From Jiangella endophytica (GTDB taxonomy: Bacteria; Actinomycetota; Actinomycetes; Jiangellales; Jiangellaceae), in assembly GCF_003427025.1 (NCBI RefSeq), contig NZ_QVAI01000005.1, forward strand, positions 248,001 through 312,000: 64,000 nt of DNA, written 5' to 3'. This document shows, in pieces, positions 1-64,000 of this stretch. The first letter of the stretch is position 1. Each line of letters opens with the position of its first letter. The position numbers and the translations under genes were made by a program. The notes beneath the pieces are model-generated. The model ran no database searches and was not told the DNA's origin. It saw only the letters and a list, made by a program, of their open reading frames with translations.

Positions 1-694
1 GGTCGTTGACGATGTCGTTGAGCACCCTGGCGTCGTCGACCAGCTGGTCGATCTCCTGCCGCTGGTCGTCGTCGGTGCTGGGACGGCGCTGCAGCAGCTG
101 GGCGCGGGTGTGCAGGATCGCGAGCGGGGTGCGCAGCTCGTGGCTGGCCTCCGCGACGAACCGGCGCTGCGACGTCAGCGCGTCACCGAGCGGACGGACG
201 GCGCGCCGCGCCACCAGCCAGCCCAGCCCGGCCGCCGCGAGTGCGCCGACGACGCCGACGAGGATCGACAGCCGGGCCAGCCGCTCGGTCTCCTCCTGCT
301 GCTCGGTGAAGTTCGTCACCGCCGCGGTCCGCTCGCGGCCGGTCTCCTCGACATGGGCGAGGAACGGGGTGTCGCACGTCTCGAACCGCCGGGTGCCCGG
401 CTCCAGCGTGTCGACGGCGGCCCGGACCTCGTCCTCGGGACAGCCATCCGGCAGCGCGTCGACGATCGTCTCGCCGGGCGCGGCCAGGGCCAGCTTGGCC
501 TGCAGCTTGTGCTCGGTGGCGGAGATCCGCTCCTGCCCGCTGATCGAATAGACGAGCGCGATGATGACGCCGATGACCAGCGCGACGGCGACGCCCGTCT
601 GCGCCGCGACGACGATCGACGCCCGGCGCAGCAGCCGCCGGTCGGCCGGCGCGGAGGTGGGGCGGCGCTCGGAGCCGCCTCGGCGCCAGTTCAA
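1..694 (-). CDS. Sensor histidine kinase, N-terminal part (cut by the window start)
   Basis: Membrane sensor kinase that should autophosphorylate and pass phosphate to the response regulator encoded just upstream. The 231 visible residues hold an Arg-rich cytoplasmic start, a first transmembrane segment (about residues 25-50), an extracellular loop of about 90 residues with a possible disulfide pair (DGCPED and FETCDTP), a second membrane segment, a short HAMP-like linker and the HisKA phosphoacceptor box FVAEASHELRTPLAIL. The ATPase domain lies outside the window. I chose a TTG start at 692-694 because it overlaps the regulator's stop as TTGA, typical of translational coupling, and no ATG or GTG fits better. 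The input signal cannot be inferred. Confidence 0.9.
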   Translation of the reverse strand, partial: MNWRRGGSERRPTSAPADRRLLRRASIVVAAQTGVAVALVIGVIIALVYSISGQERISATEHKLQAKLALAAPGETIVDALPDGCPEDEVRAAVDTLEPGTRRFETCDTPFLAHVEETGRERTAAVTNFTEQQEETERLARLSILVGVVGALAAAGLGWLVARRAVRPLGDALTSQRRFVAEASHELRTPLAILHTRAQLLQRRPSTDDDQRQEIDQLVDDARVLNDIVND

Positions 695-1362
695 GCGGAC
701 CCCATCCGGTAGCCGAGGCCGTGGACGGTACGGATGACGTCCCGGCCGAGTTTCCTGCGCAAATAGTAGACGTAGGTGTCCACGGCGCCGGGGCTGTCGG
801 CGTCCTGGAACACCAGCCGGCGCAGCTCGTCGCGGGTGAAGACCTGCGTCGGGTGCGCGGCGAACAGCTGCAGCAGCTCGTTCTCACGCCCGGACAGCTC
901 GATCGGAGCGGCCGCTCCGCCGACCACCCGTCGCGCGGTGACGTCGAGGTAGCGCTCGCCGAGATCGAGGCGGGCCGACGTGTCGGTGTGCCGGCGCAGC
1001 AGCGCACGCACCCGGGCCAGCAGCTCGTCGATCTCGAACGGCTTGACGACGTAGTCCTCGGCGCCGGCGTCGAGGCCCTCGACGCGGTCCTCGGTGGTGC
1101 CGCGCGCGGTCAGCACCAGGATCGGTGTCGCGACGCCCCGCGAGCGCACCTTGCGCACGAGGTCGACGCCCTCGATGGCGGGCAGCCCGCGGTCGATGAT
1201 CATGACGGCGTACCGGCTGGTCAGCGCGTGGTGCAGTCCGGACTGGCCGTCGCGGGCGACGTCGACGGTGTAGCCCTCGCCGGTGAACAGCCGGTCCAGT
1301 AGCGCCGCCAGCTTGGCGTCGTCCTCGACCAGCAGCAACGCGTGGTCCTGGTCGCCTGCCAT
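691..1362 (-). CDS. OmpR/PhoB-family response regulator
   Basis: DNA-binding response regulator of the adjacent kinase, 224 residues. The receiver domain (about 1-120) keeps the acidic pocket (E13, D14, D15), phospho-acceptor D57 (IIDRGLP), T85 (VLTARG) and K107 (EDYVVKPF). A winged-helix domain follows (about 128-222) with the family ending DTYVYYLRRKLG and TVHGLGYRMG. I chose the ATG at 1362 over an upstream in-frame codon because the protein then begins directly before the first receiver strand (HALLLVEDD). Its stop overlaps the kinase start by 4 bases. Two tandem 11-bp direct repeats 23-44 bases upstream suggest autoregulation. The regulon is unknown. Confidence 0.95.
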   Translation of the reverse strand: MAGDQDHALLLVEDDAKLAALLDRLFTGEGYTVDVARDGQSGLHHALTSRYAVMIIDRGLPAIEGVDLVRKVRSRGVATPILVLTARGTTEDRVEGLDAGAEDYVVKPFEIDELLARVRALLRRHTDTSARLDLGERYLDVTARRVVGGAAAPIELSGRENELLQLFAAHPTQVFTRDELRRLVFQDADSPGAVDTYVYYLRRKLGRDVIRTVHGLGYRMGSA

Positions 1363-1384
1363 GCCATCGATGCTCGCACGAGTG

Positions 1385-1406
1385 CTCTGAGGTTCCTCTG
1401 AGATTC
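1385..1406. promoter_or_regulatory. Tandem 11-bp direct repeat, likely response-regulator box
   Basis: CTCTGAGGTTC at 1385-1395 is followed at once by CTCTGAGATTC at 1396-1406 (10 of 11 identical). Head-to-tail 11-bp repeats, one per helical turn, are the usual binding geometry of OmpR/PhoB dimers. The pair lies 23 bases upstream of the regulator's ATG, as expected for autoregulation. The role is inference from geometry and position. Confidence 0.65.
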
Positions 1407-1519
1407 GCGCCGAACCATGAATCGAGAAGACCGCGCCTCGTGACAACGCCGCCGCTCGACGGGGCGTCTACCAGGACAAGAGAGCTGGGTGCGGGGGATC
1501 GGTCGCAGAGAGGCTGAGG

Positions 1520-2206
1520 ATGAGCACTGATGGCGAGATCGAGGTCCGGCCGGCCGGCGAGGGCGACCTGCGCACTACCGCGGCGTTGCACGTGTCCGAG
1601 CTGCCGCACGGCCTGTTCCCACGGCTCGGCGAGGCCTTCGTCCGCCGCTGGCACCGTGCCCACCTGGAGTCGCGGTACGGCGTCGTGCTGGTCGCGACCC
1701 GCGGCGGAGAGGTCGTCGGGTTCACGCTCGGCACCACCGACCGGCCGGCCAACGTGGCCTGGATCATCGGGCACCGTCGCCGTGAGCTCACGCTGGCCGG
1801 GCTGCGCGCCCTGCTCACCCGGCCGGTTCTCGCCGCGGAGTTCGTCCGGTCCCGCGGCATGCGGTACGCGCGACGGCTGCTCGGCCGGGCCGCGGCCCCG
1901 GCGCGCGTGGTCGCGAAGGGCGACGTACCGGAGGCGGGGTTCGGGTCGATCGCCGTGCTCGAGGCCATCGTCGTGACGCCGGCGCAGCGCGGCCGCTCGA
2001 TCGGCACGGAGCTGAGTGAGGCGTTCCTCTCGATCGTCGCGGCAGCCGGCGTCGAGCGCGTCGAGCTGGTCACGAAGGTGGGTGCTCGCGGCGCGGCCGG
2101 GTTCTATGAGCGGGCCGGCTGGCACCGCGTCGGCGGCCACGTCGACCGCGACGGCGACGAGGTCCACACCTACCGGATCGACCCACGGTTCGTGCGGGCT
2201 CGATGA
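1520..2206 (+). CDS. GNAT-family N-acetyltransferase
   Basis: Cytoplasmic acyltransferase of 228 residues that should move an acetyl group from acetyl-CoA to an unidentified amine. The acetyl-CoA loop is seen as VTPAQRGRSIGTEL (motif A, Q/RxxGxG/A-like) near residues 152-165, followed by helix alpha-3 and the motif B region AAGFYERAGWHRVG. There is an unusually long middle segment (about residues 85-145) between strands beta-3 and beta-4. The ATG at 1520 lies 7 bases after AGAGAGGCTGAGG, a good ribosome site. The stop overlaps the next start as ATGA, so the lipoprotein gene is probably translated from the same message. The substrate cannot be guessed. Confidence 0.9.
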   Translation: MSTDGEIEVRPAGEGDLRTTAALHVSELPHGLFPRLGEAFVRRWHRAHLESRYGVVLVATRGGEVVGFTLGTTDRPANVAWIIGHRRRELTLAGLRALLTRPVLAAEFVRSRGMRYARRLLGRAAAPARVVAKGDVPEAGFGSIAVLEAIVVTPAQRGRSIGTELSEAFLSIVAAAGVERVELVTKVGARGAAGFYERAGWHRVGGHVDRDGDEVHTYRIDPRFVRAR

Positions 2207-3216
2207 CCGGTCGCGGAGTCGGGCGCCGTGGCTTCCTCGCCGGGGCCGCGGCAGCGGTCGTGGCGGCGTGCGGAGCCGAGCAGCCGCGGTCGCGTGCCGC
2301 CCGCACCATGCCGCCGCGTCCGCCCGAGAAGCAGCCGGCAGGTCCGGCGCCGGAGCCCCCGTCACCGGTTCCGGACCTGCCGGTGGTGGCCCCGTGGCAG
2401 CCGGGCGGGAACGAGATCTCGCCCGAGGTCAAGCTGGCGGCGGTGCGGGTGCTGGAGGCGCTCGGCTCGGTGCCCGGCGGCGGTGCCGTCACCCCCGCGG
2501 CCGATCGGCTGACCGCCGCCGGGGCATCGCCGGGCCTCGAGCGCACCGCCGGGCCGCTGCTGCCGCCCGCCGCGCCCGCCGTCGCGCAGATCGTCTACCC
2601 GCAGTACGGCGGACTGGAGCGCGGCACCGCGAGCGTCATGACGGTCGTCCGGCAGACCTGGGTCGACGGCGAGGCGTTGCTCGAGCGGGTCGTGACGGCG
2701 GACGTCCGGCTGGCGCGCTCCGGCGGCGTGTGGACGGTCACCGAGCTGCGTCCCGTCGCCCCGGCTCCCGCCGCGGCCGCCGCGCTGACCGGGCCGGCCG
2801 CCGAGCTGGCCGCGAGCGGGCGGGTCCAGCTGCCGGAGGCGGCCCTCGCCGACCTCGCCGCCGGCGTCGTCGACGCGCGGGTCGTCGCGGCGCTGCTGGA
2901 GCTGTCCGGGACCTACCAGCCGGCGGTGTCGGTGTTCCGCGGCGGACACCCCGAGAACGTCTTCGGTACCGACCGCACCAGCAACCACACCCGTGGCCGG
3001 GCCGTCGACATCTGGGCCGTCGACGGCCGGCCGGTGGTGTCGATGGGCAAGGACGAGCCGTTCCTGCTCGACTTCCTCGCGGCGGTGCGGGCGACCGGCA
3101 GCGACGAGATCGGCGGCCCGGTGGACCCGGACGGCCCCGGTGGCAAGCACTTCGCCGATGACCTGCACCGCGATCACGTCCATCTCGGGTTCGAGCGGCC
3201 GCCTGACGATCGTTGA
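2203..3216 (+). CDS. Tat-type lipoprotein with an M15/DD-peptidase-like C-terminal domain
   Basis: Predicted exported lipoprotein, 337 residues. The N-terminus has a twin-arginine-like motif (GRRGFLAGAAAA) and a lipobox ending at AAC near residue 23, then a Pro-rich linker (about 35-65). The C-terminal part contains SNHTRGRAVDIW and, near the end, LHRDHVHLGF. Spaced His/Asp residues of this kind (HxxGxAxD then HDHVH) are those of zinc-dependent peptidases of the M15/hedgehog-like fold, so a peptidoglycan-related or zinc-binding role is likely. It overlaps the GNAT gene by 4 bases. An alternative is a catalytically inactive relative that only keeps the fold. Confidence 0.75.
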   Translation: MTGRGVGRRGFLAGAAAAVVAACGAEQPRSRAARTMPPRPPEKQPAGPAPEPPSPVPDLPVVAPWQPGGNEISPEVKLAAVRVLEALGSVPGGGAVTPAADRLTAAGASPGLERTAGPLLPPAAPAVAQIVYPQYGGLERGTASVMTVVRQTWVDGEALLERVVTADVRLARSGGVWTVTELRPVAPAPAAAAALTGPAAELAASGRVQLPEAALADLAAGVVDARVVAALLELSGTYQPAVSVFRGGHPENVFGTDRTSNHTRGRAVDIWAVDGRPVVSMGKDEPFLLDFLAAVRATGSDEIGGPVDPDGPGGKHFADDLHRDHVHLGFERPPDDR

Positions 3217-3227
3217 CGGCCGCATGG

Positions 3228-3263
3228 CTCCCTGCTTTACTAGTTCCATAGGAAAGCAGGGAG
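3228..3263. promoter_or_regulatory. Perfect 11-bp inverted repeat covering the GntR gene's ribosome site
   Basis: CTCCCTGCTTT (3228-3238) pairs perfectly with AAAGCAGGGAG (3253-3263) across a 14-base loop that contains the palindrome ACTAGT. The right arm includes most of the Shine-Dalgarno AGGGAGG (3258-3264) of the GntR gene. It may be the autoregulatory operator of the YtrA-type repressor. In RNA it could also form a hairpin that hides the ribosome site. The repeat is certain; its function is inferred. Confidence 0.7.
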
Positions 3264-3271
3264 GCTGGCTC

Positions 3272-3667
3272 GTGTTCATATTCCAACTCGACAGCACGTC
3301 CGGGGTGCCGCCGTACTTGCAGCTGGTCCATCAGGTGCGGCAGGCGGTCATGGTGGGCTACCTCAGGGAGGGCGACCGGCTGCCGCTGATCAGGGAGGCG
3401 GTCGAGCAGCTCGCGATCAACCCCAACACCGTGTCGAAGGCCTATCGCCAGCTCGAGCACGAGGGCCTGGTCGATCCCAGGCCTGGCGTGGGGACGTTCG
3501 TCGCGCGGGCTCCCGACGTCACGGTGCCGCCGGCGCAGTACGCGAAGCTGCGGCGAGGCCTGGAACGGTGGCTACGGGAGGCCGAGGCCGCGGGACTCGA
3601 CGAGGAAGCGGTCGGCGCGCTGCTGGCGGTGGTGCGGCGGGAACTGACTGAGGAAGGTGCGGCATGA
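3272..3667 (+). CDS. GntR-family (YtrA-type) transcriptional regulator
   Basis: Short 131-residue repressor of the YtrA subgroup: an N-terminal winged helix (about 1-75; PPYLQLVHQVRQAVMVGYL, then NPNTVSKAYRQLEHEGLV and the wing RPGVGTFV) with only a short helical tail instead of a ligand domain. I chose the GTG at 3272, 7 bases after AGGGAGG; an in-frame reading starting further upstream overlaps the lipoprotein gene and lacks a ribosome site. Its stop overlaps the ABC ATPase start as ATGA. YtrA-type regulators usually repress their own ABC operon, which matches the inverted repeat upstream. The inducer is unknown; cell-envelope stress is common for this group. Confidence 0.93.
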   Translation: MFIFQLDSTSGVPPYLQLVHQVRQAVMVGYLREGDRLPLIREAVEQLAINPNTVSKAYRQLEHEGLVDPRPGVGTFVARAPDVTVPPAQYAKLRRGLERWLREAEAAGLDEEAVGALLAVVRRELTEEGAA

Positions 3668-4551
3668 GCGCGGCGCTCGTCACCCGGGGCCTGGGTAGGC
3701 GGTACCGGTCGACGTGGGCGCTCCAGGACTGTGACCTCGAGGTGCCGGCGGGGGCCGTGATCGCCCTGGTCGGGCCCAACGGTGCGGGGAAGACTACCTT
3801 GTTGCAGCTGGTCGCCGGGCTGCAGCGGCCGTCGGCCGGGTCGATCTCGCTCTTCGGTGAACTGGCGCCGGCCCAGTCGCCACAGGCGTTGGCGCAACTG
3901 GCGTTCGTGGCCCAGGACCACCCGGTCTACCGGCGGTTCCGGGTGTCCGATCTGCTGCACCTGGGTCGTTCCCTCAACCGGACCTGGGACCAGGACTTCG
4001 CCGAGCGGCGCATCGCCGAGCTCGGCATCTCGCCGCGGCAGCGCACGGGCCGGCTCTCCGGCGGCCAGCAGGCCCAGGTCGCCCTGGCACTCGCCCTCGC
4101 CAAGCGGCCCCGGCTGCTGATCCTCGACGAGCCGGTGGCCAGTCTCGACCCGCTGGCCCGCCGCGAGTTCCTGCAGGTCCTGATGGGCACCGTGGCCGGT
4201 GAGGGTCTCACGGTGCTGCTCTCGTCCCACAACATCGCCGAACTGGAGCGCGTCTGCGACCATCTGGTGGTGGTGGCGGGCGGCCGCGTCCAGCTCGCCG
4301 GCGACGTCGACTCCCTGCTCGGCGACCACCGCGTGCTCACCGGCCCGAGCGCGGGGGTACCAGGCGGCCCGGGCGTGGTCCACGTCGACCAGGCCGACCG
4401 GCACGCCCACGTGGTCGCGAGGATCGGGCCCGCCGAGCCGCTGCCCGGGTGGCAGGCCAGGCCGATCGGGCTCGAGGAACTCGTCCTCGCCTATCTGCGA
4501 CGCGCCCGGGAACCCTGGCCCGTCCCGAGCGAGATGGAGCTGAGCGCATGA
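3664..4551 (+). CDS. ABC transporter ATP-binding protein
   Basis: Nucleotide-binding subunit (295 residues) of an ABC-2 type exporter, which should power the permease encoded next. Walker A GPNGAGKTT (37-45), Q-loop region (AFVAQDHP), signature LSGGQQAQ near 130, Walker B LLILDEPVASLDP and the switch histidine SSHN are all intact. A C-terminal extension of about 80 residues follows the switch, as in drug/bacitracin-type ATPases. It overlaps both neighbours by 4 bases (ATGA), making a tight gntR-ATPase-permease operon. The substrate is unknown; peptide antibiotic or lipid export is the usual theme. Confidence 0.93.
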   Translation: MSAALVTRGLGRRYRSTWALQDCDLEVPAGAVIALVGPNGAGKTTLLQLVAGLQRPSAGSISLFGELAPAQSPQALAQLAFVAQDHPVYRRFRVSDLLHLGRSLNRTWDQDFAERRIAELGISPRQRTGRLSGGQQAQVALALALAKRPRLLILDEPVASLDPLARREFLQVLMGTVAGEGLTVLLSSHNIAELERVCDHLVVVAGGRVQLAGDVDSLLGDHRVLTGPSAGVPGGPGVVHVDQADRHAHVVARIGPAEPLPGWQARPIGLEELVLAYLRRAREPWPVPSEMELSA

Positions 4552-5456
4552 TCTGGGTGGCGTGGCGCCAGCACCGCGGGGAGTTCCTCGGGGCGGCGAT
4601 CCTGCTGGCCGGCCTCGGCATCCTGCTGCTCACGCACGGCGTGGCGATGCACGACGCCTACGACCGTCTTGGTCTGCGGGAATGCCACCTGGTCTTCCTC
4701 GCCGGCACCGACCAGGCCTGCATCGACCAGGTGATGGCCTTCGACGACAAGTACGCGGGCCTGCCGCAGCAGTTCACCTCCTGGCTGCCGTTCCTGCCGA
4801 TGGTCGCGGGCATGCTCGCCGGCGCTCCCCTGCTGGCCCGCGAGTTCGAGCAGGGCACCTGGCAGCTGGCCTGGACCCAGGGCGTGACCCGGACCCGCTG
4901 GCTGGCCACCAAGCTCGTCGTGGTGCTCGGCGTCGTCCTGATCGCCTCGGTGGTGTTCGCCGCCGGTCTGAGCTGGTGGTTCGAACCCGTGGACATCCAG
5001 CGGTTCACGAGCGGGAAGTTCAACCACGCCGTGCTGGTGTTCCCCGGTTACGTGCTGCTGGGCGTGGCGATCGGTGTCCTGGCCGGAGTGGTCTTCCGCC
5101 GCGTCCTGGTGGCGGCGGCCGTCGTCATCCCCGTCTACCTCGCGCTGCGGCTGCCGATCGAGTTCGGGCTCCGTCCCCGCTATCGCGAGCCACTGACGTC
5201 GGACGACCCGGACCGGATCGCCCACGGCTGGCCCATCGACGACATCACCATGGGCCCCGGCGAGGGGTTCCCGCCGGTCCGATACCAGCCGGACGACAGG
5301 TTCTGGCAGTTCCAGCTCATCGAGACCACGATCCTCCTCGGCATCACCGTCGTGCTGCTGGCGATCGCCTGGCGGCTCGTGCTCGGCCGGAGTGCCCCGA
5401 AGGCTCCGCCGACGACCGACGGCGGCCGGGCCGGGGCGGTCACCGTAACGGCATAA
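4548..5456 (+). CDS. ABC-2 type transporter permease
   Basis: Membrane subunit (302 residues) partnering the preceding ATPase. About six hydrophobic segments are seen, among them FLGAAILLAGLGILLL at the N-terminus, KLVVVLGVVLIASVVFAAGL, a glycine-rich segment (GYVLLGVAIGVLAGVVF) and a final helix near 270-290. The motif LLAREFEQGTWQLAWTQGVTR is characteristic of this actinobacterial permease type, where the amphipathic stretch contacts the ATPase. The ATG at 4548 overlaps the ATPase stop as ATGA. The large extracytoplasmic loop (about 35-80) carries two cysteines (ECHL, QACID) that may form a disulfide. Confidence 0.9.
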   Translation: MIWVAWRQHRGEFLGAAILLAGLGILLLTHGVAMHDAYDRLGLRECHLVFLAGTDQACIDQVMAFDDKYAGLPQQFTSWLPFLPMVAGMLAGAPLLAREFEQGTWQLAWTQGVTRTRWLATKLVVVLGVVLIASVVFAAGLSWWFEPVDIQRFTSGKFNHAVLVFPGYVLLGVAIGVLAGVVFRRVLVAAAVVIPVYLALRLPIEFGLRPRYREPLTSDDPDRIAHGWPIDDITMGPGEGFPPVRYQPDDRFWQFQLIETTILLGITVVLLAIAWRLVLGRSAPKAPPTTDGGRAGAVTVTA

Positions 5457-5497
5457 TTGCCTGGGCGTGCGGCCACGACCTCTGGTCGAGTGGGGCC

Positions 5498-6178
5498 ATG
5501 GGACAGCGTTACGACGAGTTCGCCGACTGGTACGCCGGCTACGTCAGCAGCGGAGCGGGCCGGCCGTTCGCCCGCTCGGCCGACCGTCTCCTGCACCGCC
5601 TGCTCGGCCCCGGCGACGACCGGCTCTGCCTCGACCTCGGCTGCGGTGGCGGCGCCCACGTCCCGGCACTGACCGGCCTGGGCTGGCGCGTCATCGGCGT
5701 CGACGTCTCCGCCCGGCAGGTCGAGCTCGCCCGCCGGACCGGCGTCGCCGCGATCGTCGCGAGCGCCGACGACCTCCCGCTCGCCGACCAGTCCGTCGAC
5801 GCCGTCGCCACGATCATGACGACCACGGACTTCGACGCGCTGCCGCCGGTGTTCGCCGAGGCCCGCCGGGTGCTCCGACCCGGTGGCCGCCTCGTGGTCG
5901 TCGCCGCCCATCCCTGCTTCGGCGGCGTCTTCGTCGAGCACGACTCCCGGGGGCGCCGCATCGTCCATCCCGGCTATCGCCGGCACGAGCGGGTCGAGGA
6001 GCACCCGCTCCTCGGCGACGGGATCCGCTCCCGCGTCGGCGTCGTCAACGTCCCACTGCCTGAGCTGCTGAACGCCGTGACCGGCGCGGGACTCGTCCTG
6101 GGCGAGACCGCCGAGGACGACGGCGACGAACCGGTCCCGGTCCTGTTCGGCCTGGCTGCCGACCGGCTTCCCGAGTGA
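5498..6178 (+). CDS. Class I SAM-dependent methyltransferase
   Basis: 226-residue methyltransferase with a Rossmann SAM site: motif I LDLGCGGG, the acidic ribose-binding end of strand 2 (VIGVDVS), motif II region ASADDLPLADQSVDAV and the post-motif RRVLRPGGRLVVVAAHP. The order fits the methyltransferase-11/UbiE-like group. The ATG at 5498 gives MGQRYDEFADWYAGY, a usual N-terminus for the family. The acceptor is unknown. It follows the ABC operon after 41 bases, so it may be read through, and converges on the SMP-30 gene, whose stop is only 3 bases away, with no terminator between. Confidence 0.88.
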   Translation: MGQRYDEFADWYAGYVSSGAGRPFARSADRLLHRLLGPGDDRLCLDLGCGGGAHVPALTGLGWRVIGVDVSARQVELARRTGVAAIVASADDLPLADQSVDAVATIMTTTDFDALPPVFAEARRVLRPGGRLVVVAAHPCFGGVFVEHDSRGRRIVHPGYRRHERVEEHPLLGDGIRSRVGVVNVPLPELLNAVTGAGLVLGETAEDDGDEPVPVLFGLAADRLPE

Positions 6179-6181
6179 TCG

Positions 6182-7018
6182 TCAGGGACGGCCGGCTCCC
6201 GGCGCCGGCGCCGGGTGGGCGACCAGCCGTCCGGTCGGCTCGGGCGGCGGCGGGCCGTCCCACTCCTGGCCGACGACGTAGAGCCGCGGGTCGTCGCCGC
6301 GGCTGAGGGCGCAGGCGAACGCACCGCGGTCGGACTCGACGACCGCCAGTACCTCGCCTCCCTCGCCGACCCGGACGCAGTGCCGGTTGCCGACGTCGGC
6401 GTACCAGACCGCTCCCTCGGCGTCGACGCAGATGCCGTCGGGATGGTCGCCGGGGGTGTCCGCCCAGACTCGCCGCTCGCCGAGGGCGCCGTCGGGCTCG
6501 ATGGAGAACGCCGTGAGCCGGTTCGCGTACGACTCCGCGACGATGAGCGTGGCGCCGTCGGCCGTGATGGCCATTCCGTTCGGGAACGCCAGAGCGTCGG
6601 CGACCCGCTCCACCCGGCCGTCGGGCGTGACGCGGACGACCAGGCCCGGCGCGAACTCGCCGCCGGGGAAGTCGAAGCCGATGCCGTTGACGTAGGCGTC
6701 GCCGCGCTCGCTCACCACGATGTCGTTCCACGGGTGCTCCGAGAACGCGGAGAGGTCCGCGTGCGGGACGAGCGACCCGTCCGCCTCCCGGCGCAGCAGC
6801 CGGCGCTCCGCGGAGTCGACCACCAGCAGCCGCCCGTCGGGCAGGAAGTCGATGCACATCGGGAACGACTCGACCGTGGCCACCACCTCATGGCGGCCGT
6901 CGTCGTCGACCGCGACGACCTGGTGGGCGCCCCAATCGGAGAACCACAGCCGTCCCTCGTGCCAGCGCGGCGACTCGCCGAACACGATCCCGTCCATCAG
7001 CACCCGTGCTGTGTCCAT
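6182..7018 (-). CDS. SMP-30/gluconolactonase/LRE family protein
   Basis: 278-residue six-bladed propeller, probably a metal-dependent sugar lactonase. Family landmarks are GESPRW near the N-terminus (metal-binding Glu), the repeated blade pattern, WNDIVVSERGDAYV, FPNGMAITADG (metal-binding Asn) and DHPDGICVDAEGAVWYAD (metal-binding Asp). The ATG at 7018 is preceded by GAGGAGGACCGGGC, a strong ribosome site. No operon partner is evident. The substrate could be gluconolactone or another lactone. Gluconokinase lies 2 kb away but is not co-transcribed with it. Confidence 0.88.
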   Translation of the reverse strand: MDTARVLMDGIVFGESPRWHEGRLWFSDWGAHQVVAVDDDGRHEVVATVESFPMCIDFLPDGRLLVVDSAERRLLRREADGSLVPHADLSAFSEHPWNDIVVSERGDAYVNGIGFDFPGGEFAPGLVVRVTPDGRVERVADALAFPNGMAITADGATLIVAESYANRLTAFSIEPDGALGERRVWADTPGDHPDGICVDAEGAVWYADVGNRHCVRVGEGGEVLAVVESDRGAFACALSRGDDPRLYVVGQEWDGPPPPEPTGRLVAHPAPAPGAGRP

Positions 7019-7070
7019 GCCCGGTCCTCCTCGTCGGTCTCATCGGGCAGACCGGCGCGGGCGGGAGAAC

Positions 7071-7250
7071 TCATCGCTCGGCTCGGTCGATCCGGCGCAG
7101 CCGCCGGGCCGGCTCCGGATCGGCCCGGTGCAGGCAGGCGCGGCCCTTCTCGGCGTGCAGCGGATGCGACACGATCATGATCCGGTCCGCCTCGCCCCAG
7201 AGCAGCACCGCGCCCAGCGCTCCGGCAGCCCAGGGCAGCGTCCGCCTCAT
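7071..7250 (-). pseudogene. Probable remnant of a YdcF/SanA-like (DUF218) protein
   Basis: A 59-codon open frame encodes a short hydrophobic start followed by ADRIMIVSHPLHAEKGRACL and an Arg-rich end. The stretch VIVSHPLHA-x-KAR is a hallmark I know from the C-terminal half of actinobacterial YdcF-like proteins, whose normal length is about 170-200 residues. The N-terminal two thirds, including the nucleotide-like strand, is missing. The hydrophobic start may be chance, or may be a fused end. Decayed gene is the simplest reading. A small expressed protein is the alternative. The family assignment is from memory of the motif. Confidence 0.4.
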
Positions 7251-7277
7251 GCCTCCCGACCCTACGGAGTCCGGACG

Positions 7278-7318
7278 CGACGAGGGGCGGCCGGACCACG
7301 CCCGGCCGCCCCTCGTCG
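7278..7318. terminator. Strong hairpin terminator after the alpha/beta hydrolase
   Basis: Arms 7278-7294 and 7302-7318 form a perfect 17-bp GC-rich stem around a 7-base loop, starting 5 bases beyond the hydrolase stop on the minus strand. There is no clear U-tract, which is usual for high-GC actinomycetes. Confidence 0.8.
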
Positions 7319-7323
7319 GTGAC

Positions 7324-8800
<1,477 letters not shown>

Positions 8801-8807
8801 CCCGGCC

Positions 8808-9212
8808 TCAGTCGCCGAGTTCGGTGAAGAGCGTCAGCTGGAGGTCGCCGGGGGCGTCGAGGCGGGAGTTGAGCGAGTCCCAGGGGGTGCGCGTCGGCTC
8901 GGCGAGGACCTCGGCGCCGGCGTCGGCGAGCCGGCGGGTGGTCGCGGCGGAGTCGTCGACCTCGAGCGCGACGCGGACGTGCCCGGCGACGCGTCGCCCG
9001 ACCTCGACGCGGTCGATGAACTCGGCCTGGTCCTGGTCGACGATCTCGATGGTGGCGCGGCCGGCGCCGAGCAGGACGACCCGGCCGTCGGGCGAGGAGA
9101 AGTCGGCGAGCTCGGGCAGGCCCAGCACGTCGCGGTAGAAGTGGACGGCCGCGTCGTGGTCGGGGACGGTGACGACGAGGCGCAGCTCGCGCACCGGCTC
9201 GGAGTCGGTCAT
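8808..9212 (-). CDS. VOC-family (glyoxalase/bleomycin-resistance-like) protein
   Basis: 134-residue protein with the paired beta-alpha-beta-beta-beta VOC fold: first module LRLVVTVPDHDAAVHFYRDVLGLPEL, second module VALEVDDSAATTRRLADAGAEVL ending in LDAPGDLQLTLFTEL. Metal-ligand positions are partly replaced (no His in the first strand; Glu in TIEIVD and near the C-terminus), so catalysis cannot be assigned. The start is 56 bases from the divergent gluconokinase GTG. Confidence 0.85.
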   Translation of the reverse strand: MTDSEPVRELRLVVTVPDHDAAVHFYRDVLGLPELADFSSPDGRVVLLGAGRATIEIVDQDQAEFIDRVEVGRRVAGHVRVALEVDDSAATTRRLADAGAEVLAEPTRTPWDSLNSRLDAPGDLQLTLFTELGD

Positions 9213-9268
9213 GCCCCCAGTCTGGACGCCGTGGGCGTCGGCGGCCAGGGCGTGTCAGGCTGGACCGC

Positions 9269-9796
9269 GTGACCCTCCCGCCCCACATCGTCGTCATGGG
9301 CGTGTCCGGCTCGGGCAAGACGACCGTCGCGACGCGGCTGGCCGACGCGCTCGGCCGGCCGTTCGCCGAGGCCGACGACATGCACCCGCCGGCCAACGTC
9401 GCGAAGATGGCGGCCGGCACGCCGCTGACCGACGACGACCGCGGGCCGTGGCTGGCCACTGTGCGTGACTGGCTCACCGAACAGTCCGCGCTGGGTCGCA
9501 GCGCCGTCGTCACGTGTTCGGCGCTGCGCCGGGTCTACCGCGACGTCCTCCGCGAGGCCGCCGGCGGCGTGACGTTCGTCCACCTCGACGGCGACCCGGA
9601 GCTGCTCGCCGTCCGCATGAAGGCACGGAAGGGCCACTTCATGCCGCCGAGCCTGCTGCGCTCGCAGCTCGACACGCTGGAGCCGCTGGAGGCGGACGAG
9701 GACGGCGTGCGGGTCCCGATCGACGGCGACCCGGACGAGCTCGTCGCCGAGGCGCTGCGCCGGCTCGGTGAGAGAGCGCGCGGTCACGCGGAGTGA
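9269..9796 (+). CDS. gntK: Gluconokinase
   Basis: Phosphorylates D-gluconate to 6-phosphogluconate, feeding the pentose phosphate pathway. The 175 residues match the GntK type: P-loop GVSGSGKTT (11-19), the conserved EADDMHPPANVAKMAAGTPLxDxDRxPWL block, CSALRRVYRDVLR, and the lid RMKARKGHFMPPSLLRSQLDTLEPL. The start is GTG at 9269. The long open frame on the other strand is a codon-bias shadow. No gluconate permease or repressor is adjacent, so it appears to be a stand-alone kinase gene. Confidence 0.95.
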   Translation: MTLPPHIVVMGVSGSGKTTVATRLADALGRPFAEADDMHPPANVAKMAAGTPLTDDDRGPWLATVRDWLTEQSALGRSAVVTCSALRRVYRDVLREAAGGVTFVHLDGDPELLAVRMKARKGHFMPPSLLRSQLDTLEPLEADEDGVRVPIDGDPDELVAEALRRLGERARGHAE

Positions 9797-10051
9797 TGTG
9801 ATCCTGACCTCGGTTTCAGCAAAGGTGCGAACCGGGTATACCGGGTCGGCGGGCAGGGTGCGGCGAATCGTGGTCTCCGCTCGCGGGGGTGGCGGAGAAA
9901 CGTCGCTGCGCCGTGCCCGTCCCCGGGCGGGCCGCGGCGGCGGCGGCGGATGTGACCGGCGCCGCCCCGCAGGCCGGAACTCCTCGGCGGCCTCGGCCGT
10001 CTTCTCATTGACCCGAGCGACCGAACCGCGCAACGTACCATCGAAGAAGTC

Positions 10052-12457
10052 ATGAGCACGGAACGCGAACCCGAGAACACCGAATCCGCCGACCCCACGG
10101 ACCGCCCCGACAAGGGCGGAGCCCGTTACCGAGCCGGCCGCCAGAAGCGGACCGGCTGGCGCCGCGTCTTCAACTGGAAGGTGTTCGGCTTCACAGTGCT
10201 CGGCATGTTCCTGCTGTGCGCGGGGGCCATCGGGGTCGCGTTCGCCATGATCGACGTGCCCGAGCCGAACGACTTCTCCACGTCCGAGTCGACCATCGTC
10301 TACTGGGACGACGGCGAGACCGAGCTGGGCCGATTCAGCGCCGAGAACCGCGAGATCGTCGGCATCGAGGAGATCCCCGAGACGCTCCAGCAGGCCGTCG
10401 TCGCCGCCGAGGACCGCAGCTTCTACGAGAACTCCGGCTTCTCCGTCACCGGCATGGTCCGGGCCGGCTGGGACGCCCTGCGCGGCTCGTCCAGCGCCGG
10501 TGGCGGCTCGACCATCACCCAGCAGTACGTCAAGAACTACTACCTCACCCAGGACCGCTCCTACACGCGGAAGCTGCGTGAGCTGGTCATCTCGGTGAAG
10601 ATCGACCAGGACGTCGACAAAGAGCAGATCCTGGCCGACTACCTGAACACCATCTGGTTCGGCCGCGCCACGTACGGCGTGCAGACGGCGTCGCGGTCCT
10701 ACTTCGGCGTCGACGTCGCCGACCTCGACCTCGCGCAGAGCGCCGCGCTGGCCTCGATCCTGCGCTCGCCCACACGCTACGACCCCACGCTCGGCCCCGA
10801 GAACGCCGAGCGGTTCGCGCAGCGGTTCCAGTACGTGCTCGACGGCATGGTGGGCACCGGCGCCATCGACCAGGCCACGGCCGACGCCACCGTGGCGCCG
10901 GAAGTCCTGCCGGAGCAGCAGGTCAACCGCTACGGCGGGCCCAACGGCTACCTGCTCATGATGGTCCGCAACGAACTGGTCGCCCGGGGCTTCGACGAGC
11001 AGGAGATCGAGACCGGCGGCCTGCGCATCACGTCGACGTTCAACATCCAGGCACAGTCGGCGGCCATCCAGGCCATCCAGGACGAGCGGCCCACCGAGGA
11101 CGCCGACGGCGTGCGCATCGGCCTCGCGGCGGTGCGGCCGGGCAACGGCGCCGTCGTCGCGGTGTACGGAGGGCCCGACGCCGTCGAGCAGAGCTACAAC
11201 GACGCCGTCGACGCCATCCCGCAGGCCGGTTCGACGGTGAAGCCGTTCGTGCTCGCCGCGGCGCTGGAGAACGGCTACTCGCTGCGCAGCCGGTTCTGGG
11301 GCAACTCGCCGTTCGACCCGCCCGAGCTCGGTCCGCCGGTGAACAACCAGGGCAACCGCGACTACGGCCGCAACGTCACGCTCGAACGCGCGATGGAGAA
11401 CTCCATCAACACCGCGTTCGTCGACGTCGCCATGGAGATGGGGGCCGACAAGGTCGTCGACTCGCTGGTCCGGGCCGGTTTCCCCGACGACGCCCAGTTG
11501 CAGGAGAACCTCAACCCGCGCGTCGCCATCGGCATCGGCGGCGTCTCGGCGCTGAACATGGCCAACGCCTACGCCACGCTCGCCTCGCAGGGCGTGCGCT
11601 CGGCCACGACGACCATCCAGCAGGTCGTCGACCGCGAGGGCACGGTCACGCACGAACTGGGGGTGTCGGACGAGCGCGTGTTCGAGGAGGACGTCACCCA
11701 CGACGTCACCTACGCGCTCACCGAGACCGTCGACAACGGCACCGCCGACGCCGCGCAGGACCTCGACCGTCCGGTCGCCGCGAAGACCGGTACCCACGAC
11801 GACAAGACGGCCTGGTTCGCCGGGTACACCCCGCAGCTGGCCGCGTCGGTGGTCTACTTCCGCGGCGACGGCACCCAGTCGCTCGACGGCGTCGGCGGCA
11901 TGGACCACTTCAGCGGCGGCGCCTACCCGGGCCGCACGTGGACGGCGTTCATGGAGGGCGCGCTCGAGGGCCTGCCCGAGGAGGACTTCCCCGACGCCGC
12001 GAACATCCGCGAGGACAACGGCAACGACGAGGATCGCCCGAGCAACGAGCGTCCCAACCGTCCGAACGACGACGACGAGGACGACGGCAACGGCAACCAG
12101 AACGGCAACGAGGGCGGACGGCCGCCGACCGAGGAGCCGCCACCGCCGACCGAGGAGCCGCCGCCCAGCGACGAGGGTGGTGAGGAGCCGCCGCCGACCG
12201 AGGAGCCGCCGCCGCCCACCGAGGAGCCGCCGCCGCCCACCGAGGAGCCGCCGCCGAGCGACGAGGGTGGCACCGACACCGGTGGCACCGACACCGGAAC
12301 GGACTCCGGCGGGTCGGACACCGGCACCGAGGCGGGCACCGACGCCGGCACGGAGAACGGCACCCCCAACCCGGGCGCGCGCAGCGGTCAGGCCGGGGTC
12401 GTGCTGCTCGGCGCAGGTGCGCTGGCCGTGGGCGGGATCAGCCGGCGGCGTCGATGA
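10052..12457 (+). CDS. Class A penicillin-binding protein (bifunctional transglycosylase/transpeptidase)
   Basis: 801-residue bitopic murein synthase. Order: basic cytoplasmic tail, one membrane helix (about 48-72), GT51 glycosyltransferase with the catalytic Glu in AAEDRSFYENSGFS (about residue 119) and GGSTITQQYVKNYYL, then a transpeptidase with S394-TVK, S451-IN and K578-TG. A low-complexity tail follows: an acidic/Asn stretch, PPPTEE repeats and Gly-Thr-Asp repeats. Unusually, the protein ends in a second hydrophobic segment (VVLLGAGALAVGG) plus RRRR, resembling a cell-wall sorting tail without an LPXTG box. The 255 bases upstream hold no gene. It overlaps fprA tail to tail by 20 bases. 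Confidence 0.95.
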   Translation: MSTEREPENTESADPTDRPDKGGARYRAGRQKRTGWRRVFNWKVFGFTVLGMFLLCAGAIGVAFAMIDVPEPNDFSTSESTIVYWDDGETELGRFSAENREIVGIEEIPETLQQAVVAAEDRSFYENSGFSVTGMVRAGWDALRGSSSAGGGSTITQQYVKNYYLTQDRSYTRKLRELVISVKIDQDVDKEQILADYLNTIWFGRATYGVQTASRSYFGVDVADLDLAQSAALASILRSPTRYDPTLGPENAERFAQRFQYVLDGMVGTGAIDQATADATVAPEVLPEQQVNRYGGPNGYLLMMVRNELVARGFDEQEIETGGLRITSTFNIQAQSAAIQAIQDERPTEDADGVRIGLAAVRPGNGAVVAVYGGPDAVEQSYNDAVDAIPQAGSTVKPFVLAAALENGYSLRSRFWGNSPFDPPELGPPVNNQGNRDYGRNVTLERAMENSINTAFVDVAMEMGADKVVDSLVRAGFPDDAQLQENLNPRVAIGIGGVSALNMANAYATLASQGVRSATTTIQQVVDREGTVTHELGVSDERVFEEDVTHDVTYALTETVDNGTADAAQDLDRPVAAKTGTHDDKTAWFAGYTPQLAASVVYFRGDGTQSLDGVGGMDHFSGGAYPGRTWTAFMEGALEGLPEEDFPDAANIREDNGNDEDRPSNERPNRPNDDDEDDGNGNQNGNEGGRPPTEEPPPPTEEPPPSDEGGEEPPPTEEPPPPTEEPPPPTEEPPPSDEGGTDTGGTDTGTDSGGSDTGTEAGTDAGTENGTPNPGARSGQAGVVLLGAGALAVGGISRRRR
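12121..12260 (+). repeat. In-frame tandem repeats encoding PPPTEE units in the PBP tail
   Basis: Near-identical 18-24-base units with the core GCCGACCGAGGAGCCGCC recur about five times, interrupted by two copies encoding PPPSDEGG. They keep frame and encode a Pro/Glu-rich extracellular stalk. Copy number probably varies between strains by slippage. Confidence 0.85.
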
Positions 12458-13787
12458 CCTCGAGGGCGACGGCGAGGTCGTGCACGACGATCGGGTCACC
12501 GCCCGCGGCGTCGCCAGTGGCCTTCTCGTGTGCCTCGAGCCGCAGCCAGTCGGCCCACGTGACCACCCGGACGCCGCGTTCGGCCAGCAGCTTGTCGACA
12601 CCGTCGGGGTCGGACGGCCGCTCCGGCAAGGTGTCGAGGTCGGCGAGCACCGACTCCGCCACCTCGTTCGCGTCGCCCCGGTTCGTTGCGATGACGCCGG
12701 TGGGGCCGCGGCGCAACCAGCCGGTCACGTAGACCCCGGCGATCACCGCGCCGTCGTCGAGGACCCGGCCGTCGCGCGACGGCACGGTGCCGCTGGCGTC
12801 GTCGAACGGCAGCCCGGGAATCGGCGTGCCGTGGTAGCCGATGGCCCGCACGACCAGCTGTGTCGGCAGCGTCAACGGGCCTGCGTCGCCGGGGCGGGTC
12901 GGCTCCAGCTCGATACCGGTGACCGCGGTCGCGCCGAGGATGCGCACCGGCCGGCGCCAGTAGTGCAGGTGGATGCGGCGGGGTGCATCGGTGGCCGGGC
13001 GCTGTGACCACTCGCGGCACACGTCGACGGTGACCTTGGCGTGGCGGTCCTGCGCCACGGCCTCCTCGTCGGCCGGGCCCAGCACGAGGTCGGCGGGGTC
13101 GACGACGAGGTCGACGTCGTCGAGCGCGCCCAGCTCGTGCAGCTCCGGTGAGGTGAACTTGGCCTGCGCCGGCCCGCGCCGCGCGACCAGATGGACGTCC
13201 GTGACGGTGCTCGCCGCGAGGACCTCGACGACGTGCCGAGGCATGGATGTGGTGCGCAGCGCCGTGGCGTCCTTGACGAGGATGCGGGCGATGTCGAGGG
13301 CGACGTTGCCGGCGCCGATGACCGTCGCGCTGGTGAGGCGCGCCGGCAGTTCGACGGCGCGCGCTTCCGGATGGCCGGTGTACCAGGCGACCAGCTCGGA
13401 CGCGCCGAACGAGCCGGGCAGGTCCTCGCCCGGGATGCCCAGCCGCCGGTCGCCGAGCATGCCGGTGGACACCACGACGGCGTCGTAGCCGGCCCGCAGC
13501 TCGTCGACGGTGACGTCGCGGCCCACGGTGACGTTGCCGAGGAACCGCACCCGCGTGTGCTCGAAGCCGCGGGCCAGCACCCGCGAGATGTTGCGGGTCT
13601 TCGGATGGTCCGGCGCGACACCGTAGCGGACCAGGCCGTACGGCGCGGGCGCGGCCTCGAACACGTCGATGCGCTCGAACCGTTCCTCACGCACCAGCGC
13701 CGCCAGGGCGTACAAGCCGGCCGGACCGGCCCCGACGATGGCGGCAGCCCGGCCGGCCGCCTCGGATCGACTGTCGTCGTCCTCCAT
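12438..13787 (-). CDS. fprA: Ferredoxin-NADP+ reductase of the adrenodoxin-reductase type
   Basis: 449-residue FAD enzyme that moves electrons between NADPH and ferredoxin. The FAD-binding GxGxxG appears as AIVGAGPAGLYALAAL, followed by VFEAAPAPYGLVRYGVAPDHPKTRN, the strongest signature of the FprA/adrenodoxin reductase group. The NADP-binding motif is TVIGAGNVALDIARIL, followed by HLVARRGPAQAKFT (2'-phosphate-binding Arg pair) and the C-terminal VTGWLRRGPTGVIATN. ATG at 13787. It could supply reduced ferredoxin to redox enzymes, perhaps including the nitrate/nitrite reductases encoded divergently, but a direct link is only positional. Confidence 0.93.
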   Translation of the reverse strand: MEDDDSRSEAAGRAAAIVGAGPAGLYALAALVREERFERIDVFEAAPAPYGLVRYGVAPDHPKTRNISRVLARGFEHTRVRFLGNVTVGRDVTVDELRAGYDAVVVSTGMLGDRRLGIPGEDLPGSFGASELVAWYTGHPEARAVELPARLTSATVIGAGNVALDIARILVKDATALRTTSMPRHVVEVLAASTVTDVHLVARRGPAQAKFTSPELHELGALDDVDLVVDPADLVLGPADEEAVAQDRHAKVTVDVCREWSQRPATDAPRRIHLHYWRRPVRILGATAVTGIELEPTRPGDAGPLTLPTQLVVRAIGYHGTPIPGLPFDDASGTVPSRDGRVLDDGAVIAGVYVTGWLRRGPTGVIATNRGDANEVAESVLADLDTLPERPSDPDGVDKLLAERGVRVVTWADWLRLEAHEKATGDAAGGDPIVVHDLAVALEVIDAAG

Positions 13788-13834
13788 CGCTCCAACGTAT
13801 GCCGAGATCGCCCCGCGGCACCAGAGCCCTCGCC

Positions 13835-13936
13835 CCCCTCGGAATGATCACGTTAAGGAGGGGTGCTCCCGCTCTCCGAGGCATGCATGCCTGGGGAAGC
13901 GAACAGACCCCTCCTTAACGTGATCATTCCGAGGGG
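13835..13936. repeat. Intergenic palindromic element E1: 30-bp perfect inverted repeat
   Basis: Arms 13835-13864 and 13907-13936 are perfect 30-bp reverse complements, each carrying TGATCA about 10 bases from the outer end. The 42-base loop contains the palindrome AGGCATGCATGCCT (13879-13892) preceded by CTCCCGCTC (13866-13874). The element lies between the divergent fprA and narK genes, so it is not a terminator for either. It shares its core with the element at 36568-36657. A non-autonomous mobile or REP-like repeat is likely; an effect on narK transcription is possible. Confidence 0.9.
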
Positions 13937-14064
13937 TCTCACGGCGGGTCGCGGCCCGGGGTGAGGAGACGTTGACACGAGCGCGCCGCTCAGGGCACGT
14001 CACCTTAATGGAGCGTTCCTAGCGTCGGCGGCCTGTGGAGTCAGACCCCGATCCGGAGGACGTC

Positions 14065-15501
14065 ATGACCGACACACCGACGCTCGCGCCCACCACGACA
14101 GCGGCGCCCGCTCCGCCCGGCGGCCGGCGCCGCGGCGGGCGCTGGATCGATCACTGGGAGCCGGAGGACGAGGCGTTCTGGCAGCGCACCGGCCGCGGTG
14201 TCGCCCGGCGCAACCTGGTGTTCTCGATCTTCGCGGAGAACATCGCGTTCTCCGTGTGGACGCTGTGGAGCATCTCGTCGGCGCTGCTGGTCGCGCACTA
14301 CGGCTTCGGCTTCTCCGCCGCACAGATGTTCTTCCTGGTCGCGGTGCCGAACGCGGTCGGTGCGCTGCTGCGGATCCCCTACACCTTCGCGGTCCCGCGC
14401 TTCGGCGGCCGGAACTGGACGGTGGTGAGCGGGCTGCTGCTGCTGGTGCCGACGGTGCTGCTGGCGGTGGCGGTCGGCAACCCGGGCACGCCGTACTGGG
14501 CGTTCCTGCTGATCGCGGCGACGGCCGGGTTCGGCGGCGGGAACTTCGCGTCCAGCATGACGAACATCAGCTTCTTCTACCCGGACAGGTCGAAAGGGCT
14601 GGCACTCGGGCTGAACGCGGCCGGCGGGAACGTCGGCGTCGCGCTGATCCAGCTCGGGCTGCCGCTGATCGTCGGCGCCGGCGGGCTGTTCGGGCTGGTC
14701 GGTGCCAGCGCGGCCGGGGTGGACCTGGCCCGGGCGGGGTGGGTGTGGGCGGTCCTGGGGCTCGTCGCGGCGGTGTGCGCGTGGTTCTTCATGGACAACC
14801 TGTCGGTGTCGCTGGCGACGTTCCGCGAGCAGATCACCGTCGTCCGGCACAAGCACACCTGGGTCGTGTCGTGGCTCTACATCGGCACGTTCGGCTCGTT
14901 CATCGGCTACTCGTCGGCGTTCCCGCTGCTCATCCAGCTGCAGTTCCCCGAGGTGCCGGCCGCGAACTACGCCTTCCTCGGCGCGCTGGTCGGGTCGGTG
15001 GCGCGGCCGTTCGGCGGCTGGCTGTCCGACCGGATCGGCGGCTCGCGGGTGACGTTCTGGAACTTCGCGGCGATGGCCGCCGGGACCGTCGTCGTGATCG
15101 TGGCGGTCGACGCTGGCAGCTGGCCGCTGTTCCTCGGCGCGTTCCTGCTGGTGTTCGTGACGACCGGGATCGGCAACGGGTCGACGTTCCGGATGATCCC
15201 GATGATCTTCCAGCAGCAGGCGCTGCGCGAGGCGGGCGACGGTGACCGGACGGCCGCCCTGGCGCGGGGCCGGACCGAGGCGGCCGCCGTCATCGGGCTG
15301 TCGTCGGCGGTCGGTGCGTTCGGCGGGTTCGTCATCGTCGCGACGTTCGGCGTGCTCGGCCTGGTGAACGACGGCCGGGTGCCCGCGGATGCCGTCGCGA
15401 CCGCGTTCGTGATCTTCCTCGGCTTCTACGTGACCTGCGTGCTGCTGACCTGGTGGAACTACGGGCGACGCGGGTCCACGCTGTCCGGCGCCGACATCTG
15501 A
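14065..15501 (+). CDS. narK: NarK-type nitrate/nitrite transporter (MFS)
   Basis: Twelve-helix major facilitator, 478 residues, expected to import nitrate and/or export nitrite. The nitrate signature appears as the glycine-rich GFGGGNFASSMTNISFFYP (helix 5) and GIGNGSTFRMIPMIF (helix 11), together with substrate-binding Arg residues (LLRIPYTF; NGSTFRMIP). The N-terminal cytoplasmic tail of about 55 residues ends with WQRTGRGVARRNLVFSIF. I chose ATG 14065, 6 bases after GGAGGA, over an in-frame GTG at 14035. It heads the assimilatory cluster, 94 bases before the nitrate reductase gene. Confidence 0.93.
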   Translation: MTDTPTLAPTTTAAPAPPGGRRRGGRWIDHWEPEDEAFWQRTGRGVARRNLVFSIFAENIAFSVWTLWSISSALLVAHYGFGFSAAQMFFLVAVPNAVGALLRIPYTFAVPRFGGRNWTVVSGLLLLVPTVLLAVAVGNPGTPYWAFLLIAATAGFGGGNFASSMTNISFFYPDRSKGLALGLNAAGGNVGVALIQLGLPLIVGAGGLFGLVGASAAGVDLARAGWVWAVLGLVAAVCAWFFMDNLSVSLATFREQITVVRHKHTWVVSWLYIGTFGSFIGYSSAFPLLIQLQFPEVPAANYAFLGALVGSVARPFGGWLSDRIGGSRVTFWNFAAMAAGTVVVIVAVDAGSWPLFLGAFLLVFVTTGIGNGSTFRMIPMIFQQQALREAGDGDRTAALARGRTEAAAVIGLSSAVGAFGGFVIVATFGVLGLVNDGRVPADAVATAFVIFLGFYVTCVLLTWWNYGRRGSTLSGADI

Positions 15502-15595
15502 TCACCGAGCGCGGAGCGGGCGAGTGCGACCCATTTATCGCGGGCGTAACGTGCCGGAGGCGGGCCGGAAACCGCCGGTTCACACCGTAGCGGGC

Positions 15596-17695
15596 ATGGG
15601 CACCACGGCCACCCACTGCGCGTACTGCGCGCTGCAGTGCGCGATGACGCTGACGGCGGACGCCGGCGGCCGGGTCACCGTGGGCCCGCGCGACTTCCCG
15701 ACCAACCGGGGCGGGCTGTGCCAGAAGGGCTGGACGGCCGCCGACCTGCTCGACTCGCCGCACCGGCTGACGACGCCGCTGCTGCGCGACGACCGGTCGG
15801 GCCCGTTCCGGGAGGCCGGCTGGGACGAGGCGCTGGACGTCGTCGCGGCGGCGGTCCGCGCGACCCAGGCCGAGCACGGCCGCGACGCCGTCGCCGTGCT
15901 GGGCGGCGGCGGCCTCACCAACGAGAAGGCCTACCAGTTGGGCAAGTTCGCCCGGGTCGCGCTGCGGACGAAGAACATCGACTACAACGGCCGCTACTGC
16001 ATGTCGTCGGCCGCCGCGGCGTCGAACCGGGCGTTCGGCATCGACCGCGGGCTGCCGTTCCCGCTGCCCGACCTCGCCGAGACCGGCGCCGTCCTGCTCG
16101 CCGGCGGCAACGTCGCCGAGACGATGCCGCCGTTCGTGCAGCACCTGGCCGCCGTCGTCGACCGGGGCGGCGCGCTGATCGTCGCCGACCCCCGCCGCAC
16201 CGCCACCGTCGACCGCGCGACCCTGCACCTGCCCCTGCTGCCCGGCACGGACCTGGCGCTGGCGCTCGGGCTGCTGCACCTCGCGGTCGCGGACGGGCAC
16301 GCCGACCGCGCCTACATCCACGACCGGACGACCGGGTTCGAGCAGGCCTGGCGGGCCGCGGCGCAGTGGTGGCCGGAGCGGGTCGAACGCGTCACCGGGG
16401 TGTCGGTGGCGGCGCAACGGGCCACGGTCGCGCAACTGGCCGCGGGTGCGCGCGGCCGCGGCGCCGTCGTCCTCACCGCCCGCGGCGCGGAGCAGCAGAG
16501 CAAGGGCACCGACACCGTCACGGCGCTGATCAACCTGACGCTCGCGCTCGGCCTGCCGGGCCGGCCGCACAGCGGATTCGGCTGCATCACCGGTCAGGGC
16601 AACGGGCAGGGCGGCCGCGAGCACGGGCAGAAGGCGGACCAGCTGCCCGGCTACCGGAAGATCGACGACCCGGCCGCCAGGGCGCACGTCGCCGGGGTCT
16701 GGGGCGTGGACCCCGACGAGCTGCCCGGGCCGGGGCCGTCGGCCTACGAGCTGATCGAGAGCCTGGGCACCGACGGAGGGCCGCGGTCGCTGCTGGTGCA
16801 CGGGACCAACCTGGCGGTGTCGTCGCCGCGCGGCCGGCACGTCGCCGAACGCCTGGCGGCGCTGGACGCGCTGGTCGTCTGCGACGTCGTCCTGTCCGAG
16901 ACCGCCGCGCTGGCCGACGTCGTCCTGCCGGTCACCCAGTGGGCCGAGGAGGACGGCACGATGACCAACCTGGAGGGCCGGGTGATCCGCCGGCGCCGCG
17001 CCGTCGCGCCACCGTCCGGCGTGCGCACCGAGCTCGACGTCCTGACGGATCTCGCCACGCGGCTCGGGTGCGAGGCGCCGTTCAGCGCCGACCCGGAGAC
17101 CGTCTACGACGAGTTGCGCCGGGCCAGCGCCGGCGGTGTCGCCGACTACGCCGGCATCGGCTGGGACCGCATCGACGCCGAGGGCGGGGTGTTCTGGCCG
17201 TGCCCGTCGGCGGAGCACCCGGGCAGCCCGCGGCTGTTCGCCGACGGTTTCCCGACGCCGGACGGCCGGGCCCGGTTCGTCGCCGTCGAGCACCGGCCGC
17301 CGGCCGAGGACGTCGACGCGGAGCATCCTGTCTATCTCACGACCGGCCGGGTGTTGCAGCAGTACCAGAGCGGTGCGCAGACCCGCCGCGTCCCGGCGCT
17401 GGCGGCCGCTGTCACGGAGCCGCACGTCGAGATCCACCCCGACCTCGCCGGCCGCAGCGGGCTGGCCGACGGCGACCTGGTCCGGGTCGTCAGCCGGCGC
17501 GGCGACGCGGTCGGCCGGGTCCGGCTGACCACGACGATCCGGCCGGACACCGTGTTCATGCCGTTCCACTGGGGCGGCGAGCAGGCGGTGAACCGGGTGA
17601 CGAACCCCGCGCTCGACCCGGTGTCGCGGATGCCGGAGTTCAAGGTCTGCGCGGTCCGGCTGGAGCGGGTGCCCCAGGGAGGCTGTGTCGAATGA
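15596..17695 (+). CDS. nasC: Assimilatory nitrate reductase, catalytic subunit (molybdopterin, 4Fe-4S)
   Basis: Reduces nitrate to nitrite in the cytoplasm, 699 residues. The N-terminus binds one 4Fe-4S cluster through C8, C11, C15 and C42 (HCAYCALQC and GGLCQKGW). The bis-MGD core shows KNIDYNGRYCMSSAAAA (the Cys is the likely Mo ligand), SKGTDTVTALINLTLALG, and CITGQGNGQGGREHGQKADQLPGYR, typical of nitrate reductases. The C-terminal dinucleotide-binding domain begins about 560 (YLTTGRVLQQYQSGAQTRR). Start: ATG 15596 has no clear ribosome site, and an in-frame GTG at 15524 would add 24 residues of unlikely composition. Its stop overlaps the next start as ATGA. Confidence 0.95.
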   Translation: MGTTATHCAYCALQCAMTLTADAGGRVTVGPRDFPTNRGGLCQKGWTAADLLDSPHRLTTPLLRDDRSGPFREAGWDEALDVVAAAVRATQAEHGRDAVAVLGGGGLTNEKAYQLGKFARVALRTKNIDYNGRYCMSSAAAASNRAFGIDRGLPFPLPDLAETGAVLLAGGNVAETMPPFVQHLAAVVDRGGALIVADPRRTATVDRATLHLPLLPGTDLALALGLLHLAVADGHADRAYIHDRTTGFEQAWRAAAQWWPERVERVTGVSVAAQRATVAQLAAGARGRGAVVLTARGAEQQSKGTDTVTALINLTLALGLPGRPHSGFGCITGQGNGQGGREHGQKADQLPGYRKIDDPAARAHVAGVWGVDPDELPGPGPSAYELIESLGTDGGPRSLLVHGTNLAVSSPRGRHVAERLAALDALVVCDVVLSETAALADVVLPVTQWAEEDGTMTNLEGRVIRRRRAVAPPSGVRTELDVLTDLATRLGCEAPFSADPETVYDELRRASAGGVADYAGIGWDRIDAEGGVFWPCPSAEHPGSPRLFADGFPTPDGRARFVAVEHRPPAEDVDAEHPVYLTTGRVLQQYQSGAQTRRVPALAAAVTEPHVEIHPDLAGRSGLADGDLVRVVSRRGDAVGRVRLTTTIRPDTVFMPFHWGGEQAVNRVTNPALDPVSRMPEFKVCAVRLERVPQGGCVE

Positions 17696-19173
17696 GCCGA
17701 CCGACCGATGCAGTCATCACCCGGATCGTCGTCGTCGGACACGGCATGGCCGGCGCCCGGTTCGTCCAGGAGTTGCGGGCTCGGGATCTGTCCCGCCGGT
17801 TCGAGGTGACGGTGCTCGGTGCGGAGCCGGAGGCCGCGTACAACCGGGTGCTGCTGTCGTCGGTGCTGGCCGGCTCGCTGACCCCGGCGGAGATCGAGAC
17901 CGTACCGTCGGCCTGGTACGCCGCCGAGGACGTCGAGCTGCGCACCGGCGTCGAGGTGGCCGCGATCGACCGCCGGCGCCGCCGCGTCCTGACGACGGCC
18001 GGCGAGCACCTGCCCTACGACCACCTGGTGCTGGCCACCGGCAGCCGACCGTGGGTGCCGCCGATCGACGGGCTGGTCGGCGACGACGGCGAGCTGGACC
18101 GCGACGTCGTCGTCTTCCGCACGCTGGGCGACTGCCGGGCGATGCTGTCCCGTCTGGACCGGGTGCGCTACGCGGTCGTGCTCGGCGGCGGGCTGCTCGG
18201 CCTGGAGGCGGCCCGCGGGCTGGCCGGGCGCGGTATCGACGTCGAGGTCGTGCATCCGGCGGACCGCTTGATGGAACGGCAGCTGGACCTCGACGCGGGC
18301 CGGGTACTGGCCCGGACCCTGCGCGAGCTCGGCGTCCGGGTGCGGCTGAACGCGCGGGCGGTCCGGTTCACCGACGGCTGGGGCGGCGGCGGGCGCGGCC
18401 TGCGGCTGGAGGACGGCACGCGGCTCCCGGCCGACCTCGTGGTCGTCGCCTGCGGCGTGCGCCCGAACACCGGGTTGGCGGCGGCCGCCGGCCTGGAGAC
18501 CGGCCGGGCAATCGTCGTCGACGACAGCATGACCTCGGTGACCGACCGGTCGATCCACGCGATCGGCGAGTGCGCGCAGTACGACGACCAGGTGTACGGG
18601 CTGGTCGCGCCGGCCTGGGAGCAGGCCGGGGTGCTGGCGGACGTGCTCACCGGCGGGTCCACGCGCTACGACGGGTCGGCGATCGTCACCCGGCTGAAGG
18701 CGGCCGACGTCGACCTCGCCGCGATGGGCGAGACGGACGTCGACGACTTCGACGCCGACGACGGCCTGGAGGTGTTGCGGTTCGCCGACCCGGCCCGCGG
18801 CACCTATCAGAAGGTCGTGATCCGCGACGACCGCGTCACCGGCGCGATCATGCTCGGCGGCCCGGAGACCGTCGGCACCGTCACCCAGCTGTTCGACCGT
18901 GCGGAGCCGGTGCCGGCCGACCGGCGGGCGCTGATCTTCCCCGGCGTCGTCGGCGCGGGAGCCGCGCCGGACCCCGCCGATCTGCCCGACGACCACACCG
19001 TCTGCCGCTGCAACGGCGTCACCGCCGGCCGGGTCCGCGCCGCCCGCGACGCGGGCGCGGACACCGTCGCCGAGGTCGCCGTCACCACCCGGGCGACCAC
19101 CGGCTGCGGCGGCTGCCGGTCCGACGTCGCCGCGCTGCTCGCGTCCCGATCGACCGTGGAGGTACCCGCATGA
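17692..19173 (+). CDS. nasB: FAD-dependent electron-transfer subunit of nitrate reductase with BFD-like domain
   Basis: 493-residue NAD(P)H-dependent flavoprotein expected to feed electrons to the nitrate reductase encoded before it. It has two Rossmann domains (VVVGHGMAGARFVQEL for FAD; VVLGGGLLGLEAARGL for NAD(P)H), the LATGSRPWVPP and IHAIGECA motifs of the NirB/rubredoxin-reductase group, and a C-terminal BFD-like 2Fe-2S domain with CRC and CGGC (about residues 438-480). It resembles the N-terminal third of NirB, encoded next, and is probably an ancient duplicate. It overlaps both neighbours by ATGA. It could instead be a second nitrite reductase reductase, but operon position favours nitrate. 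Confidence 0.88.
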   Translation: MSRPTDAVITRIVVVGHGMAGARFVQELRARDLSRRFEVTVLGAEPEAAYNRVLLSSVLAGSLTPAEIETVPSAWYAAEDVELRTGVEVAAIDRRRRRVLTTAGEHLPYDHLVLATGSRPWVPPIDGLVGDDGELDRDVVVFRTLGDCRAMLSRLDRVRYAVVLGGGLLGLEAARGLAGRGIDVEVVHPADRLMERQLDLDAGRVLARTLRELGVRVRLNARAVRFTDGWGGGGRGLRLEDGTRLPADLVVVACGVRPNTGLAAAAGLETGRAIVVDDSMTSVTDRSIHAIGECAQYDDQVYGLVAPAWEQAGVLADVLTGGSTRYDGSAIVTRLKAADVDLAAMGETDVDDFDADDGLEVLRFADPARGTYQKVVIRDDRVTGAIMLGGPETVGTVTQLFDRAEPVPADRRALIFPGVVGAGAAPDPADLPDDHTVCRCNGVTAGRVRAARDAGADTVAEVAVTTRATTGCGGCRSDVAALLASRSTVEVPA

Positions 19174-21671
19174 GCGCACCACGTCAGCTCGTCGTCGTCG
19201 GCAACGGCATGGTCGGGCAGCGCCTGGTCGAGGCGGTCCGGCAACGCGACCCGGAGCGGCGGTGGCGGATCACCGTCCTCGGCGAGGAGCCCCGGCCCGC
19301 CTACGACCGGGTCGCGCTGACGTCGTACCTCACCGGGACGACCGAGGAGGATCTCCGGCTGGCGCCGGACGGCTGCTACGACGCCGACTGCGAGCTGGTG
19401 CTCGGCGACGCGGTGGCCGGCATCGACCGCGCGGCGCGGGTCGTCACGACGGCGTCGGGACGGGCCGTCGCGTACGACGCGCTGGTGCTGGCCACCGGCT
19501 CGCGGCCGTTCGTCCCGCCGGTGCCGGGGGCGGACCTGGACGGCTGTTTCGTCTACCGGACCATCGACGACCTGGACGCCATCCGGTCGCGGGCGGCGTC
19601 GGTGACCAGCGGTGTGGTGATCGGCGGCGGGCTGCTCGGGCTGGAGGCGGCCAACGCGCTGCTCTCGCTGGGCCTGGCGACCAGCGTGGTGGAGTTCGCG
19701 CCGCGGCTGATGCCGGCGCAGGTCGACCACGGCGGGGGTGAGGTGCTGCGGCGCAAGGTCGAGGCGCTCGGGCTGACCGCCCGGCTGGACACCGCGACCG
19801 AGCGCATCTCCGCCGCCGACGACGGGCTGCGGATGACGTTCGCCGACGGGTCGTCCCTGGAGACCGGGCTGATCGTGTTCTCCGCCGGCATCCGGCCGCG
19901 GGACGAGCTGGCCCGCGCTGCCGGGCTGGCGGTCGGGGAGCGCGGCGGCATCGTCGTGGACGAGACGTGCCTGACGTCGGACCCGGCGATCTGGGCGATC
20001 GGCGAGTGTGCCCTGGCCGGCGGCCGCGTCTACGGGCTGGTCGCGCCCGGCTACGACATGGCCGAGGTGGTGGCCGACCGGCTGCTCGACGGCGACGCGG
20101 CGTTCGCCGAGGCCGACACGTCCACGAAGCTCAAGCTGCTCGGCGTCGACGTCGCCAGCTTCGGCGACGCGCACGGGGCGGCGCCGGACGCGCTCGAGGT
20201 GGTCTACGCCGACCCGGTCGGCGGCGTCTACAAGAAGCTGGTCGTGACCGACGACGCGTCCAGGCTGCTGGGCGGCGTGCTGGTCGGCGACGCGTCGGCC
20301 TATGCGGCGCTGCGGACGATGGTCGGCCAGCCGCTCACCGACACCCCGGAGAAGTTGCTGCTGGCCGGGCCGTCGACGTCCGACCTCGGCGACGACGCGC
20401 AGGTGTGCTCGTGCCAGAACGTCAGCGCCGGGGCGATCCGGGCGGCGATCCACGACGAGGGCTGCGCCGACGTCGCGGCGCTGAAGACGTGCACGCGGGC
20501 CGGCACCGTCTGCGGCAGCTGCGTCCCGCTGCTGAAGACGCTGCTCACGCAGTCCGGCGTCGAGGCCAACCCGGCGCTGTGCGAGCACTTCGACGTCGGC
20601 CGGGCCGAGCTGTTCGACATCGTCCGGGTGACCGGGCTGCGCACGTTCAGCGAGATCATCGCGCGGCACGGACGCGGGCGTGGCTGCGACATCTGCAAGC
20701 CGGTCGTCGCGTCGATCCTGGCCGGGCTCGGCGGCGGGCACATCCTCGACGGCGAGCAGGCCGCGCTGCAGGACACCAACGACCACTTCCTGGCCAACAT
20801 CCAGCGCAACGGCACCTACTCGGTCGTGCCGCGAGTGCCGGGTGGCGAGCTGACGGCGGAGGGCCTGATCGCGATCGGCGAGGTGGCCCGCGACTTCGGC
20901 CTCTACTCCAAGATCACCGGCGGGCAGCGCATCGACCTGCTCGGTGCCCGGGTCGAGCAGCTGCCGGCTATCTGGAAACGGCTGGTCGACGCCGGGTTCG
21001 AGTCCGGGCACGCGTACGGCAAGGCGCTGCGGACGGTGAAGTCGTGCGTCGGCTCGACGTGGTGCCGCTACGGCGTGCAGGACTCCACGTCGCTGGCGAT
21101 CATGCTGGAGCTGCGCTACCGCGGGCTGCGGGCGCCGCACAAGATCAAGGCCGGCGTCTCCGGCTGCGCCCGCGAGTGCGCCGAGGCCCGCAGCAAGGAC
21201 GTCGGCATCATCGCGTCGGAGAACGGCTGGAACCTCTACTTCGGCGGCAACGGCGGGTTCCGGCCGCGGCACGCGGAGCTGTTCGCGTCCGACCTCTCCG
21301 ACGCGGAGCTGGTCGGCCTCGTCGACAGGTTCCTCATGTTCTACGTCCGCACCGCCGACCGGCTCCAGCGCACGTCCGCCTGGATCGAGGCGCTCACCGA
21401 CGAGCACGGCGACGGTTTCGCCTACCTGCGTCGCGTCCTCGTCGACGACGAGCTCGGCCTGTGCGCCGATCTGGAAACGGCGATGGAGCGGCACGCCGGC
21501 TCCTACACCGACGAATGGGCGGCCGTCCTCGACGACGAGGAGAAGCTCGGCCGGTTCGTCTCGTTCGTCAACGCCCCCGATGCCCCCGACCCGAGCATCC
21601 GGTTCGTCACCGAGCGCGGGCAGATCCGCCCGGTGGTGGCCGGCCCGACCCTGGAGGTGGTGCGCCGATGA
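19170..21671 (+). CDS. nirB: NAD(P)H nitrite reductase, large subunit (siroheme)
   Basis: Reduces nitrite to ammonium with six electrons, 833 residues. Order: FAD domain (VVVGNGMVGQRLVEAV), NAD(P)H domain (VIGGGLLGLEAANALL), a BFD-like 2Fe-2S region (CSCQNVSAGAIRAAI, ending CGSCVPLL), a second Cys-rich stretch (RGRGCDICKPVVAS), then the nitrite/sulfite reductase half-domains. The siroheme/4Fe-4S ligands are CVGSTWC (about 626 and 632) and SGCARECAEA (about 665 and 669). Length and order match assimilatory NirB. The siroheme it needs is made by the hemD-sumT and cbiX genes downstream. Confidence 0.97.
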   Translation: MSAPRQLVVVGNGMVGQRLVEAVRQRDPERRWRITVLGEEPRPAYDRVALTSYLTGTTEEDLRLAPDGCYDADCELVLGDAVAGIDRAARVVTTASGRAVAYDALVLATGSRPFVPPVPGADLDGCFVYRTIDDLDAIRSRAASVTSGVVIGGGLLGLEAANALLSLGLATSVVEFAPRLMPAQVDHGGGEVLRRKVEALGLTARLDTATERISAADDGLRMTFADGSSLETGLIVFSAGIRPRDELARAAGLAVGERGGIVVDETCLTSDPAIWAIGECALAGGRVYGLVAPGYDMAEVVADRLLDGDAAFAEADTSTKLKLLGVDVASFGDAHGAAPDALEVVYADPVGGVYKKLVVTDDASRLLGGVLVGDASAYAALRTMVGQPLTDTPEKLLLAGPSTSDLGDDAQVCSCQNVSAGAIRAAIHDEGCADVAALKTCTRAGTVCGSCVPLLKTLLTQSGVEANPALCEHFDVGRAELFDIVRVTGLRTFSEIIARHGRGRGCDICKPVVASILAGLGGGHILDGEQAALQDTNDHFLANIQRNGTYSVVPRVPGGELTAEGLIAIGEVARDFGLYSKITGGQRIDLLGARVEQLPAIWKRLVDAGFESGHAYGKALRTVKSCVGSTWCRYGVQDSTSLAIMLELRYRGLRAPHKIKAGVSGCARECAEARSKDVGIIASENGWNLYFGGNGGFRPRHAELFASDLSDAELVGLVDRFLMFYVRTADRLQRTSAWIEALTDEHGDGFAYLRRVLVDDELGLCADLETAMERHAGSYTDEWAAVLDDEEKLGRFVSFVNAPDAPDPSIRFVTERGQIRPVVAGPTLEVVRR

Positions 21672-22009
21672 CCGTTCTCGACGTCCAGACGTGGACCGCC
21701 GTCTGCCGCTTCGACCGGCTGCTGCCCGAACGCGGGGTGGCGGCACTGGTCGGCGGCGAGCAGGTGGCGATCTTCCGCACCCACGACGGCGCGGTGTTCG
21801 CGCTGGCCAACCACGACCCGTTCAGCGACGCCTATGTGCTGTCGCGCGGCATCGTCGGCTCCCGCGGCACCCTCCCGACCGTCGCGTCGCCGATGCATAA
21901 GCAGGTGTTCTCGCTGGTCAGCGGGGAATGCCTGGACGAGCCGGGCGTCGCCGTGCCGGTGTACGACGTGCGCGTGCGCGACGGCGACGTGGAGGTGGCG
22001 GTGCCGTGA
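21668..22009 (+). CDS. nirD: Nitrite reductase small subunit (Rieske-like)
   Basis: 113-residue NirD that associates with NirB. It has the Rieske-type beta fold (VAIFRTHDGAVFALANHDPFSDAYVLSRGIVGS...MHKQVFSLVSGECLDEP) but, as usual in NirD, lacks the Cys-x-His pairs needed for a 2Fe-2S cluster. The start ATG 21668 overlaps the nirB stop, and its own stop overlaps the next GTG (GTGA). The role is structural or electron-routing. Confidence 0.95.
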   Translation: MTVLDVQTWTAVCRFDRLLPERGVAALVGGEQVAIFRTHDGAVFALANHDPFSDAYVLSRGIVGSRGTLPTVASPMHKQVFSLVSGECLDEPGVAVPVYDVRVRDGDVEVAVP

Positions 22010-23172
22010 CGGTGGCCTCGTCGGCCGCCGTGGGCGCCGGTGCGTTGCCGCTGTCGGGCTTCACCGTGGCGGTGACGGCGGCGCGCCGCCGCGAGGAGCT
22101 GGGCGCGCTGCTGGAACGGCGCGGCGCCCGGGTCGTGCAGGCGCCGGCGATCCGGATCGTGCCGCTGGACGACGACGCCGAGCTGCTGGCGGCGACCCGC
22201 ACCTGCATCGACGAGCCGATCGACATCGCCGTCGCGACCACCGGGATCGGCTTCCGGGGCTGGATGGAGGCGGCCGACGGCTGGGGCCTGGGCGAGCGGC
22301 TGCTGGAGCGGCTTGGATCGGCCACGCTCCTGGCGCGGGGGCCGAAGGCGCGCGGCGCGATGCGGGCCGCCGGGCTGACCGACGACTGGGCGCCGCCGTC
22401 GGAGTCGTCGGCCGAGGTGCTGGAGCACCTGCTGGCGCAGGACCTCACCGGCCGCCGCATCGCCGTCCAACTGCACGGCGAGCCGCTGCCGGACTTCACC
22501 GACGCGCTGGAGGCCGCCGGGGCGTCGGTCGTGATGGTGCCGGTGTACCGCTGGGTGCCGCCGGACGACGTCGCGCCGCTGGGCCGGCTGGTCGAGGCGG
22601 TCGCGGCACGGCAGGTCGACTGCGTCGTGTTCACCAGCGCGCCGGCCGTGGCCAGCCTGCTGTCGCTGGCCTCGTCGATGGGGCTGTCGTCGGAGGTGAC
22701 GGCCGCGCTGTCGTCGTCGGTGCTGCCCGCGTGCGTGGGGCCGGTGACCGGGGCGCGGCTGGAGCGGCTGGGCATCGCGACCGTGCAGCCGGCGCGCTCG
22801 CGGCTGGGCGCGCTCGTCCGCGAGATCGTCGCCGAACTGCCGGCTCGCTGCCGCACGCTGCGGGTCGCCGGCCACGCCGTCCAGCTGCGCGGGCACGCCG
22901 TCGTCGTCGACGGGGTCGCGCGCGAGCTGCCGCCCGGGCCGATGGCGGTGCTGGCCGAGCTGGCCCGGCGTCCCGGCGTCGTCGTGTCGCGGGCCGAGCT
23001 GCTCGCCGTCCTACCCGGCGGCGGCAGCGACGAGCACGCCGTCGAGATGGCGGTCACCCGGCTGCGCGGCGCCGTCGGGGCGCGCGTCGTCCAGACGGTG
23101 GTGAAGCGCGGCTACCGGCTGGCCTACGAGCCCGAGGCCGCCGGATCGGTGAAGTACGGGGGGTCGTCGTGA
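22006..23172 (+). CDS. hemD: Uroporphyrinogen-III synthase fused to a winged-helix DNA-binding domain
   Basis: 388-residue two-domain protein. Residues 1 to about 265 are HemD-like (LSGFTVAVTAARRREELGALLERRGARV, TTGIGFRGWMEAA, CVVFTSAPAVASLL, ACVGPVTGARLERLGI), closing hydroxymethylbilane to uroporphyrinogen III with ring-D inversion. Residues about 285-375 form an OmpR/PhoB-type winged helix (LPPGPMAVLAELARRPGVVVSRAELLAVL, ending AVTRLRGAVGARVVQTVVKRGYRL). Such fusions are known in nitrite-assimilation loci of actinobacteria, so it may link tetrapyrrole supply to transcription. The GTG start overlaps nirD and the stop overlaps sumT. Catalytic competence is not proven, since a separate housekeeping hemD is usual. 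Confidence 0.9.
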   Translation: MTVASSAAVGAGALPLSGFTVAVTAARRREELGALLERRGARVVQAPAIRIVPLDDDAELLAATRTCIDEPIDIAVATTGIGFRGWMEAADGWGLGERLLERLGSATLLARGPKARGAMRAAGLTDDWAPPSESSAEVLEHLLAQDLTGRRIAVQLHGEPLPDFTDALEAAGASVVMVPVYRWVPPDDVAPLGRLVEAVAARQVDCVVFTSAPAVASLLSLASSMGLSSEVTAALSSSVLPACVGPVTGARLERLGIATVQPARSRLGALVREIVAELPARCRTLRVAGHAVQLRGHAVVVDGVARELPPGPMAVLAELARRPGVVVSRAELLAVLPGGGSDEHAVEMAVTRLRGAVGARVVQTVVKRGYRLAYEPEAAGSVKYGGSS

Positions 23173-23891
23173 CGGGTCATGTCGCGATCGTCGGCGGGGG
23201 ACCGGGCGACCCGGGACTGCTCACCCTGCGCGGGTTCGACCTGCTCAAGCAGGCCGACGTCGTGCTGGTGGACCGGCTGGCGCCGCGGTCACTGCTGGAC
23301 GCGCTGCGCCCGGACGTCGAGATCGTCGACGTCGGCAAGGAGCCGCACCAGCACCGCCGCAGCCAGCGCGAGATCGAGGCGCTCATGATCGATCGCGCCC
23401 GCCGCGGGCTGCGCGTCGTCCGGCTCAAGGGCGGCGACCCCTACGTCTTCGGCCGCGGCGGTGAGGAGGCGCTCGCCTGCGCGGCGGCCGGCGTCCCGTA
23501 CGAGGTGGTGCCCGGCGTGAGCAGCGCGATCGCCGTCCCGGCGCTGGCCGGCATCCCGGTGACGCAGCGCGGCGTGACTCAGGAGGTGACGATCGTCAGC
23601 GGGCACGCGCATCCGGACTCGCCGGAGTCGACCGTCGACTGGGACCGGCTGGCGGCCGGGACCGGCACGATCGTCGTGCTGATGGGTGTGACGCACCTGG
23701 CCGCTCTGGCCGCTCGGCTCGTGCGCGGTGGCCGGCGGCCGAGCACGCCGGTGGCCGTGGTGGTGTCCAGCGGGGCACGGGTCGTCGTCGCGACGCTGGA
23801 CACCGTCGACTGCGCGGCGGAGGGGATCGAGCCGCCCGCCGTCGTCGTGGTGGGTGACGTGGTCGCGCTGCGCGACCTACTGGCGTCGTGA
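23169..23891 (+). CDS. cobA: Uroporphyrinogen-III C-methyltransferase (SUMT)
   Basis: Methylates uroporphyrinogen III at C2 and C7 with two SAM to give precorrin-2, the branch point to siroheme. The 240 residues carry the family blocks [81 protein letters not shown] and TIVVLMGV. It lacks the CysG-type dehydrogenase/chelatase domain, so those steps must come from other proteins; the chelatase may be the gene at 25366. Last gene of the overlapped operon, converging on the ThrE-like gene 8 bases away. Confidence 0.95.
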
Positions 23892-23899
23892 CCGGCCGC

Positions 23900-25315
23900 T
23901 CAGCTGCGGGTGCCGTGGGCGCGGCGGGCCACCCGGCGCTGCCAGCGGTCCATCTCCGAGCGCAGCGGCGTGGCCAGGAACTCGCCGAGCGTGACGCCTG
24001 CGGCCAGCGCCAGCGCGATGCCGAATGCGGCGATCAGCTGCCCCGTGCCGCCGACGATGTCGTTCGCTTCGACCATGCGGTACATCGCGGTGTAGATCGC
24101 GAGGCCGGGCAGCAGCGGCGTGATGCCGCACACCGAGATGACCAGGTTCGGCGTCCTCAGCGGTTCGCTCAGCCCGCCGGCGATCAGGCCCACCACCAGC
24201 GCGGCGAGGAAGGACGAGCCGACCGGGCCGAGCTCGAGGACCTGCCGGCCCAGCAGCAGGACGCCGGCCGCCACCATGCCCACGCCGACCACGACCGGGA
24301 TCGTGCGCGCCCGCGTGTACGACGCAAGGCTCCAGGCGCCGGCGATGAGGCCGCCGCTGAGGATCTGGATCGTGGTCGGGATGTTCAGCGTGCCCGGTTC
24401 CAGGATGGTCAGCGGGATGCCGGCGCGCTGGCCGAGGTCGAGCATGACGCCGATGCCGACCACCAGGCCGATGGTGTGCAGCACCACCTCGTATGTCCGC
24501 GCGGCCGCCGTCAGCGGGTACCCGGCGATGGCGTCCTCGGCCGAGCCGACCAGCGACAGCCCGGCCAGCAGCACGACGATGCCGGAGGCGACGATCAGCG
24601 ACGGCGGCAGCAGCGTCGGCGACCAGCCGAACCGGTCCGTCGCCCACAACGCCGCCAACCCGACGACCGTCGCCAGCCCGGCGCCGATGACCTGCTGGAA
24701 CAGGTACGGCAGGCCCTTGCGGCGCAGGGTGCGCAGCGTGCGGTCGATGAGGATCGTGGTGACCGCCGCGACCAGTGCGACCAGCAGCCCGCCGTTCAGC
24801 AGGAGCGCGACGCCCGACGCCATCAGGCCGAGCGCCAGCGTCACGATCCAGCGCCGGTACGGATGCGGCGCCGACAGGATCTCATCCAGTTTGTCCTGTG
24901 CCTGGTCGAGCGTCAGCGACTCCCGATGCACCTCGTCGACGAGGTCGAACAGCTCCGCGAGGCGGCTGTAGTCGGAGTTGCGCACGGTGATGACGCGGAC
25001 CTTGGTGATGGGGTCGTCGTCGCGGTCGATGGACGCGATGATCGAGATGAACGTGATGTCGATCTGCAGGCGGGTCACCCCGAACCCGGCCGCGAGTCGC
25101 AACAGCGCCGCCGTCACGTCCGCCACCGGCGCCCCCGTCGCCACCATCGCGTCGCCGGTGCGCAGGATGAGGTCCAGGACCCGCCGCTCCTCGTCCGCCG
25201 TCAGGCGGCTCTGCATGCCGCGGATCGCCAGCGGCTGGGTCGGCGGACCCTCCGGCCGGACCACCCGGCGGGCACGCTGCCGGAACGGGCCCTGTGCGCT
25301 CTCGTCGGGTGTCAT
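23900..25315 (-). CDS. Threonine/serine exporter family membrane protein (ThrE-like)
   Basis: 471-residue fusion of the two ThrE halves: an N-terminal soluble domain (about 35-165) with the ACT-like pattern LDLILRTGDAMVATGAPVADVTAALLRLA and VHRESLTLDQAQDKL, then about ten transmembrane helices in two blocks. The combined N-plus-C layout and length match Corynebacterium ThrE, a proton-driven threonine/serine exporter. ATG at 25315. It is convergent with sumT and divergent from the chelatase, splitting the siroheme genes. Substrate assignment rests on the family only. Confidence 0.85.
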   Translation of the reverse strand: MTPDESAQGPFRQRARRVVRPEGPPTQPLAIRGMQSRLTADEERRVLDLILRTGDAMVATGAPVADVTAALLRLAAGFGVTRLQIDITFISIIASIDRDDDPITKVRVITVRNSDYSRLAELFDLVDEVHRESLTLDQAQDKLDEILSAPHPYRRWIVTLALGLMASGVALLLNGGLLVALVAAVTTILIDRTLRTLRRKGLPYLFQQVIGAGLATVVGLAALWATDRFGWSPTLLPPSLIVASGIVVLLAGLSLVGSAEDAIAGYPLTAAARTYEVVLHTIGLVVGIGVMLDLGQRAGIPLTILEPGTLNIPTTIQILSGGLIAGAWSLASYTRARTIPVVVGVGMVAAGVLLLGRQVLELGPVGSSFLAALVVGLIAGGLSEPLRTPNLVISVCGITPLLPGLAIYTAMYRMVEANDIVGGTGQLIAAFGIALALAAGVTLGEFLATPLRSEMDRWQRRVARRAHGTRS

Positions 25316-25365
25316 GATCCGACGGTACGAACATCGGTGAGCCGGCGTCGAGCGAGACTGGTCCC

Positions 25366-26064
25366 GTGAGCGATGTACTCGTAGCGGTGGCGCACGGCAC
25401 CCGCGCCCCCGAAGGCCCCGTCGTCCTGTCGTCCTTGCTGGAGCGCGTGCGGGCTCTGCTGCCCGGCGTGGACGTGCGGGTGGCGTACGTGGACGTGATC
25501 TCGCCGACGTTGTCGTCGGTGCTGGCCGGGGTCGCGCCGGGGGCGCGGGCGGTCGTCGTGCCGATGTTCCTGGCGTCGGGCTATCACGTGCGGGTGGACG
25601 TGCCGTCCGCGGTGGCCTCGGACGGCGGGCGGGCGATCGTCACACCGGCGCTCGGCCCCGACGCGGCGGTCGTCGCCGCTGTGGAAGCGCGGCTGCGGTC
25701 GGTCGCGCCGGACGGCGTGCCCGAGGCGGTCGTGCTGGCCGCGGCGGGCTCGTCCGACGAGTCGGCGCTGGCCGAGGTCGCGGTGGCGGCGTCCCTGCTG
25801 TCGTCGGCGCTCGGCCGCCCGGTGGAACCCGCGTACGTCACCACGGCGTCGCCGTCCGTGCCCGACGCGGTCTCGTCCCTGCGCGCCGCCGGCCACGCGA
25901 CCGTCGGCGTGGCGTCCTACCTGCTGGCGCCCGGGCTCTTCCAGCAACGCCTCGCCACCTCCGGCGCCGACCTCGTCGCCCCGCCGATCGGGCCGCACCC
26001 GCTGGTCGCCGCGCTGATCGCCGACCGCTACCGCGTCGCGGTCTCGGCGGACGAGGTTCCATGA
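25366..26064 (+). CDS. Sirohydrochlorin chelatase/CbiX-like protein
   Basis: 232 residues of the class II chelatase fold in two repeated halves: VAVAHGTRAPEGPVVLSSLL with the metal-binding His, VRVAYVDVISPTL, VVVPMFLASGYHVRVDVP with a second His, then a degenerate second half (VVLAAAGSSDESALAEVAVAASLL, GVASYLLAPGLFQQRLA). It should insert Fe2+ into sirohydrochlorin to give siroheme for NirB. GTG start at 25366, 50 bases from the divergent ThrE gene. The stop lies in the left arm of a palindromic terminator. Cobalt rather than iron insertion cannot be excluded. Confidence 0.88.
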   Translation: MSDVLVAVAHGTRAPEGPVVLSSLLERVRALLPGVDVRVAYVDVISPTLSSVLAGVAPGARAVVVPMFLASGYHVRVDVPSAVASDGGRAIVTPALGPDAAVVAAVEARLRSVAPDGVPEAVVLAAAGSSDESALAEVAVAASLLSSALGRPVEPAYVTTASPSVPDAVSSLRAAGHATVGVASYLLAPGLFQQRLATSGADLVAPPIGPHPLVAALIADRYRVAVSADEVP

Positions 26065-26111
26065 TCATCAACCTTTTGCGCTGCTATCACGACGCAGAAG
26101 GTTGATGATCA
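26062..26111. terminator. Palindromic element E2, bidirectional terminator holding both stop codons
   Basis: Arms 26062-26080 and 26093-26111 pair over 19 bp with one mismatch around a 12-base loop. Both outer ends are TGATCA, so the arms supply the TGA stop of the chelatase on the plus strand (26062-26064) and the TGA of the convergent gene on the minus strand (26109-26111). The right arm shares GTTGATGATCAC with the element near 36650. Confidence 0.85.
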
Positions 26112-26624
26112 CGGGAGCTGTTCGCGGAGTCCGGCCTCGGTCAGGCGGCGCAGGTGCTCGGCATAGCCGTCCGGCTCCGGCCGCCGCACCGTGTCGCCCG
26201 AGATCGCGTCGTACACGCCCTGGGCGGTGAGGCCGCGGGCCGCCAGCCACGCCGTGGCGCCGTCGCTGCTGCCCTCCTCGTCCTCGTCGACCGCGTGCAG
26301 CATGTAGTCGGTGAGCCGGACCCGTCCCCATTGGACGGCGGGGACGGGGTAAGGGTCGCCGGGCGCCGGTTCCGGCCCGAACGCGTCGAACCAGATGTCG
26401 CGAAGCCACTCGTCGGTGCCCCACTGGGAGTCGTTGTGCCGAGGCGGCAAGGACGACTCGCGAATGTGCGTGGCCAGTTCGTCGCGGAACTCTGTGAGGC
26501 CCCGGTTGTCCTCGGCCAGCCACGCCGGTACGCGCTCGCACGCCTCGATGTACAGCGTCAAGTCGGTCTCGGCGCTGAACCAGCCGCCGAGATAGCCGCG
26601 GAAGTTCTGGCTGCGTGGGATCAC
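26109..26624 (-). CDS. Candidate immunity protein, coupled to the upstream toxin-like gene
   Basis: 171-residue acidic protein rich in Asp, Glu and Trp, without signal or membrane segment. The N-terminal part (FRGYLGGWFSAETDL, PAWLAEDNRGLTEFRDELATHI) recalls contact-dependent-inhibition (CdiI-like) immunity proteins, which start with a short 'GYF-D' segment followed by helices. I chose the GTG at 26624 because it overlaps the previous stop as GTGA. Small acidic partner genes overlapping the 3' end of a toxin gene are the usual toxin-immunity arrangement. The family link is from motif memory and is unproven. It ends inside a bidirectional terminator. Confidence 0.5.
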   Translation of the reverse strand: MIPRSQNFRGYLGGWFSAETDLTLYIEACERVPAWLAEDNRGLTEFRDELATHIRESSLPPRHNDSQWGTDEWLRDIWFDAFGPEPAPGDPYPVPAVQWGRVRLTDYMLHAVDEDEEGSSDGATAWLAARGLTAQGVYDAISGDTVRRPEPDGYAEHLRRLTEAGLREQLP

Positions 26625-27775
26625 GTGATGTCCTCGAGACGCTGGTTGTCCGGTGCAGGGCTGTCGCTGGGGTAGTACGTCACCATGACCCAGCCGTCCT
26701 CGCCACGCTTGAACACGAGTCGTACGCCTGGATCGGGCCCGTCGGCGATCGGGTCGTACGGAATGGTACGCACCGGCGCGATGCACTCGTGGTCCTTCTT
26801 CATCGCGTCGCGGCGCATTCTCACCCAGTCGCGAGCGGCCTGCGGAGTGCCGGTGCCCGCGCCGCGGTGTGCCACCGCGTCGCCGGGAGCCAGCCTGCCC
26901 AGCTGGGCGTTGATGAAGAACGGCGCGACACCATCGACGGAGTGGTCCCGGAGGAAACCCTCGATGCCGTCCGGATGTCGGCGTGCCACTGTCATGAAGG
27001 CCTCGAGCGGTCGCACGAAGGCATCAGCACTCGTGAACGCGCCGGCATCGACCATGACCTGGTGTTTCGACACGACCTTGCCGTCGTCGCGGACGCGCCA
27101 GGAGTCGGCGCCTTCGGCGCCGTGGTCGGGTGGGCGGGTCCAGCCGGCTCGGAGTTCGAGGTCGCGGTCGCCGACCTGCGGACCGTGGATCTCGACCGCA
27201 TGGCAGTCCGGGTGCGACAGCCAGGCCCGGACGAGGGCCCGATGCTCGGGCTCGACCGCCGCCACGATGCGGTCGCGGGCGGCGTCGATGGTGGCCTGCT
27301 GGGCTCCGGGATGGGCGGCGGCGTCGGCCTTGGAGGTGGGGCGGCCGCTGGAGAGATCGCCCAGCACGGTCGCCACGTAGGAGCGGGCGAAGCCCTCGGA
27401 GAACGCGGAGAGGAACGCGCGGTCGCCGGGCCCGGCGAGTGGCCTGGCGTCGAGCGGAGGCAGCGGCGGCAGCTGGTGATGGTCGACGGCGAGGAGGGAG
27501 AGGAGGGCGTGCACCTCGGTGGCGATGGCGGTGCGGGTGGCGGCCGACAGCGCGGCCAGTGCGCCGGGCATGGCGCCGGCCGGCATCGCCGCGTCGTCGG
27601 CGGCGCGGCGGGCGAGGGGGTGCCGCCCGGCACGCGCGGTCTCGGAGGGACGGAGCGCGGCCCTCGTGACCCAGGCGGTCACGTCGTCGAGGCCGCGCTC
27701 GGCGTCGGCGCGGGCGCGCAGGAGCCCTTCGACCGCCTGACGCAGCACGCTCTGGCCGCTCGACCCACTCACCAC
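26621..27775 (-). CDS. Candidate polymorphic toxin-like protein, unknown family
   Basis: 384 residues, no signal peptide. Residues about 1-150 are Ala-rich and helical; about 160-230 hold LSHPDCHAVEIHGPQVGDRDLELRAG and similar mixed sequence. The last 150 residues contain KHQVMVDAGAFTSADAF, RRDAMKKDHECIAPVRTIPYDP and end with GVRLVFKRGEDGWVMVTYYP. A final strand of the type 'GW-V-T-YP' is common at the end of RNase toxins of polymorphic systems, and the following gene overlaps it like an immunity gene. GTG start at 27775, 40 bases after the subtilase, so a common transcript is likely. I cannot name the family; a phage-head or carrier-type protein is an alternative. Confidence 0.45.
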   Translation of the reverse strand: MVSGSSGQSVLRQAVEGLLRARADAERGLDDVTAWVTRAALRPSETARAGRHPLARRAADDAAMPAGAMPGALAALSAATRTAIATEVHALLSLLAVDHHQLPPLPPLDARPLAGPGDRAFLSAFSEGFARSYVATVLGDLSSGRPTSKADAAAHPGAQQATIDAARDRIVAAVEPEHRALVRAWLSHPDCHAVEIHGPQVGDRDLELRAGWTRPPDHGAEGADSWRVRDDGKVVSKHQVMVDAGAFTSADAFVRPLEAFMTVARRHPDGIEGFLRDHSVDGVAPFFINAQLGRLAPGDAVAHRGAGTGTPQAARDWVRMRRDAMKKDHECIAPVRTIPYDPIADGPDPGVRLVFKRGEDGWVMVTYYPSDSPAPDNQRLEDIT

Positions 27776-27815
27776 GTTCTCGAAGGTCGTCCGCGCACCG
27801 GTCCTGTGACAGGCG

Positions 27816-30131
27816 CTACGGCCAGGGAATCTCCGTGGTGGTCGGCGTCGACCACGGACCGTCGCTGATGGCGCCGAGCTCGCTCGCGGGCGGGCCGCTG
27901 ATCAACGGCGGGTTGAACGCGCCTTGTCCGTCGATGCCCGCCACCAGCCAGCTCTGCTCGGCGTCGTCGTCGATGCCCTCGAGCGGCCGGGCGCCGACGG
28001 GGGACTCGTCGACCTCCTGCCACTGACCGCCGTCCAGCCGCCACAGCCCGCTCGACGAGAGGGCCGAGCAGTCGCTCGCGGCGGTCTCCATGGTCGCGTA
28101 GAGCGCCGCGCCGTTGAAGAACACCTCGTCGATGATCAGCTCCTCCGGCACGGTCGCCTTGGCGATCTCCGTCAGGTCGGCGCCGTCGAGCACCGCGACC
28201 TCCGCGCCACAGGCTCCGTAGCCGGTGACGACGGCGACCTGGGCGTCGTCCGCGGCGACGGCGATCGGCGCCTGCGGCGAGCCCATGACGTCGTGCGACA
28301 GGTCGGCGGCGCCGGAGGCCGGATCGACCAGCCAGACCCGCTCGGACGCCTGCGCGCCGCCGGACTCGTGGACGAGCAGCTGCCCGCCGGCCGAGCCGAG
28401 CAGCGTCTTCGTGCCCACCGCGTCCGGCGGGAACGCCGGCGTCGTCGTCGCGACCTCGTCCAGGGTCGCCGCGTCGTACCAGGTGATCGTCCCGGCGTAG
28501 TCCATGCCGGCGACGAGGTCGGCGGCGGGCGCGCCGTCGACCGCGGCGTCCTGGACCAGCGCGGGCCGGCTCTCCGAGCACCAGCCGCACGGCACCTCCA
28601 CCGGCTGCGTGCTCGACCCGTCCCAGGAGAACAGCTCGCCGTCGTCGGCGCCGACGAGCAGCGACCCGTCCGACGTCCAGTCCACCCAGCGCACGGCGAC
28701 CTCGGGATCGATCTCCCGGACCCGCTGGACGCGTGCCCCGTCGAAGGCGAAGAGCTCGTCGTCGCGGACGAAGGCCGCCTGCGACCGCTCCGACGACGAC
28801 GGCGTCGCCGGCGGCTCGCCGCCCAGGACCTGCTCCAGCGCACCCGTGATGTTCAGGAGGCCGGCGCCCACGCCGGGGCCTTCGCGGTCGCCCTCGTCCA
28901 GCGGCTCGAGGTCGGCGGTGTCGAGGAGCGCGGTGGACACGTCGTTCGTCGTCGCCTCGGGCGCGGCGGCCTGGATCAGCGCGGCCGCGGCTGCGACGTG
29001 CGGGGCGGCCTGGGACGTGCCCTGGAGCTCCTCGTACTCGTCGCCCGGGTACGTGGACAGCACGGCGTTGCGCGCGTCGCCGCCACCCGGCGCGACGATG
29101 TCGATGTCGTCGTTCCGCGTCGAGTAGGCGGGCAGGTCGAAGTCCTCCTGCACGGCGCCGACGGCGATGACGCCCGGCAGGGCGGCCGGTGTCTGCCGCT
29201 GGCTCTTCTCGGCACAGCCGTCACCGCCGTCGCCGCAGTTCCCGCCGGAGGCGACCGGGACGACGTCGTTGTGCACGGCGAAGTACACCGCGGCCGCCTC
29301 GACCTCGAGGTCCTGGACATCGGCGGGTGTGAGCGGGTCCGGGAGAGGCGCGCCGAACGACATGTTGACGGCGTCGGCGCCGTGGTTGACCGCCCACATC
29401 AGGCCGCTCGGCCAGGTCTGCGCGGTCTCGTTCGTGCTCTGCAGTCGTATCGGCACGTCGAGCACACTCACGCGCGGTGCGACGCCGATGATGCCGCCGT
29501 TGTCACGCCGGGCCGCGGCGATGCCCGCCACGTGGGTGCCGTGGCCGTCCTCGTCGAGGTCGCCCTCGCCCGTGAAGTGCCGGCGTTCGACGACGGCGTC
29601 GTCGAGGTCCGGGTGCGCGGCGTCCACACCGGTGTCGAGAACCGCCAGGACGGCGCCGTCGCCGTCCGGCCAGGGCAGGTCGGCCGAGCCCTCCTCGGCG
29701 CCGAGCCGGTCCAGCGGCCACTGATCGTCCCGGCGGTCGTCGACCTCGTCGAGGGTGACGTCGCCGACGACACCCGCGGCGACGACGCCGGGCTCCTCCA
29801 GCAGCTCGGCGCGCCGCCCGTCGACCTCGTCCGCGGCGACGTACTCGGTGGTCGCGACCAGGCAGTCGTTCTCGTCGACGCGCACCACGTCGAGCGCGAC
29901 CAGTGCGTCGTCGTCGGGTGCGGCGACCGGCTCGTCCGGGCAACCGGGGTCGGGCCGGGCGCTCTCGATCAGCTCCCGCTGCTCGTCGCTGAGGATGTCG
30001 TCGAGCGCGGTGTCACCACGCGCGGTGTTGCCGTCGTCGCCGTCATCCCTGGTCACCATGACGATCACCACCACGGCGACGATGGCGGCACAGAGGCCGA
30101 GGGCGATTCCCAGCAGCAGGGGGCGCTTCAC
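27816..30131 (-). CDS. Membrane-anchored subtilisin-like serine protease with propeller-like C-terminus
   Basis: 771 residues. An N-terminal helix (about 5-27) anchors or exports the protein, followed by an acidic prodomain-like region (about 30-145). The S8 catalytic domain shows Asp in VLAVLDTGVDAAHPD, His in DGHGTHVAGIAA, the oxyanion Asn in PVASGGNCGDG and Ser in QGTSQAAPHVAAA (Gln replaces the usual Met). From about residue 430 the chain has repeated beta motifs resembling a WD/YVTN propeller and several cysteine pairs. I prefer GTG 30131 (MKRPLLLGIAL); GTGs at 30140 and 30149 are possible. It precedes the toxin-like gene by 40 bases and might process a secreted partner. Confidence 0.88.
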   Translation of the reverse strand: MKRPLLLGIALGLCAAIVAVVVIVMVTRDDGDDGNTARGDTALDDILSDEQRELIESARPDPGCPDEPVAAPDDDALVALDVVRVDENDCLVATTEYVAADEVDGRRAELLEEPGVVAAGVVGDVTLDEVDDRRDDQWPLDRLGAEEGSADLPWPDGDGAVLAVLDTGVDAAHPDLDDAVVERRHFTGEGDLDEDGHGTHVAGIAAARRDNGGIIGVAPRVSVLDVPIRLQSTNETAQTWPSGLMWAVNHGADAVNMSFGAPLPDPLTPADVQDLEVEAAAVYFAVHNDVVPVASGGNCGDGGDGCAEKSQRQTPAALPGVIAVGAVQEDFDLPAYSTRNDDIDIVAPGGGDARNAVLSTYPGDEYEELQGTSQAAPHVAAAAALIQAAAPEATTNDVSTALLDTADLEPLDEGDREGPGVGAGLLNITGALEQVLGGEPPATPSSSERSQAAFVRDDELFAFDGARVQRVREIDPEVAVRWVDWTSDGSLLVGADDGELFSWDGSSTQPVEVPCGWCSESRPALVQDAAVDGAPAADLVAGMDYAGTITWYDAATLDEVATTTPAFPPDAVGTKTLLGSAGGQLLVHESGGAQASERVWLVDPASGAADLSHDVMGSPQAPIAVAADDAQVAVVTGYGACGAEVAVLDGADLTEIAKATVPEELIIDEVFFNGAALYATMETAASDCSALSSSGLWRLDGGQWQEVDESPVGARPLEGIDDDAEQSWLVAGIDGQGAFNPPLISGPPASELGAISDGPWSTPTTTEIPWP

Positions 30132-30155
30132 GGCCGGCACCCTACACACCGCGGG

Positions 30156-30332
30156 TCACACCTGGCGCTTGACCCGCTCTCCCGGCGGCAGCGGCTCGTT
30201 GTGCACGACGACGTCGAACTCGCCGCGGATCTCGATGCGTCTGGCGTCGCCGTCGGCGGCTTTCAGCGCTTGCGCCCAGACGGCGGGATTGACGCGCAGT
30301 ACGGTGACTTCGTCGTCGGGCTTCTTCGGCAC
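30156..30332 (-). CDS. Small conserved-looking hypothetical protein (58 aa)
   Basis: GTG at 30332 opens a 58-residue frame whose product starts PKKPDDEVTVLRVNPAVW and continues with a basic/acidic strand-rich segment (RIEIRGEFDVVVHNE) ending near the TGA at 30156. The pattern looks like real protein rather than a GC shadow, and short proteins with 'VTVLRVNP-VW-AL--A-GD--R' are familiar in actinobacteria. No domain is known to me. It lies just before the subtilase gene and probably shares its transcript. No signal peptide. Confidence 0.65.
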   Translation of the reverse strand: MPKKPDDEVTVLRVNPAVWAQALKAADGDARRIEIRGEFDVVVHNEPLPPGERVKRQV

Positions 30333-30384
30333 CGGGTCACCGTACGCCCGTCAGGTGTCCGCCAGATGTCGCGCCACGCGGGCG

Positions 30385-31602
30385 TCACACACCGCGTGCC
30401 GCCAGCACCCGGCCCAGCGCGTCGACCGCGACGTCGATCTCGTCGCGGGTCACCACCAGCGGCGGCGCGAACCGGATCGTCGAGCCGTGGGTGTCCTTGA
30501 CGAGGACGCCCTCGCTCAGCAGCGCCTCGCACGCCTCGCGGCCGCTCATCAGCTCCGGGTTGATGTCGACGCCGGCCCACAGACCACGGCCGCGGACCTC
30601 GACCACGCCCCGCCCGATCAGCTCGCCGAGCCGCGCGTGCAGGTGCGCGCCGAGCTCGGTGGCCGCCCGCTGCCACTCGCCGGTCGACAGCATGGCGACG
30701 ACGGCGCGGCCGGCCGCGCAGGCCAGCGGGTTGCCGCCGAACGTGCTGCCGTGTTCGCCGGGGTGGATGACGCCGAGGACGTCGTGATCGCCGACGACGG
30801 CGGACACCGGGACGACGCCGCCGCCCAGCGCCTTGCCGAGCAGGTAGAGGTCCGGAACGACGCCCTCGTGCTCGCAGGCGAACGTGGTGCCGGTGCGGCC
30901 GAGGCCGGACTGGATCTCGTCGGCGATGAACAGCACCTGCCGCTCGTCGCACAGCCGGCGCACCTGGGTGAGGTACCCGGACGGCGGGACGACGACGCCG
31001 GCCTCGCCCTGGATCGGCTCGACCAGCACGGCCACCGTCGTCTCGTCGATCGCGGCCGCCATCGCCGCGGCGTCGCCGTACGGCACCACCCGGAAGCCCG
31101 GCGTGAACGGGCCGAAGTGGGTCCGCGCGACCGGGTCGGTGGAGAAGCTGACGACGCTGATCGTGCGGCCGTGGAAGTTGCCGTCGGCCACGATGATCGT
31201 CGCCTGGTTCTCAGGCACGCCCTTGACCTCGTAGCCCCACTTGCGGGCGACCTTGAGGCCGGTTTCGACCGCCTCGGCGCCGGTGTTCATCGGCAGTACG
31301 AGGTCCTTGCCGGCGAGGTCGGCCAGCTCGCGGGCGAACGGCCCGAGCACGTCATGGTGGAACGCACGGCTGGTCAGCGTGACGCGGTCCAGTTGCGCCT
31401 TGACCGCGGCGACGATGTCCGGGTGCCGGTGGCCGAAGTTCACGGCGGAGTACGCCGCGAGGAAGTCGAGGTAGCGGCGGCCCTCGACGTCGGTGACCCA
31501 CGCGCCCTCGGCGTCGCTGACGACGACCGGGAGCGGATGGTAGTTGTGCGCGGTGCTGCTCTCGACGAGGGCGATCGCGTCCTGGGTGCGGGTGGTCTGC
31601 AT
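30385..31602 (-). CDS. rocD: Ornithine aminotransferase
   Basis: PLP enzyme converting ornithine and 2-oxoglutarate to glutamate-5-semialdehyde and glutamate. The 405 residues show the class III aminotransferase blocks AYSAVNFGHRHPDIV, NTGAEAVETGLKVARKWGY, FHGRTISVVSFS, LVEPIQGEAGVVVP, FIADEIQSGLGRTG and the Schiff-base Lys in LLGKALGGG. The YSAVNFGHRHP motif and the phenylalanine-rich entry are characteristic of OAT rather than acetylornithine transaminase. ATG 31602, 2 bases after the dimethylargininase stop, preceded by GAGGAGCGC. Together they form an arginine/ornithine breakdown operon opposite an Lrp regulator. Confidence 0.95.
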   Translation of the reverse strand: MQTTRTQDAIALVESSTAHNYHPLPVVVSDAEGAWVTDVEGRRYLDFLAAYSAVNFGHRHPDIVAAVKAQLDRVTLTSRAFHHDVLGPFARELADLAGKDLVLPMNTGAEAVETGLKVARKWGYEVKGVPENQATIIVADGNFHGRTISVVSFSTDPVARTHFGPFTPGFRVVPYGDAAAMAAAIDETTVAVLVEPIQGEAGVVVPPSGYLTQVRRLCDERQVLFIADEIQSGLGRTGTTFACEHEGVVPDLYLLGKALGGGVVPVSAVVGDHDVLGVIHPGEHGSTFGGNPLACAAGRAVVAMLSTGEWQRAATELGAHLHARLGELIGRGVVEVRGRGLWAGVDINPELMSGREACEALLSEGVLVKDTHGSTIRFAPPLVVTRDEIDVAVDALGRVLAARGV

Positions 31603-31604
31603 GG

Positions 31605-32477
31605 TCACGAGCGCTCCTCGGCGATGGATGGGTGGTGCAGTTCCAGAGTGGCGCACTTGACGCCGCCTCCGGACTTCAAGAGCTCGGACACGTCGACGGG
31701 AACCGGCTCGAACCCGGCCCGGGCGACGGCGTCGGCCAGCTCGCCGGCCTGCTCGGCCAGCACGACGTGCCGGCCGTCGCTCACGGCGTTCAGCCCGAGC
31801 ACGAGGGCGTCGGCCTCGGTGGCGACGATCGCCTCGGGGAAGAGCGCCGCCAGGATCGCCTGGCTGGCCGGGGCGAATGCGGGCGGGTAGTAGGCGATCG
31901 TCTGCCGGTCGAGCACGGCCAGCGCGGTGTCGAGGTGGTAGAAGCGCGGGTCGACCAGCTCCAGCGGGACCACCGGCGTCCCGAAGACGGCGGCCAGCTC
32001 GGCGTGCGCGGCGGGGTCGGAGCGGAACCCGGCGCCGGCCAGGATCCGCCCGGCGGCCCAGGCGAAGTCGCCCTCGCCCTCGTTGACGGCGGCCGGCTCG
32101 GTGACCGCGACGCCGCGTTCCTCCAGCCAGGACCGGTGCGCGGGCGCCTCGTCGGCGCGCACCAGCTCGCGGAACCGTGCGCCCAGCGCGCGGTCGCCGA
32201 CCACGAACGCGCCGTTCGCCGCGAACACCATGTCCGGCAGTCCGGGCCGCGGGCCGAGCAGCTGGACGCGGTGGCCGAGTCGCTCGTAGGTCGCGCGCAG
32301 CTCGTCCCACTGGGCGAGCGCGCGGTCGCGGTCGACCGGCTGGGCCGGGTCCATCCAGACGTTGATCGAGTAGTGCACGGCGAAGTGGTCGGGGCGGCAC
32401 ATCACGTAGTCGCGGGTCGTCGCGACGCGATGGCCGCGCGGGAGCCGGGTCAGCTCCGTGGCGTCGTTCACGGTCAC
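31605..32477 (-). CDS. Dimethylargininase/amidinohydrolase (DDAH-like)
   Basis: 290-residue pentein-fold enzyme. The catalytic set is visible: Glu/Asp in NEGEGDFAW, His in DPRFYHLDTAL and the nucleophile Cys in SGGGVKCATLELHHP. N,N-dimethylarginine dimethylaminohydrolase yields citrulline and dimethylamine; some relatives act on arginine itself. The early MCRPDHFAVHYSINVWM matches this group. I chose GTG 32477; upstream in-frame codons lie inside the divergent promoter, and no ribosome site is seen, so the mRNA may be nearly leaderless. The rocD partner suggests a route toward glutamate, with ornithine coming from elsewhere. Confidence 0.9.
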   Translation of the reverse strand: MTVNDATELTRLPRGHRVATTRDYVMCRPDHFAVHYSINVWMDPAQPVDRDRALAQWDELRATYERLGHRVQLLGPRPGLPDMVFAANGAFVVGDRALGARFRELVRADEAPAHRSWLEERGVAVTEPAAVNEGEGDFAWAAGRILAGAGFRSDPAAHAELAAVFGTPVVPLELVDPRFYHLDTALAVLDRQTIAYYPPAFAPASQAILAALFPEAIVATEADALVLGLNAVSDGRHVVLAEQAGELADAVARAGFEPVPVDVSELLKSGGGVKCATLELHHPSIAEERS

Positions 32478-32521
32478 AGCAGAAACGTAGAGCGGGGGCA
32501 GGGTGGCGATCGAGATCGTTC

Positions 32522-32582
32522 CGTTGCGTGTGTAGAGGCGAAACGTTGCGTCTGCTCTCGAACAGACGGCGATTCGTTGCGT
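32522..32582. promoter_or_regulatory. Three phased CGTTGCGT repeats in the Lrp/ddaH-rocD divergent promoter
   Basis: CGTTGCGT occurs at 32522-32529, 32544-32551 and 32575-32582. Start-to-start spacings are 22 and 31 bases, close to two and three helical turns, so all three face the same side of DNA. Between the last two lies GTCTG...CAGAC, a short inverted repeat. Lrp/AsnC octamers wrap DNA with phased sites, which fits this layout. The repeats are directly seen; the regulator assignment is inferred. Confidence 0.7.
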
Positions 32583-32611
32583 TCGATGGGCGGAACGGGG
32601 ACGATCCACCC

Positions 32612-33082
32612 ATGACACTCGACGCGCTGGACGAGCGGATCATCCGCGTCCTCATGGCCGACGGCCGGGCCAGCTACGGCGCCATCGGCGCGAAGGTCAG
32701 CCTGTCCGCACCCGCGGTGAAGCGCCGGGTCGACCGGCTGCGCGCCCGCGGCGTCGTCACCGGGTTCACCGTCCGGGTCGAGCCGGCCGAGATCGGCTGG
32801 AGCACCGAGGCCTACGTCGAACTGTTCTGCAACCCGCGCACGGCGGGCGAGCAGATCGCCCGCCGCGTCCAGACCTACCCGGAGGTCGTCGAGGCGTTCA
32901 TGGTCACCGGCGACGCGGACGCCCTGCTGCACGTCTTCGCGGGAAGCATGCAGCACTTCGAGCGGGTGCTGACCGAGATCTCCGCCGAGCCGTTCGTCGC
33001 CCGCACCCGCAGCGTCCTGGTGCTGTCGCCGTTGCTCCGGCGGGTTCAGGCACCGCGAACGGACGAGGACACCGCCGGCTGA
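32612..33082 (+). CDS. Lrp/AsnC-family transcriptional regulator
   Basis: 156-residue regulator: an N-terminal helix-turn-helix (LDALDERIIRVLMADGRASYGAIGAKVSLSAPAVKRRVDRLRARGVV) and a C-terminal RAM/ACT-like effector domain (about 65-145) with the usual GDADALLHVF. It is divergent from the ddaH-rocD operon and therefore likely an arginine- or ornithine-responsive activator of it, as with other Lrp-type regulators next to rocD. ATG 32612; upstream GTG/ATG codons in frame lie within the operator repeats. It is followed by the NlpC/P60 gene after about 160 bases with no hairpin. Confidence 0.93.
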   Translation: MTLDALDERIIRVLMADGRASYGAIGAKVSLSAPAVKRRVDRLRARGVVTGFTVRVEPAEIGWSTEAYVELFCNPRTAGEQIARRVQTYPEVVEAFMVTGDADALLHVFAGSMQHFERVLTEISAEPFVARTRSVLVLSPLLRRVQAPRTDEDTAG

Positions 33083-33241
33083 CTTGACCGGATTGTCCAG
33101 CGCTTTCGCGAATTACACGCGTGTGGTTTGTCAAGGCGACACGCCGTGTGACTCCTGAAATTCCTGTGATTCCTGTTCTCTAGCGTGACTTTCTTGGCTA
33201 CTGTGCTTCGTGGGACGCCAGGTACGGGGGAGGTTGCCAGA

Positions 33242-34615
33242 GTGCGAAACGGGGTGTTGGCGGGGGTGCTCGCCACCGCTTTGGCCGCCGGCGTGGTCGG
33301 GCCGGCTCACGCCGACCCGGCCGTTCCCACCGAGTCCGACCTCCAGGACGCCCGCGACGCCGAGGCATCCGCCGCCGGCGACGTCGCCGCGCTGGAGGCA
33401 CGGCTGGCCGAGCTGACGGCGCGGGTCGACGCGCTGTACATCGAGGCGGCCAAGGCGATCGAGGCGTACAACGGCGCGCGCGTGCTGCTCGAGCAGGCCA
33501 CCGAGGCGGAGACGACGGCGCGCGAGGCGGCACAGCAGCGAGGCGCCGAGGCCGAGCGGGCCCGCGTCGAACTGGGCCGGATGGCCGCGGCGACGTACAG
33601 CCAGGGCGGTCAGCTGGCCGGCGTCGGCATGGTGCTCGGCGCCGAGGACGGGCAGGCGCTGTACGAGGGCATGGGCGCGCTGCGCGCCGTCACCCGCTCG
33701 CAGACGACCATCGCGCAGCGGGCGCGTGACGCCCGGCAGACGGCCGACGACGCCGCGGCACAGGCGGCGACCGCGTTGGCGGAACGGTCCGCGGCCGCTG
33801 AGCAGGCCGACGCCGCCCGGGCCGCAGCCGAGGCCGCCGTCGCCGGGCAGGAGCAGGCGGTCGCCGCCGTCGAGTCGCAGCGGAGCGCCGCGATCACCCA
33901 GCTTGCCGCCGCCCGCGGCACCACCGTCGTGCTGGAGCGGCAGCACCAGGAGGCGTTGGCCGCAGAGCAGGAACAGGCCGAGCAGGAACAGGCCGAGCAG
34001 GAACAGGCGGAGCAGCAGCCGACCGAGCCGCCCGCGCCGACCAGCGAGCCGTCGGTCGGCCCGCCGGACGACCCGACGGTCCTGGTCGAGCCGACCGCTC
34101 CGCCGCAACCGACGACGGAGCCGAGCACGCCGCCGCAGCCGACGACACCGCCGCAGCCGACGACACCGCCTCAGCCGCCGCAGCCCACCGTCGAGCCGTC
34201 ACCGGAGCCGACCGAGGAGCCGGAGGAGCCCGAGCAGCCGGATCCGCCGTCCAACGGCGCCCAGGCCGCCGTCGACTACGCGTACGCCCAGGTCGGCAAG
34301 CCGTACGCGTGGGGCGCCGACGGCCCGAACAGCTTCGACTGCTCCGGCCTCACCATGCGCGCCTGGGAGGCCGGCGGGGTCGACCTGCCGCACTGGAGCG
34401 TTGCGCAGGCGCAGCGGGTCGACCACGTCTCGTACTCGGCGCTGCGGCCCGGCGACCTGATCTTCTGGTCCGACAACGGCCAGGCCTCCGGGGTGTACCA
34501 CGTGGGCCTGTACATCGGCGGCGGGAAGATGATCCACGCGCCGCGGCCGGGCAAGAACGTCGAGGTCCAGAACGTCTTCTACTGGGTCGACCCGTCGTTC
34601 TACGGCCGTGTCTAG
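33242..34615 (+). CDS. Secreted NlpC/P60 peptidoglycan endopeptidase with coiled-coil N-terminus
   Basis: 457-residue wall hydrolase of the RipA/CwlO style. It starts with a Sec signal peptide (VRNGVLAGVLATALAAGVVGPAHA), followed by a long Ala/Glu coiled coil (about 30-250), EQEQAEQ repeats, a Pro/Thr/Gln-rich linker (about 260-340) and an NlpC/P60 domain. The catalytic triad is C367 (FDCSGLT), H420 (YHVGLYIG) and H432 (MIHAPRPG). It should cut D-Glu/meso-DAP links in stem peptides. GTG 33242 lies 8 bases after GGGGGAGG. The coiled coil probably keeps the enzyme inactive until bound by a partner. It is tail to tail with ppa, 3 bases apart. Confidence 0.95.
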   Translation: MRNGVLAGVLATALAAGVVGPAHADPAVPTESDLQDARDAEASAAGDVAALEARLAELTARVDALYIEAAKAIEAYNGARVLLEQATEAETTAREAAQQRGAEAERARVELGRMAAATYSQGGQLAGVGMVLGAEDGQALYEGMGALRAVTRSQTTIAQRARDARQTADDAAAQAATALAERSAAAEQADAARAAAEAAVAGQEQAVAAVESQRSAAITQLAAARGTTVVLERQHQEALAAEQEQAEQEQAEQEQAEQQPTEPPAPTSEPSVGPPDDPTVLVEPTAPPQPTTEPSTPPQPTTPPQPTTPPQPPQPTVEPSPEPTEEPEEPEQPDPPSNGAQAAVDYAYAQVGKPYAWGADGPNSFDCSGLTMRAWEAGGVDLPHWSVAQAQRVDHVSYSALRPGDLIFWSDNGQASGVYHVGLYIGGGKMIHAPRPGKNVEVQNVFYWVDPSFYGRV

Positions 34616-34618
34616 AAC

Positions 34619-35113
34619 CTAGTGCGCTCCGCCCGACTCGACGAGCCGCTGGCGGGAGGCCTCGATCTCCTCCTCTGCGGCGGCGCGGTCGACCCAGGTG
34701 GCGCCCTCGACCGACTTGCCCGGCTCGAGGTCCTTGTAGATCTCGAAAAAGTGCTGAATCTCGAGGCGGTCGAACTCGGGCACGTCGCCGATGTCCTGGA
34801 ACGTGACCTTCCGGGGGTCGCCGGCCGGCACGCAGAGCACCTTGTCGTCGCCGCCGGCCTCGTCCTTCATCCGGAACATGCCGATGGCGCGGCAGCGGAT
34901 GAGGCAGCCCGGGAACGTCGGCTCCTCGAGGATCACCAGGGCGTCGAGCGGGTCGCCGTCCAGGCCCAGGGTGTCGTCGATGAACCCGTAGTCGTGGGGA
35001 TAGCGAGTCGACGTGAAGAGGCGGCGGTCGAGTCTGATGCGACCCGTCTCGTGGTCCATTTCGTACTTGTTCCGGCTCCCCGCCGGTATCTCGATGGTGA
35101 CGTCGAACTCCAC
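34619..35113 (-). CDS. ppa: Inorganic pyrophosphatase
   Basis: Family I soluble pyrophosphatase, 164 residues, hydrolysing PPi and so pulling biosynthetic reactions forward. Typical blocks are [47 protein letters not shown] (Mg-binding Asp cluster) and [15 protein letters not shown] at 35113, with a likely ribosome site AGGTGGAG. Length and sequence fit the short actinobacterial type. It is divergent from dacB, sharing about 95 bases of promoter region. Confidence 0.97.
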
Positions 35114-35208
35114 CTGTAGGTCCTTCCCCCAAGCGTCCCGATGTGCTGGTCGGGTCCAGTCTCCCGTACGGTGATGTCCGCCGTGTCAACAGGTTGAGGG
35201 GGACGACG

Positions 35209-36564
35209 ATGTGGAGGCGGGCCGCGATCGTGGCCGGCTGCGTGGCCGTGCTCGCCGGTGGCGCCGGGATCGTGCTCGATCGCACAACCGGTCTGCCCTG
35301 GATCGACGACGAGGCGGCGGCCGAGACGCCGCTGTTCCGGCCGGCGGCGGGACCAGCGCCGACGTGGTCCGCCGCGCCCGGGGTGCTGGCCGCTCCGGCC
35401 GACGCCGGCACGACCGGTGAGCCGGCCGTCGGCGACGTGCTCGCGCCCACGCTCGGCGCCGCGGGGCTGGGCGGCGCGGTGGGCGTCAGCGTCGTGAACC
35501 TCGCCACGGGCACGCCGTCCTACGAGGCCGCCGGCACCGACCCGCACACCCCGGCCAGCACGTTGAAGATCCTCACCGGTGCCGCGGCCCTGCAGGCGCT
35601 CGGCCCGGAGCACACGTTCACCACCCGCGTCGTCAGCGGGCCGGACCCGTCCGCCGTCACGCTGGTGGGCGGCGGCGACCCCACGCTGACCGCCGACGAG
35701 GACGGCGCCGGTACCCGGCTGGCCGACCTCGCCGTGGCGACGGCGCAGGCACTGGCCGAGGCAGGGGTCACGACCGTGACGCTGTCCTACGACGCGTCGC
35801 TGTTCAGCGGTCCGGCCGTGGACCCCGACTGGAGCCCCGGCTACGTCCCCAGCGTCGTCTCACCGACCACCGCGCTCGCCGCCGACATCCAGGACCGGCC
35901 GTCCGACCCGCCGCTCGACGCGGCCGAGGAGTTCGCCGACCTGCTGAGCGACCAGGGCATCACCGTCGACGGCGACCCGGCCGAGGCCGCCGCGCCGGCC
36001 GATGGCGCCGAGCTGGCCGCCGTCGCGTCCGCGCCGCTCTCGACCATCGTCGAGGACGTCCTCACCAGCAGCGACAACGACGGCGCCGAGGTGCTGGCCC
36101 GGCACGTCGCGCTCGCCGCCGGTGCGGCGGGCACGTCCGCCGACGCCGGTCCGGCGGTCGTGCAGGCGCTCTCCGCGCTCGGGCTGGACGCGTCGGGGGC
36201 GACCCTGCTCGACGGCAGCGGGCTGGCGCGCGGCAGCGCGGTCCCGGCCGGACTGATCACCCAGACGCTGGTCCTGGCCGCCGGGCCGGACCACCCCGAC
36301 CTGCGCGCCGTCGTCACCGGGCTGCCGGTCGCCGCGTTCACCGGCACGCTCGCGGACCGCTTCGACGACTCGTCCGCGGCCGGACTGGTCCGGGCCAAGA
36401 CCGGCACGCTCACCGGCGTCAGCGCGCTGGCCGGCGTGGTCGTGGCCGCCGACGGCGTCCCCTACGCGTTCGCGGTGCTCGCCGACGACGTCGGCAACAC
36501 GACGGAGGCGCGGGCCGCGCTCGACGACGTCGCGGCAGCGTTGGCGGGCTGTGGCTGCGCTTAG
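35209..36564 (+). CDS. dacB: D-alanyl-D-alanine carboxypeptidase/endopeptidase (PBP4 type, S13)
   Basis: 451-residue low-molecular-mass PBP that trims or cuts peptidoglycan stem peptides outside the membrane. An N-terminal membrane segment (RRAAIVAGCVAVLAGGAGIVL) precedes the S13 domain with S117-TLK, S288-DN and K397-TG. The large inserted domains between SxxK and SxN (about 150-270) are typical of PBP4, here shortened. ATG 35209 follows GAGGGGGACG. The protein ends in CGCA. Position beside ppa and tilS is the conserved actinobacterial arrangement. Palindromic elements begin 3 bases after the stop. Confidence 0.95.
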   Translation: MWRRAAIVAGCVAVLAGGAGIVLDRTTGLPWIDDEAAAETPLFRPAAGPAPTWSAAPGVLAAPADAGTTGEPAVGDVLAPTLGAAGLGGAVGVSVVNLATGTPSYEAAGTDPHTPASTLKILTGAAALQALGPEHTFTTRVVSGPDPSAVTLVGGGDPTLTADEDGAGTRLADLAVATAQALAEAGVTTVTLSYDASLFSGPAVDPDWSPGYVPSVVSPTTALAADIQDRPSDPPLDAAEEFADLLSDQGITVDGDPAEAAAPADGAELAAVASAPLSTIVEDVLTSSDNDGAEVLARHVALAAGAAGTSADAGPAVVQALSALGLDASGATLLDGSGLARGSAVPAGLITQTLVLAAGPDHPDLRAVVTGLPVAAFTGTLADRFDDSSAAGLVRAKTGTLTGVSALAGVVVAADGVPYAFAVLADDVGNTTEARAALDDVAAALAGCGCA

Positions 36565-36567
36565 TGA

Positions 36568-36657
36568 GTGATCATGTGGCGTTCTCCCGCTCGACCAGGC
36601 ATGCATGCCTGGTCGAGCGGGAGAACGCCTGGTGTCGTAGCGATCGTTGATGATCAC
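36568..36657. repeat. Palindromic element E3: 52-bp perfect palindrome with TGATCA outer arms
   Basis: 36578-36629 is a perfect 52-bp palindrome centred on AGGCATGCATGCCT. Outer arms GTGATCAT (36568-36575) and ATGATCAC (36650-36657) also pair. CTCCCGCTC (36584-36592) sits 13 bases from the core start exactly as in element E1 at 13835, so the two are related copies. The 319-base gap between dacB and the metalloprotease gene holds only this element, E4 and a short promoter region. It may terminate dacB, but its size and repetition suggest a dispersed repeat. Confidence 0.9.
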
Positions 36658-36716
36658 CGTTGTCCACCAGCACTGACCGCGGCCCGTTCACGCCTACGCG
36701 CAGCGGGGTGAGCACT

Positions 36717-36770
36717 GTGATCAAGGGTGGGTCGTGATCGCCAGGGCAGCGCCAACCCGCTCCTGATCAC
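36717..36770. repeat. Palindromic element E4: imperfect inverted repeat ending in TGATCA
   Basis: 36717-36732 and 36755-36770 form an imperfect inverted repeat (13 of 16 pairs) beginning and ending with GTGATCA/TGATCAC, with a 22-base loop. It lies 60 bases beyond element E3 in the same gap. It looks like a diverged copy of the same type of TGATCA-ended palindrome. Confidence 0.65.
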
Positions 36771-36883
36771 GGTTCTCACCGAGCCCGATCCGGCTGCCAC
36801 CCCACCACCGACAATCGGATTCACTCATTCAGCGTGTGTCTCACCCCGACGCGGGCCGGCGGCCGGTGACGTAGCGTGGTCGT

Positions 36884-37996
36884 ATGACGACCGCTGACGC
36901 CGCTCCCGACATGGTCGACTGGGACCTCGCGGTCGCGACGGCACAACGACTGGCCGGTCCCGGACCGGCCGTCACCGACTCCGAGGCCCGCGACGCCGTG
37001 GCGGAGCTGCGCCGGCTCGCCGGCGAGGCCGAGGCACACGTCAACGGCTTCACCGGGCTCGACGCCTCGCTCGGCTACGCGCCGCTGGTGGTCGTCGACC
37101 GCGGCAACTGGGCCCGGGCCAACGCTCAGAGCATGCGCACGATCATCGCGCCGCTGCAGCGCAAGCTGCAGAAAGGCCGCGAGCGCACCCCGTTCCAGCG
37201 GGTCGGCCCCAAGGTCACGGGGCTGCAGACCGGCGCGCTGCTGGCGTTCCTGGCCAGCAAGGTGCTCGGCCAGTTCGACCCGTTCTGGGCCGGCCGGCTG
37301 GGCGGCCCCGACGACGGCGCGCAGGGCCGGCTGCTGCTCGTCGCGCCCAACATCGTCCACGTCGAGCGCGAGCTGGGCGTCGACCCGCACGACTTCCGGC
37401 TGTGGGTCACTCTGCACGAAGAGACGCACCGGGTGCAGTTCACCGCGGTGCCCTGGCTGCGCGATCACCTGGCCGGCGAGATCGAGGCGTTCGTCGAGGC
37501 CACCGATGTCGACCCCGGTGCGTTCCTGACCCGCGCCCGCGACGCCGTCCGCGCCCTCGGCGAGACCGCCCGGTCCGGCGACGGCGGCAGCTCCGTCCTC
37601 GACCTCGTCCAGACCCCGGCGCAGAAGGCCGTCCTCGACCGCGTCACGGCGTTCATGTCGCTGCTCGAAGGGCACGCCGACGTCGTCATGGACGGCGTCG
37701 GGCCCGATGTCATCCCGTCCGTCGAGACCATCCGGCGCCGGTTCCAGCGCCGCCGCTACTCGTCGGTCGGGCTCGACCGCACGTTCCGCCGGCTGCTGGG
37801 CCTCGACGCCAAGATGCGCCAGTACCGCGACGGCGCGGCGTTCGTGAACGCCGTCGTCGGCCGGGTCGGCATGGCCGGCTTCAACCGCGTCTGGGAGTCG
37901 CCCGCCACGCTGCCGACGAAGGACGAGATCGCCGACCCCGTCGCCTGGGTGCGCCGGGTGCACGGCCTGCCGGCGCTCGGCCGCGACGGCGCCTGA
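36884..37996 (+). CDS. Zinc-dependent metalloprotease-like protein (DUF2342 type)
   Basis: 370-residue protein of the actinobacterial family once labelled 'coenzyme F420 biosynthesis associated' and often found between dacB and tilS. A zinc-binding H178-EETH182 motif lies in [14 protein letters not shown], and a second conserved acidic patch [15 protein letters not shown] probably supplies the third ligand. The early block [21 protein letters not shown] is also family-typical. No signal peptide, so cytoplasmic or peripheral. The substrate is unknown. ATG 36884; the following tilS ATG is 14 bases beyond its stop, so the two are probably co-transcribed. Confidence 0.88.
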
Positions 37997-38010
37997 CCCA
38001 CGCTCGTCCC

Positions 38011-39159
38011 ATGGGGCACCCGCACCTCGACGTCCGGCGGGCCGTCCGCACGGCGCTCGCCGATCTGACGGACGGCGCGACGGTGCTGGTCGCCTGCTCC
38101 GGTGGCGCCGACTCGCTGTCCCTGGCGGCGGCGACGGCGTGGGTGGCGCCGAGAGCCGGGTTGCGAGCGGGCGCCGTCTGCGTCGACCACGGCCTGCAGA
38201 CCGGGTCGGCGGAGCGGGCGCGGTCGACGGCGGCGCTGCTGTGCGGGCTGGGCCTCGACCCCGTCGTCACCGTCCACGTCGACGCCTCGCGCGGGCCGGA
38301 CGGGCCCGAGGGCAACGCGCGGTCGGCCCGGTACGCGGCACTGACGACGGCGGCGGCGCGTACCGGGGCGGCGGCGGTACTGCTCGGGCACACGTTGGAC
38401 GACCAGGCCGAGACGGTCCTGCTCGGGCTGGCGCGGGGGTCCGGGACACGGTCGCTGTCGGGCATGGCGGAGCGCTCCGGCCCGCTGCGGCGGCCGCTGC
38501 TCGGCCTGCGCCGCGAGGTCGTGCGGGCCGCGCTGCCGGCCGGGCTGACCCCGTGGGAGGACCCGCACAACGAGGACGACGCGTACGCCCGCGCCCGGGT
38601 CCGGCACCGGGTGCTGCCGGTGCTGGAGGCCGAACTCGGCCCTGGCGTGGCGCAGGCGCTGGCCCGCACCGCCGCCCTGGCCCGCGCCGACGCCGACGCC
38701 CTCGACGCGGCCGCGGCCGACGCGCTCGCGTCGCTCGACCCGGCCGGTGATCGCCGTCGTGGGCAACCCGCGCCCGGCGACCGTGGGCAGTCGGCGCCTG
38801 ACGGTCGCGGTGATAGCGGCGACCGTGGGCAGTCCCCGCCCGGTCCGGGTGGGACCCAACCCTACGGGTGGGCACCGACAACGTTCGCCGCCGACGACGC
38901 GGGCGAACTGGGCCGGGCCGAGACGGCGCCGGGACTGGACGTCGCCGGGTTGGCGGCGCTGTCCAAGGCCGTCCGCTGGCGGGTGCTGCGCCGGGCCGCG
39001 ATCGCCGCAGGCAGCCCGCCCACCGATCTCACCGCCGCCCACGTCGGCGCCGTCGACACCCTGGTCACCGCGTGGCGTGGGCAGGCCGGCATCGACCTCC
39101 CCGGCGGGCTGCGCGCCACCCGCCGCGACGGCCTCCTGCATTTCACGGCGTGGCGCTGA
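38011..39159 (+). CDS. tilS: tRNA(Ile)-lysidine synthase
   Basis: Adds lysine to C34 of tRNA-Ile(CAU), changing its codon reading from AUG to AUA; essential in most bacteria. The 382 residues start with the N-type ATP-pyrophosphatase loop [13 protein letters not shown] (Ser30), then [49 protein letters not shown] and [11 protein letters not shown], and the substrate-binding block [24 protein letters not shown]. An unusual low-complexity insert of about 45 residues (Gly/Arg/Gln/Pro rich, about 245-290) is encoded by short DNA repeats; the C-terminal domain resumes at [18 protein letters not shown]. The start ATG follows no strong ribosome site, so coupling to the gene before is likely. Confidence 0.93.
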
Positions 39160-39181
39160 CCGGTCCGCCGTACGTGCCGTT

Positions 39182-39203
39182 CGCCGCCATGATCATGGCG
39201 GCG
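39182..39203. repeat. Palindromic element E5: 22-bp perfect palindrome centred on TGATCA
   Basis: A perfect 22-bp palindrome with TGATCA at its exact centre lies 23 bases after the tilS stop and 48 bases before hpt. With no loop it would be a cruciform or protein site more than a terminator hairpin. TGATCA links it to the four other intergenic palindromes. Confidence 0.7.
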
Positions 39204-39251
39204 GTCACGGTCCCCGCACCCGGCCGCCGGGACGTGTGAAAGGCTGCGCGT

Positions 39252-39803
39252 GTGGATCCAGAACACGTCGACGGAGACCTCGAGAAGATCCTCCTCACCG
39301 AGGAAGAGATCCAGGGCAAGCTGTCCGAGCTGGCGGCCGCCATCGAGCGCGACTACGAGGGCAAGGATCTCCTGCTCGTCGGCGTGCTCAAGGGCGCGGT
39401 CATGGTCATGGCCGACCTCAGCCGGCACCTGTCCCGGCACGTCGAGCAGGACTGGATGGCCATCTCGTCCTACGGCTCGGGCACCCGGTCCAGCGGCGTC
39501 GTGCGCATCGTCAAGGACCTCGACACCGACATCACCGACCGCCACGTGCTCGTCGTCGAGGACATCATCGACACCGGGCTGACGCTGTCGTGGCTGGTGT
39601 CGAACCTGCGCTCGCGCGGCCCCGCCTCGGTCGAGGTGTGCACGCTGCTGCGCAAGCCCGAGGCCGCCAAGACCTCCGTCGACGTCAGATACGTCGGCTA
39701 CGACATCCCCAACGCGTTCGTCGTCGGCTACGGCCTCGACTACGCCGAGCGGTACCGCAACCTGCGCGTCGTCGGTACGCTGGCGCCGCACGTGTACAGC
39801 TGA
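39252..39803 (+). CDS. hpt: Hypoxanthine phosphoribosyltransferase
   Basis: Purine salvage enzyme turning hypoxanthine/guanine plus PRPP into IMP/GMP. The 183 residues contain LLLVGVLKGAVMVMADL, the flexible loop with SSYGSGTRSSG, the PRPP-binding motif HVLVVEDIIDTGLTLSWL and the base-contact region YVGYDIPNAFVVGYGLDYAERYRNL. GTG at 39252. The tilS-hpt-ftsH order is conserved widely in Gram-positive bacteria. Confidence 0.97.
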   Translation: MDPEHVDGDLEKILLTEEEIQGKLSELAAAIERDYEGKDLLLVGVLKGAVMVMADLSRHLSRHVEQDWMAISSYGSGTRSSGVVRIVKDLDTDITDRHVLVVEDIIDTGLTLSWLVSNLRSRGPASVEVCTLLRKPEAAKTSVDVRYVGYDIPNAFVVGYGLDYAERYRNLRVVGTLAPHVYS

Positions 39804-39912
39804 CCCCCACAGCGATGTGACGCAGTTGTCCCGCCCGCCGGGAACACGGCGGCTCACCTGCGACGTTCTCACCATGTAGCAGACGTGCCGGAATGGTCGC
39901 GCAGGCCCGCGC

Positions 39913-39940
39913 AAGGTATCGTCGGACGATCCGACACCTT
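39913..39940. promoter_or_regulatory. Inverted repeat in the ftsH upstream region
   Basis: GTCGGA (39921-39926) and TCCGAC (39930-39935) pair around CGA; just outside, AAGGT (39913-39917) pairs with ACCTT (39936-39940), leaving a 3-base bulge. It sits about 80 bases before the ftsH ATG. It may be an operator or a leader hairpin. The intergenic region of 216 bases otherwise shows no gene. Confidence 0.5.
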
Positions 39941-40019
39941 CGGTGGACATGCCGGGCGTTCGCGGCGTGTGCTGAAGCCAGCCGATCACAGGAGGTACGA
40001 GGCCAGCAGGTCTCGCATC

Positions 40020-42041
<2,022 letters not shown>

Positions 42042-42046
42042 GGCGC

Positions 42047-42646
42047 GTGAACGCGGAACCGGTGCCGACGGAGCCACCCGGGCAGTTCGATCACGCCCGG
42101 GTGGAGGCGGCCGTTCGTGAACTGCTCATCGCGATCGGCGAGGACCCCGACCGCGACGGCCTGCTCGACACCCCGTCGCGGGTCGCCCGGGCCTACGCCG
42201 AGATGTTCCGCGGCCTGCACCAGGACCCCGCCGACGTCCTCACCACCACGTTCGAGCTGGGCCACGACGAGATGGTCCTGGTCAAGGACATCGAACTGGC
42301 CTCGATGTGCGAGCACCACCTGGTCCCGTTCTACGGCTACGCCCACGTCGGCTACATCCCCGGCCCCTCCGGGCGCATCGCCGGGCTGTCCAAGCTGGCC
42401 CGGCTGGTCGACGTCTACGCGAAGCGGCCCCAGGTGCAGGAGCGGCTCACCTCGCAAGTGGCGAACTCGCTGGTCGACCTCCTCAAGCCGGCCGGCGTCA
42501 TCGTCGTCGTCGAGGCCGAGCACCTGTGCATGACGATGCGCGGCGTCCGCAAGCCGGGCGCGAAGACGCTCACCAGCGCCGTCCGTGGCCAGCTGCGCAA
42601 CGCCACCACGCGGGCCGAGGCGATGAGTCTGATCATCGGGCGCTGA
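42047..42646 (+). CDS. folE: GTP cyclohydrolase I
   Basis: First enzyme of folate (pterin) synthesis, GTP to dihydroneopterin triphosphate. The 199 residues carry the zinc/catalytic block [20 protein letters not shown], the [23 protein letters not shown] helix and [25 protein letters not shown] with the second zinc Cys. GTG start 42047, 5 bases after the ftsH stop, the typical actinobacterial ftsH-folE pairing. No folP or folB follows; the operon ends here at a convergent junction. Confidence 0.97.
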
Positions 42647-42666
42647 TCTTCGCCCGCCACCGGACC

Positions 42667-42696
42667 GCCCGAGCGGCAGGGAATGCCGTCTCGGGC
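42667..42696. terminator. Hairpin between convergent folE and LLM genes
   Basis: GCCCGAG then GGCA (42667-42678) pair with TGCC then CTCGGGC (42684-42696) with a small internal bulge. Lying midway in the 70-base convergent gap, it can serve both strands. Confidence 0.6.
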
Positions 42697-42716
42697 TCAG
42701 CGGTCGGGCGGCTCGC

Positions 42717-43496
42717 TCAGGCGGCGTTGAGGCGGTCGCGCCAGGCGACCCACTCGCTCAGCGAACCGAGGTCGTACAGCGGGCCGGACGCGCTGATCGT
42801 GAACAGACTGATGCCCAGGTCGACCAGCTCCTCGGCGGCCGCCCCGGGCCGCCCGCTGACCGCCGTCGAGCGCTCGATCTCGCCCGGGTCGCGGCCGACG
42901 GTCGCGCACCAGCCGTCGAGCACCTCGCTCTTGTGCCGCAGCACGGCCGCGTCGCCGAAGGCGTGCCAGATGGTGCCGTGCTCGGCGACGTGGCGCAGGG
43001 TCTTCTTCTCGCCGCCGCCGCCGATGAGGATCGGGATGTCGCGGGTCGGGCTCGGGTTCAGCTTGGACCAGCGGTCCTTGATGCGCGGCAGCGCCTCGCC
43101 CAGGTCGTCCAGCCGGCTGCCGGCGGTGCCGAACTCGTAGCCGTACTCGTCGTAGTCGCGCTGGAACCAGCCACCGCCGATGCCGAGGATCAGCCGGCCG
43201 TCGCTGATGTGGTCGACGGTGCGGGCCATGTCGGCCAGCAGCTCGGGGTTGCGATAACCGACGCTGCTCACCAGCGCGCCGATCTCCACCCGCGACGTCT
43301 GCTCGGCCCATGCGCCGAGCATCGTCCAGCACTCGAAGTGCTTGCCGTCGGGCTCACCGCGCAGGGGGAAGAAATGGTCCCAGTTGAAGACGATGTCGAC
43401 GCCGGCGTCCTCGGCCTCGGCGGCGGCGCGGCGGATCTCCCGGTAGTCGGCGTGCTGCGGCTGGATCTGGACGCCGATACGGATCGGTCGGGTCAT
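42717..43496 (-). CDS. F420-dependent LLM-class oxidoreductase
   Basis: 259-residue TIM-barrel oxidoreductase of the luciferase-like monooxygenase group. In actinobacteria this subgroup uses coenzyme F420. Seen: VGVQIQPQHADYREIRRAAAEAEDAGVDIVFNWDHFFP, CWTMLGAWAEQTSRVEIGALVSSVGYRNPELLADMARTVDHISDGRLILGIGGGW and DIPILIGGGGEKKTLRHVAEHG. The RNPELLADMARTVDHISDGRLILGIG run is the strongest family marker. The substrate is unknown; hydride transfer to small unsaturated molecules is usual. ATG 43496. No partner gene in the operon. Confidence 0.9.
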   Translation of the reverse strand: MTRPIRIGVQIQPQHADYREIRRAAAEAEDAGVDIVFNWDHFFPLRGEPDGKHFECWTMLGAWAEQTSRVEIGALVSSVGYRNPELLADMARTVDHISDGRLILGIGGGWFQRDYDEYGYEFGTAGSRLDDLGEALPRIKDRWSKLNPSPTRDIPILIGGGGEKKTLRHVAEHGTIWHAFGDAAVLRHKSEVLDGWCATVGRDPGEIERSTAVSGRPGAAAEELVDLGISLFTISASGPLYDLGSLSEWVAWRDRLNAA

Positions 43497-43592
43497 GGAA
43501 TGCCTCGTTCGTGACTCGGGGGACGGCCGCGGATCCGGCCTTGTGTAACAACCCCGGCACGCCGCGGCGGCATTCCGGCGGGTCCGGACACC

Positions 43593-44288
43593 CTAGCCAC
43601 CGGCGCGACGGTAGCCGTGCAGGTCGGTCTGGATCTGGTTCACCCAGATGTCGCCGGTGCCGTCGGGATCGGGCACCCGCACGGTGAGCCCGTAGTTCTC
43701 GTCGACGACGGACGCGGTCAGGCCGCGGCCGGCCAGCCGGGCGGCCAGCGCACGGACGTCGCCGTCGTACTCGAACGAGAGCTGGACGGAGGGCACGTCG
43801 GCGCGGTGTGCGGCCACCAGCCCGCCGCCGGGCGCGATGAAGTCGACCCAGTCGCCGATGTGCGACGCGATGCGCACCGTCAGCCCGAGGCGGTCGAGCA
43901 CGGCGGCCGCGCCCGCGACGTCCGGCGAGTACCAGAGCGGCAGCGTGGACAGCGCGGGGTCGGCGCCGGGCGGTGGCACGGCGTCCGGGCGCTCGTCGAC
44001 GTGCACCCGCAGGCCGTCCGGCCCGGTGAGCTCCAGCCGACCGCCGGCGGACATCGTCGCCAGGCCGTTGCGCTCGCACTCCGCGGCGACGGCGAGCAGG
44101 TCGGGTGCCTCGAAGCCGAGCTCGGTGCCGGACTCGTCCGCGCGGACGACGGTGACCCGGCCGTGCCCCAGCGCGAGGTCGACGCGGTCGCCGTCGCGGC
44201 CGGCGGCGACACCGCCGAGAGCCTCGACGACCCGGACCCACGCGTCGGCGTGCGCCGTGCGCCGGACCGGTCGGACGGTGAGTGTCAT
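43593..44288 (-). CDS. VOC-superfamily protein, two-module
   Basis: 231 residues with two glyoxalase-like modules. The second is clearest: [46 protein letters not shown] and [48 protein letters not shown]. Overall it looks like a binding or resistance protein rather than an enzyme with an obvious metal site. The ATG overlaps the stop of the ribbon-helix-helix gene as ATGA, so the two form an operon and the small protein may control it. Confidence 0.8.
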
Positions 44289-44440
44289 CGGGGGTCCTCC
44301 TGCTCCGCGGTGGCGAGGTACTGCCGGAGCACCTTCTCGACGAAGGCCGACAGGCTCAGCTCCTCGTCGATGCTGCGGTGCTTGGTGGCGCGCACGACGT
44401 CCGGCGGAAGGTAGACGTTGAACTGCACCTTGTCGGCCAT
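44285..44440 (-). CDS. Ribbon-helix-helix DNA-binding protein (51 aa)
   Basis: Small CopG/Arc-like protein: [20 protein letters not shown] forms the DNA-contacting ribbon, followed by two helices ([21 protein letters not shown]). Such proteins often act as antitoxins or as small repressors. Here the coupled gene is a VOC protein and not a recognisable toxin, so an autoregulated VOC operon is more likely than a toxin-antitoxin pair. ATG 44440, 23 bases downstream of the Sap-like gene on the same strand. Confidence 0.85.
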
Positions 44441-44463
44441 GGCTAGGATGCTAGCACCTGTCG

Positions 44464-45180
44464 TCAGCCGAAGAACCGGAACTCGGTGTTCAGCACGTAC
44501 ACCGCGTCGCGCACCAGCAGGACGCCGGCGATGCCCATGATCCAGCCCAGCGTCTCGGCGGAGTTGGCCTGCAACCAGTCGCGGATTCGCTCGAGCCGCG
44601 GGCGCACCCGCTCGCCGGCCGCCCGCCAGACCAGGAACAGCAGCACCCCCGGCAGCACCATGATCACGTTGTAGCCGGCCAGCAGCGGCACCCACTGCGC
44701 CGGGCTCAGCCCGTTCGATGTCATCAGGCCGATCGCGGCCAGGTACGGCAGTGCCGTCGCGGCCTCCAGCAACCCGGTGGTGACGCCGAGCCCGACCATC
44801 GCCGGGACCGTCTGCGCCCGTCCTGCCCGCCGTTCCCGCCGTCCGTGCTCGCCGCCGCCTCCGGCGTCGCCGTCCTTCTTCTTCGTCGGCACGAACCAGG
44901 CGCCGATGAACAGGGCGGCGCCGATGCCGGCCTGGACCAGGTACGCGGTCCGGCTGTTCGCCGCGTCGTCGAGCGAGTCGACGACGGCGCCGAGCCCGGC
45001 CATCAGTGCGGTGCCGAGGCAGAAGTAGAACAGCGCGACGGTCGCGAGGTAGCTGAACAGCAGCCGCGGCGTCCGTGTGCCGGCCGTCAGCAGCAGGTAG
45101 ATCGAGATGCCGATGGTGGCCGGGCTCATGGTGTCGAGCAGGGCCAGGCCATAGACCGGCAGGATGACGTCGAGCCCCAC
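44464..45180 (-). CDS. Sap/GAP-like (sulfolipid-addressing) membrane protein
   Basis: 238 residues with six membrane helices: [63 protein letters not shown], then after a basic/Gly-rich loop [37 protein letters not shown] and [21 protein letters not shown]. This layout matches the LysE-related Sap family, which in mycobacteria helps export glycolipids. I chose GTG 45180 behind GAAGGAGACC. The operator of the divergent TetR lies 26 bases upstream, so it is very likely the regulated target. The cargo is unknown. Confidence 0.85.
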
Positions 45181-45205
45181 GGTGGTCTCCTTCGGGACGT
45201 TGCGA

Positions 45206-45238
45206 CACGGCTGTGCGAAATAAATTAGCACAGTCGTG
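45206..45238. promoter_or_regulatory. TetR operator between the Sap-like gene and tetR
   Basis: CACGGCTGTGC (45206-45216) and GCACAGTCGTG (45228-45238) form an 11-bp inverted repeat with one mismatch around an AT-rich 11-base spacer. It lies in the 71-base divergent gap, placed to repress both promoters. Confidence 0.85.
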
Positions 45239-45251
45239 ATAGAAAGAGTCC

Positions 45252-45866
45252 ATGCCGAAGGTGGTCGACCACGAGCAGCGCCGGCGCGAGCTGGCCGAAG
45301 CGGCACTGCGGGTGGTGGTGCGCGACGGCGCCGCCGGCGCGTCCGTGCGGACGGTGGCGGCCGAGGCCGGCTGGTCGACCGGTGCGCTGCGGTACTACTT
45401 CTCCACCCAGCGTGAGCTGCGCGAGTTCGTCGCGACGGTGGTCAACGAGCGAGTGGAACGGCGCATCCGCGAGCGGGTCGAGGCCGATCGGGGGCGGCTG
45501 CCGCTGCTGGAGCTGGTGGCCGGGCTGCTCGAGGAACTGATCCCGCTGGACGAGCGGCGGCGCGAGGAGTTCCTGTTGTGGCTCGCGGTGACGGAGTGGT
45601 CACGTCAGGAGCCGCTGGCCGGCGCGGAGGAGCTGTGGGACGGCCAGCGCGGACTGCACGTCCAGGTCGTGTTCGCCTTGGCCGGGTTCGAGGGCGAGCC
45701 GGTGAACGTCGACCCGCGAGTGCAGACCTGGGCGGAGTACCTGCACGTCTTCGTCGACGGGCTGGCCACCCAGGCCATGTTCGTCCCCGCCAGGATGCCG
45801 CCGGAGCGCATCCGCGCGGTCCTGCGGGAGTTCCTGGCCGAGGTGCCACGGCTCGCGGCCGGCTGA
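45252..45866 (+). CDS. TetR-family transcriptional regulator
   Basis: 204-residue repressor with a TetR helix-turn-helix ([40 protein letters not shown]) and a helical ligand domain of the BetI-like C-terminal type ([38 protein letters not shown]). ATG 45252, 13 bases after the operator's right arm. It most likely controls itself and the divergent membrane protein gene. The ligand is unknown. Confidence 0.93.
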
Positions 45867-45894
45867 GCGCGCCGGCCGCGGCCGCGCCGCTCCG

Positions 45895-46038
45895 TCAGGT
45901 GAAGACGCTCACCCCGCCGGGCCCGACCAGCAGGCCGACAACGATGAGGACGATGCCCCACAACAACTGGCCGCGGACCAGCGAGACGATGCCCCCGATC
46001 ACGAGGATGACGGCCAGGATCCAGAGCAGGAACTCCAT
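45895..46038 (-). CDS. GPGG-motif small hydrophobic membrane protein (47 aa)
   Basis: A 47-residue protein with two membrane helices (LLWILAVILVIGGIVSLV; GQLLWGIVLIVVGLLV) and the ending GPGGVSVFT. I recognise the GPGG ending from very short membrane proteins common in actinobacteria; function unknown. ATG 46038 follows GAAGGAGGCACC, an excellent ribosome site, which supports real translation. It sits between tetR (convergent) and purB (divergent). Confidence 0.85.
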   Translation of the reverse strand: MEFLLWILAVILVIGGIVSLVRGQLLWGIVLIVVGLLVGPGGVSVFT

Positions 46039-46139
46039 GGTGCCTCCTTCTTCTCATTCCCGCCCGATTGGTGCCCGAACGCCCGATCTCCAAACGGGTG
46101 GTGCCGACCGGGGGGAGGTCGTGCGGGAGAATGGGCGTC

Positions 46140-47573
46140 GTGCCCGACAAGCCCACGATTCCCGACGTCCTCGCCGCTCGCTACGCCTCGCCGGAGCTGA
46201 CCCGGCTGTGGTCGCAGCAGAACAAGATCGTCCTGGAGCGGCGGCTCTGGCTGGCCGTGCTGCAGGCCCAGCGCGACCTCGGCGTCGACGTCCCCGACGG
46301 CGTGGTCGAGGCCTACCGGGCGGTGCTCGAGGACGTCGACCTCGACTCCATCGCCGCGCGCGAACGGGTGACCCGCCACGACGTCAAGGCGCGCATCGAG
46401 GAGTTCAACGCGCTGGCCGGCCACGAGCACGTCCACAAAGGCATGACCAGCCGCGACCTCACCGAGAACGTCGAGCAGCTGCAGATCAGGCTGTCGCTCG
46501 AGCACGTCCGCGACCGCATGGTCGCCGTCCTCGTCCGGCTCGCCACGCGGGCCGCCGAGCACACCGAGACCACCATGGCCGGCCGCAGCCACAACGTCCC
46601 CGCCCAGGCGACGACGCTCGGCAAGCGCTTCGCGTCGGCCGCCGACGAGGTCCTGGTGGCGTTCGACCGCGTGCAGGAGCTGATCGCCCGGTACCCGCTG
46701 CGCGGTATCAAGGGCCCGGTCGGCACGGCGCAGGACATGCTCGACCTGCTCGGCGGCGACGCCGCCCGCATCGCGTCGCTCGAGCAGCGCATCGCCGGGC
46801 ACCTCGGGTTCGAGCGGGTGTTCACCAGCGTCGGCCAGGTCTACCCGCGCTCCCTCGACCACGACGTCGTGTCCGCGCTGGTCCAGGTGGCCGCCGGGCC
46901 GTCGTCGCTGGCCACCACGATCCGGCTGATGGCCGGGCAGGAGCTGGTCACCGAGGGGTTCAAGGCCGGCCAGGTCGGCTCCAGCGCCATGCCGCACAAG
47001 ATGAACACCCGGTCCTGCGAGCGGGTCAACGGCCTCGCCGTCGTCCTCCGCGGCTACGCCTCGATGGCCGCCGAACTCGCCGGCGCCCAGTGGAACGAGG
47101 GCGACGTGTTCTGCTCGGTCGTCCGCCGAGTCGCGCTGCCCGACGCGTTCTTCGCGGTCGACGGCCTGTTCGAGACGTTCCTCACCGTCCTCGACGAGTT
47201 CGGCGCCTACCCCGCGGTCATCGCCCGCGAACTCGACCGCTACCTGCCCTTCCTCGCCACCACGTCGGTCCTCATGGCCGCCGTCAAGGCCGGGGTCGGG
47301 CGCGAGACCGCCCACGAGGCCATCAAGGAGCACGCCGTCGCGGTCGCGCTGTCCATGCGTGAGCAGGGGGCCGAGCGCAACGACCTGTTCGAGCGGCTGG
47401 CGGGCGACTCCCGGCTGGGGCTGGACCGCGCGCATCTCGACTCGCTGGTCCGGTCGCCCCTGGAGTTCACCGGCGCTGCGCGCGCGCAGGTCGGCGCCGT
47501 GGTCGCGCGGGTCGACGAGATCGCCGCCGCCCATCCGGTGGCCGCCGCCTACACGCCGTCGCCGATCCTGTAG
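46140..47573 (+). CDS. purB: Adenylosuccinate lyase
   Basis: Acts twice in purine synthesis (SAICAR to AICAR, adenylosuccinate to AMP). 477 residues. Landmarks: VLAARYASPELTRLWSQQNKIVLERRLWLAVL, HDVKARIEEFNALAGHEHVHKGMTSRDLTENVEQ, GRSHNVPAQATTLGKRFA, GIKGPVGTAQDM and the fumarase-superfamily signature GSSAMPHKMNTRSCE. I prefer GTG 46140, 9 bases after GGGAGA; the ATG at 46131 is only 3 bases from that site. It is about 8.6 kb from purSQL. Confidence 0.97.
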   Translation: MPDKPTIPDVLAARYASPELTRLWSQQNKIVLERRLWLAVLQAQRDLGVDVPDGVVEAYRAVLEDVDLDSIAARERVTRHDVKARIEEFNALAGHEHVHKGMTSRDLTENVEQLQIRLSLEHVRDRMVAVLVRLATRAAEHTETTMAGRSHNVPAQATTLGKRFASAADEVLVAFDRVQELIARYPLRGIKGPVGTAQDMLDLLGGDAARIASLEQRIAGHLGFERVFTSVGQVYPRSLDHDVVSALVQVAAGPSSLATTIRLMAGQELVTEGFKAGQVGSSAMPHKMNTRSCERVNGLAVVLRGYASMAAELAGAQWNEGDVFCSVVRRVALPDAFFAVDGLFETFLTVLDEFGAYPAVIARELDRYLPFLATTSVLMAAVKAGVGRETAHEAIKEHAVAVALSMREQGAERNDLFERLAGDSRLGLDRAHLDSLVRSPLEFTGAARAQVGAVVARVDEIAAAHPVAAAYTPSPIL

Positions 47574-47584
47574 CGGCGGAGCCC

Positions 47585-47602
47585 GTCCAGGACGTCCTGG
47601 AC
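47585..47602. repeat. 18-bp perfect palindrome between convergent purB and SnoaL-like genes
   Basis: GTCCAGGACGTCCTGGAC is a perfect palindrome without a loop in the 43-base convergent gap. It may act as a transcription stop for both strands or be a protein site. Confidence 0.6.
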
Positions 47603-47616
47603 CTGGTGCTGGCGAG

Positions 47617-48048
47617 TCATGAGAGCTCGCTGCGCAGCACGGCGTGGCCGGTGCCGGCGTCGAACGGCACGGACGCGTGCTCGTGAACGATCGTCCAGGT
47701 GCCGCTCTGTCGGCGGAGGCAGCTCGTCGCGCGCACCCACATGGCGACCTCGGTGCCGTCCCGCATCGTTCCGCTGATCCGGACCAGGAAGTGACAGAAC
47801 GCGAGATCGGCTCCGGCGGTGATCTCCAGGTCGCGGATCTCGTGCCCGATCGGGGTGCGGTAGGACGCGATCCATCGCTCCAGCCGGCCGGACGGATCCT
47901 CGCCGCGGCGGACGAACGGGCCGACCGCGTCGTAGAGCACCAGGTCGTCGTCGTAGGCGGCGGCCGCCGTGGCGGCGTCGCGCCGATCGTACGCCCGAGT
48001 CCGGGTCTCCAGCAGCTCCCGGATCTGCTGGTCGCTGTCGGGCGTCAT
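47617..48048 (-). CDS. SnoaL-like/NTF2-fold protein
   Basis: 143 residues of the cone-shaped NTF2-like fold: an N-terminal helix pair with IRELLETRTRAYDRRDAATAAAAYDDDLVLYDA, the strand GPFVRRGEDPSGRLERWIASY and a closing sheet with AFCHFLVRISGTMRDGTEVAMWVRATSCLRRQSGTWTIVHEHASVPF. Related proteins are small isomerases/hydrolases or binding proteins. The ATG overlaps the SRPBCC stop (ATGA), so it is the third gene of an ArsR-led operon. Confidence 0.85.
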   Translation of the reverse strand: MTPDSDQQIRELLETRTRAYDRRDAATAAAAYDDDLVLYDAVGPFVRRGEDPSGRLERWIASYRTPIGHEIRDLEITAGADLAFCHFLVRISGTMRDGTEVAMWVRATSCLRRQSGTWTIVHEHASVPFDAGTGHAVLRSELS

Positions 48049-48488
48049 CGCTGGGCCACCTGGCGGCCGAGGGCGTCCAGCCAGTCACCGGTGCCCTGCT
48101 CGCGCCACTCGGGCTGTTCCTGGTCGTCCAGGAAGGTGCCCTGCTCGGTGAGCACCAGGCGGGTCCCGTCGCCGGCGGGGACGAACCACACGGTGGTCAG
48201 CGACACGGTCGACAGGACCTTGTCGGCGAACAGGGTCGTGCTGTAGACGATGCGCTCCTGGGGGACGATGTCGTGGTACTCGCTCCTCGCGACGAGGTCG
48301 ACTCCGTCGCCGCCGTGCACGGCCTCGGTGCCGCCGACCCGGAAGTCCAGCGAGTAGCGACCGTCGTCGGCCGCGAACCACTTGGCCTTCGTGTCGCGGT
48401 CGGACCAGGCCGCGAAGACCGCGGCGGGCGGTGCGGCGTAGGTCCGCTCCAGCGTGAACGTGCTGTGCTTCACTGTGTGGCCGGTCAT
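48045..48488 (-). CDS. SRPBCC (AHSA1-like) domain protein
   Basis: 147-residue START-like ligand-binding protein: HSTFTLERTYAAPPAAVFAAWSDRDTKAKWF, FRVGGTEAVHGG and LTTVWFVPAGDGTRLVLTEQGTFLDD, with a C-terminal helix GTGDWLDALGRQVA. In actinobacteria this family often sits directly behind an ArsR regulator, as here. ATG 48488 overlaps the arsR stop. The ligand is unknown; the family includes hydrophobic-molecule carriers and the Hsp90 activator Aha1. Confidence 0.9.
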   Translation of the reverse strand: MTGHTVKHSTFTLERTYAAPPAAVFAAWSDRDTKAKWFAADDGRYSLDFRVGGTEAVHGGDGVDLVARSEYHDIVPQERIVYSTTLFADKVLSTVSLTTVWFVPAGDGTRLVLTEQGTFLDDQEQPEWREQGTGDWLDALGRQVAQR

Positions 48489-48823
48489 GATTCTGACTCC
48501 TTCGTCTGGTCGTCGAGGACCGCGCCGAGGCGGTCCAGGCGGTGCTCCCACGCCGTGCGCTGACGCCGCAACCACGCCTCGGCGTTGCGCAGGCCGGCCG
48601 GATCGATCTGGCAGGTGCGAACCCGGCCGACCTTCTCCGACCGCACCAGCTCGCTGTCCTGCAGCACCCGGAGGTGCTGGACCGTCGCGGCGACGGTCAC
48701 CCCGAGCAGGGCCGCCAGCTCACTCACGGTGGCCGGGCCGCGGGTCAGGCGCTCGATGACGGTTCGCCGGTTGGTGTCCGCGAGAGCGTGGAACACGCGG
48801 TCCGCTGCCTCACGCTTAAGCAT
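48485..48823 (-). CDS. ArsR-family transcriptional regulator
   Basis: 112-residue winged helix: DRVFHALADTNRRTVIERLTRGPATVSELAALLGVTVAATVQHLRVLQDSELVRSEKVGRVRTCQIDPAGLRNAEAWL. The metal-binding ELCVCDL motif is absent, so it is not a classical metal sensor. This AHSA1-linked type usually controls its own operon. ATG 48823 is only a few bases from the predicted transcription start, so the mRNA may be leaderless. Confidence 0.93.
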   Translation of the reverse strand: MLKREAADRVFHALADTNRRTVIERLTRGPATVSELAALLGVTVAATVQHLRVLQDSELVRSEKVGRVRTCQIDPAGLRNAEAWLRRQRTAWEHRLDRLGAVLDDQTKESES

Positions 48824-48872
48824 GCACTTAACTTTAATCGCCGGAACTGAAAAGTCAAGTATCCACTTAAGT
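48815..48872 (-). promoter_or_regulatory. Promoter of the arsR operon with repeated CTTAAG half-sites
   Basis: Read on the minus strand: -35 TTGACT (48853-48858), 16-base spacer, -10 TAAAGT (48831-48836). ACTTAAGT, an 8-bp palindrome at 48865-48872, lies just upstream of the -35 box, and a second CTTAAG lies at 48815-48820 inside the first codons. The two could be ArsR operator copies bracketing the promoter. The stretch is markedly AT-richer than its surroundings. Confidence 0.65.
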
Positions 48873-49016
48873 ATTCGGGTCCAGGAAGTCGTGGGAGGAC
48901 GCGCGGGCCGTAAGCGGCAGGCAAGTGCGCTGAAAGCGGGTCTTCGTAGCGTCGTCGCCGTGCTCGCATCCGGCGGGCGCGGCGCCCGTCGGGCGCGTGA
49001 CCGCGGAGGAGATTCG

Positions 49017-49328
49017 ATGTCCAACTTCAGAGGGGCGGCGGTGGCCGGGTTCGCCGGCCTGGCGATGATCGCTGCGGCGATGGCGGGCGCCGCGACGGCG
49101 ACGGCCGCCGAGCCGGCCGCACTGCCGGCGGCCGGAGCACAGACCGCGGTCGTGGACCACGCCTCGACGACCGCTGAGCGGGGTATCACCCGGCCCTGGC
49201 GCTACCACAGCACCCACCGAACCCAGGCCCAATGCGCCTTCACGGGTCAGATCCTGAAGGCCGAGGGCATCGCGAACGAGACCCAGTGCCGGCTGGCCGG
49301 ACTCACCTACCGGCTCTACTACCGCTGA
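49017..49328 (+). CDS. Small secreted protein of unknown function (103 aa)
   Basis: A Sec signal peptide (about 1-31: NFRGAAVAGFAGLAMIAAAMAGAATATA) is followed by a short Ala-rich stretch and a mature domain of about 45 residues, PWRYHSTHRTQAQCAFTGQI... ending TYRLYYR, with two cysteines that could form one disulfide. ATG 49017 follows GCGGAGGAG. No family recognised. The compact, aromatic- and Arg-rich mature region resembles small extracellular peptides or inhibitors, which is speculative. It stands opposite the large subtilase, so an inhibitor role is one testable idea. Confidence 0.8.
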   Translation: MSNFRGAAVAGFAGLAMIAAAMAGAATATAAEPAALPAAGAQTAVVDHASTTAERGITRPWRYHSTHRTQAQCAFTGQILKAEGIANETQCRLAGLTYRLYYR

Positions 49329-49335
49329 ACGTGCG

Positions 49336-49369
49336 CCGGGGGCGGCGCCGCGAACGGCACCGCCCCCGG
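49336..49369. terminator. Strong bidirectional hairpin terminator
   Basis: Arms 49336-49349 and 49356-49369 form a 14-bp GC-rich stem with one mismatch and a 6-base loop. It sits between the convergent small secreted protein gene (stop 49328) and the large subtilase gene (stop 49385). Confidence 0.88.
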
Positions 49370-49384
49370 AACGGTGATCTCCTC

Positions 49385-52300
49385 CTACAGGTCGGGCCGG
49401 TCGGTCACGCGCAGGGCGTTGACGATCGGCAGCTGATAGCCGAAGCGGTCGTGGAACTGGAGGTTCAGCGGCCCGCCCTGGTGCTCGACGACGAACGTGT
49501 GCTGGTCGGCCCACAGCCCGCGGACCTCGGCGGCCACGTCGTGGTTGACCAGGACGTAGGCGCCGTTGAGGCTGACGTCGAACACGCGGCGCCCGGGCAG
49601 CATGTTGGCCTGGAACTCCGCGAACCCGAGCTCCACCTCATACGTGCCGGCCGGCACGTTGTCGAACCGGTAGCTGAAGATGCCCGACCGCCGGCTCTGG
49701 TAGAGCGCGTCGTCCTCGGTGCCGCCGATCGCCCGGTTGGTGGTGGTCACCTCGACCCGCTGGCCGACCCAGCCCCAGGAGCCGGCGGTGTACTGCTTGT
49801 CCGCCTGCCACACGTCCAGCTCGCCGTCGGTGTAGGCGGCGCCGCCCGCGTTGACGCCCACCTGGTAGGCAGGCACCAGCAACGAGACCGGGAGCTGGTG
49901 GTTCGGGACCCGCCCGGCGTTCGTCGCGATCGTCAGCGTCGCCTCGTACAGGTTCGGTTCGAGGTCGGTGCTGTCGGCCGTGACGGTCACCGTCACCGAC
50001 TCGCCCGGCGCAAGGGTCCCCGACGCCGGGTCCTCCGAGAGCCACGGCACGTCACTGGCGTTGGGGACGCCGGTGTCGATGAGGTACGCCGTGTTCGTCA
50101 GCTGGCTGGTCGCCCACAGCTCGCCGGTGGTGTTCATCTCCAGGCCGGCGCCCGGGCCCGAGCCCTGCTCCGGGAACTCGATGGTCGAGATCGTGGCGCA
50201 GTTCGACGGGTCGATCTGGTAGATGAACGTGGTCAGGGAGCTGTTGACCATCCACAGCACGTCCGCCGTCGGGTTGTAGGCCAAGCCGGCGATCGACGCG
50301 TCCTCGGTCTCGCACTGGGCGAGGGTGGCGCCCGGGTCGTCGTGCGACTGGCCCGCGACGGTGTAGATGACGCCCTCGTTCCAGCCGCCGATGTAGAAGA
50401 CGTCGTCGACGGGGTTGTAGGCGAGGCCGCGCTGCGAGATCCCGTTCCACGGCGAGCCCGAGATCACGTACTGCTCGGACCCGTCGGCGGTGTCGAAGCA
50501 GTGGATCGCGTTGTCGCCGCCGACGTTGACCTGGCACATCGCGCCGGTGCTGGCGTCCAGCGCCAGGTCACCGTTCCAGACCCCGCCCCAGTTGCCCGGG
50601 AACACCTCGCCCGGCTCGCCCTCGGTGGAGAACTGGTGGTTGGTGATGCTGTCGGGGTCGGACACCCAGACGTCGCCGTCGAAGCCGACGCCCCAGGCGA
50701 CCGAGACGCCGGCGGCGTCCCACTGGGCCAGCACGTCGCCGGGCGCGGCGGGCGCCATGTCCCGCGACGCCAGTTCGGCCAGCTGTTCCTCGGAGTACGT
50801 GCCGAGCGCGTTGGTGGCGTTCGGGTCCACCTTCGAGCTGCCCATCAGCGCCGGGGTGGCCGCCGTCTGGCGGCCGGAGCCGCGGTCGACCTCGGTGGCC
50901 TCCCAGGTCAGGTCCGCGGAGCCGCTGTTGGTGATGGTGACCTCGCCGGAGCGGGTCTGGCCCTCGGTGATCGTCCAGGACAACTCGTCGGCCTCGACGA
51001 CGGCGATGCCGGTGCGCAGCGCGTAGTCGACGGTGTTGACCTCGCCGTCCTGGTTGATCAGCACGTCCTCGGAGCCGGTCTCGTACCCGCTACTGCCGGC
51101 CTGCACCGTGTAGGCGCCGAAGAACACCTGCATGCGGTAGGCGCCGTCCTCGTCCGTGCTGGTCTGGCGGGCGACGGTGCCGTCGGGTGCGACGGCGGCC
51201 ACCGTGGCGCCCTCGATCGGCAGGCCGTCGTTGGCGTCGGTGACGGTGCCGGTGACGAACCCGTTCGGCGGCAGCTCGAACGTGATCGCCGTGTCGTCGG
51301 AGAGCGCGGCCTCGTTGAACGAGTACTGCAGGGCGTCGGTGCCGGTGGCGTTCTCGATGCCGACGGTCGCGCTGTTGCCGAGTTCCCGCGCCTGGGCCGG
51401 GTCGAGGTTCCGGTAGGCGAAGGTGACGGTGCCGTCCTCGTAGAGCGTCACGCTGAAGTCGATCCGCACGTTCGCGACGTTGAAGAACGAGACGTTGCGG
51501 TACTCGATGACGAACCCGCCGTCGACGGTGCCGGTGTAGACCCCGCCGCCGGCCTGGATGTGCAGGTCGTCCCAGAACGGCGCCAGCGTGGCGTTCGGCG
51601 CGGCCGCGTTGGGCAGCGCCGAGTTGGTGTAGTTGGTGATGGGCGCGAGGAAGTTCACGTGCCCGTTGGACGACAGGTACGCGGTGTCGTAGCTCTCGCC
51701 GTAGAACGGGAAGTCGAACGGCAACGCGACCGAGGCCGTCGCCTCGTCCCCGGTCAGGGACACCTGGTCGGTGCCCTCGACGTACTCCGACGGGCCGGTG
51801 GTGCAGAAGTAGCCGTAGCCGTCGGTCCGCTTCGGCAGAGCGAAGGTCAGCGTCGACGGCCCGCTGACGGTCAGCGCCTGCGTGAGCGGATCGGTGCACC
51901 GCCCGCCGTCCGCGGTCAGCTCGTACGAGCCGGCCGGGACCGCCGCGAACGCGTACGTGCCGTCGGCGCCGGTCGTGACCGGTTCCACGGGCGCGCCGTC
52001 GATGCTCACGGTGGCTCCGGCGACCGGCGCCCCGGAGAGGGCGTCGGTGACGGTGCCGGTGACGGGGTGGCTGGTGGCCGCCTCGAGAGCGACGTCGAGC
52101 GTCGTCGTGCCCTCCGCGGCGACGGTGGCGGTGGCCGTCACGGTCTCGTAGCCGAACGCCGACACCGTCACGTCGTAGTCGCCGGCGGTGAGCACCAGCG
52201 AATAGGTGCCGTCGGCGGCGGTGGTGGTCTCCCGCTCGATCGGGCCGGCGACGCTGATGGTGGCACCCCCGACCGGGGAGCCGGCGGTGGTGACGGTTCC

Positions 52301-53776
52301 GGCCAGCGTGCCGGTCTGACCTGTCGGGGCGGCTTCGATCAGCGCGAGCGCGTCGAGCCGGCCCTCGCCCCAGACGTTGTTGTCGTCCGCGGTGCCGCCG
52401 CAGGTGAGGTCCTCGACGTCGATGGCGGTCTCGTCGAGCAGTGCGCGGGTGCCCTCGATGTCGCCGACCAGCGACGGCGCGGCCGACCACAGCAACGCGA
52501 TGGCACCGGCCGTGTGCGGGGTGGCCATCGAGGTGCCGGACAGCAGGTTGTAGCCGCCGCCGTTGATCGACGAGCGCACCGCTACGCCCGGCGCGGAGAT
52601 GCTCGGCTTGATCTCACCGTCCTGGCCGGGTCCGCGGCCGGAGAAGTCGGCGATGTCGTTGTTCACGTCGTACGCGCCGACGGAGTAGTTGATCGTCCGG
52701 CTGCCCGGCGAGCCGCTGCTCTCGCAGGAGTCGCCGCTGTTGCCGTTGGCCCAGACGCCGAAGATGCCGGCGTTGGCCCACTCGATGAGGATGTCCTCCA
52801 TGAACGGGTCGTTCGACGGGAAGATCGACCCCCACGAGTTGTTGACGATGTGCGGCCGCTTCGAGACGTCTGCGTTCTGGCCGTCGAGGTCGGTCGGCGC
52901 GAGCATCCATTCGCCGGACTCGATGAGGTCGGCGTCGGAGCAGGTGTTGCAGCCGTTCGCCGCGATCCACTGCGCTCCGGGCGCGACGCCGATCTGGTTG
53001 CCGCTGCCGTCGTCGCCGACCATCGTGCCCATCGTGTGGGTGCCGTGCGAGTTGCCGGCGCCGTCGAACGGGGTGTCGTTGGAGCCGGTGGCGTCGAACC
53101 AGTTGTAGTTGTGGTCGAAGCTGCCGCCGTTGTTGCCGCGGTACTGCTCGACCAGCGCCGGGTGGTCGTAGTCGACGCCGCTGTCGATGTTGGCGACGAC
53201 GATGCCTTCGCCGTGGACGCCGAACTGGGACCAGACGTCGTCGGCGTTGATGTTCGAGATGCCCCACTCGACGGCGGCGGTGCCCATGCCACTGGACGGC
53301 TTCGTGTCGACCGGCTCGGGCCGTTCGTACGTGCGCGGCGCACGGATCTGCTCGACGCCGTCGAGCGCGGCGATCTGCTCGGCCAGGGCGCGGGTGCCGT
53401 CCTCGACCAGGATCGCGTTGGTGATCCAGTGCGCCTGGTAGCCGACGCCGCGCTCGTCGAGGAGCTTGCGGACGGTGGCCTGGGACTGCTCGGCGGTCGC
53501 CTTGAGCTGGTCGACCACGAACTGACCACGTTCGGTCCAGTCGGTGATGGCGGTCGCGGACGTCGTCCGGGCGGACGAGCTGAACCGGACCCAGAAGTCC
53601 GCGCTGTCCTTGACGGCGTCGGGGTCGAACACTCCTGGCTCGATCTTCGACGCCGGCTCGGCCGGCCGGCCGAATCCGGCCTGCGCCGGTGTGGCGGCCA
53701 GGACCGCCGACACCAAGGCGAAGACCGAGAGTACTGCGGCGAGATATCGCCGCCCGCGGTGGGCTGGTAGCTGCAC
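49385..53776 (-). CDS. Large secreted multidomain subtilase (S8) with nidogen-like and malectin-like domains
   Basis: 1463-residue extracellular protease. Order: signal peptide (about 1-33, ending TPAQA), I9-type propeptide (about 60-150), S8 catalytic domain with D198 (NIDSGVD), H244 (NSHGTHTMG) and S416 (SGTSMATPH), two carboxypeptidase-regulatory-like repeats (GTLAGTVTTAGSPVGGA..., PVTGTVTDALSGAPVAGA...), a nidogen-like beta domain (LPFDFPFYGESYDTAYLSSN...), a third regulatory repeat, a propeller-like segment, an Ig-like segment and a C-terminal malectin-like domain (VGVNAGGAAYTDGEL...). GTG 53776 lies 5 bases after AGGAGG. It is probably a nutrient-scavenging protease that can bind glycan. 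An 8-bp inverted repeat (ACACGGCG/CGCCGTGT, 53799-53830) marks its leader. Confidence 0.93.
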   Translation of the reverse strand: MQLPAHRGRRYLAAVLSVFALVSAVLAATPAQAGFGRPAEPASKIEPGVFDPDAVKDSADFWVRFSSSARTTSATAITDWTERGQFVVDQLKATAEQSQATVRKLLDERGVGYQAHWITNAILVEDGTRALAEQIAALDGVEQIRAPRTYERPEPVDTKPSSGMGTAAVEWGISNINADDVWSQFGVHGEGIVVANIDSGVDYDHPALVEQYRGNNGGSFDHNYNWFDATGSNDTPFDGAGNSHGTHTMGTMVGDDGSGNQIGVAPGAQWIAANGCNTCSDADLIESGEWMLAPTDLDGQNADVSKRPHIVNNSWGSIFPSNDPFMEDILIEWANAGIFGVWANGNSGDSCESSGSPGSRTINYSVGAYDVNNDIADFSGRGPGQDGEIKPSISAPGVAVRSSINGGGYNLLSGTSMATPHTAGAIALLWSAAPSLVGDIEGTRALLDETAIDVEDLTCGGTADDNNVWGEGRLDALALIEAAPTGQTGTLAGTVTTAGSPVGGATISVAGPIERETTTAADGTYSLVLTAGDYDVTVSAFGYETVTATATVAAEGTTTLDVALEAATSHPVTGTVTDALSGAPVAGATVSIDGAPVEPVTTGADGTYAFAAVPAGSYELTADGGRCTDPLTQALTVSGPSTLTFALPKRTDGYGYFCTTGPSEYVEGTDQVSLTGDEATASVALPFDFPFYGESYDTAYLSSNGHVNFLAPITNYTNSALPNAAAPNATLAPFWDDLHIQAGGGVYTGTVDGGFVIEYRNVSFFNVANVRIDFSVTLYEDGTVTFAYRNLDPAQARELGNSATVGIENATGTDALQYSFNEAALSDDTAITFELPPNGFVTGTVTDANDGLPIEGATVAAVAPDGTVARQTSTDEDGAYRMQVFFGAYTVQAGSSGYETGSEDVLINQDGEVNTVDYALRTGIAVVEADELSWTITEGQTRSGEVTITNSGSADLTWEATEVDRGSGRQTAATPALMGSSKVDPNATNALGTYSEEQLAELASRDMAPAAPGDVLAQWDAAGVSVAWGVGFDGDVWVSDPDSITNHQFSTEGEPGEVFPGNWGGVWNGDLALDASTGAMCQVNVGGDNAIHCFDTADGSEQYVISGSPWNGISQRGLAYNPVDDVFYIGGWNEGVIYTVAGQSHDDPGATLAQCETEDASIAGLAYNPTADVLWMVNSSLTTFIYQIDPSNCATISTIEFPEQGSGPGAGLEMNTTGELWATSQLTNTAYLIDTGVPNASDVPWLSEDPASGTLAPGESVTVTVTADSTDLEPNLYEATLTIATNAGRVPNHQLPVSLLVPAYQVGVNAGGAAYTDGELDVWQADKQYTAGSWGWVGQRVEVTTTNRAIGGTEDDALYQSRRSGIFSYRFDNVPAGTYEVELGFAEFQANMLPGRRVFDVSLNGAYVLVNHDVAAEVRGLWADQHTFVVEHQGGPLNLQFHDRFGYQLPIVNALRVTDRPDL

Positions 53777-54053
53777 GGGGACCTCCTGTGTGAGCGCGAC
53801 ACGGCGGAGGCAGGGTGACGGGCGCCGTGTCACACTGTCCGGAATGCGGTGGCGCCATCCTCGCTACGTCCGGCTACCGGCGACAAGGTCGGTTCAGGGG
53901 CAAGATCGAGGCCGTTGACGGGCGATGTCACATGGATTGACTCCGGGATGCCCTGGATTTAACCGGAAATATTCCGCGAGACATACCAAAGCGTCGCGAA
54001 ACCTGTCATGCTCCAAGCAATCGGTGGGGCGGTTTGCAGGGAGTTGGTGCGCG

Positions 54054-54560
54054 GTGTCCGCAGCTCCGTACATTGAAACGATCACGCCTTTCGTCATCTG
54101 CGTCGGTACGTCGCTGAAGGACTCGACCGCGATCGCCCAGGCGATCGACCGCCGGGCCATCGTGATGATCGCGCCGGACACTGAGGCGGCGCGCCGGCTG
54201 CTGGTCGGCGAGACGGGCATACCCGACAGTCCGGCCGGCGTCGAGGACCTCGAGACCCGCGTCATCGAGCGGGGCTGTCTCCGCGTCGACCTGGTATCGC
54301 GGCAGGTCACCTGGGGCGACGTCGACATCGCGCTGAGCGCCCGCGAGTTCGACCTGCTGGCCACGCTCGCGACGGAGGCGGGCCGGGTCTGGACGTTCGA
54401 GGAGCTGATGGCGCGGATCTGGAAGACCCGCTACCTGGGCGACGCCGACCCCGTCGTGTCGGCCGTGAAGCGGCTGCGGCGGCGGCTGGCGCTGGTGGTC
54501 GACGAGCTGCGCGTGGTGTCCGTGCGCGGCGTCGGATTCCGGCTGGTCGTCCCGGACTGA
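54054..54560 (+). CDS. Orphan winged-helix regulator with degenerate receiver-like N-terminus
   Basis: 168 residues. The C-terminal 95 form an OmpR/PhoB winged helix (VDLVSRQVTWGDVDIALSAREFDLLATLATEAGRVWTFEELMARIW, ending SAVKRLRRRLALVVDELRVVSVRGVGFRL). The first 70 (ETITPFVICVGTSLKDSTAIAQAIDRRAIVMIAPDTEAARRLLVG) have alternating strand/helix character but no phospho-Asp pocket. No kinase is nearby. GTG 54054 is chosen for the AGGGAG 10 bases upstream; an in-frame ATG at 53925 would add 43 residues of unlikely sequence. The 277 bases before it, shared with the divergent subtilase, include an unusually AT-rich patch (53955-53990). Confidence 0.82.
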   Translation: MSAAPYIETITPFVICVGTSLKDSTAIAQAIDRRAIVMIAPDTEAARRLLVGETGIPDSPAGVEDLETRVIERGCLRVDLVSRQVTWGDVDIALSAREFDLLATLATEAGRVWTFEELMARIWKTRYLGDADPVVSAVKRLRRRLALVVDELRVVSVRGVGFRLVVPD

Positions 54561-54786
54561 GTGTGCGGCCGGCCGTCCGCAGCGGCCGGTGATGGGTTGG
54601 GTCACGGCCGGCGGTGGTCGGTCCGGGCAGGGCGCGGACCGCACCACCGCCGACCGGGGATGACCTGGTCCTGCCCCGTTCCGTCATGGCCTGGCGGGCG
54701 GCCGGACCCGGGAGACACCTCATGCCCCGACCCGACTGGGTATCCTGGAGCACGCCCCAGTTCTCCGCCGCGCGAGGAGCGTGCCC

Positions 54787-55038
54787 GTGGCCCGCGTCGT
54801 TGTCGACGTCATGCTCAAACCCGAAATTCTCGACCCGCAGGGCAAAGCCGTGCAGGGTGCGTTCGGCCGGCTCGGATTCGAGGGAGTCGCCTCGGTCCGG
54901 CAGGGCAAGCGCTTCGAGATCGAGCTCGACGGCGAGGCGACGCCCGAAGCGGTCGCCGAGATCGAGCGCGCCGCCGCGACCCTGCTCGCCAACCCGGTCA
55001 TCGAGGACTTCACCGTCCACGTGGAGGCCGGCGTCTGA
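54787..55038 (+). CDS. purS: Phosphoribosylformylglycinamidine synthase subunit PurS
   Basis: 83-residue PurS, the small subunit that bridges PurQ and PurL in the FGAM synthase complex. It starts [30 protein letters not shown] and continues [15 protein letters not shown], both diagnostic. I prefer GTG 54787, 7 bases after GAGGAG, to the GTG at 54781. The stop shares one base with the purQ start (TGATG). The 226 bases before it contain no gene. Confidence 0.95.
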
Positions 55039-55705
55039 TGCGCATCGGCGTCGTCACGTTCCCCGGCTCCCTCGACGACCGCGACGCCGCCCGGGCCGTC
55101 CGGGTCGCCGGCGGCGAGGCGGTCTCCCTCTGGCACGGCGACGCCGACCTCCACGGTGTCGACGCCGTCGTGCTGCCCGGCGGCTTCTCCTACGGCGACT
55201 ACCTGCGCTGCGGCGCCATCGCCCGGTTCGCGCCGGTCATGGAGCCGCTGGTCGACGCCGCCCGCGGCGGGCTGCCGGTGCTCGGCATCTGCAACGGCTT
55301 CCAGGTGCTGTGCGAGTCTCACCTGCTGCCAGGCGCGCTGATCCGCAACGACCACCGCAAGTTCGTCTGCCGCGACCAGCCGCTGCGGGTCGAGAACACG
55401 GCCACGGCGTGGACGTCCGGCTACGCGGCCGGCCAGCAGATCGTCATCCCGCTGAAGAACGGCGAGGGCGGCTACGTCGCCGACGACCGCACGCTCGACG
55501 AGCTCGAGGCCGAGGGCCGGGTCGTCGTCCGCTACGCCGGCGACAACCCCAACGGCTCCTACCGCGACATCGCCGGCGTCACCAACGCCCGCGGCAACGT
55601 CGTCGGGCTGATGCCGCACCCCGAGCACGCGGTCGAGTCGCTCACCGGGCCGACCACCGACGGCCTCGGCTTCTTCACGTCTGTCCTGGAAGGACTGGTC
55701 CGTTC

Positions 55706-55709
<4 letters not shown>
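55038..55709 (+). CDS. purQ: Phosphoribosylformylglycinamidine synthase, glutaminase subunit PurQ
   Basis: 223-residue class I glutamine amidotransferase that supplies ammonia to PurL. The nucleophile Cys is in [11 protein letters not shown], and the His/Glu pair in [30 protein letters not shown] is the PurQ-specific block. Overlaps purS by 1 base and purL by 4 (GTGA). Confidence 0.97.
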
Positions 55710-57958
<2,249 letters not shown>

Positions 57959-59270
57959 GCCTTCGCGGCCTCGATCCGGGCGGTGGTCAGCCGCGGCAGC
58001 GCGTAGAGCACCATCACCACGTGCAGGGCCGCGGCGACCAGGAACGGCAGCCGCAGCGCCCACTCGCGGCTCAGCCAGACGCCGCCGGCCGTCACGAGGA
58101 CGCCGCCGAGCAGCGTCCCGACCGAGAGCGCGCCCCAGCCGAAGAACCGGTACACCGAGTTGACCCGGCCGAGCAGGTGGTCGGGGATGATCGTCTGCCG
58201 CATCGACACCGTGATGACGTTCCACAGCACGGTGAAGAAGCCCTCGAACACGAAGACCACGTAGACGATCACCGGCGACGACAGCAGGCCGACGGCGCCC
58301 AGGGTGCCGCCGAGCACGACCAGCGAGACGATCAGCGACGCGCCGGGGCCGATGCGGGCGCTGACCCGGTGGGCGACCAGCGACCCGGCCACCGCGCCCA
58401 CCGCCACCCCCGACAGCATGATGCCGAACTGCGTCGCATTGAGGCCCAGGATCTCCTGCGCCAGCAGCACGTAGATGGCCATGGCGGCGGCCTGTAGGCC
58501 GTTCGCCGCGCCGAGCAGGAACGCCAGCGACCGCAGCAGGTGGTGGTTCCACAGCCACCGCACGCCCTCGGCAATCTCCGTCTTCCAGTTGATCCGGCCG
58601 CTGCTGACCTTGCCCTTCGGCGCGAACTGCCCGGCCAGCATGAACACCAGCGCCGCCGCGATGCCGAAGGTGCCGGCGTTGATGAAGAACGGCAGCGCGA
58701 ACGCCAGGCCCAGCAGCAGGCCGGCCAGCGGCGGGCCGACGAAGTTGTTGACGACGACCTCGGCGCCCCACAGGCGGCCGTTCGCCTTCTCCAGCCGGTC
58801 CTTCTCGACGACGGACGGCAGCAGCGTCTGCGCCGTGTTGTCGCGCAGCACCTCGGCCATGCCCAGCAGGAACGCCATCAGGTACAGCAGCGCGAGCAGG
58901 ACGGTGCCGTTCTCGGGCACGGCGGCGGTGCCGTCGGCGATCTGGTCCGGCGTCGGCAGGTCGGTCTGCCAGCTCAGCACCACGAACGCGAACGCGCCCA
59001 TGACGGCGAACCGCGCGACGTCCATGACGGCGACCAGCTTGCGGCGGTCGAGGCGGTCGCTGATGACCCCGGCCGGCAGCGAGAACAGCAGCCACGGCAA
59101 CCGGGTGGCCAGGGTGACCAGCGCGATCTGCATCGGATCGCGGGTGACGGCGGTGGCCAGCCACGGGATCGCCACCGCCGACAGGCCGTCGCCGAAGTTG
59201 GAGACGACCGACGCGCTCCAGAGCTTCCAGTAGTTGCGGCCCAGCCCGGCCGGCGCGGTCGTCTCGGTGG

Positions 59271-59864
59271 TCACGCGGCACCGTCCTTCGGATCTGGCAG
59301 GTGCCCGCGCTGCGTCGGGAAGATCCCGACCAGCACACCGTACGTCACGTCACCCTCGCGCGGTTGCCGCACGAACTCGTCGAGCAGCTCGATCAGCCGC
59401 TGCCGCCACTCCTCCGCCCGTTCGGCCGGGATGCGCGCGTAGCGGGAGTTCGTCAGCATCGGGAGGTCGAGTAGTTCCGCGGGGAGCTGGGCGATCTCCG
59501 CGGTGGTCTCGGCGAGCAGGCCCTTGGGCTCCAGCCCGATGCCGTCGAACGAGGCGCGGTCCCAGTCGTGGTACAGGAACACGCGCGCGGTGCGGCCGTA
59601 GTAGCGGGCCTCGATCGCGCGGACCAGTTTGGTGCGCACGACGTGCACCAGGCCCGCGTACTCGAGGACCTTCAGGTGGTGGCCGACCGTTCCCTTCGGC
59701 TTGTCCAGCGCCGCCGCCAGCTCCGTCGTCGTCGCGGCGCGCTCCAGCAGCAGGCTGACGATCTTCATTCGGGTCTCGTCGAACAGCGCCCGGTACTGCG
59801 CGGGATCGGTGAGCTCGAGTTCGTCGGGGAGCTCGTAGTCGGGAACGGCAGACTGGTCGGGCAT
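59271..59864 (-). CDS. ArsR-like helix-turn-helix regulator of the MFS operon
   Basis: 197 residues. An N-terminal winged helix (DPAQYRALFDETRMKIVSLLLERAATTTELAAALDKPKGTVGHHLKVLEYAGLVHVVRTKLVRAIEARYYGRTARVFLY) is followed by a helical C-terminal region (about 110-190; AEEWRQRLIELLDEFVRQ) seen in HTH proteins coupled to MFS exporters. The PKGTVGHHLKVLE recognition helix is ArsR-type. ATG 59864 is directly downstream of a perfect inverted repeat, the likely autoregulatory operator. Confidence 0.9.
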   Translation of the reverse strand: MPDQSAVPDYELPDELELTDPAQYRALFDETRMKIVSLLLERAATTTELAAALDKPKGTVGHHLKVLEYAGLVHVVRTKLVRAIEARYYGRTARVFLYHDWDRASFDGIGLEPKGLLAETTAEIAQLPAELLDLPMLTNSRYARIPAERAEEWRQRLIELLDEFVRQPREGDVTYGVLVGIFPTQRGHLPDPKDGAA

Positions 59865-59868
59865 TCCC

Positions 59869-59894
59869 GAATGGTCGGCGAATCCCGACCATTC
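59869..59894. promoter_or_regulatory. Perfect 10-bp inverted repeat, operator of the regulator-MFS operon
   Basis: GAATGGTCGG (59869-59878) and CCGACCATTC (59885-59894) pair perfectly around a 6-base spacer. The site begins 5 bases upstream of the regulator's ATG and ends 2 bases from the stop of the VOC gene. It therefore occupies almost the whole 32-base gap. Confidence 0.85.
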
Positions 59895-59896
59895 TG

Positions 59897-60310
59897 TCAA
59901 GATACGTACTGGTCGGCGAACTCCCCGGTCGGCTCGATCGGCGTGATGACGTCGACCAGCACGCCGTCGGGCGCCTCGACGACGAAGTGCCGCTGGCCGA
60001 ACGCCTCGTCGCGCAGCTCCAGGGCGACGGGGAGCCCCGCGCCGCCGGCCAGCCGTGCGTACCAGGCGTCGACGTCGGGGACCTCGAGGTTGAGCAGCAG
60101 TCCGCGGGCCGGCTGCCGGAACCCCTCGGGGATGGTCGGGTGGCGGTGGTCGACGAACGCCAGCTCGATGTGCGCGGCGTCGGGGTGGCGCAGGCTGACG
60201 TACCAGTCGGCCTCGAAGGTGAGCGTGAAGCCGAGGTGCTCGGTGAAGAAGTCGCGCGCGGCGGCGACGTCGGAGCTGCAGACGACCGGGTAGAAGCCGC
60301 TGATGGCCAT
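59897..60310 (-). CDS. VOC-family protein controlled by TetR
   Basis: 137-residue glyoxalase-fold protein: [72 protein letters not shown] and [22 protein letters not shown]. Candidate metal ligands are the Glu in IELAF and the Asp/Glu near the C-terminus. ATG 60310 follows GAGGAGGACCC. Divergent from a tetR gene with two palindromic operators between them. It may bind or detoxify the TetR ligand, which is inferred from context only. Confidence 0.87.
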
Positions 60311-60333
60311 GGGTCCTCCTCAATTCGGATACC

Positions 60334-60380
60334 TACCGTCGGTATGTGTTCCGCACGCTACGATGCATACCGTTGGTATG
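60334..60380. promoter_or_regulatory. Two TetR operators with the TACCG-N-CGGTA pattern
   Basis: TACCGTCGGTA (60334-60344, extended to CTACCGTCGGTATG) and CATACCGTTGGTATG (60366-60380, perfect 6+6 with 3-base spacer) share the same palindromic core. Their centres are 34 bases apart. They lie between the divergent VOC and tetR genes; the second ends 15 bases before the tetR ATG. Confidence 0.88.
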
Positions 60381-60395
60381 TCAACTGGAGGTGGG

Positions 60396-60983
60396 ATGTC
60401 CCCGTCGAAGGCCGAACAGCGCGAGGCGACGTTCGTCGCGCTGGTCACCGAGGCGCGCCGCCAGTTCGCGCGCGACGGCTACGCGGCGGTCAGCCTGGCC
60501 GGCATCGTCGACGCGCTCGGGCTCACCAAAGGCGCGCTGTACCACCACTTCACCAACAAGGCGGCGCTCTTCCAGGCCGTCGTCGAGCGGGTTCAGGCAC
60601 AGGTCGCCGAACGGGTCGTCGCCGCGGCCGAGGAACGACCCGACGCATGGGGGCAGCTCACCGCGGGCTGCGAGGCGTTCCTGCGGGCCGGCGCCGACCC
60701 CGAGGTGCAGCGCATCATGCTGATCGACGGGCCGGCCGTGCTCGGCTGGGACGACTGGCGCGCCCTCGACGACGCCTCCTCCGGGCGGCACCTGCGCGAG
60801 GCCCTGCAATCCGCCGTCGACGACGGTGTCCTCGCGCCGCAGCCGGTCGAACCGCTGACCCACCTGCTGTCCGGCGCGATGAACGAGGCCGCCCTCTGGC
60901 TGGCCCGCTCCGACGACCCTCGCGACCTCGACGACACCGTCGCCGCGCTGCTCGCCCTGCTCGACGCTCTGCGCCTACGGTGA
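60396..60983 (+). CDS. TetR/AcrR-family transcriptional regulator
   Basis: 195 residues: helix-turn-helix REATFVALVTEARRQFARDGYAAVSLAGIVDALGLTKGALYHHFTNKAALFQAVVERV, then a helical ligand domain with PEVQRIMLIDGPAVLGWDDWRALD, a block common in the TetR_C_33-like group. ATG 60396 follows GGAGGT at 4 bases; an ATG at 60378 overlaps the operator and lacks a ribosome site. It should repress itself and the VOC gene. Confidence 0.93.
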   Translation: MSPSKAEQREATFVALVTEARRQFARDGYAAVSLAGIVDALGLTKGALYHHFTNKAALFQAVVERVQAQVAERVVAAAEERPDAWGQLTAGCEAFLRAGADPEVQRIMLIDGPAVLGWDDWRALDDASSGRHLREALQSAVDDGVLAPQPVEPLTHLLSGAMNEAALWLARSDDPRDLDDTVAALLALLDALRLR

Positions 60984-61026
60984 CGGCGGCGCCGGTAGTC
61001 ACGAGACCTGACGGCATGATGGGGCC

Positions 61027-62187
61027 ATGCTGCGGACGATCGCCATCGCGAACTACCGTTCGCTGCGCGACCTCGTCCTGCCGCTGACCGGCCTCGACAT
61101 CGTCACCGGCGCGAACGGGACGGGGAAGTCGAGCCTGTACCGCGCGCTGCGGCTGCTCGCCGAGTGCGCGCGCGGCGACGTCATCGCGTCGCTCGCCCGC
61201 GAGGGCGGAATGCCGTCAGTCACGTGGGCCGGGCCGGAGAAGCCGAGCCGCGAGATGCGGTCCGGAGGGCAGCCGATTCAGGGCACCCGGCGGTCCCAGC
61301 CGGTCAACGTTCGCATGGGCTTCGCCGGCGACGACTTCGGCTACCTGATCGACCTCGGCCTGCCACGACCGGCCGGATCGGCGTTCTTCGACCTCGACCC
61401 GGAGATCAAGCGCGAGGCGATCTGGAGCGGCCCGGTGCTGCGGCCGGGGACGTGGCTGGCCGATCGTCGCAACGAACTGGTGCGAGTACGCTCTGGCGGT
61501 GGCGATTGGGAGCACCTGGCCCAAGGCCTGCGCACCTTCGAGAGCATGCTGAGCGAGGTCGCCGATCCCGCCCGCGCCCCCGAGCTGCTGACGGTCCGTG
61601 AGCAAGTGCGCGGCTGGCGCTTCTACGACCACTTCCGCACCGATGCCGGCGCACCGGCCCGGCAGCCGCAGCTGGGCACCCGCACCCTGGTCCTGGCCGA
61701 CGACGGCGCCGACCTGGCCGCCGCGCTGCAGACGATCCGCGAGATCGGGGCGGTCGAGGCGCTCGACGAGTCGGTCGACCGTGCCTTTCCCGGTTCACGG
61801 CTCGAGATCGCCCAGGTCGGTGGCCGGCTCGACCTCTCCTTCCGGCAGCACGGGTTGCTCCGCCCGCTGGCCGGGGCGGAGCTGTCCGACGGCACGCTGC
61901 GCTTCCTGCTCTGGGCGGCCGCGCTGCTCACACCGCGGCCGCCCGCGCTGATGGTGCTGAACGAGCCCGAGACCAGCCTGCATCCGCACCTGGTGCCGGC
62001 GTTGGCCGAGCTCGTCGTCACGGCGCACGAGACCACACAGATCGTCGTCGTCACGCACTCGCACGCGCTGATCGACCACATCGGCGCCGCGGCAGCCCGG
62101 GTCGAGCTGGTCAAGGAGACCGGCGATACCCGGATCGAGGGGCAGGACCGCTTCGACCGGCCCTCGTGGAACTGGGGCTCGCGCTGA
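61027..62187 (+). CDS. AAA (OLD/RecF-like, ABC-ATPase fold) ATPase
   Basis: 386 residues. Walker A TGANGTGKSSLYRAL near the N-terminus, a middle lid (about 60-250), signature-like AELSDGTLRFLLWAAALL, Walker B PALMVLNEPETSLHPHLVPAL and switch His in VVVTHSHALIDHI. This is the SMC-like AAA_21 group; there is no TOPRIM nuclease at the C-terminus. Stand-alone members are of unknown role, while relatives power defence (OLD, Gabija, retron) or repair. ATG 61027, 43 bases after tetR. A 2H phosphoesterase gene follows after 22 bases. Confidence 0.9.
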   Translation: MLRTIAIANYRSLRDLVLPLTGLDIVTGANGTGKSSLYRALRLLAECARGDVIASLAREGGMPSVTWAGPEKPSREMRSGGQPIQGTRRSQPVNVRMGFAGDDFGYLIDLGLPRPAGSAFFDLDPEIKREAIWSGPVLRPGTWLADRRNELVRVRSGGGDWEHLAQGLRTFESMLSEVADPARAPELLTVREQVRGWRFYDHFRTDAGAPARQPQLGTRTLVLADDGADLAAALQTIREIGAVEALDESVDRAFPGSRLEIAQVGGRLDLSFRQHGLLRPLAGAELSDGTLRFLLWAAALLTPRPPALMVLNEPETSLHPHLVPALAELVVTAHETTQIVVVTHSHALIDHIGAAAARVELVKETGDTRIEGQDRFDRPSWNWGSR

Positions 62188-62209
62188 GGCTTACCCCTAG
62201 CGTGGGTTC

Positions 62210-62734
62210 ATGGCGCTCGCCGTCTGTCTGCTGCTCGATCCTCGGGCCGATGCCGCCGTCCGCCGGCTCTGGCGGCGGCTCGAGGACCGAGGCATCGCGT
62301 CGCTGACCTCGCACACCCACGGCCGGCACGTGCCGCACGTCTCGCTGGCGGTGCTACGCCGCTGGGACCTCGACGACGTCCGGGCCACGGTCGAGGCGCT
62401 GCCCGACGCCGGGCCGGTGCGGCTGCACTTCGACGGACTCGGCACGTTCCGGCGGGGCCGGTGCTGGCTGATTCCGGCGGTCAGCGCGGAGCTCGTCGCC
62501 CGGCAGGAGCGGGTGGCCCGCGCCCTGGGCGACCGCGGCGCCGAGTTGCACCACCACTATCGGCCGGGCTCGTGGATCCCGCACTGCTCGCTCGCGCCAC
62601 GCGTCCACCTGAGCGATCTCGGTACGCTCGCCGCGACGGTCTACGACGTCCTGCCGCTGGAAGCGCTGGCCGACCGGGCCGAGCTGATCGACAGCGGAAC
62701 CGGCGAGCGGTGGCCCCTGACGCACGCCCCCTGA
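62210..62734 (+). CDS. 2'-5' RNA ligase/2H phosphoesterase family protein
   Basis: 174 residues with the two catalytic H-x-S/T-x motifs of the 2H superfamily: HVPHVSLAVL and WIPHCSLAPRV, about 75 residues apart, each on a beta strand of the bilobed fold. Members open or close 2',3'-cyclic phosphate or 2'-5' bonds in RNA or nucleotides. It lies 22 bases after the ATPase gene and 28 before the next, so the three may be co-transcribed. Confidence 0.88.
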   Translation: MALAVCLLLDPRADAAVRRLWRRLEDRGIASLTSHTHGRHVPHVSLAVLRRWDLDDVRATVEALPDAGPVRLHFDGLGTFRRGRCWLIPAVSAELVARQERVARALGDRGAELHHHYRPGSWIPHCSLAPRVHLSDLGTLAATVYDVLPLEALADRAELIDSGTGERWPLTHAP

Positions 62735-62762
62735 CGTCAGACCTGGCGGGTAGCCTGCCGGG

Positions 62763-63554
62763 GTGGCGAAACGGATGGACCCGGCGACGGCGTGGGCGGC
62801 GTACCGCAGTGGCCACGAGGCGCTGCGTGGCTGGCTGGCCGAGCTGCCGCCGGAGCACTGGGCCGGCCCGAGCGTGCTGCCCGGCTGGACCGTCGCCGAC
62901 CTCGCGGCGCACGTCGCGCTGGTGGCCGACTCGGTGACGGCCACGGAAGCGGCCCCGCGTGGGGTCGCGGCTCGCAGCCTCAGCGACTACCTCACGACGT
63001 ACGCAGGCGCCGCCGCCGACCTGTCCGAGCGGACGCTCGCCATCGCCGCTGCTGCGGCGCACGACAAGGACCGCGTCCTCGCCGCCGTCGACGACCGCTT
63101 CGAGGCCTCGGCCGCCACCGTCGACGCGCGGGGGCTCGACGACGTCGTCCTGACGACGCGGCGGGTGCCGGCCCGCCAGGGCGACTACCTGCTGACCCGG
63201 GTCATCGAGATCGCCGTCCACGCCGACGACCTCGCCCGCTCGGTCCCGTCCGCCGACCCGCCCGCCATCCCCCGCGACACCATCAGGCTCGCCGTCCGCA
63301 CGCTCCTCGACGTGCTGGCCGACCGCGCGCCGGGCCGCAGCGTCGAGGTGCGCGTCGCGCCGTTCGCCGCCGTCCAGTGCATCGAGGGGCCACGGCACAC
63401 CCGCGGCACGCCGCCCAACACCGTCGACCTCACGCCGCCGCTGTGGCTCCGGCTGGCCGGCGGGCGCACCACGTGGGCCGCCGAGATCGCCGCCGGCACC
63501 GTCCTGGCCAGCGGGCAGCGCGCCGATCTGTCGGCCCACCTGCCGTTGTTCTAG
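62763..63554 (+). CDS. Maleylpyruvate isomerase-like (DinB/mycothiol-type) protein
   Basis: 263 residues. An N-terminal DinB-like four-helix domain typical of mycothiol-dependent maleylpyruvate isomerases (AYRSGHEALRGWLAELPPEHWAGPSVLPGWTVADLAAHVALVADSV, and later RVIEIAVHADDLARSV) contains the His triad positions (H in GHEALR, AHVALV and VHADDL). A C-terminal sterol-carrier-like domain follows (about 180-263; VEVRVAPFAAVQC, DLTPPLWLRLAGGRTTW). GTG 62763. The substrate is unknown; a mycothiol-related reaction is the family expectation. Its TAG stop overlaps the TAG of the convergent gene (CTAG). Confidence 0.88.
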   Translation: MAKRMDPATAWAAYRSGHEALRGWLAELPPEHWAGPSVLPGWTVADLAAHVALVADSVTATEAAPRGVAARSLSDYLTTYAGAAADLSERTLAIAAAAAHDKDRVLAAVDDRFEASAATVDARGLDDVVLTTRRVPARQGDYLLTRVIEIAVHADDLARSVPSADPPAIPRDTIRLAVRTLLDVLADRAPGRSVEVRVAPFAAVQCIEGPRHTRGTPPNTVDLTPPLWLRLAGGRTTWAAEIAAGTVLASGQRADLSAHLPLF

Positions 63555-64000
63555 TCCGTGTCGTCGGACAGGTCGGCTGTGTAGGTGACGCCGCCGGATC
63601 CGGTCAGGTCGATGCGCTCGATCTGGTAGATGTTCGCGTCGACCGTGCCGCCGGATCCGCCGCCGGCCCGGCCCACCTCGTAGTCGGCGACGGTCTGCGT
63701 GCCGTCGTGGGTGACGACCGACACCTCGTACGTCCCCGGCTCCGCGGTGTCGCCGAGCACGGTGAACACCCACGACGGGTCGCCCTGGTAGAGGAACACG
63801 TGCCCGACCTGCGTGCCGGCGTCGTCCAGGAGCGGGGCGGCGTGGAAGTAGCGGCCGTTCGCCACGTCGAGCGTTTCGCGGTAGCCGGCGGCGAGGTCGC
63901 GGTCGTCGGAGGTCACCTGCCAGACCACACCGGCGCCGCCCAGGCCGGCGATCACCGCGGCGGCCGCGTACGGCAGGATGCGGCGCCAGCGTCGCGGGCG
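63551..64000 (-). CDS. Anti-sigma-factor-like membrane protein, C-terminal part (cut by the window end)
   Basis: The open frame runs off the right edge, so only the last 149 residues are visible. They begin RPRRWRRILPYAAAAVIAGLGGAGVVW, a basic stop-transfer sequence and membrane helix, then an extracytoplasmic beta domain (TLDVANGRYFHAAPLLDDAGTQVGHVFLYQGDPSWVFTVLGDTAEPGTYEVSVVTHDG...). This resembles the outer domain of RskA-type anti-sigma factors, whose strands read 'SWVF-VL--PGTYEV'. The zinc-finger/sigma-binding part would be outside the window. A GTG at 63955 is an internal codon in this view. Confidence 0.55.
   Translation of the reverse strand, partial: RPRRWRRILPYAAAAVIAGLGGAGVVWQVTSDDRDLAAGYRETLDVANGRYFHAAPLLDDAGTQVGHVFLYQGDPSWVFTVLGDTAEPGTYEVSVVTHDGTQTVADYEVGRAGGGSGGTVDANIYQIERIDLTGSGGVTYTADLSDDTD

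Follow-up and report, generated by a model that had tools for sequence, protein, structure and literature searches.

A perfect 52-bp palindrome downstream of dacB in Jiangella endophytica is probably the hairpin core of a dispersed intergenic repeat

For GTAG REPs, the proposed mobilising enzymes are RAYT transposases. Parts of PMC3733652 describe REPs as lying near gene 3' ends, at no more than 20 bp from both genes where these are convergent, with GTAG REP ends that often supply a stop codon. Intergenic MITE-type elements such as ERIC are described in part of a review (PMC10969869), and part of PMC8604942 links template switching in yeast to both loop inversion and arm homogenisation. Within the genus considered here, the sections of the J. 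gansuensis genome paper that were available mention repeats only as CRISPR (PMC5292007). Literature of partial coverage on Jiangella, on actinobacterial palindromic intergenic repeats and on TGATCA repeats held no description of a TGATCA-tagged family.

The locus lies in a 64-kb window of the J. endophytica genome, the window being the whole stretch of 64,000 nucleotides analysed. The original prediction described a perfect, loopless 52-bp palindrome after dacB at 36578-36629, and this was confirmed: arms of 26 nt each (36578-36603 and 36604-36629) are 100% complementary (26/26) around a 0-nt loop. About 1e-11 such palindromes are expected by chance in 64 kb, and among the 25 longest inverted repeats listed for the window this was the only one both perfect and with arms of at least 26 nt. 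The RNA fold of 36562-36680 reached -69.8 kcal/mol (z -7.18). TGATCA occurs on the left at 36569-36574 and on the right at 36651-36656, separated from the palindrome by 3 and 21 bases rather than the 2 and 20 first given. The description of the structure as normally unstable is doubtful at 52 bp; in E. coli, palindromes generally have to be much longer before they become strongly unstable. The features of the site are as follows.

35143-36564, + strand: dacB, encoding a D-Ala-D-Ala carboxypeptidase (Peptidase_S13, E 3.4e-73), stop codon at 36562-36564
36565-36850: DNA absent from congeners, approximate extent from congener alignments
36569-36574: left TGATCA, in part private to the dacB copy
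36571-36673, + strand: class A repeat copy, with left edge ATCATG, hairpin and one-sided tail reaching GTCCACCAGCAC, from alignment with other copies
36578-36629: 52-bp perfect palindrome, the hairpin core of the class A repeat, from arm match and RNA fold
36642-36659, + strand: tail motif GATCGTTGATGATCACCG, including the right TGATCA, at tail offset 39 from the centre
36674-36844, + strand: outer modules common to few copies, from coverage by own-genome copies
36884-37996, + strand: zincin-like metallopeptidase gene, the conserved downstream neighbour of dacB

The order of dacB and the zincin gene was retained in all 11 Jiangella congeners. Neither the palindrome nor the TGATCA arms were present between the two genes in any of the 11, and in four congeners (G004, G005, G009 and G010) the gap measured 55-56 bp. 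All eight congener windows that aligned lacked the palindrome: similarity ended at 36560-36564 and restarted at 36845-36884. This break indicates that some 285 bp, comprising hairpin, tail and outer modules, were gained in the J. endophytica lineage. Because the dacB site is without the palindrome in all 11 congeners, comparison of these sites indicates that the class A copy arrived in this lineage, directly after the dacB stop codon. Loss in all 11 congeners instead of gain is formally possible and far less simple than arrival. Three congeners (G008, G002 and G007) carried a different insert in this position, adjoining the dacB stop and bearing the inverted ends AGGAGGGCCGGGCAAG ... CTTGCCCGGCCC; the dacB 3' end has thus received unrelated inserts more than once.

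The palindrome had been attributed to recent formation or active maintenance. Conservation across distant relatives, the outcome set beforehand as counting against that prediction, was not seen, and the absence from 11/11 congeners agrees with the first half of the attribution. It also points to a lineage-specific copy of a dispersed repeat and not to a conserved terminator. A dedicated dacB transcription terminator, its strong stem kept by selection, is accordingly improbable: the palindrome does stand directly after the dacB stop, 13 bp past the gene's 3' end, and its fold is very stable, but it has no T-run, there were no terminator-like sites in 36400-36900, some 180 similar copies lie elsewhere, and class A arms are without co-variation. 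The inserted hairpin could nonetheless have some terminator-like activity as a by-product. There was no predicted promoter near the palindrome (36400-36900) and no match to Rfam families in the 64-kb window; the window also held no tRNAs, and a tRNA-associated site was therefore rejected.

To place the dacB copy among its relatives, the region 36500-36720 was compared with its own genome (7.85 Mb, 89 contigs). It gave at least 81 matches at no fewer than 41 distinct places, a lower bound in that 40 of 474 first-look candidates were scored. The E-values of this search exclude chance similarity as the source of the other copies. A repeat profile found 40 hairpins in an unselected 1.684 Mb (four 400-kb pieces, the 64-kb window and the window's left neighbour), and an independent scan for centres in the same sequence gave 40 centres, 39 of them true. 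Extrapolation yields roughly 180-186 related hairpins in the whole genome. By GC3-based gene calls, which are cruder than annotation, 38/40 hairpins were intergenic, in 16 convergent, 17 tandem and 5 divergent gaps; with 172 convergent, 381 tandem and 179 divergent gaps available, the convergent excess was significant (p 0.0085).

Exact matches to the tail pattern were found 24 times in a search of 84,980 species, which may omit records of the J. endophytica genome itself, and all 24 were in Jiangella (four species). Viral contigs, plasmids and phages gave no match to the repeat, and a plasmid, phage or viral origin was rejected. Matches to the palindrome region occurred in 8/11 congeners, the one in G008 being short and in the tail only, with none in G004, G009 or G010; class B, a second class of the repeat described below, matched in 7/11. 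The exact 18-base core was present in 5/393 genomes of the class, four of them Jiangella (the own genome included) and one from another genus of the same family. In this last genome (L060, G014:C117) a perfect palindrome has the identical 18-base core CCAGGCATGCATGCCTGG and different arms. The dacB palindrome is thus one of roughly 180 related hairpins, with related copies in most, not all, congeners. We consider it probable, with good confidence, that it is the hairpin core of a non-coding class A copy, recently arrived after dacB, in a family of palindromic repeats that is specific to Jiangella and dispersed between genes. The dacB locus alone is an ordinary repeat copy, and the TGATCA-tagged family is the interesting part.

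Class A and class B hairpins have a common centre, GGCATGCATGCC. Class A carries a one-sided tail, GATCGTTGATGATCATCG, of which the right TGATCA at dacB is a part; 44/51 copies had exactly one tail, and its offset from the centre was 39 in 45 of the 47 tails detected. Per-base coverage by other own-genome copies drops beyond about 36575-36673, and the exact ends of the class A copy at dacB are uncertain. At the left TGATCA, the closest sister copy (L009) reads CCATCATGTGGCG / CCATCATG where the window copy reads TGATCATGTGGCG; a deletion in a formerly symmetrical left arm of the dacB copy is a possible alternative account of this motif. Outside the repeat, the module at 36718-36824 matched L009 at 81%, and one at about 36793-36834 was common to L013, L017, L018, L023, L025 and others.

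These data bear on the proposal that a smaller TGATCA hairpin already stood at dacB and took up the central palindrome. TGATCA hairpins of a further class, class C, do exist in the genome, and the class A tail is similar to one half of such a hairpin, as far as sequence resemblance can suggest. An empty site bearing the outer TGATCA arms alone was found at 0/11 congener sites, however, and no class A copy clearly had tails on both sides, with one weak case among 51. We regard this origin as very improbable. The outer TGATCA holds up as a structural tag of the repeat, and the reading as arms of an earlier hairpin is not supported at dacB.

Other members of the superfamily lie in the same window:

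13829-13942, - strand: class B member of the hairpin superfamily, with ends TGATCACGTTAAGG..., absent from aligned congener sites
26060-26113: class C hairpin bounded by TGATCA, 44-bp spacing

Class B has terminal inverted repeats (26 facing end pairs), whereas class A, with its one-sided tail, has none. The class B end AATGATCACGTNNAG occurred exactly 85 times in the own genome against 0 in the control; because the TGATCACGT end was the defining criterion for class B, counting TGATCA in that class is circular. Spacing of the 26 facing pairs was mostly fixed, at 71 (9 pairs), 140 or 141 (6) and 161 or 162 (7), with one pair each at 193, 204, 213 and 1190. Whole elements measured 84 to about 175 bp, and a two-hairpin example folded as a single long hairpin (-120.4 kcal/mol, z -11.4). 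End variants matched within elements in 15/26 cases against 6.3 expected (p 1e-4), which subfamily inheritance would equally give. Two further classes are bounded by TGATCA without the common centre: class C (spacing 44, 10 in a strict count) and class D (spacing 51, 4). In a comparison of all 64 six-base palindromes over the 1.684 Mb, TGATCA bounded 20 hairpins for 472 occurrences vs 29 for 6536 of CGGCCG.

Some sites hold elements of different class or size in two species, which suggests in-place turnover besides insertion. Three arrangements of copies were also observed. A tandem array of units of about 88 bp adjoins a class A copy (L033:3758-4320); three hairpins of classes A and B are mixed within about 360 bp, as if recombined or nested (L027:2889-3250); and short tandem hairpin-arm copies (GGTGAAGCGAACGGACRCC-like units) lie inside two class B elements (L237 and L238).

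Arm identity was assessed over 98 copies, comprising 39 from the unselected 1.684 Mb and the rest fetched by matching and so not a random sample; one non-member (C23:463640, scores 14 and 5) was removed before these counts. Identity ranged from 13 to 26 of 26, and two of the 98 were perfect, the dacB copy and C23:259177. Within class A, the two arms of a copy were no more alike than arms paired by shuffling (19.95 vs 20.11; 4007/5000 shuffles reached the observed value), and thus give no sign of family-wide active maintenance, the second half of the attribution made at the outset. Own-arm matching in class B was weak (455/5000 shuffles reached it). Arm co-variation was rejected as a selection signal, being absent in class A and weak in class B. 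G.T mismatches outnumbered A.C mismatches by 222 to 61, a ratio that depends on orientation; oriented by class, the counts were 64 to 41 and 74 to 51.

In G009 the class C hairpin of 26060-26113 is present at the same place with its loop sequence inverted, likely by a template-switch or inversion event. At dacB, template switching between the arms may have corrected a class A hairpin in place, turning imperfect arms into a perfect palindrome, although we think it somewhat less probable than not having happened. L009 has an imperfect left arm and yet has flanking modules in common with the dacB copy, and the G-C pair at arm position 11 of the dacB copy is present in only 2/39 distinct class A arm pairs. 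The inverted G009 loop is of the kind that template switching is known to cause, as described in part of PMC8604942. Against correction, class A overall has no excess of own-arm matching, and the dacB copy could descend from a perfect progenitor, C23:259177 being perfect as well.

A resident RAYT is refuted as the mover. Y1 transposase (RAYT-type, Y1_Tnp) was detected in 0/12 Jiangella genomes, the own genome included, while the control search was positive in 5/14 reference genomes, and a RAYT-type mobiliser was rejected. An extinct RAYT could still have acted. The repeats resemble REPs in being hairpins, intergenic and of many copies, and class B sits at gene ends as REPs do according to parts of PMC3733652; even so, it is very improbable that they are classical REPs mobilised by a RAYT transposase. 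Within 16 bases either side of the stem base, GTAG was present in only 11/51 class A and 0/47 class B copies, and CGTC in 12/51 and 23/47, so that neither motif is conserved.

The class B end pair at 1190 bp encloses an AbiEi-like gene (PF13338, E 3.6e-9) and not a transposase. No other long class B end pair was found in the own genome, nor by exact pattern in G003 and G005. An AbiEi-like gene within class B ends occupies an orthologous place in two species (L254:1863-3069, that is G000:C34:34860-36064, and L281). In G007 the orthologous gene lies inside the same end repeats with a different hairpin core, and in the own genome the repeats flank 1/6 of the gene's places; it was therefore rejected as the family mover and is treated as cargo. 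No target-site duplication was detected at 26 class B elements, where direct repeats between an element's own flanks averaged 1.04 bases vs 1.46 when shuffled.

Class B ends lay close to gene 3' ends: 66/81 had one within 400 bp (median 10 among the 66) and 55/81 within 30 bp, compared with 104/2000 random intergenic points within 30 bp. At 11/81 class B ends a long coding frame enters the end repeat and stops at the tag's own TGA. Among 21 class A sample copies, that at dacB was the only one with a gene 3' end at 30 bp or less, so the case for class A acting at gene 3' ends in general is weak. One class B site has both genes ending inside the tags, and there G004 shows exactly abutting convergent stops, TGATCA; no abutting TGATCA stops were found at this site in G005, G007, G008, G009 or G010. 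At the metE site, an empty TGATCA was found in 0/11 congeners, and G003 has its own TGATCA hairpin there. The class B site at 13835 likewise had no empty TGATCA in aligned congeners.

These observations allow a broader and tentative proposal, which we rate as unlikely in its full form: a TGATCA-tagged, REP-like superfamily, comprising classes A to D with element sizes that are mostly fixed, spreads independently of any RAYT, class B inserts at gene ends, and insertion between abutting convergent stops (TGA|TCA) keeps both stops. Both genes would retain a stop, TGA being present on either strand of the tag. For the dacB copy, the proposed course is spread as a non-autonomous REP/MITE-like element that would have been moved by a separate factor. 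Gene 3' ends may be safe sites, which would explain why the copy is tolerated, and the dacB mRNA would then carry a stable hairpin at its 3' end. Its perfect arms may reflect youth or a single arm-copying (template-switch) event rather than continuing selection on the family. If the broader proposal is true, the existence of a REP-like family that has a tag of its own, fixed sizes and stop-supplying ends in a genus lacking Y1 transposase would imply a different mover, and the congeners with and without repeats would be a clean system for finding it.

Among described systems, template-switch correction of quasipalindromes, as presented in part of PMC8604942, is similar in the perfect arms of one copy and in the loop inversion between orthologous hairpins. 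It is a mutation process and not an element family, however, and class A has no arm-homogenisation trend. MITE-type palindromes (ERIC, Correia/NEMIS and RUP), in the portion of PMC10969869 that treats them, are likewise non-coding and intergenic, with inverted-repeat ends, in tens to hundreds of lineage-limited copies. The Jiangella repeats differ in that class B had no detected target-site duplication (n=26) and no parental insertion sequence was found among the class B end pairs of the own genome or, by exact pattern, of G003 and G005, and in that the tail sequence was confined to Jiangella in the 84,980-species search. Compared with REPs, the Jiangella tag is TGATCA and not GTAG/CGTC, the hairpins are longer (52-bp core at dacB; class B 84 to about 175 bp), and the genus is without Y1/RAYT transposase (12 genomes). 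Similar to REPs as parts of PMC3733652 describe them, the Jiangella hairpins are many-copy and intergenic, in excess at convergent genes and found as singles and pairs, and class B elements sit at the 3' ends of genes, where they often supply the stop codon, like GTAG REPs.
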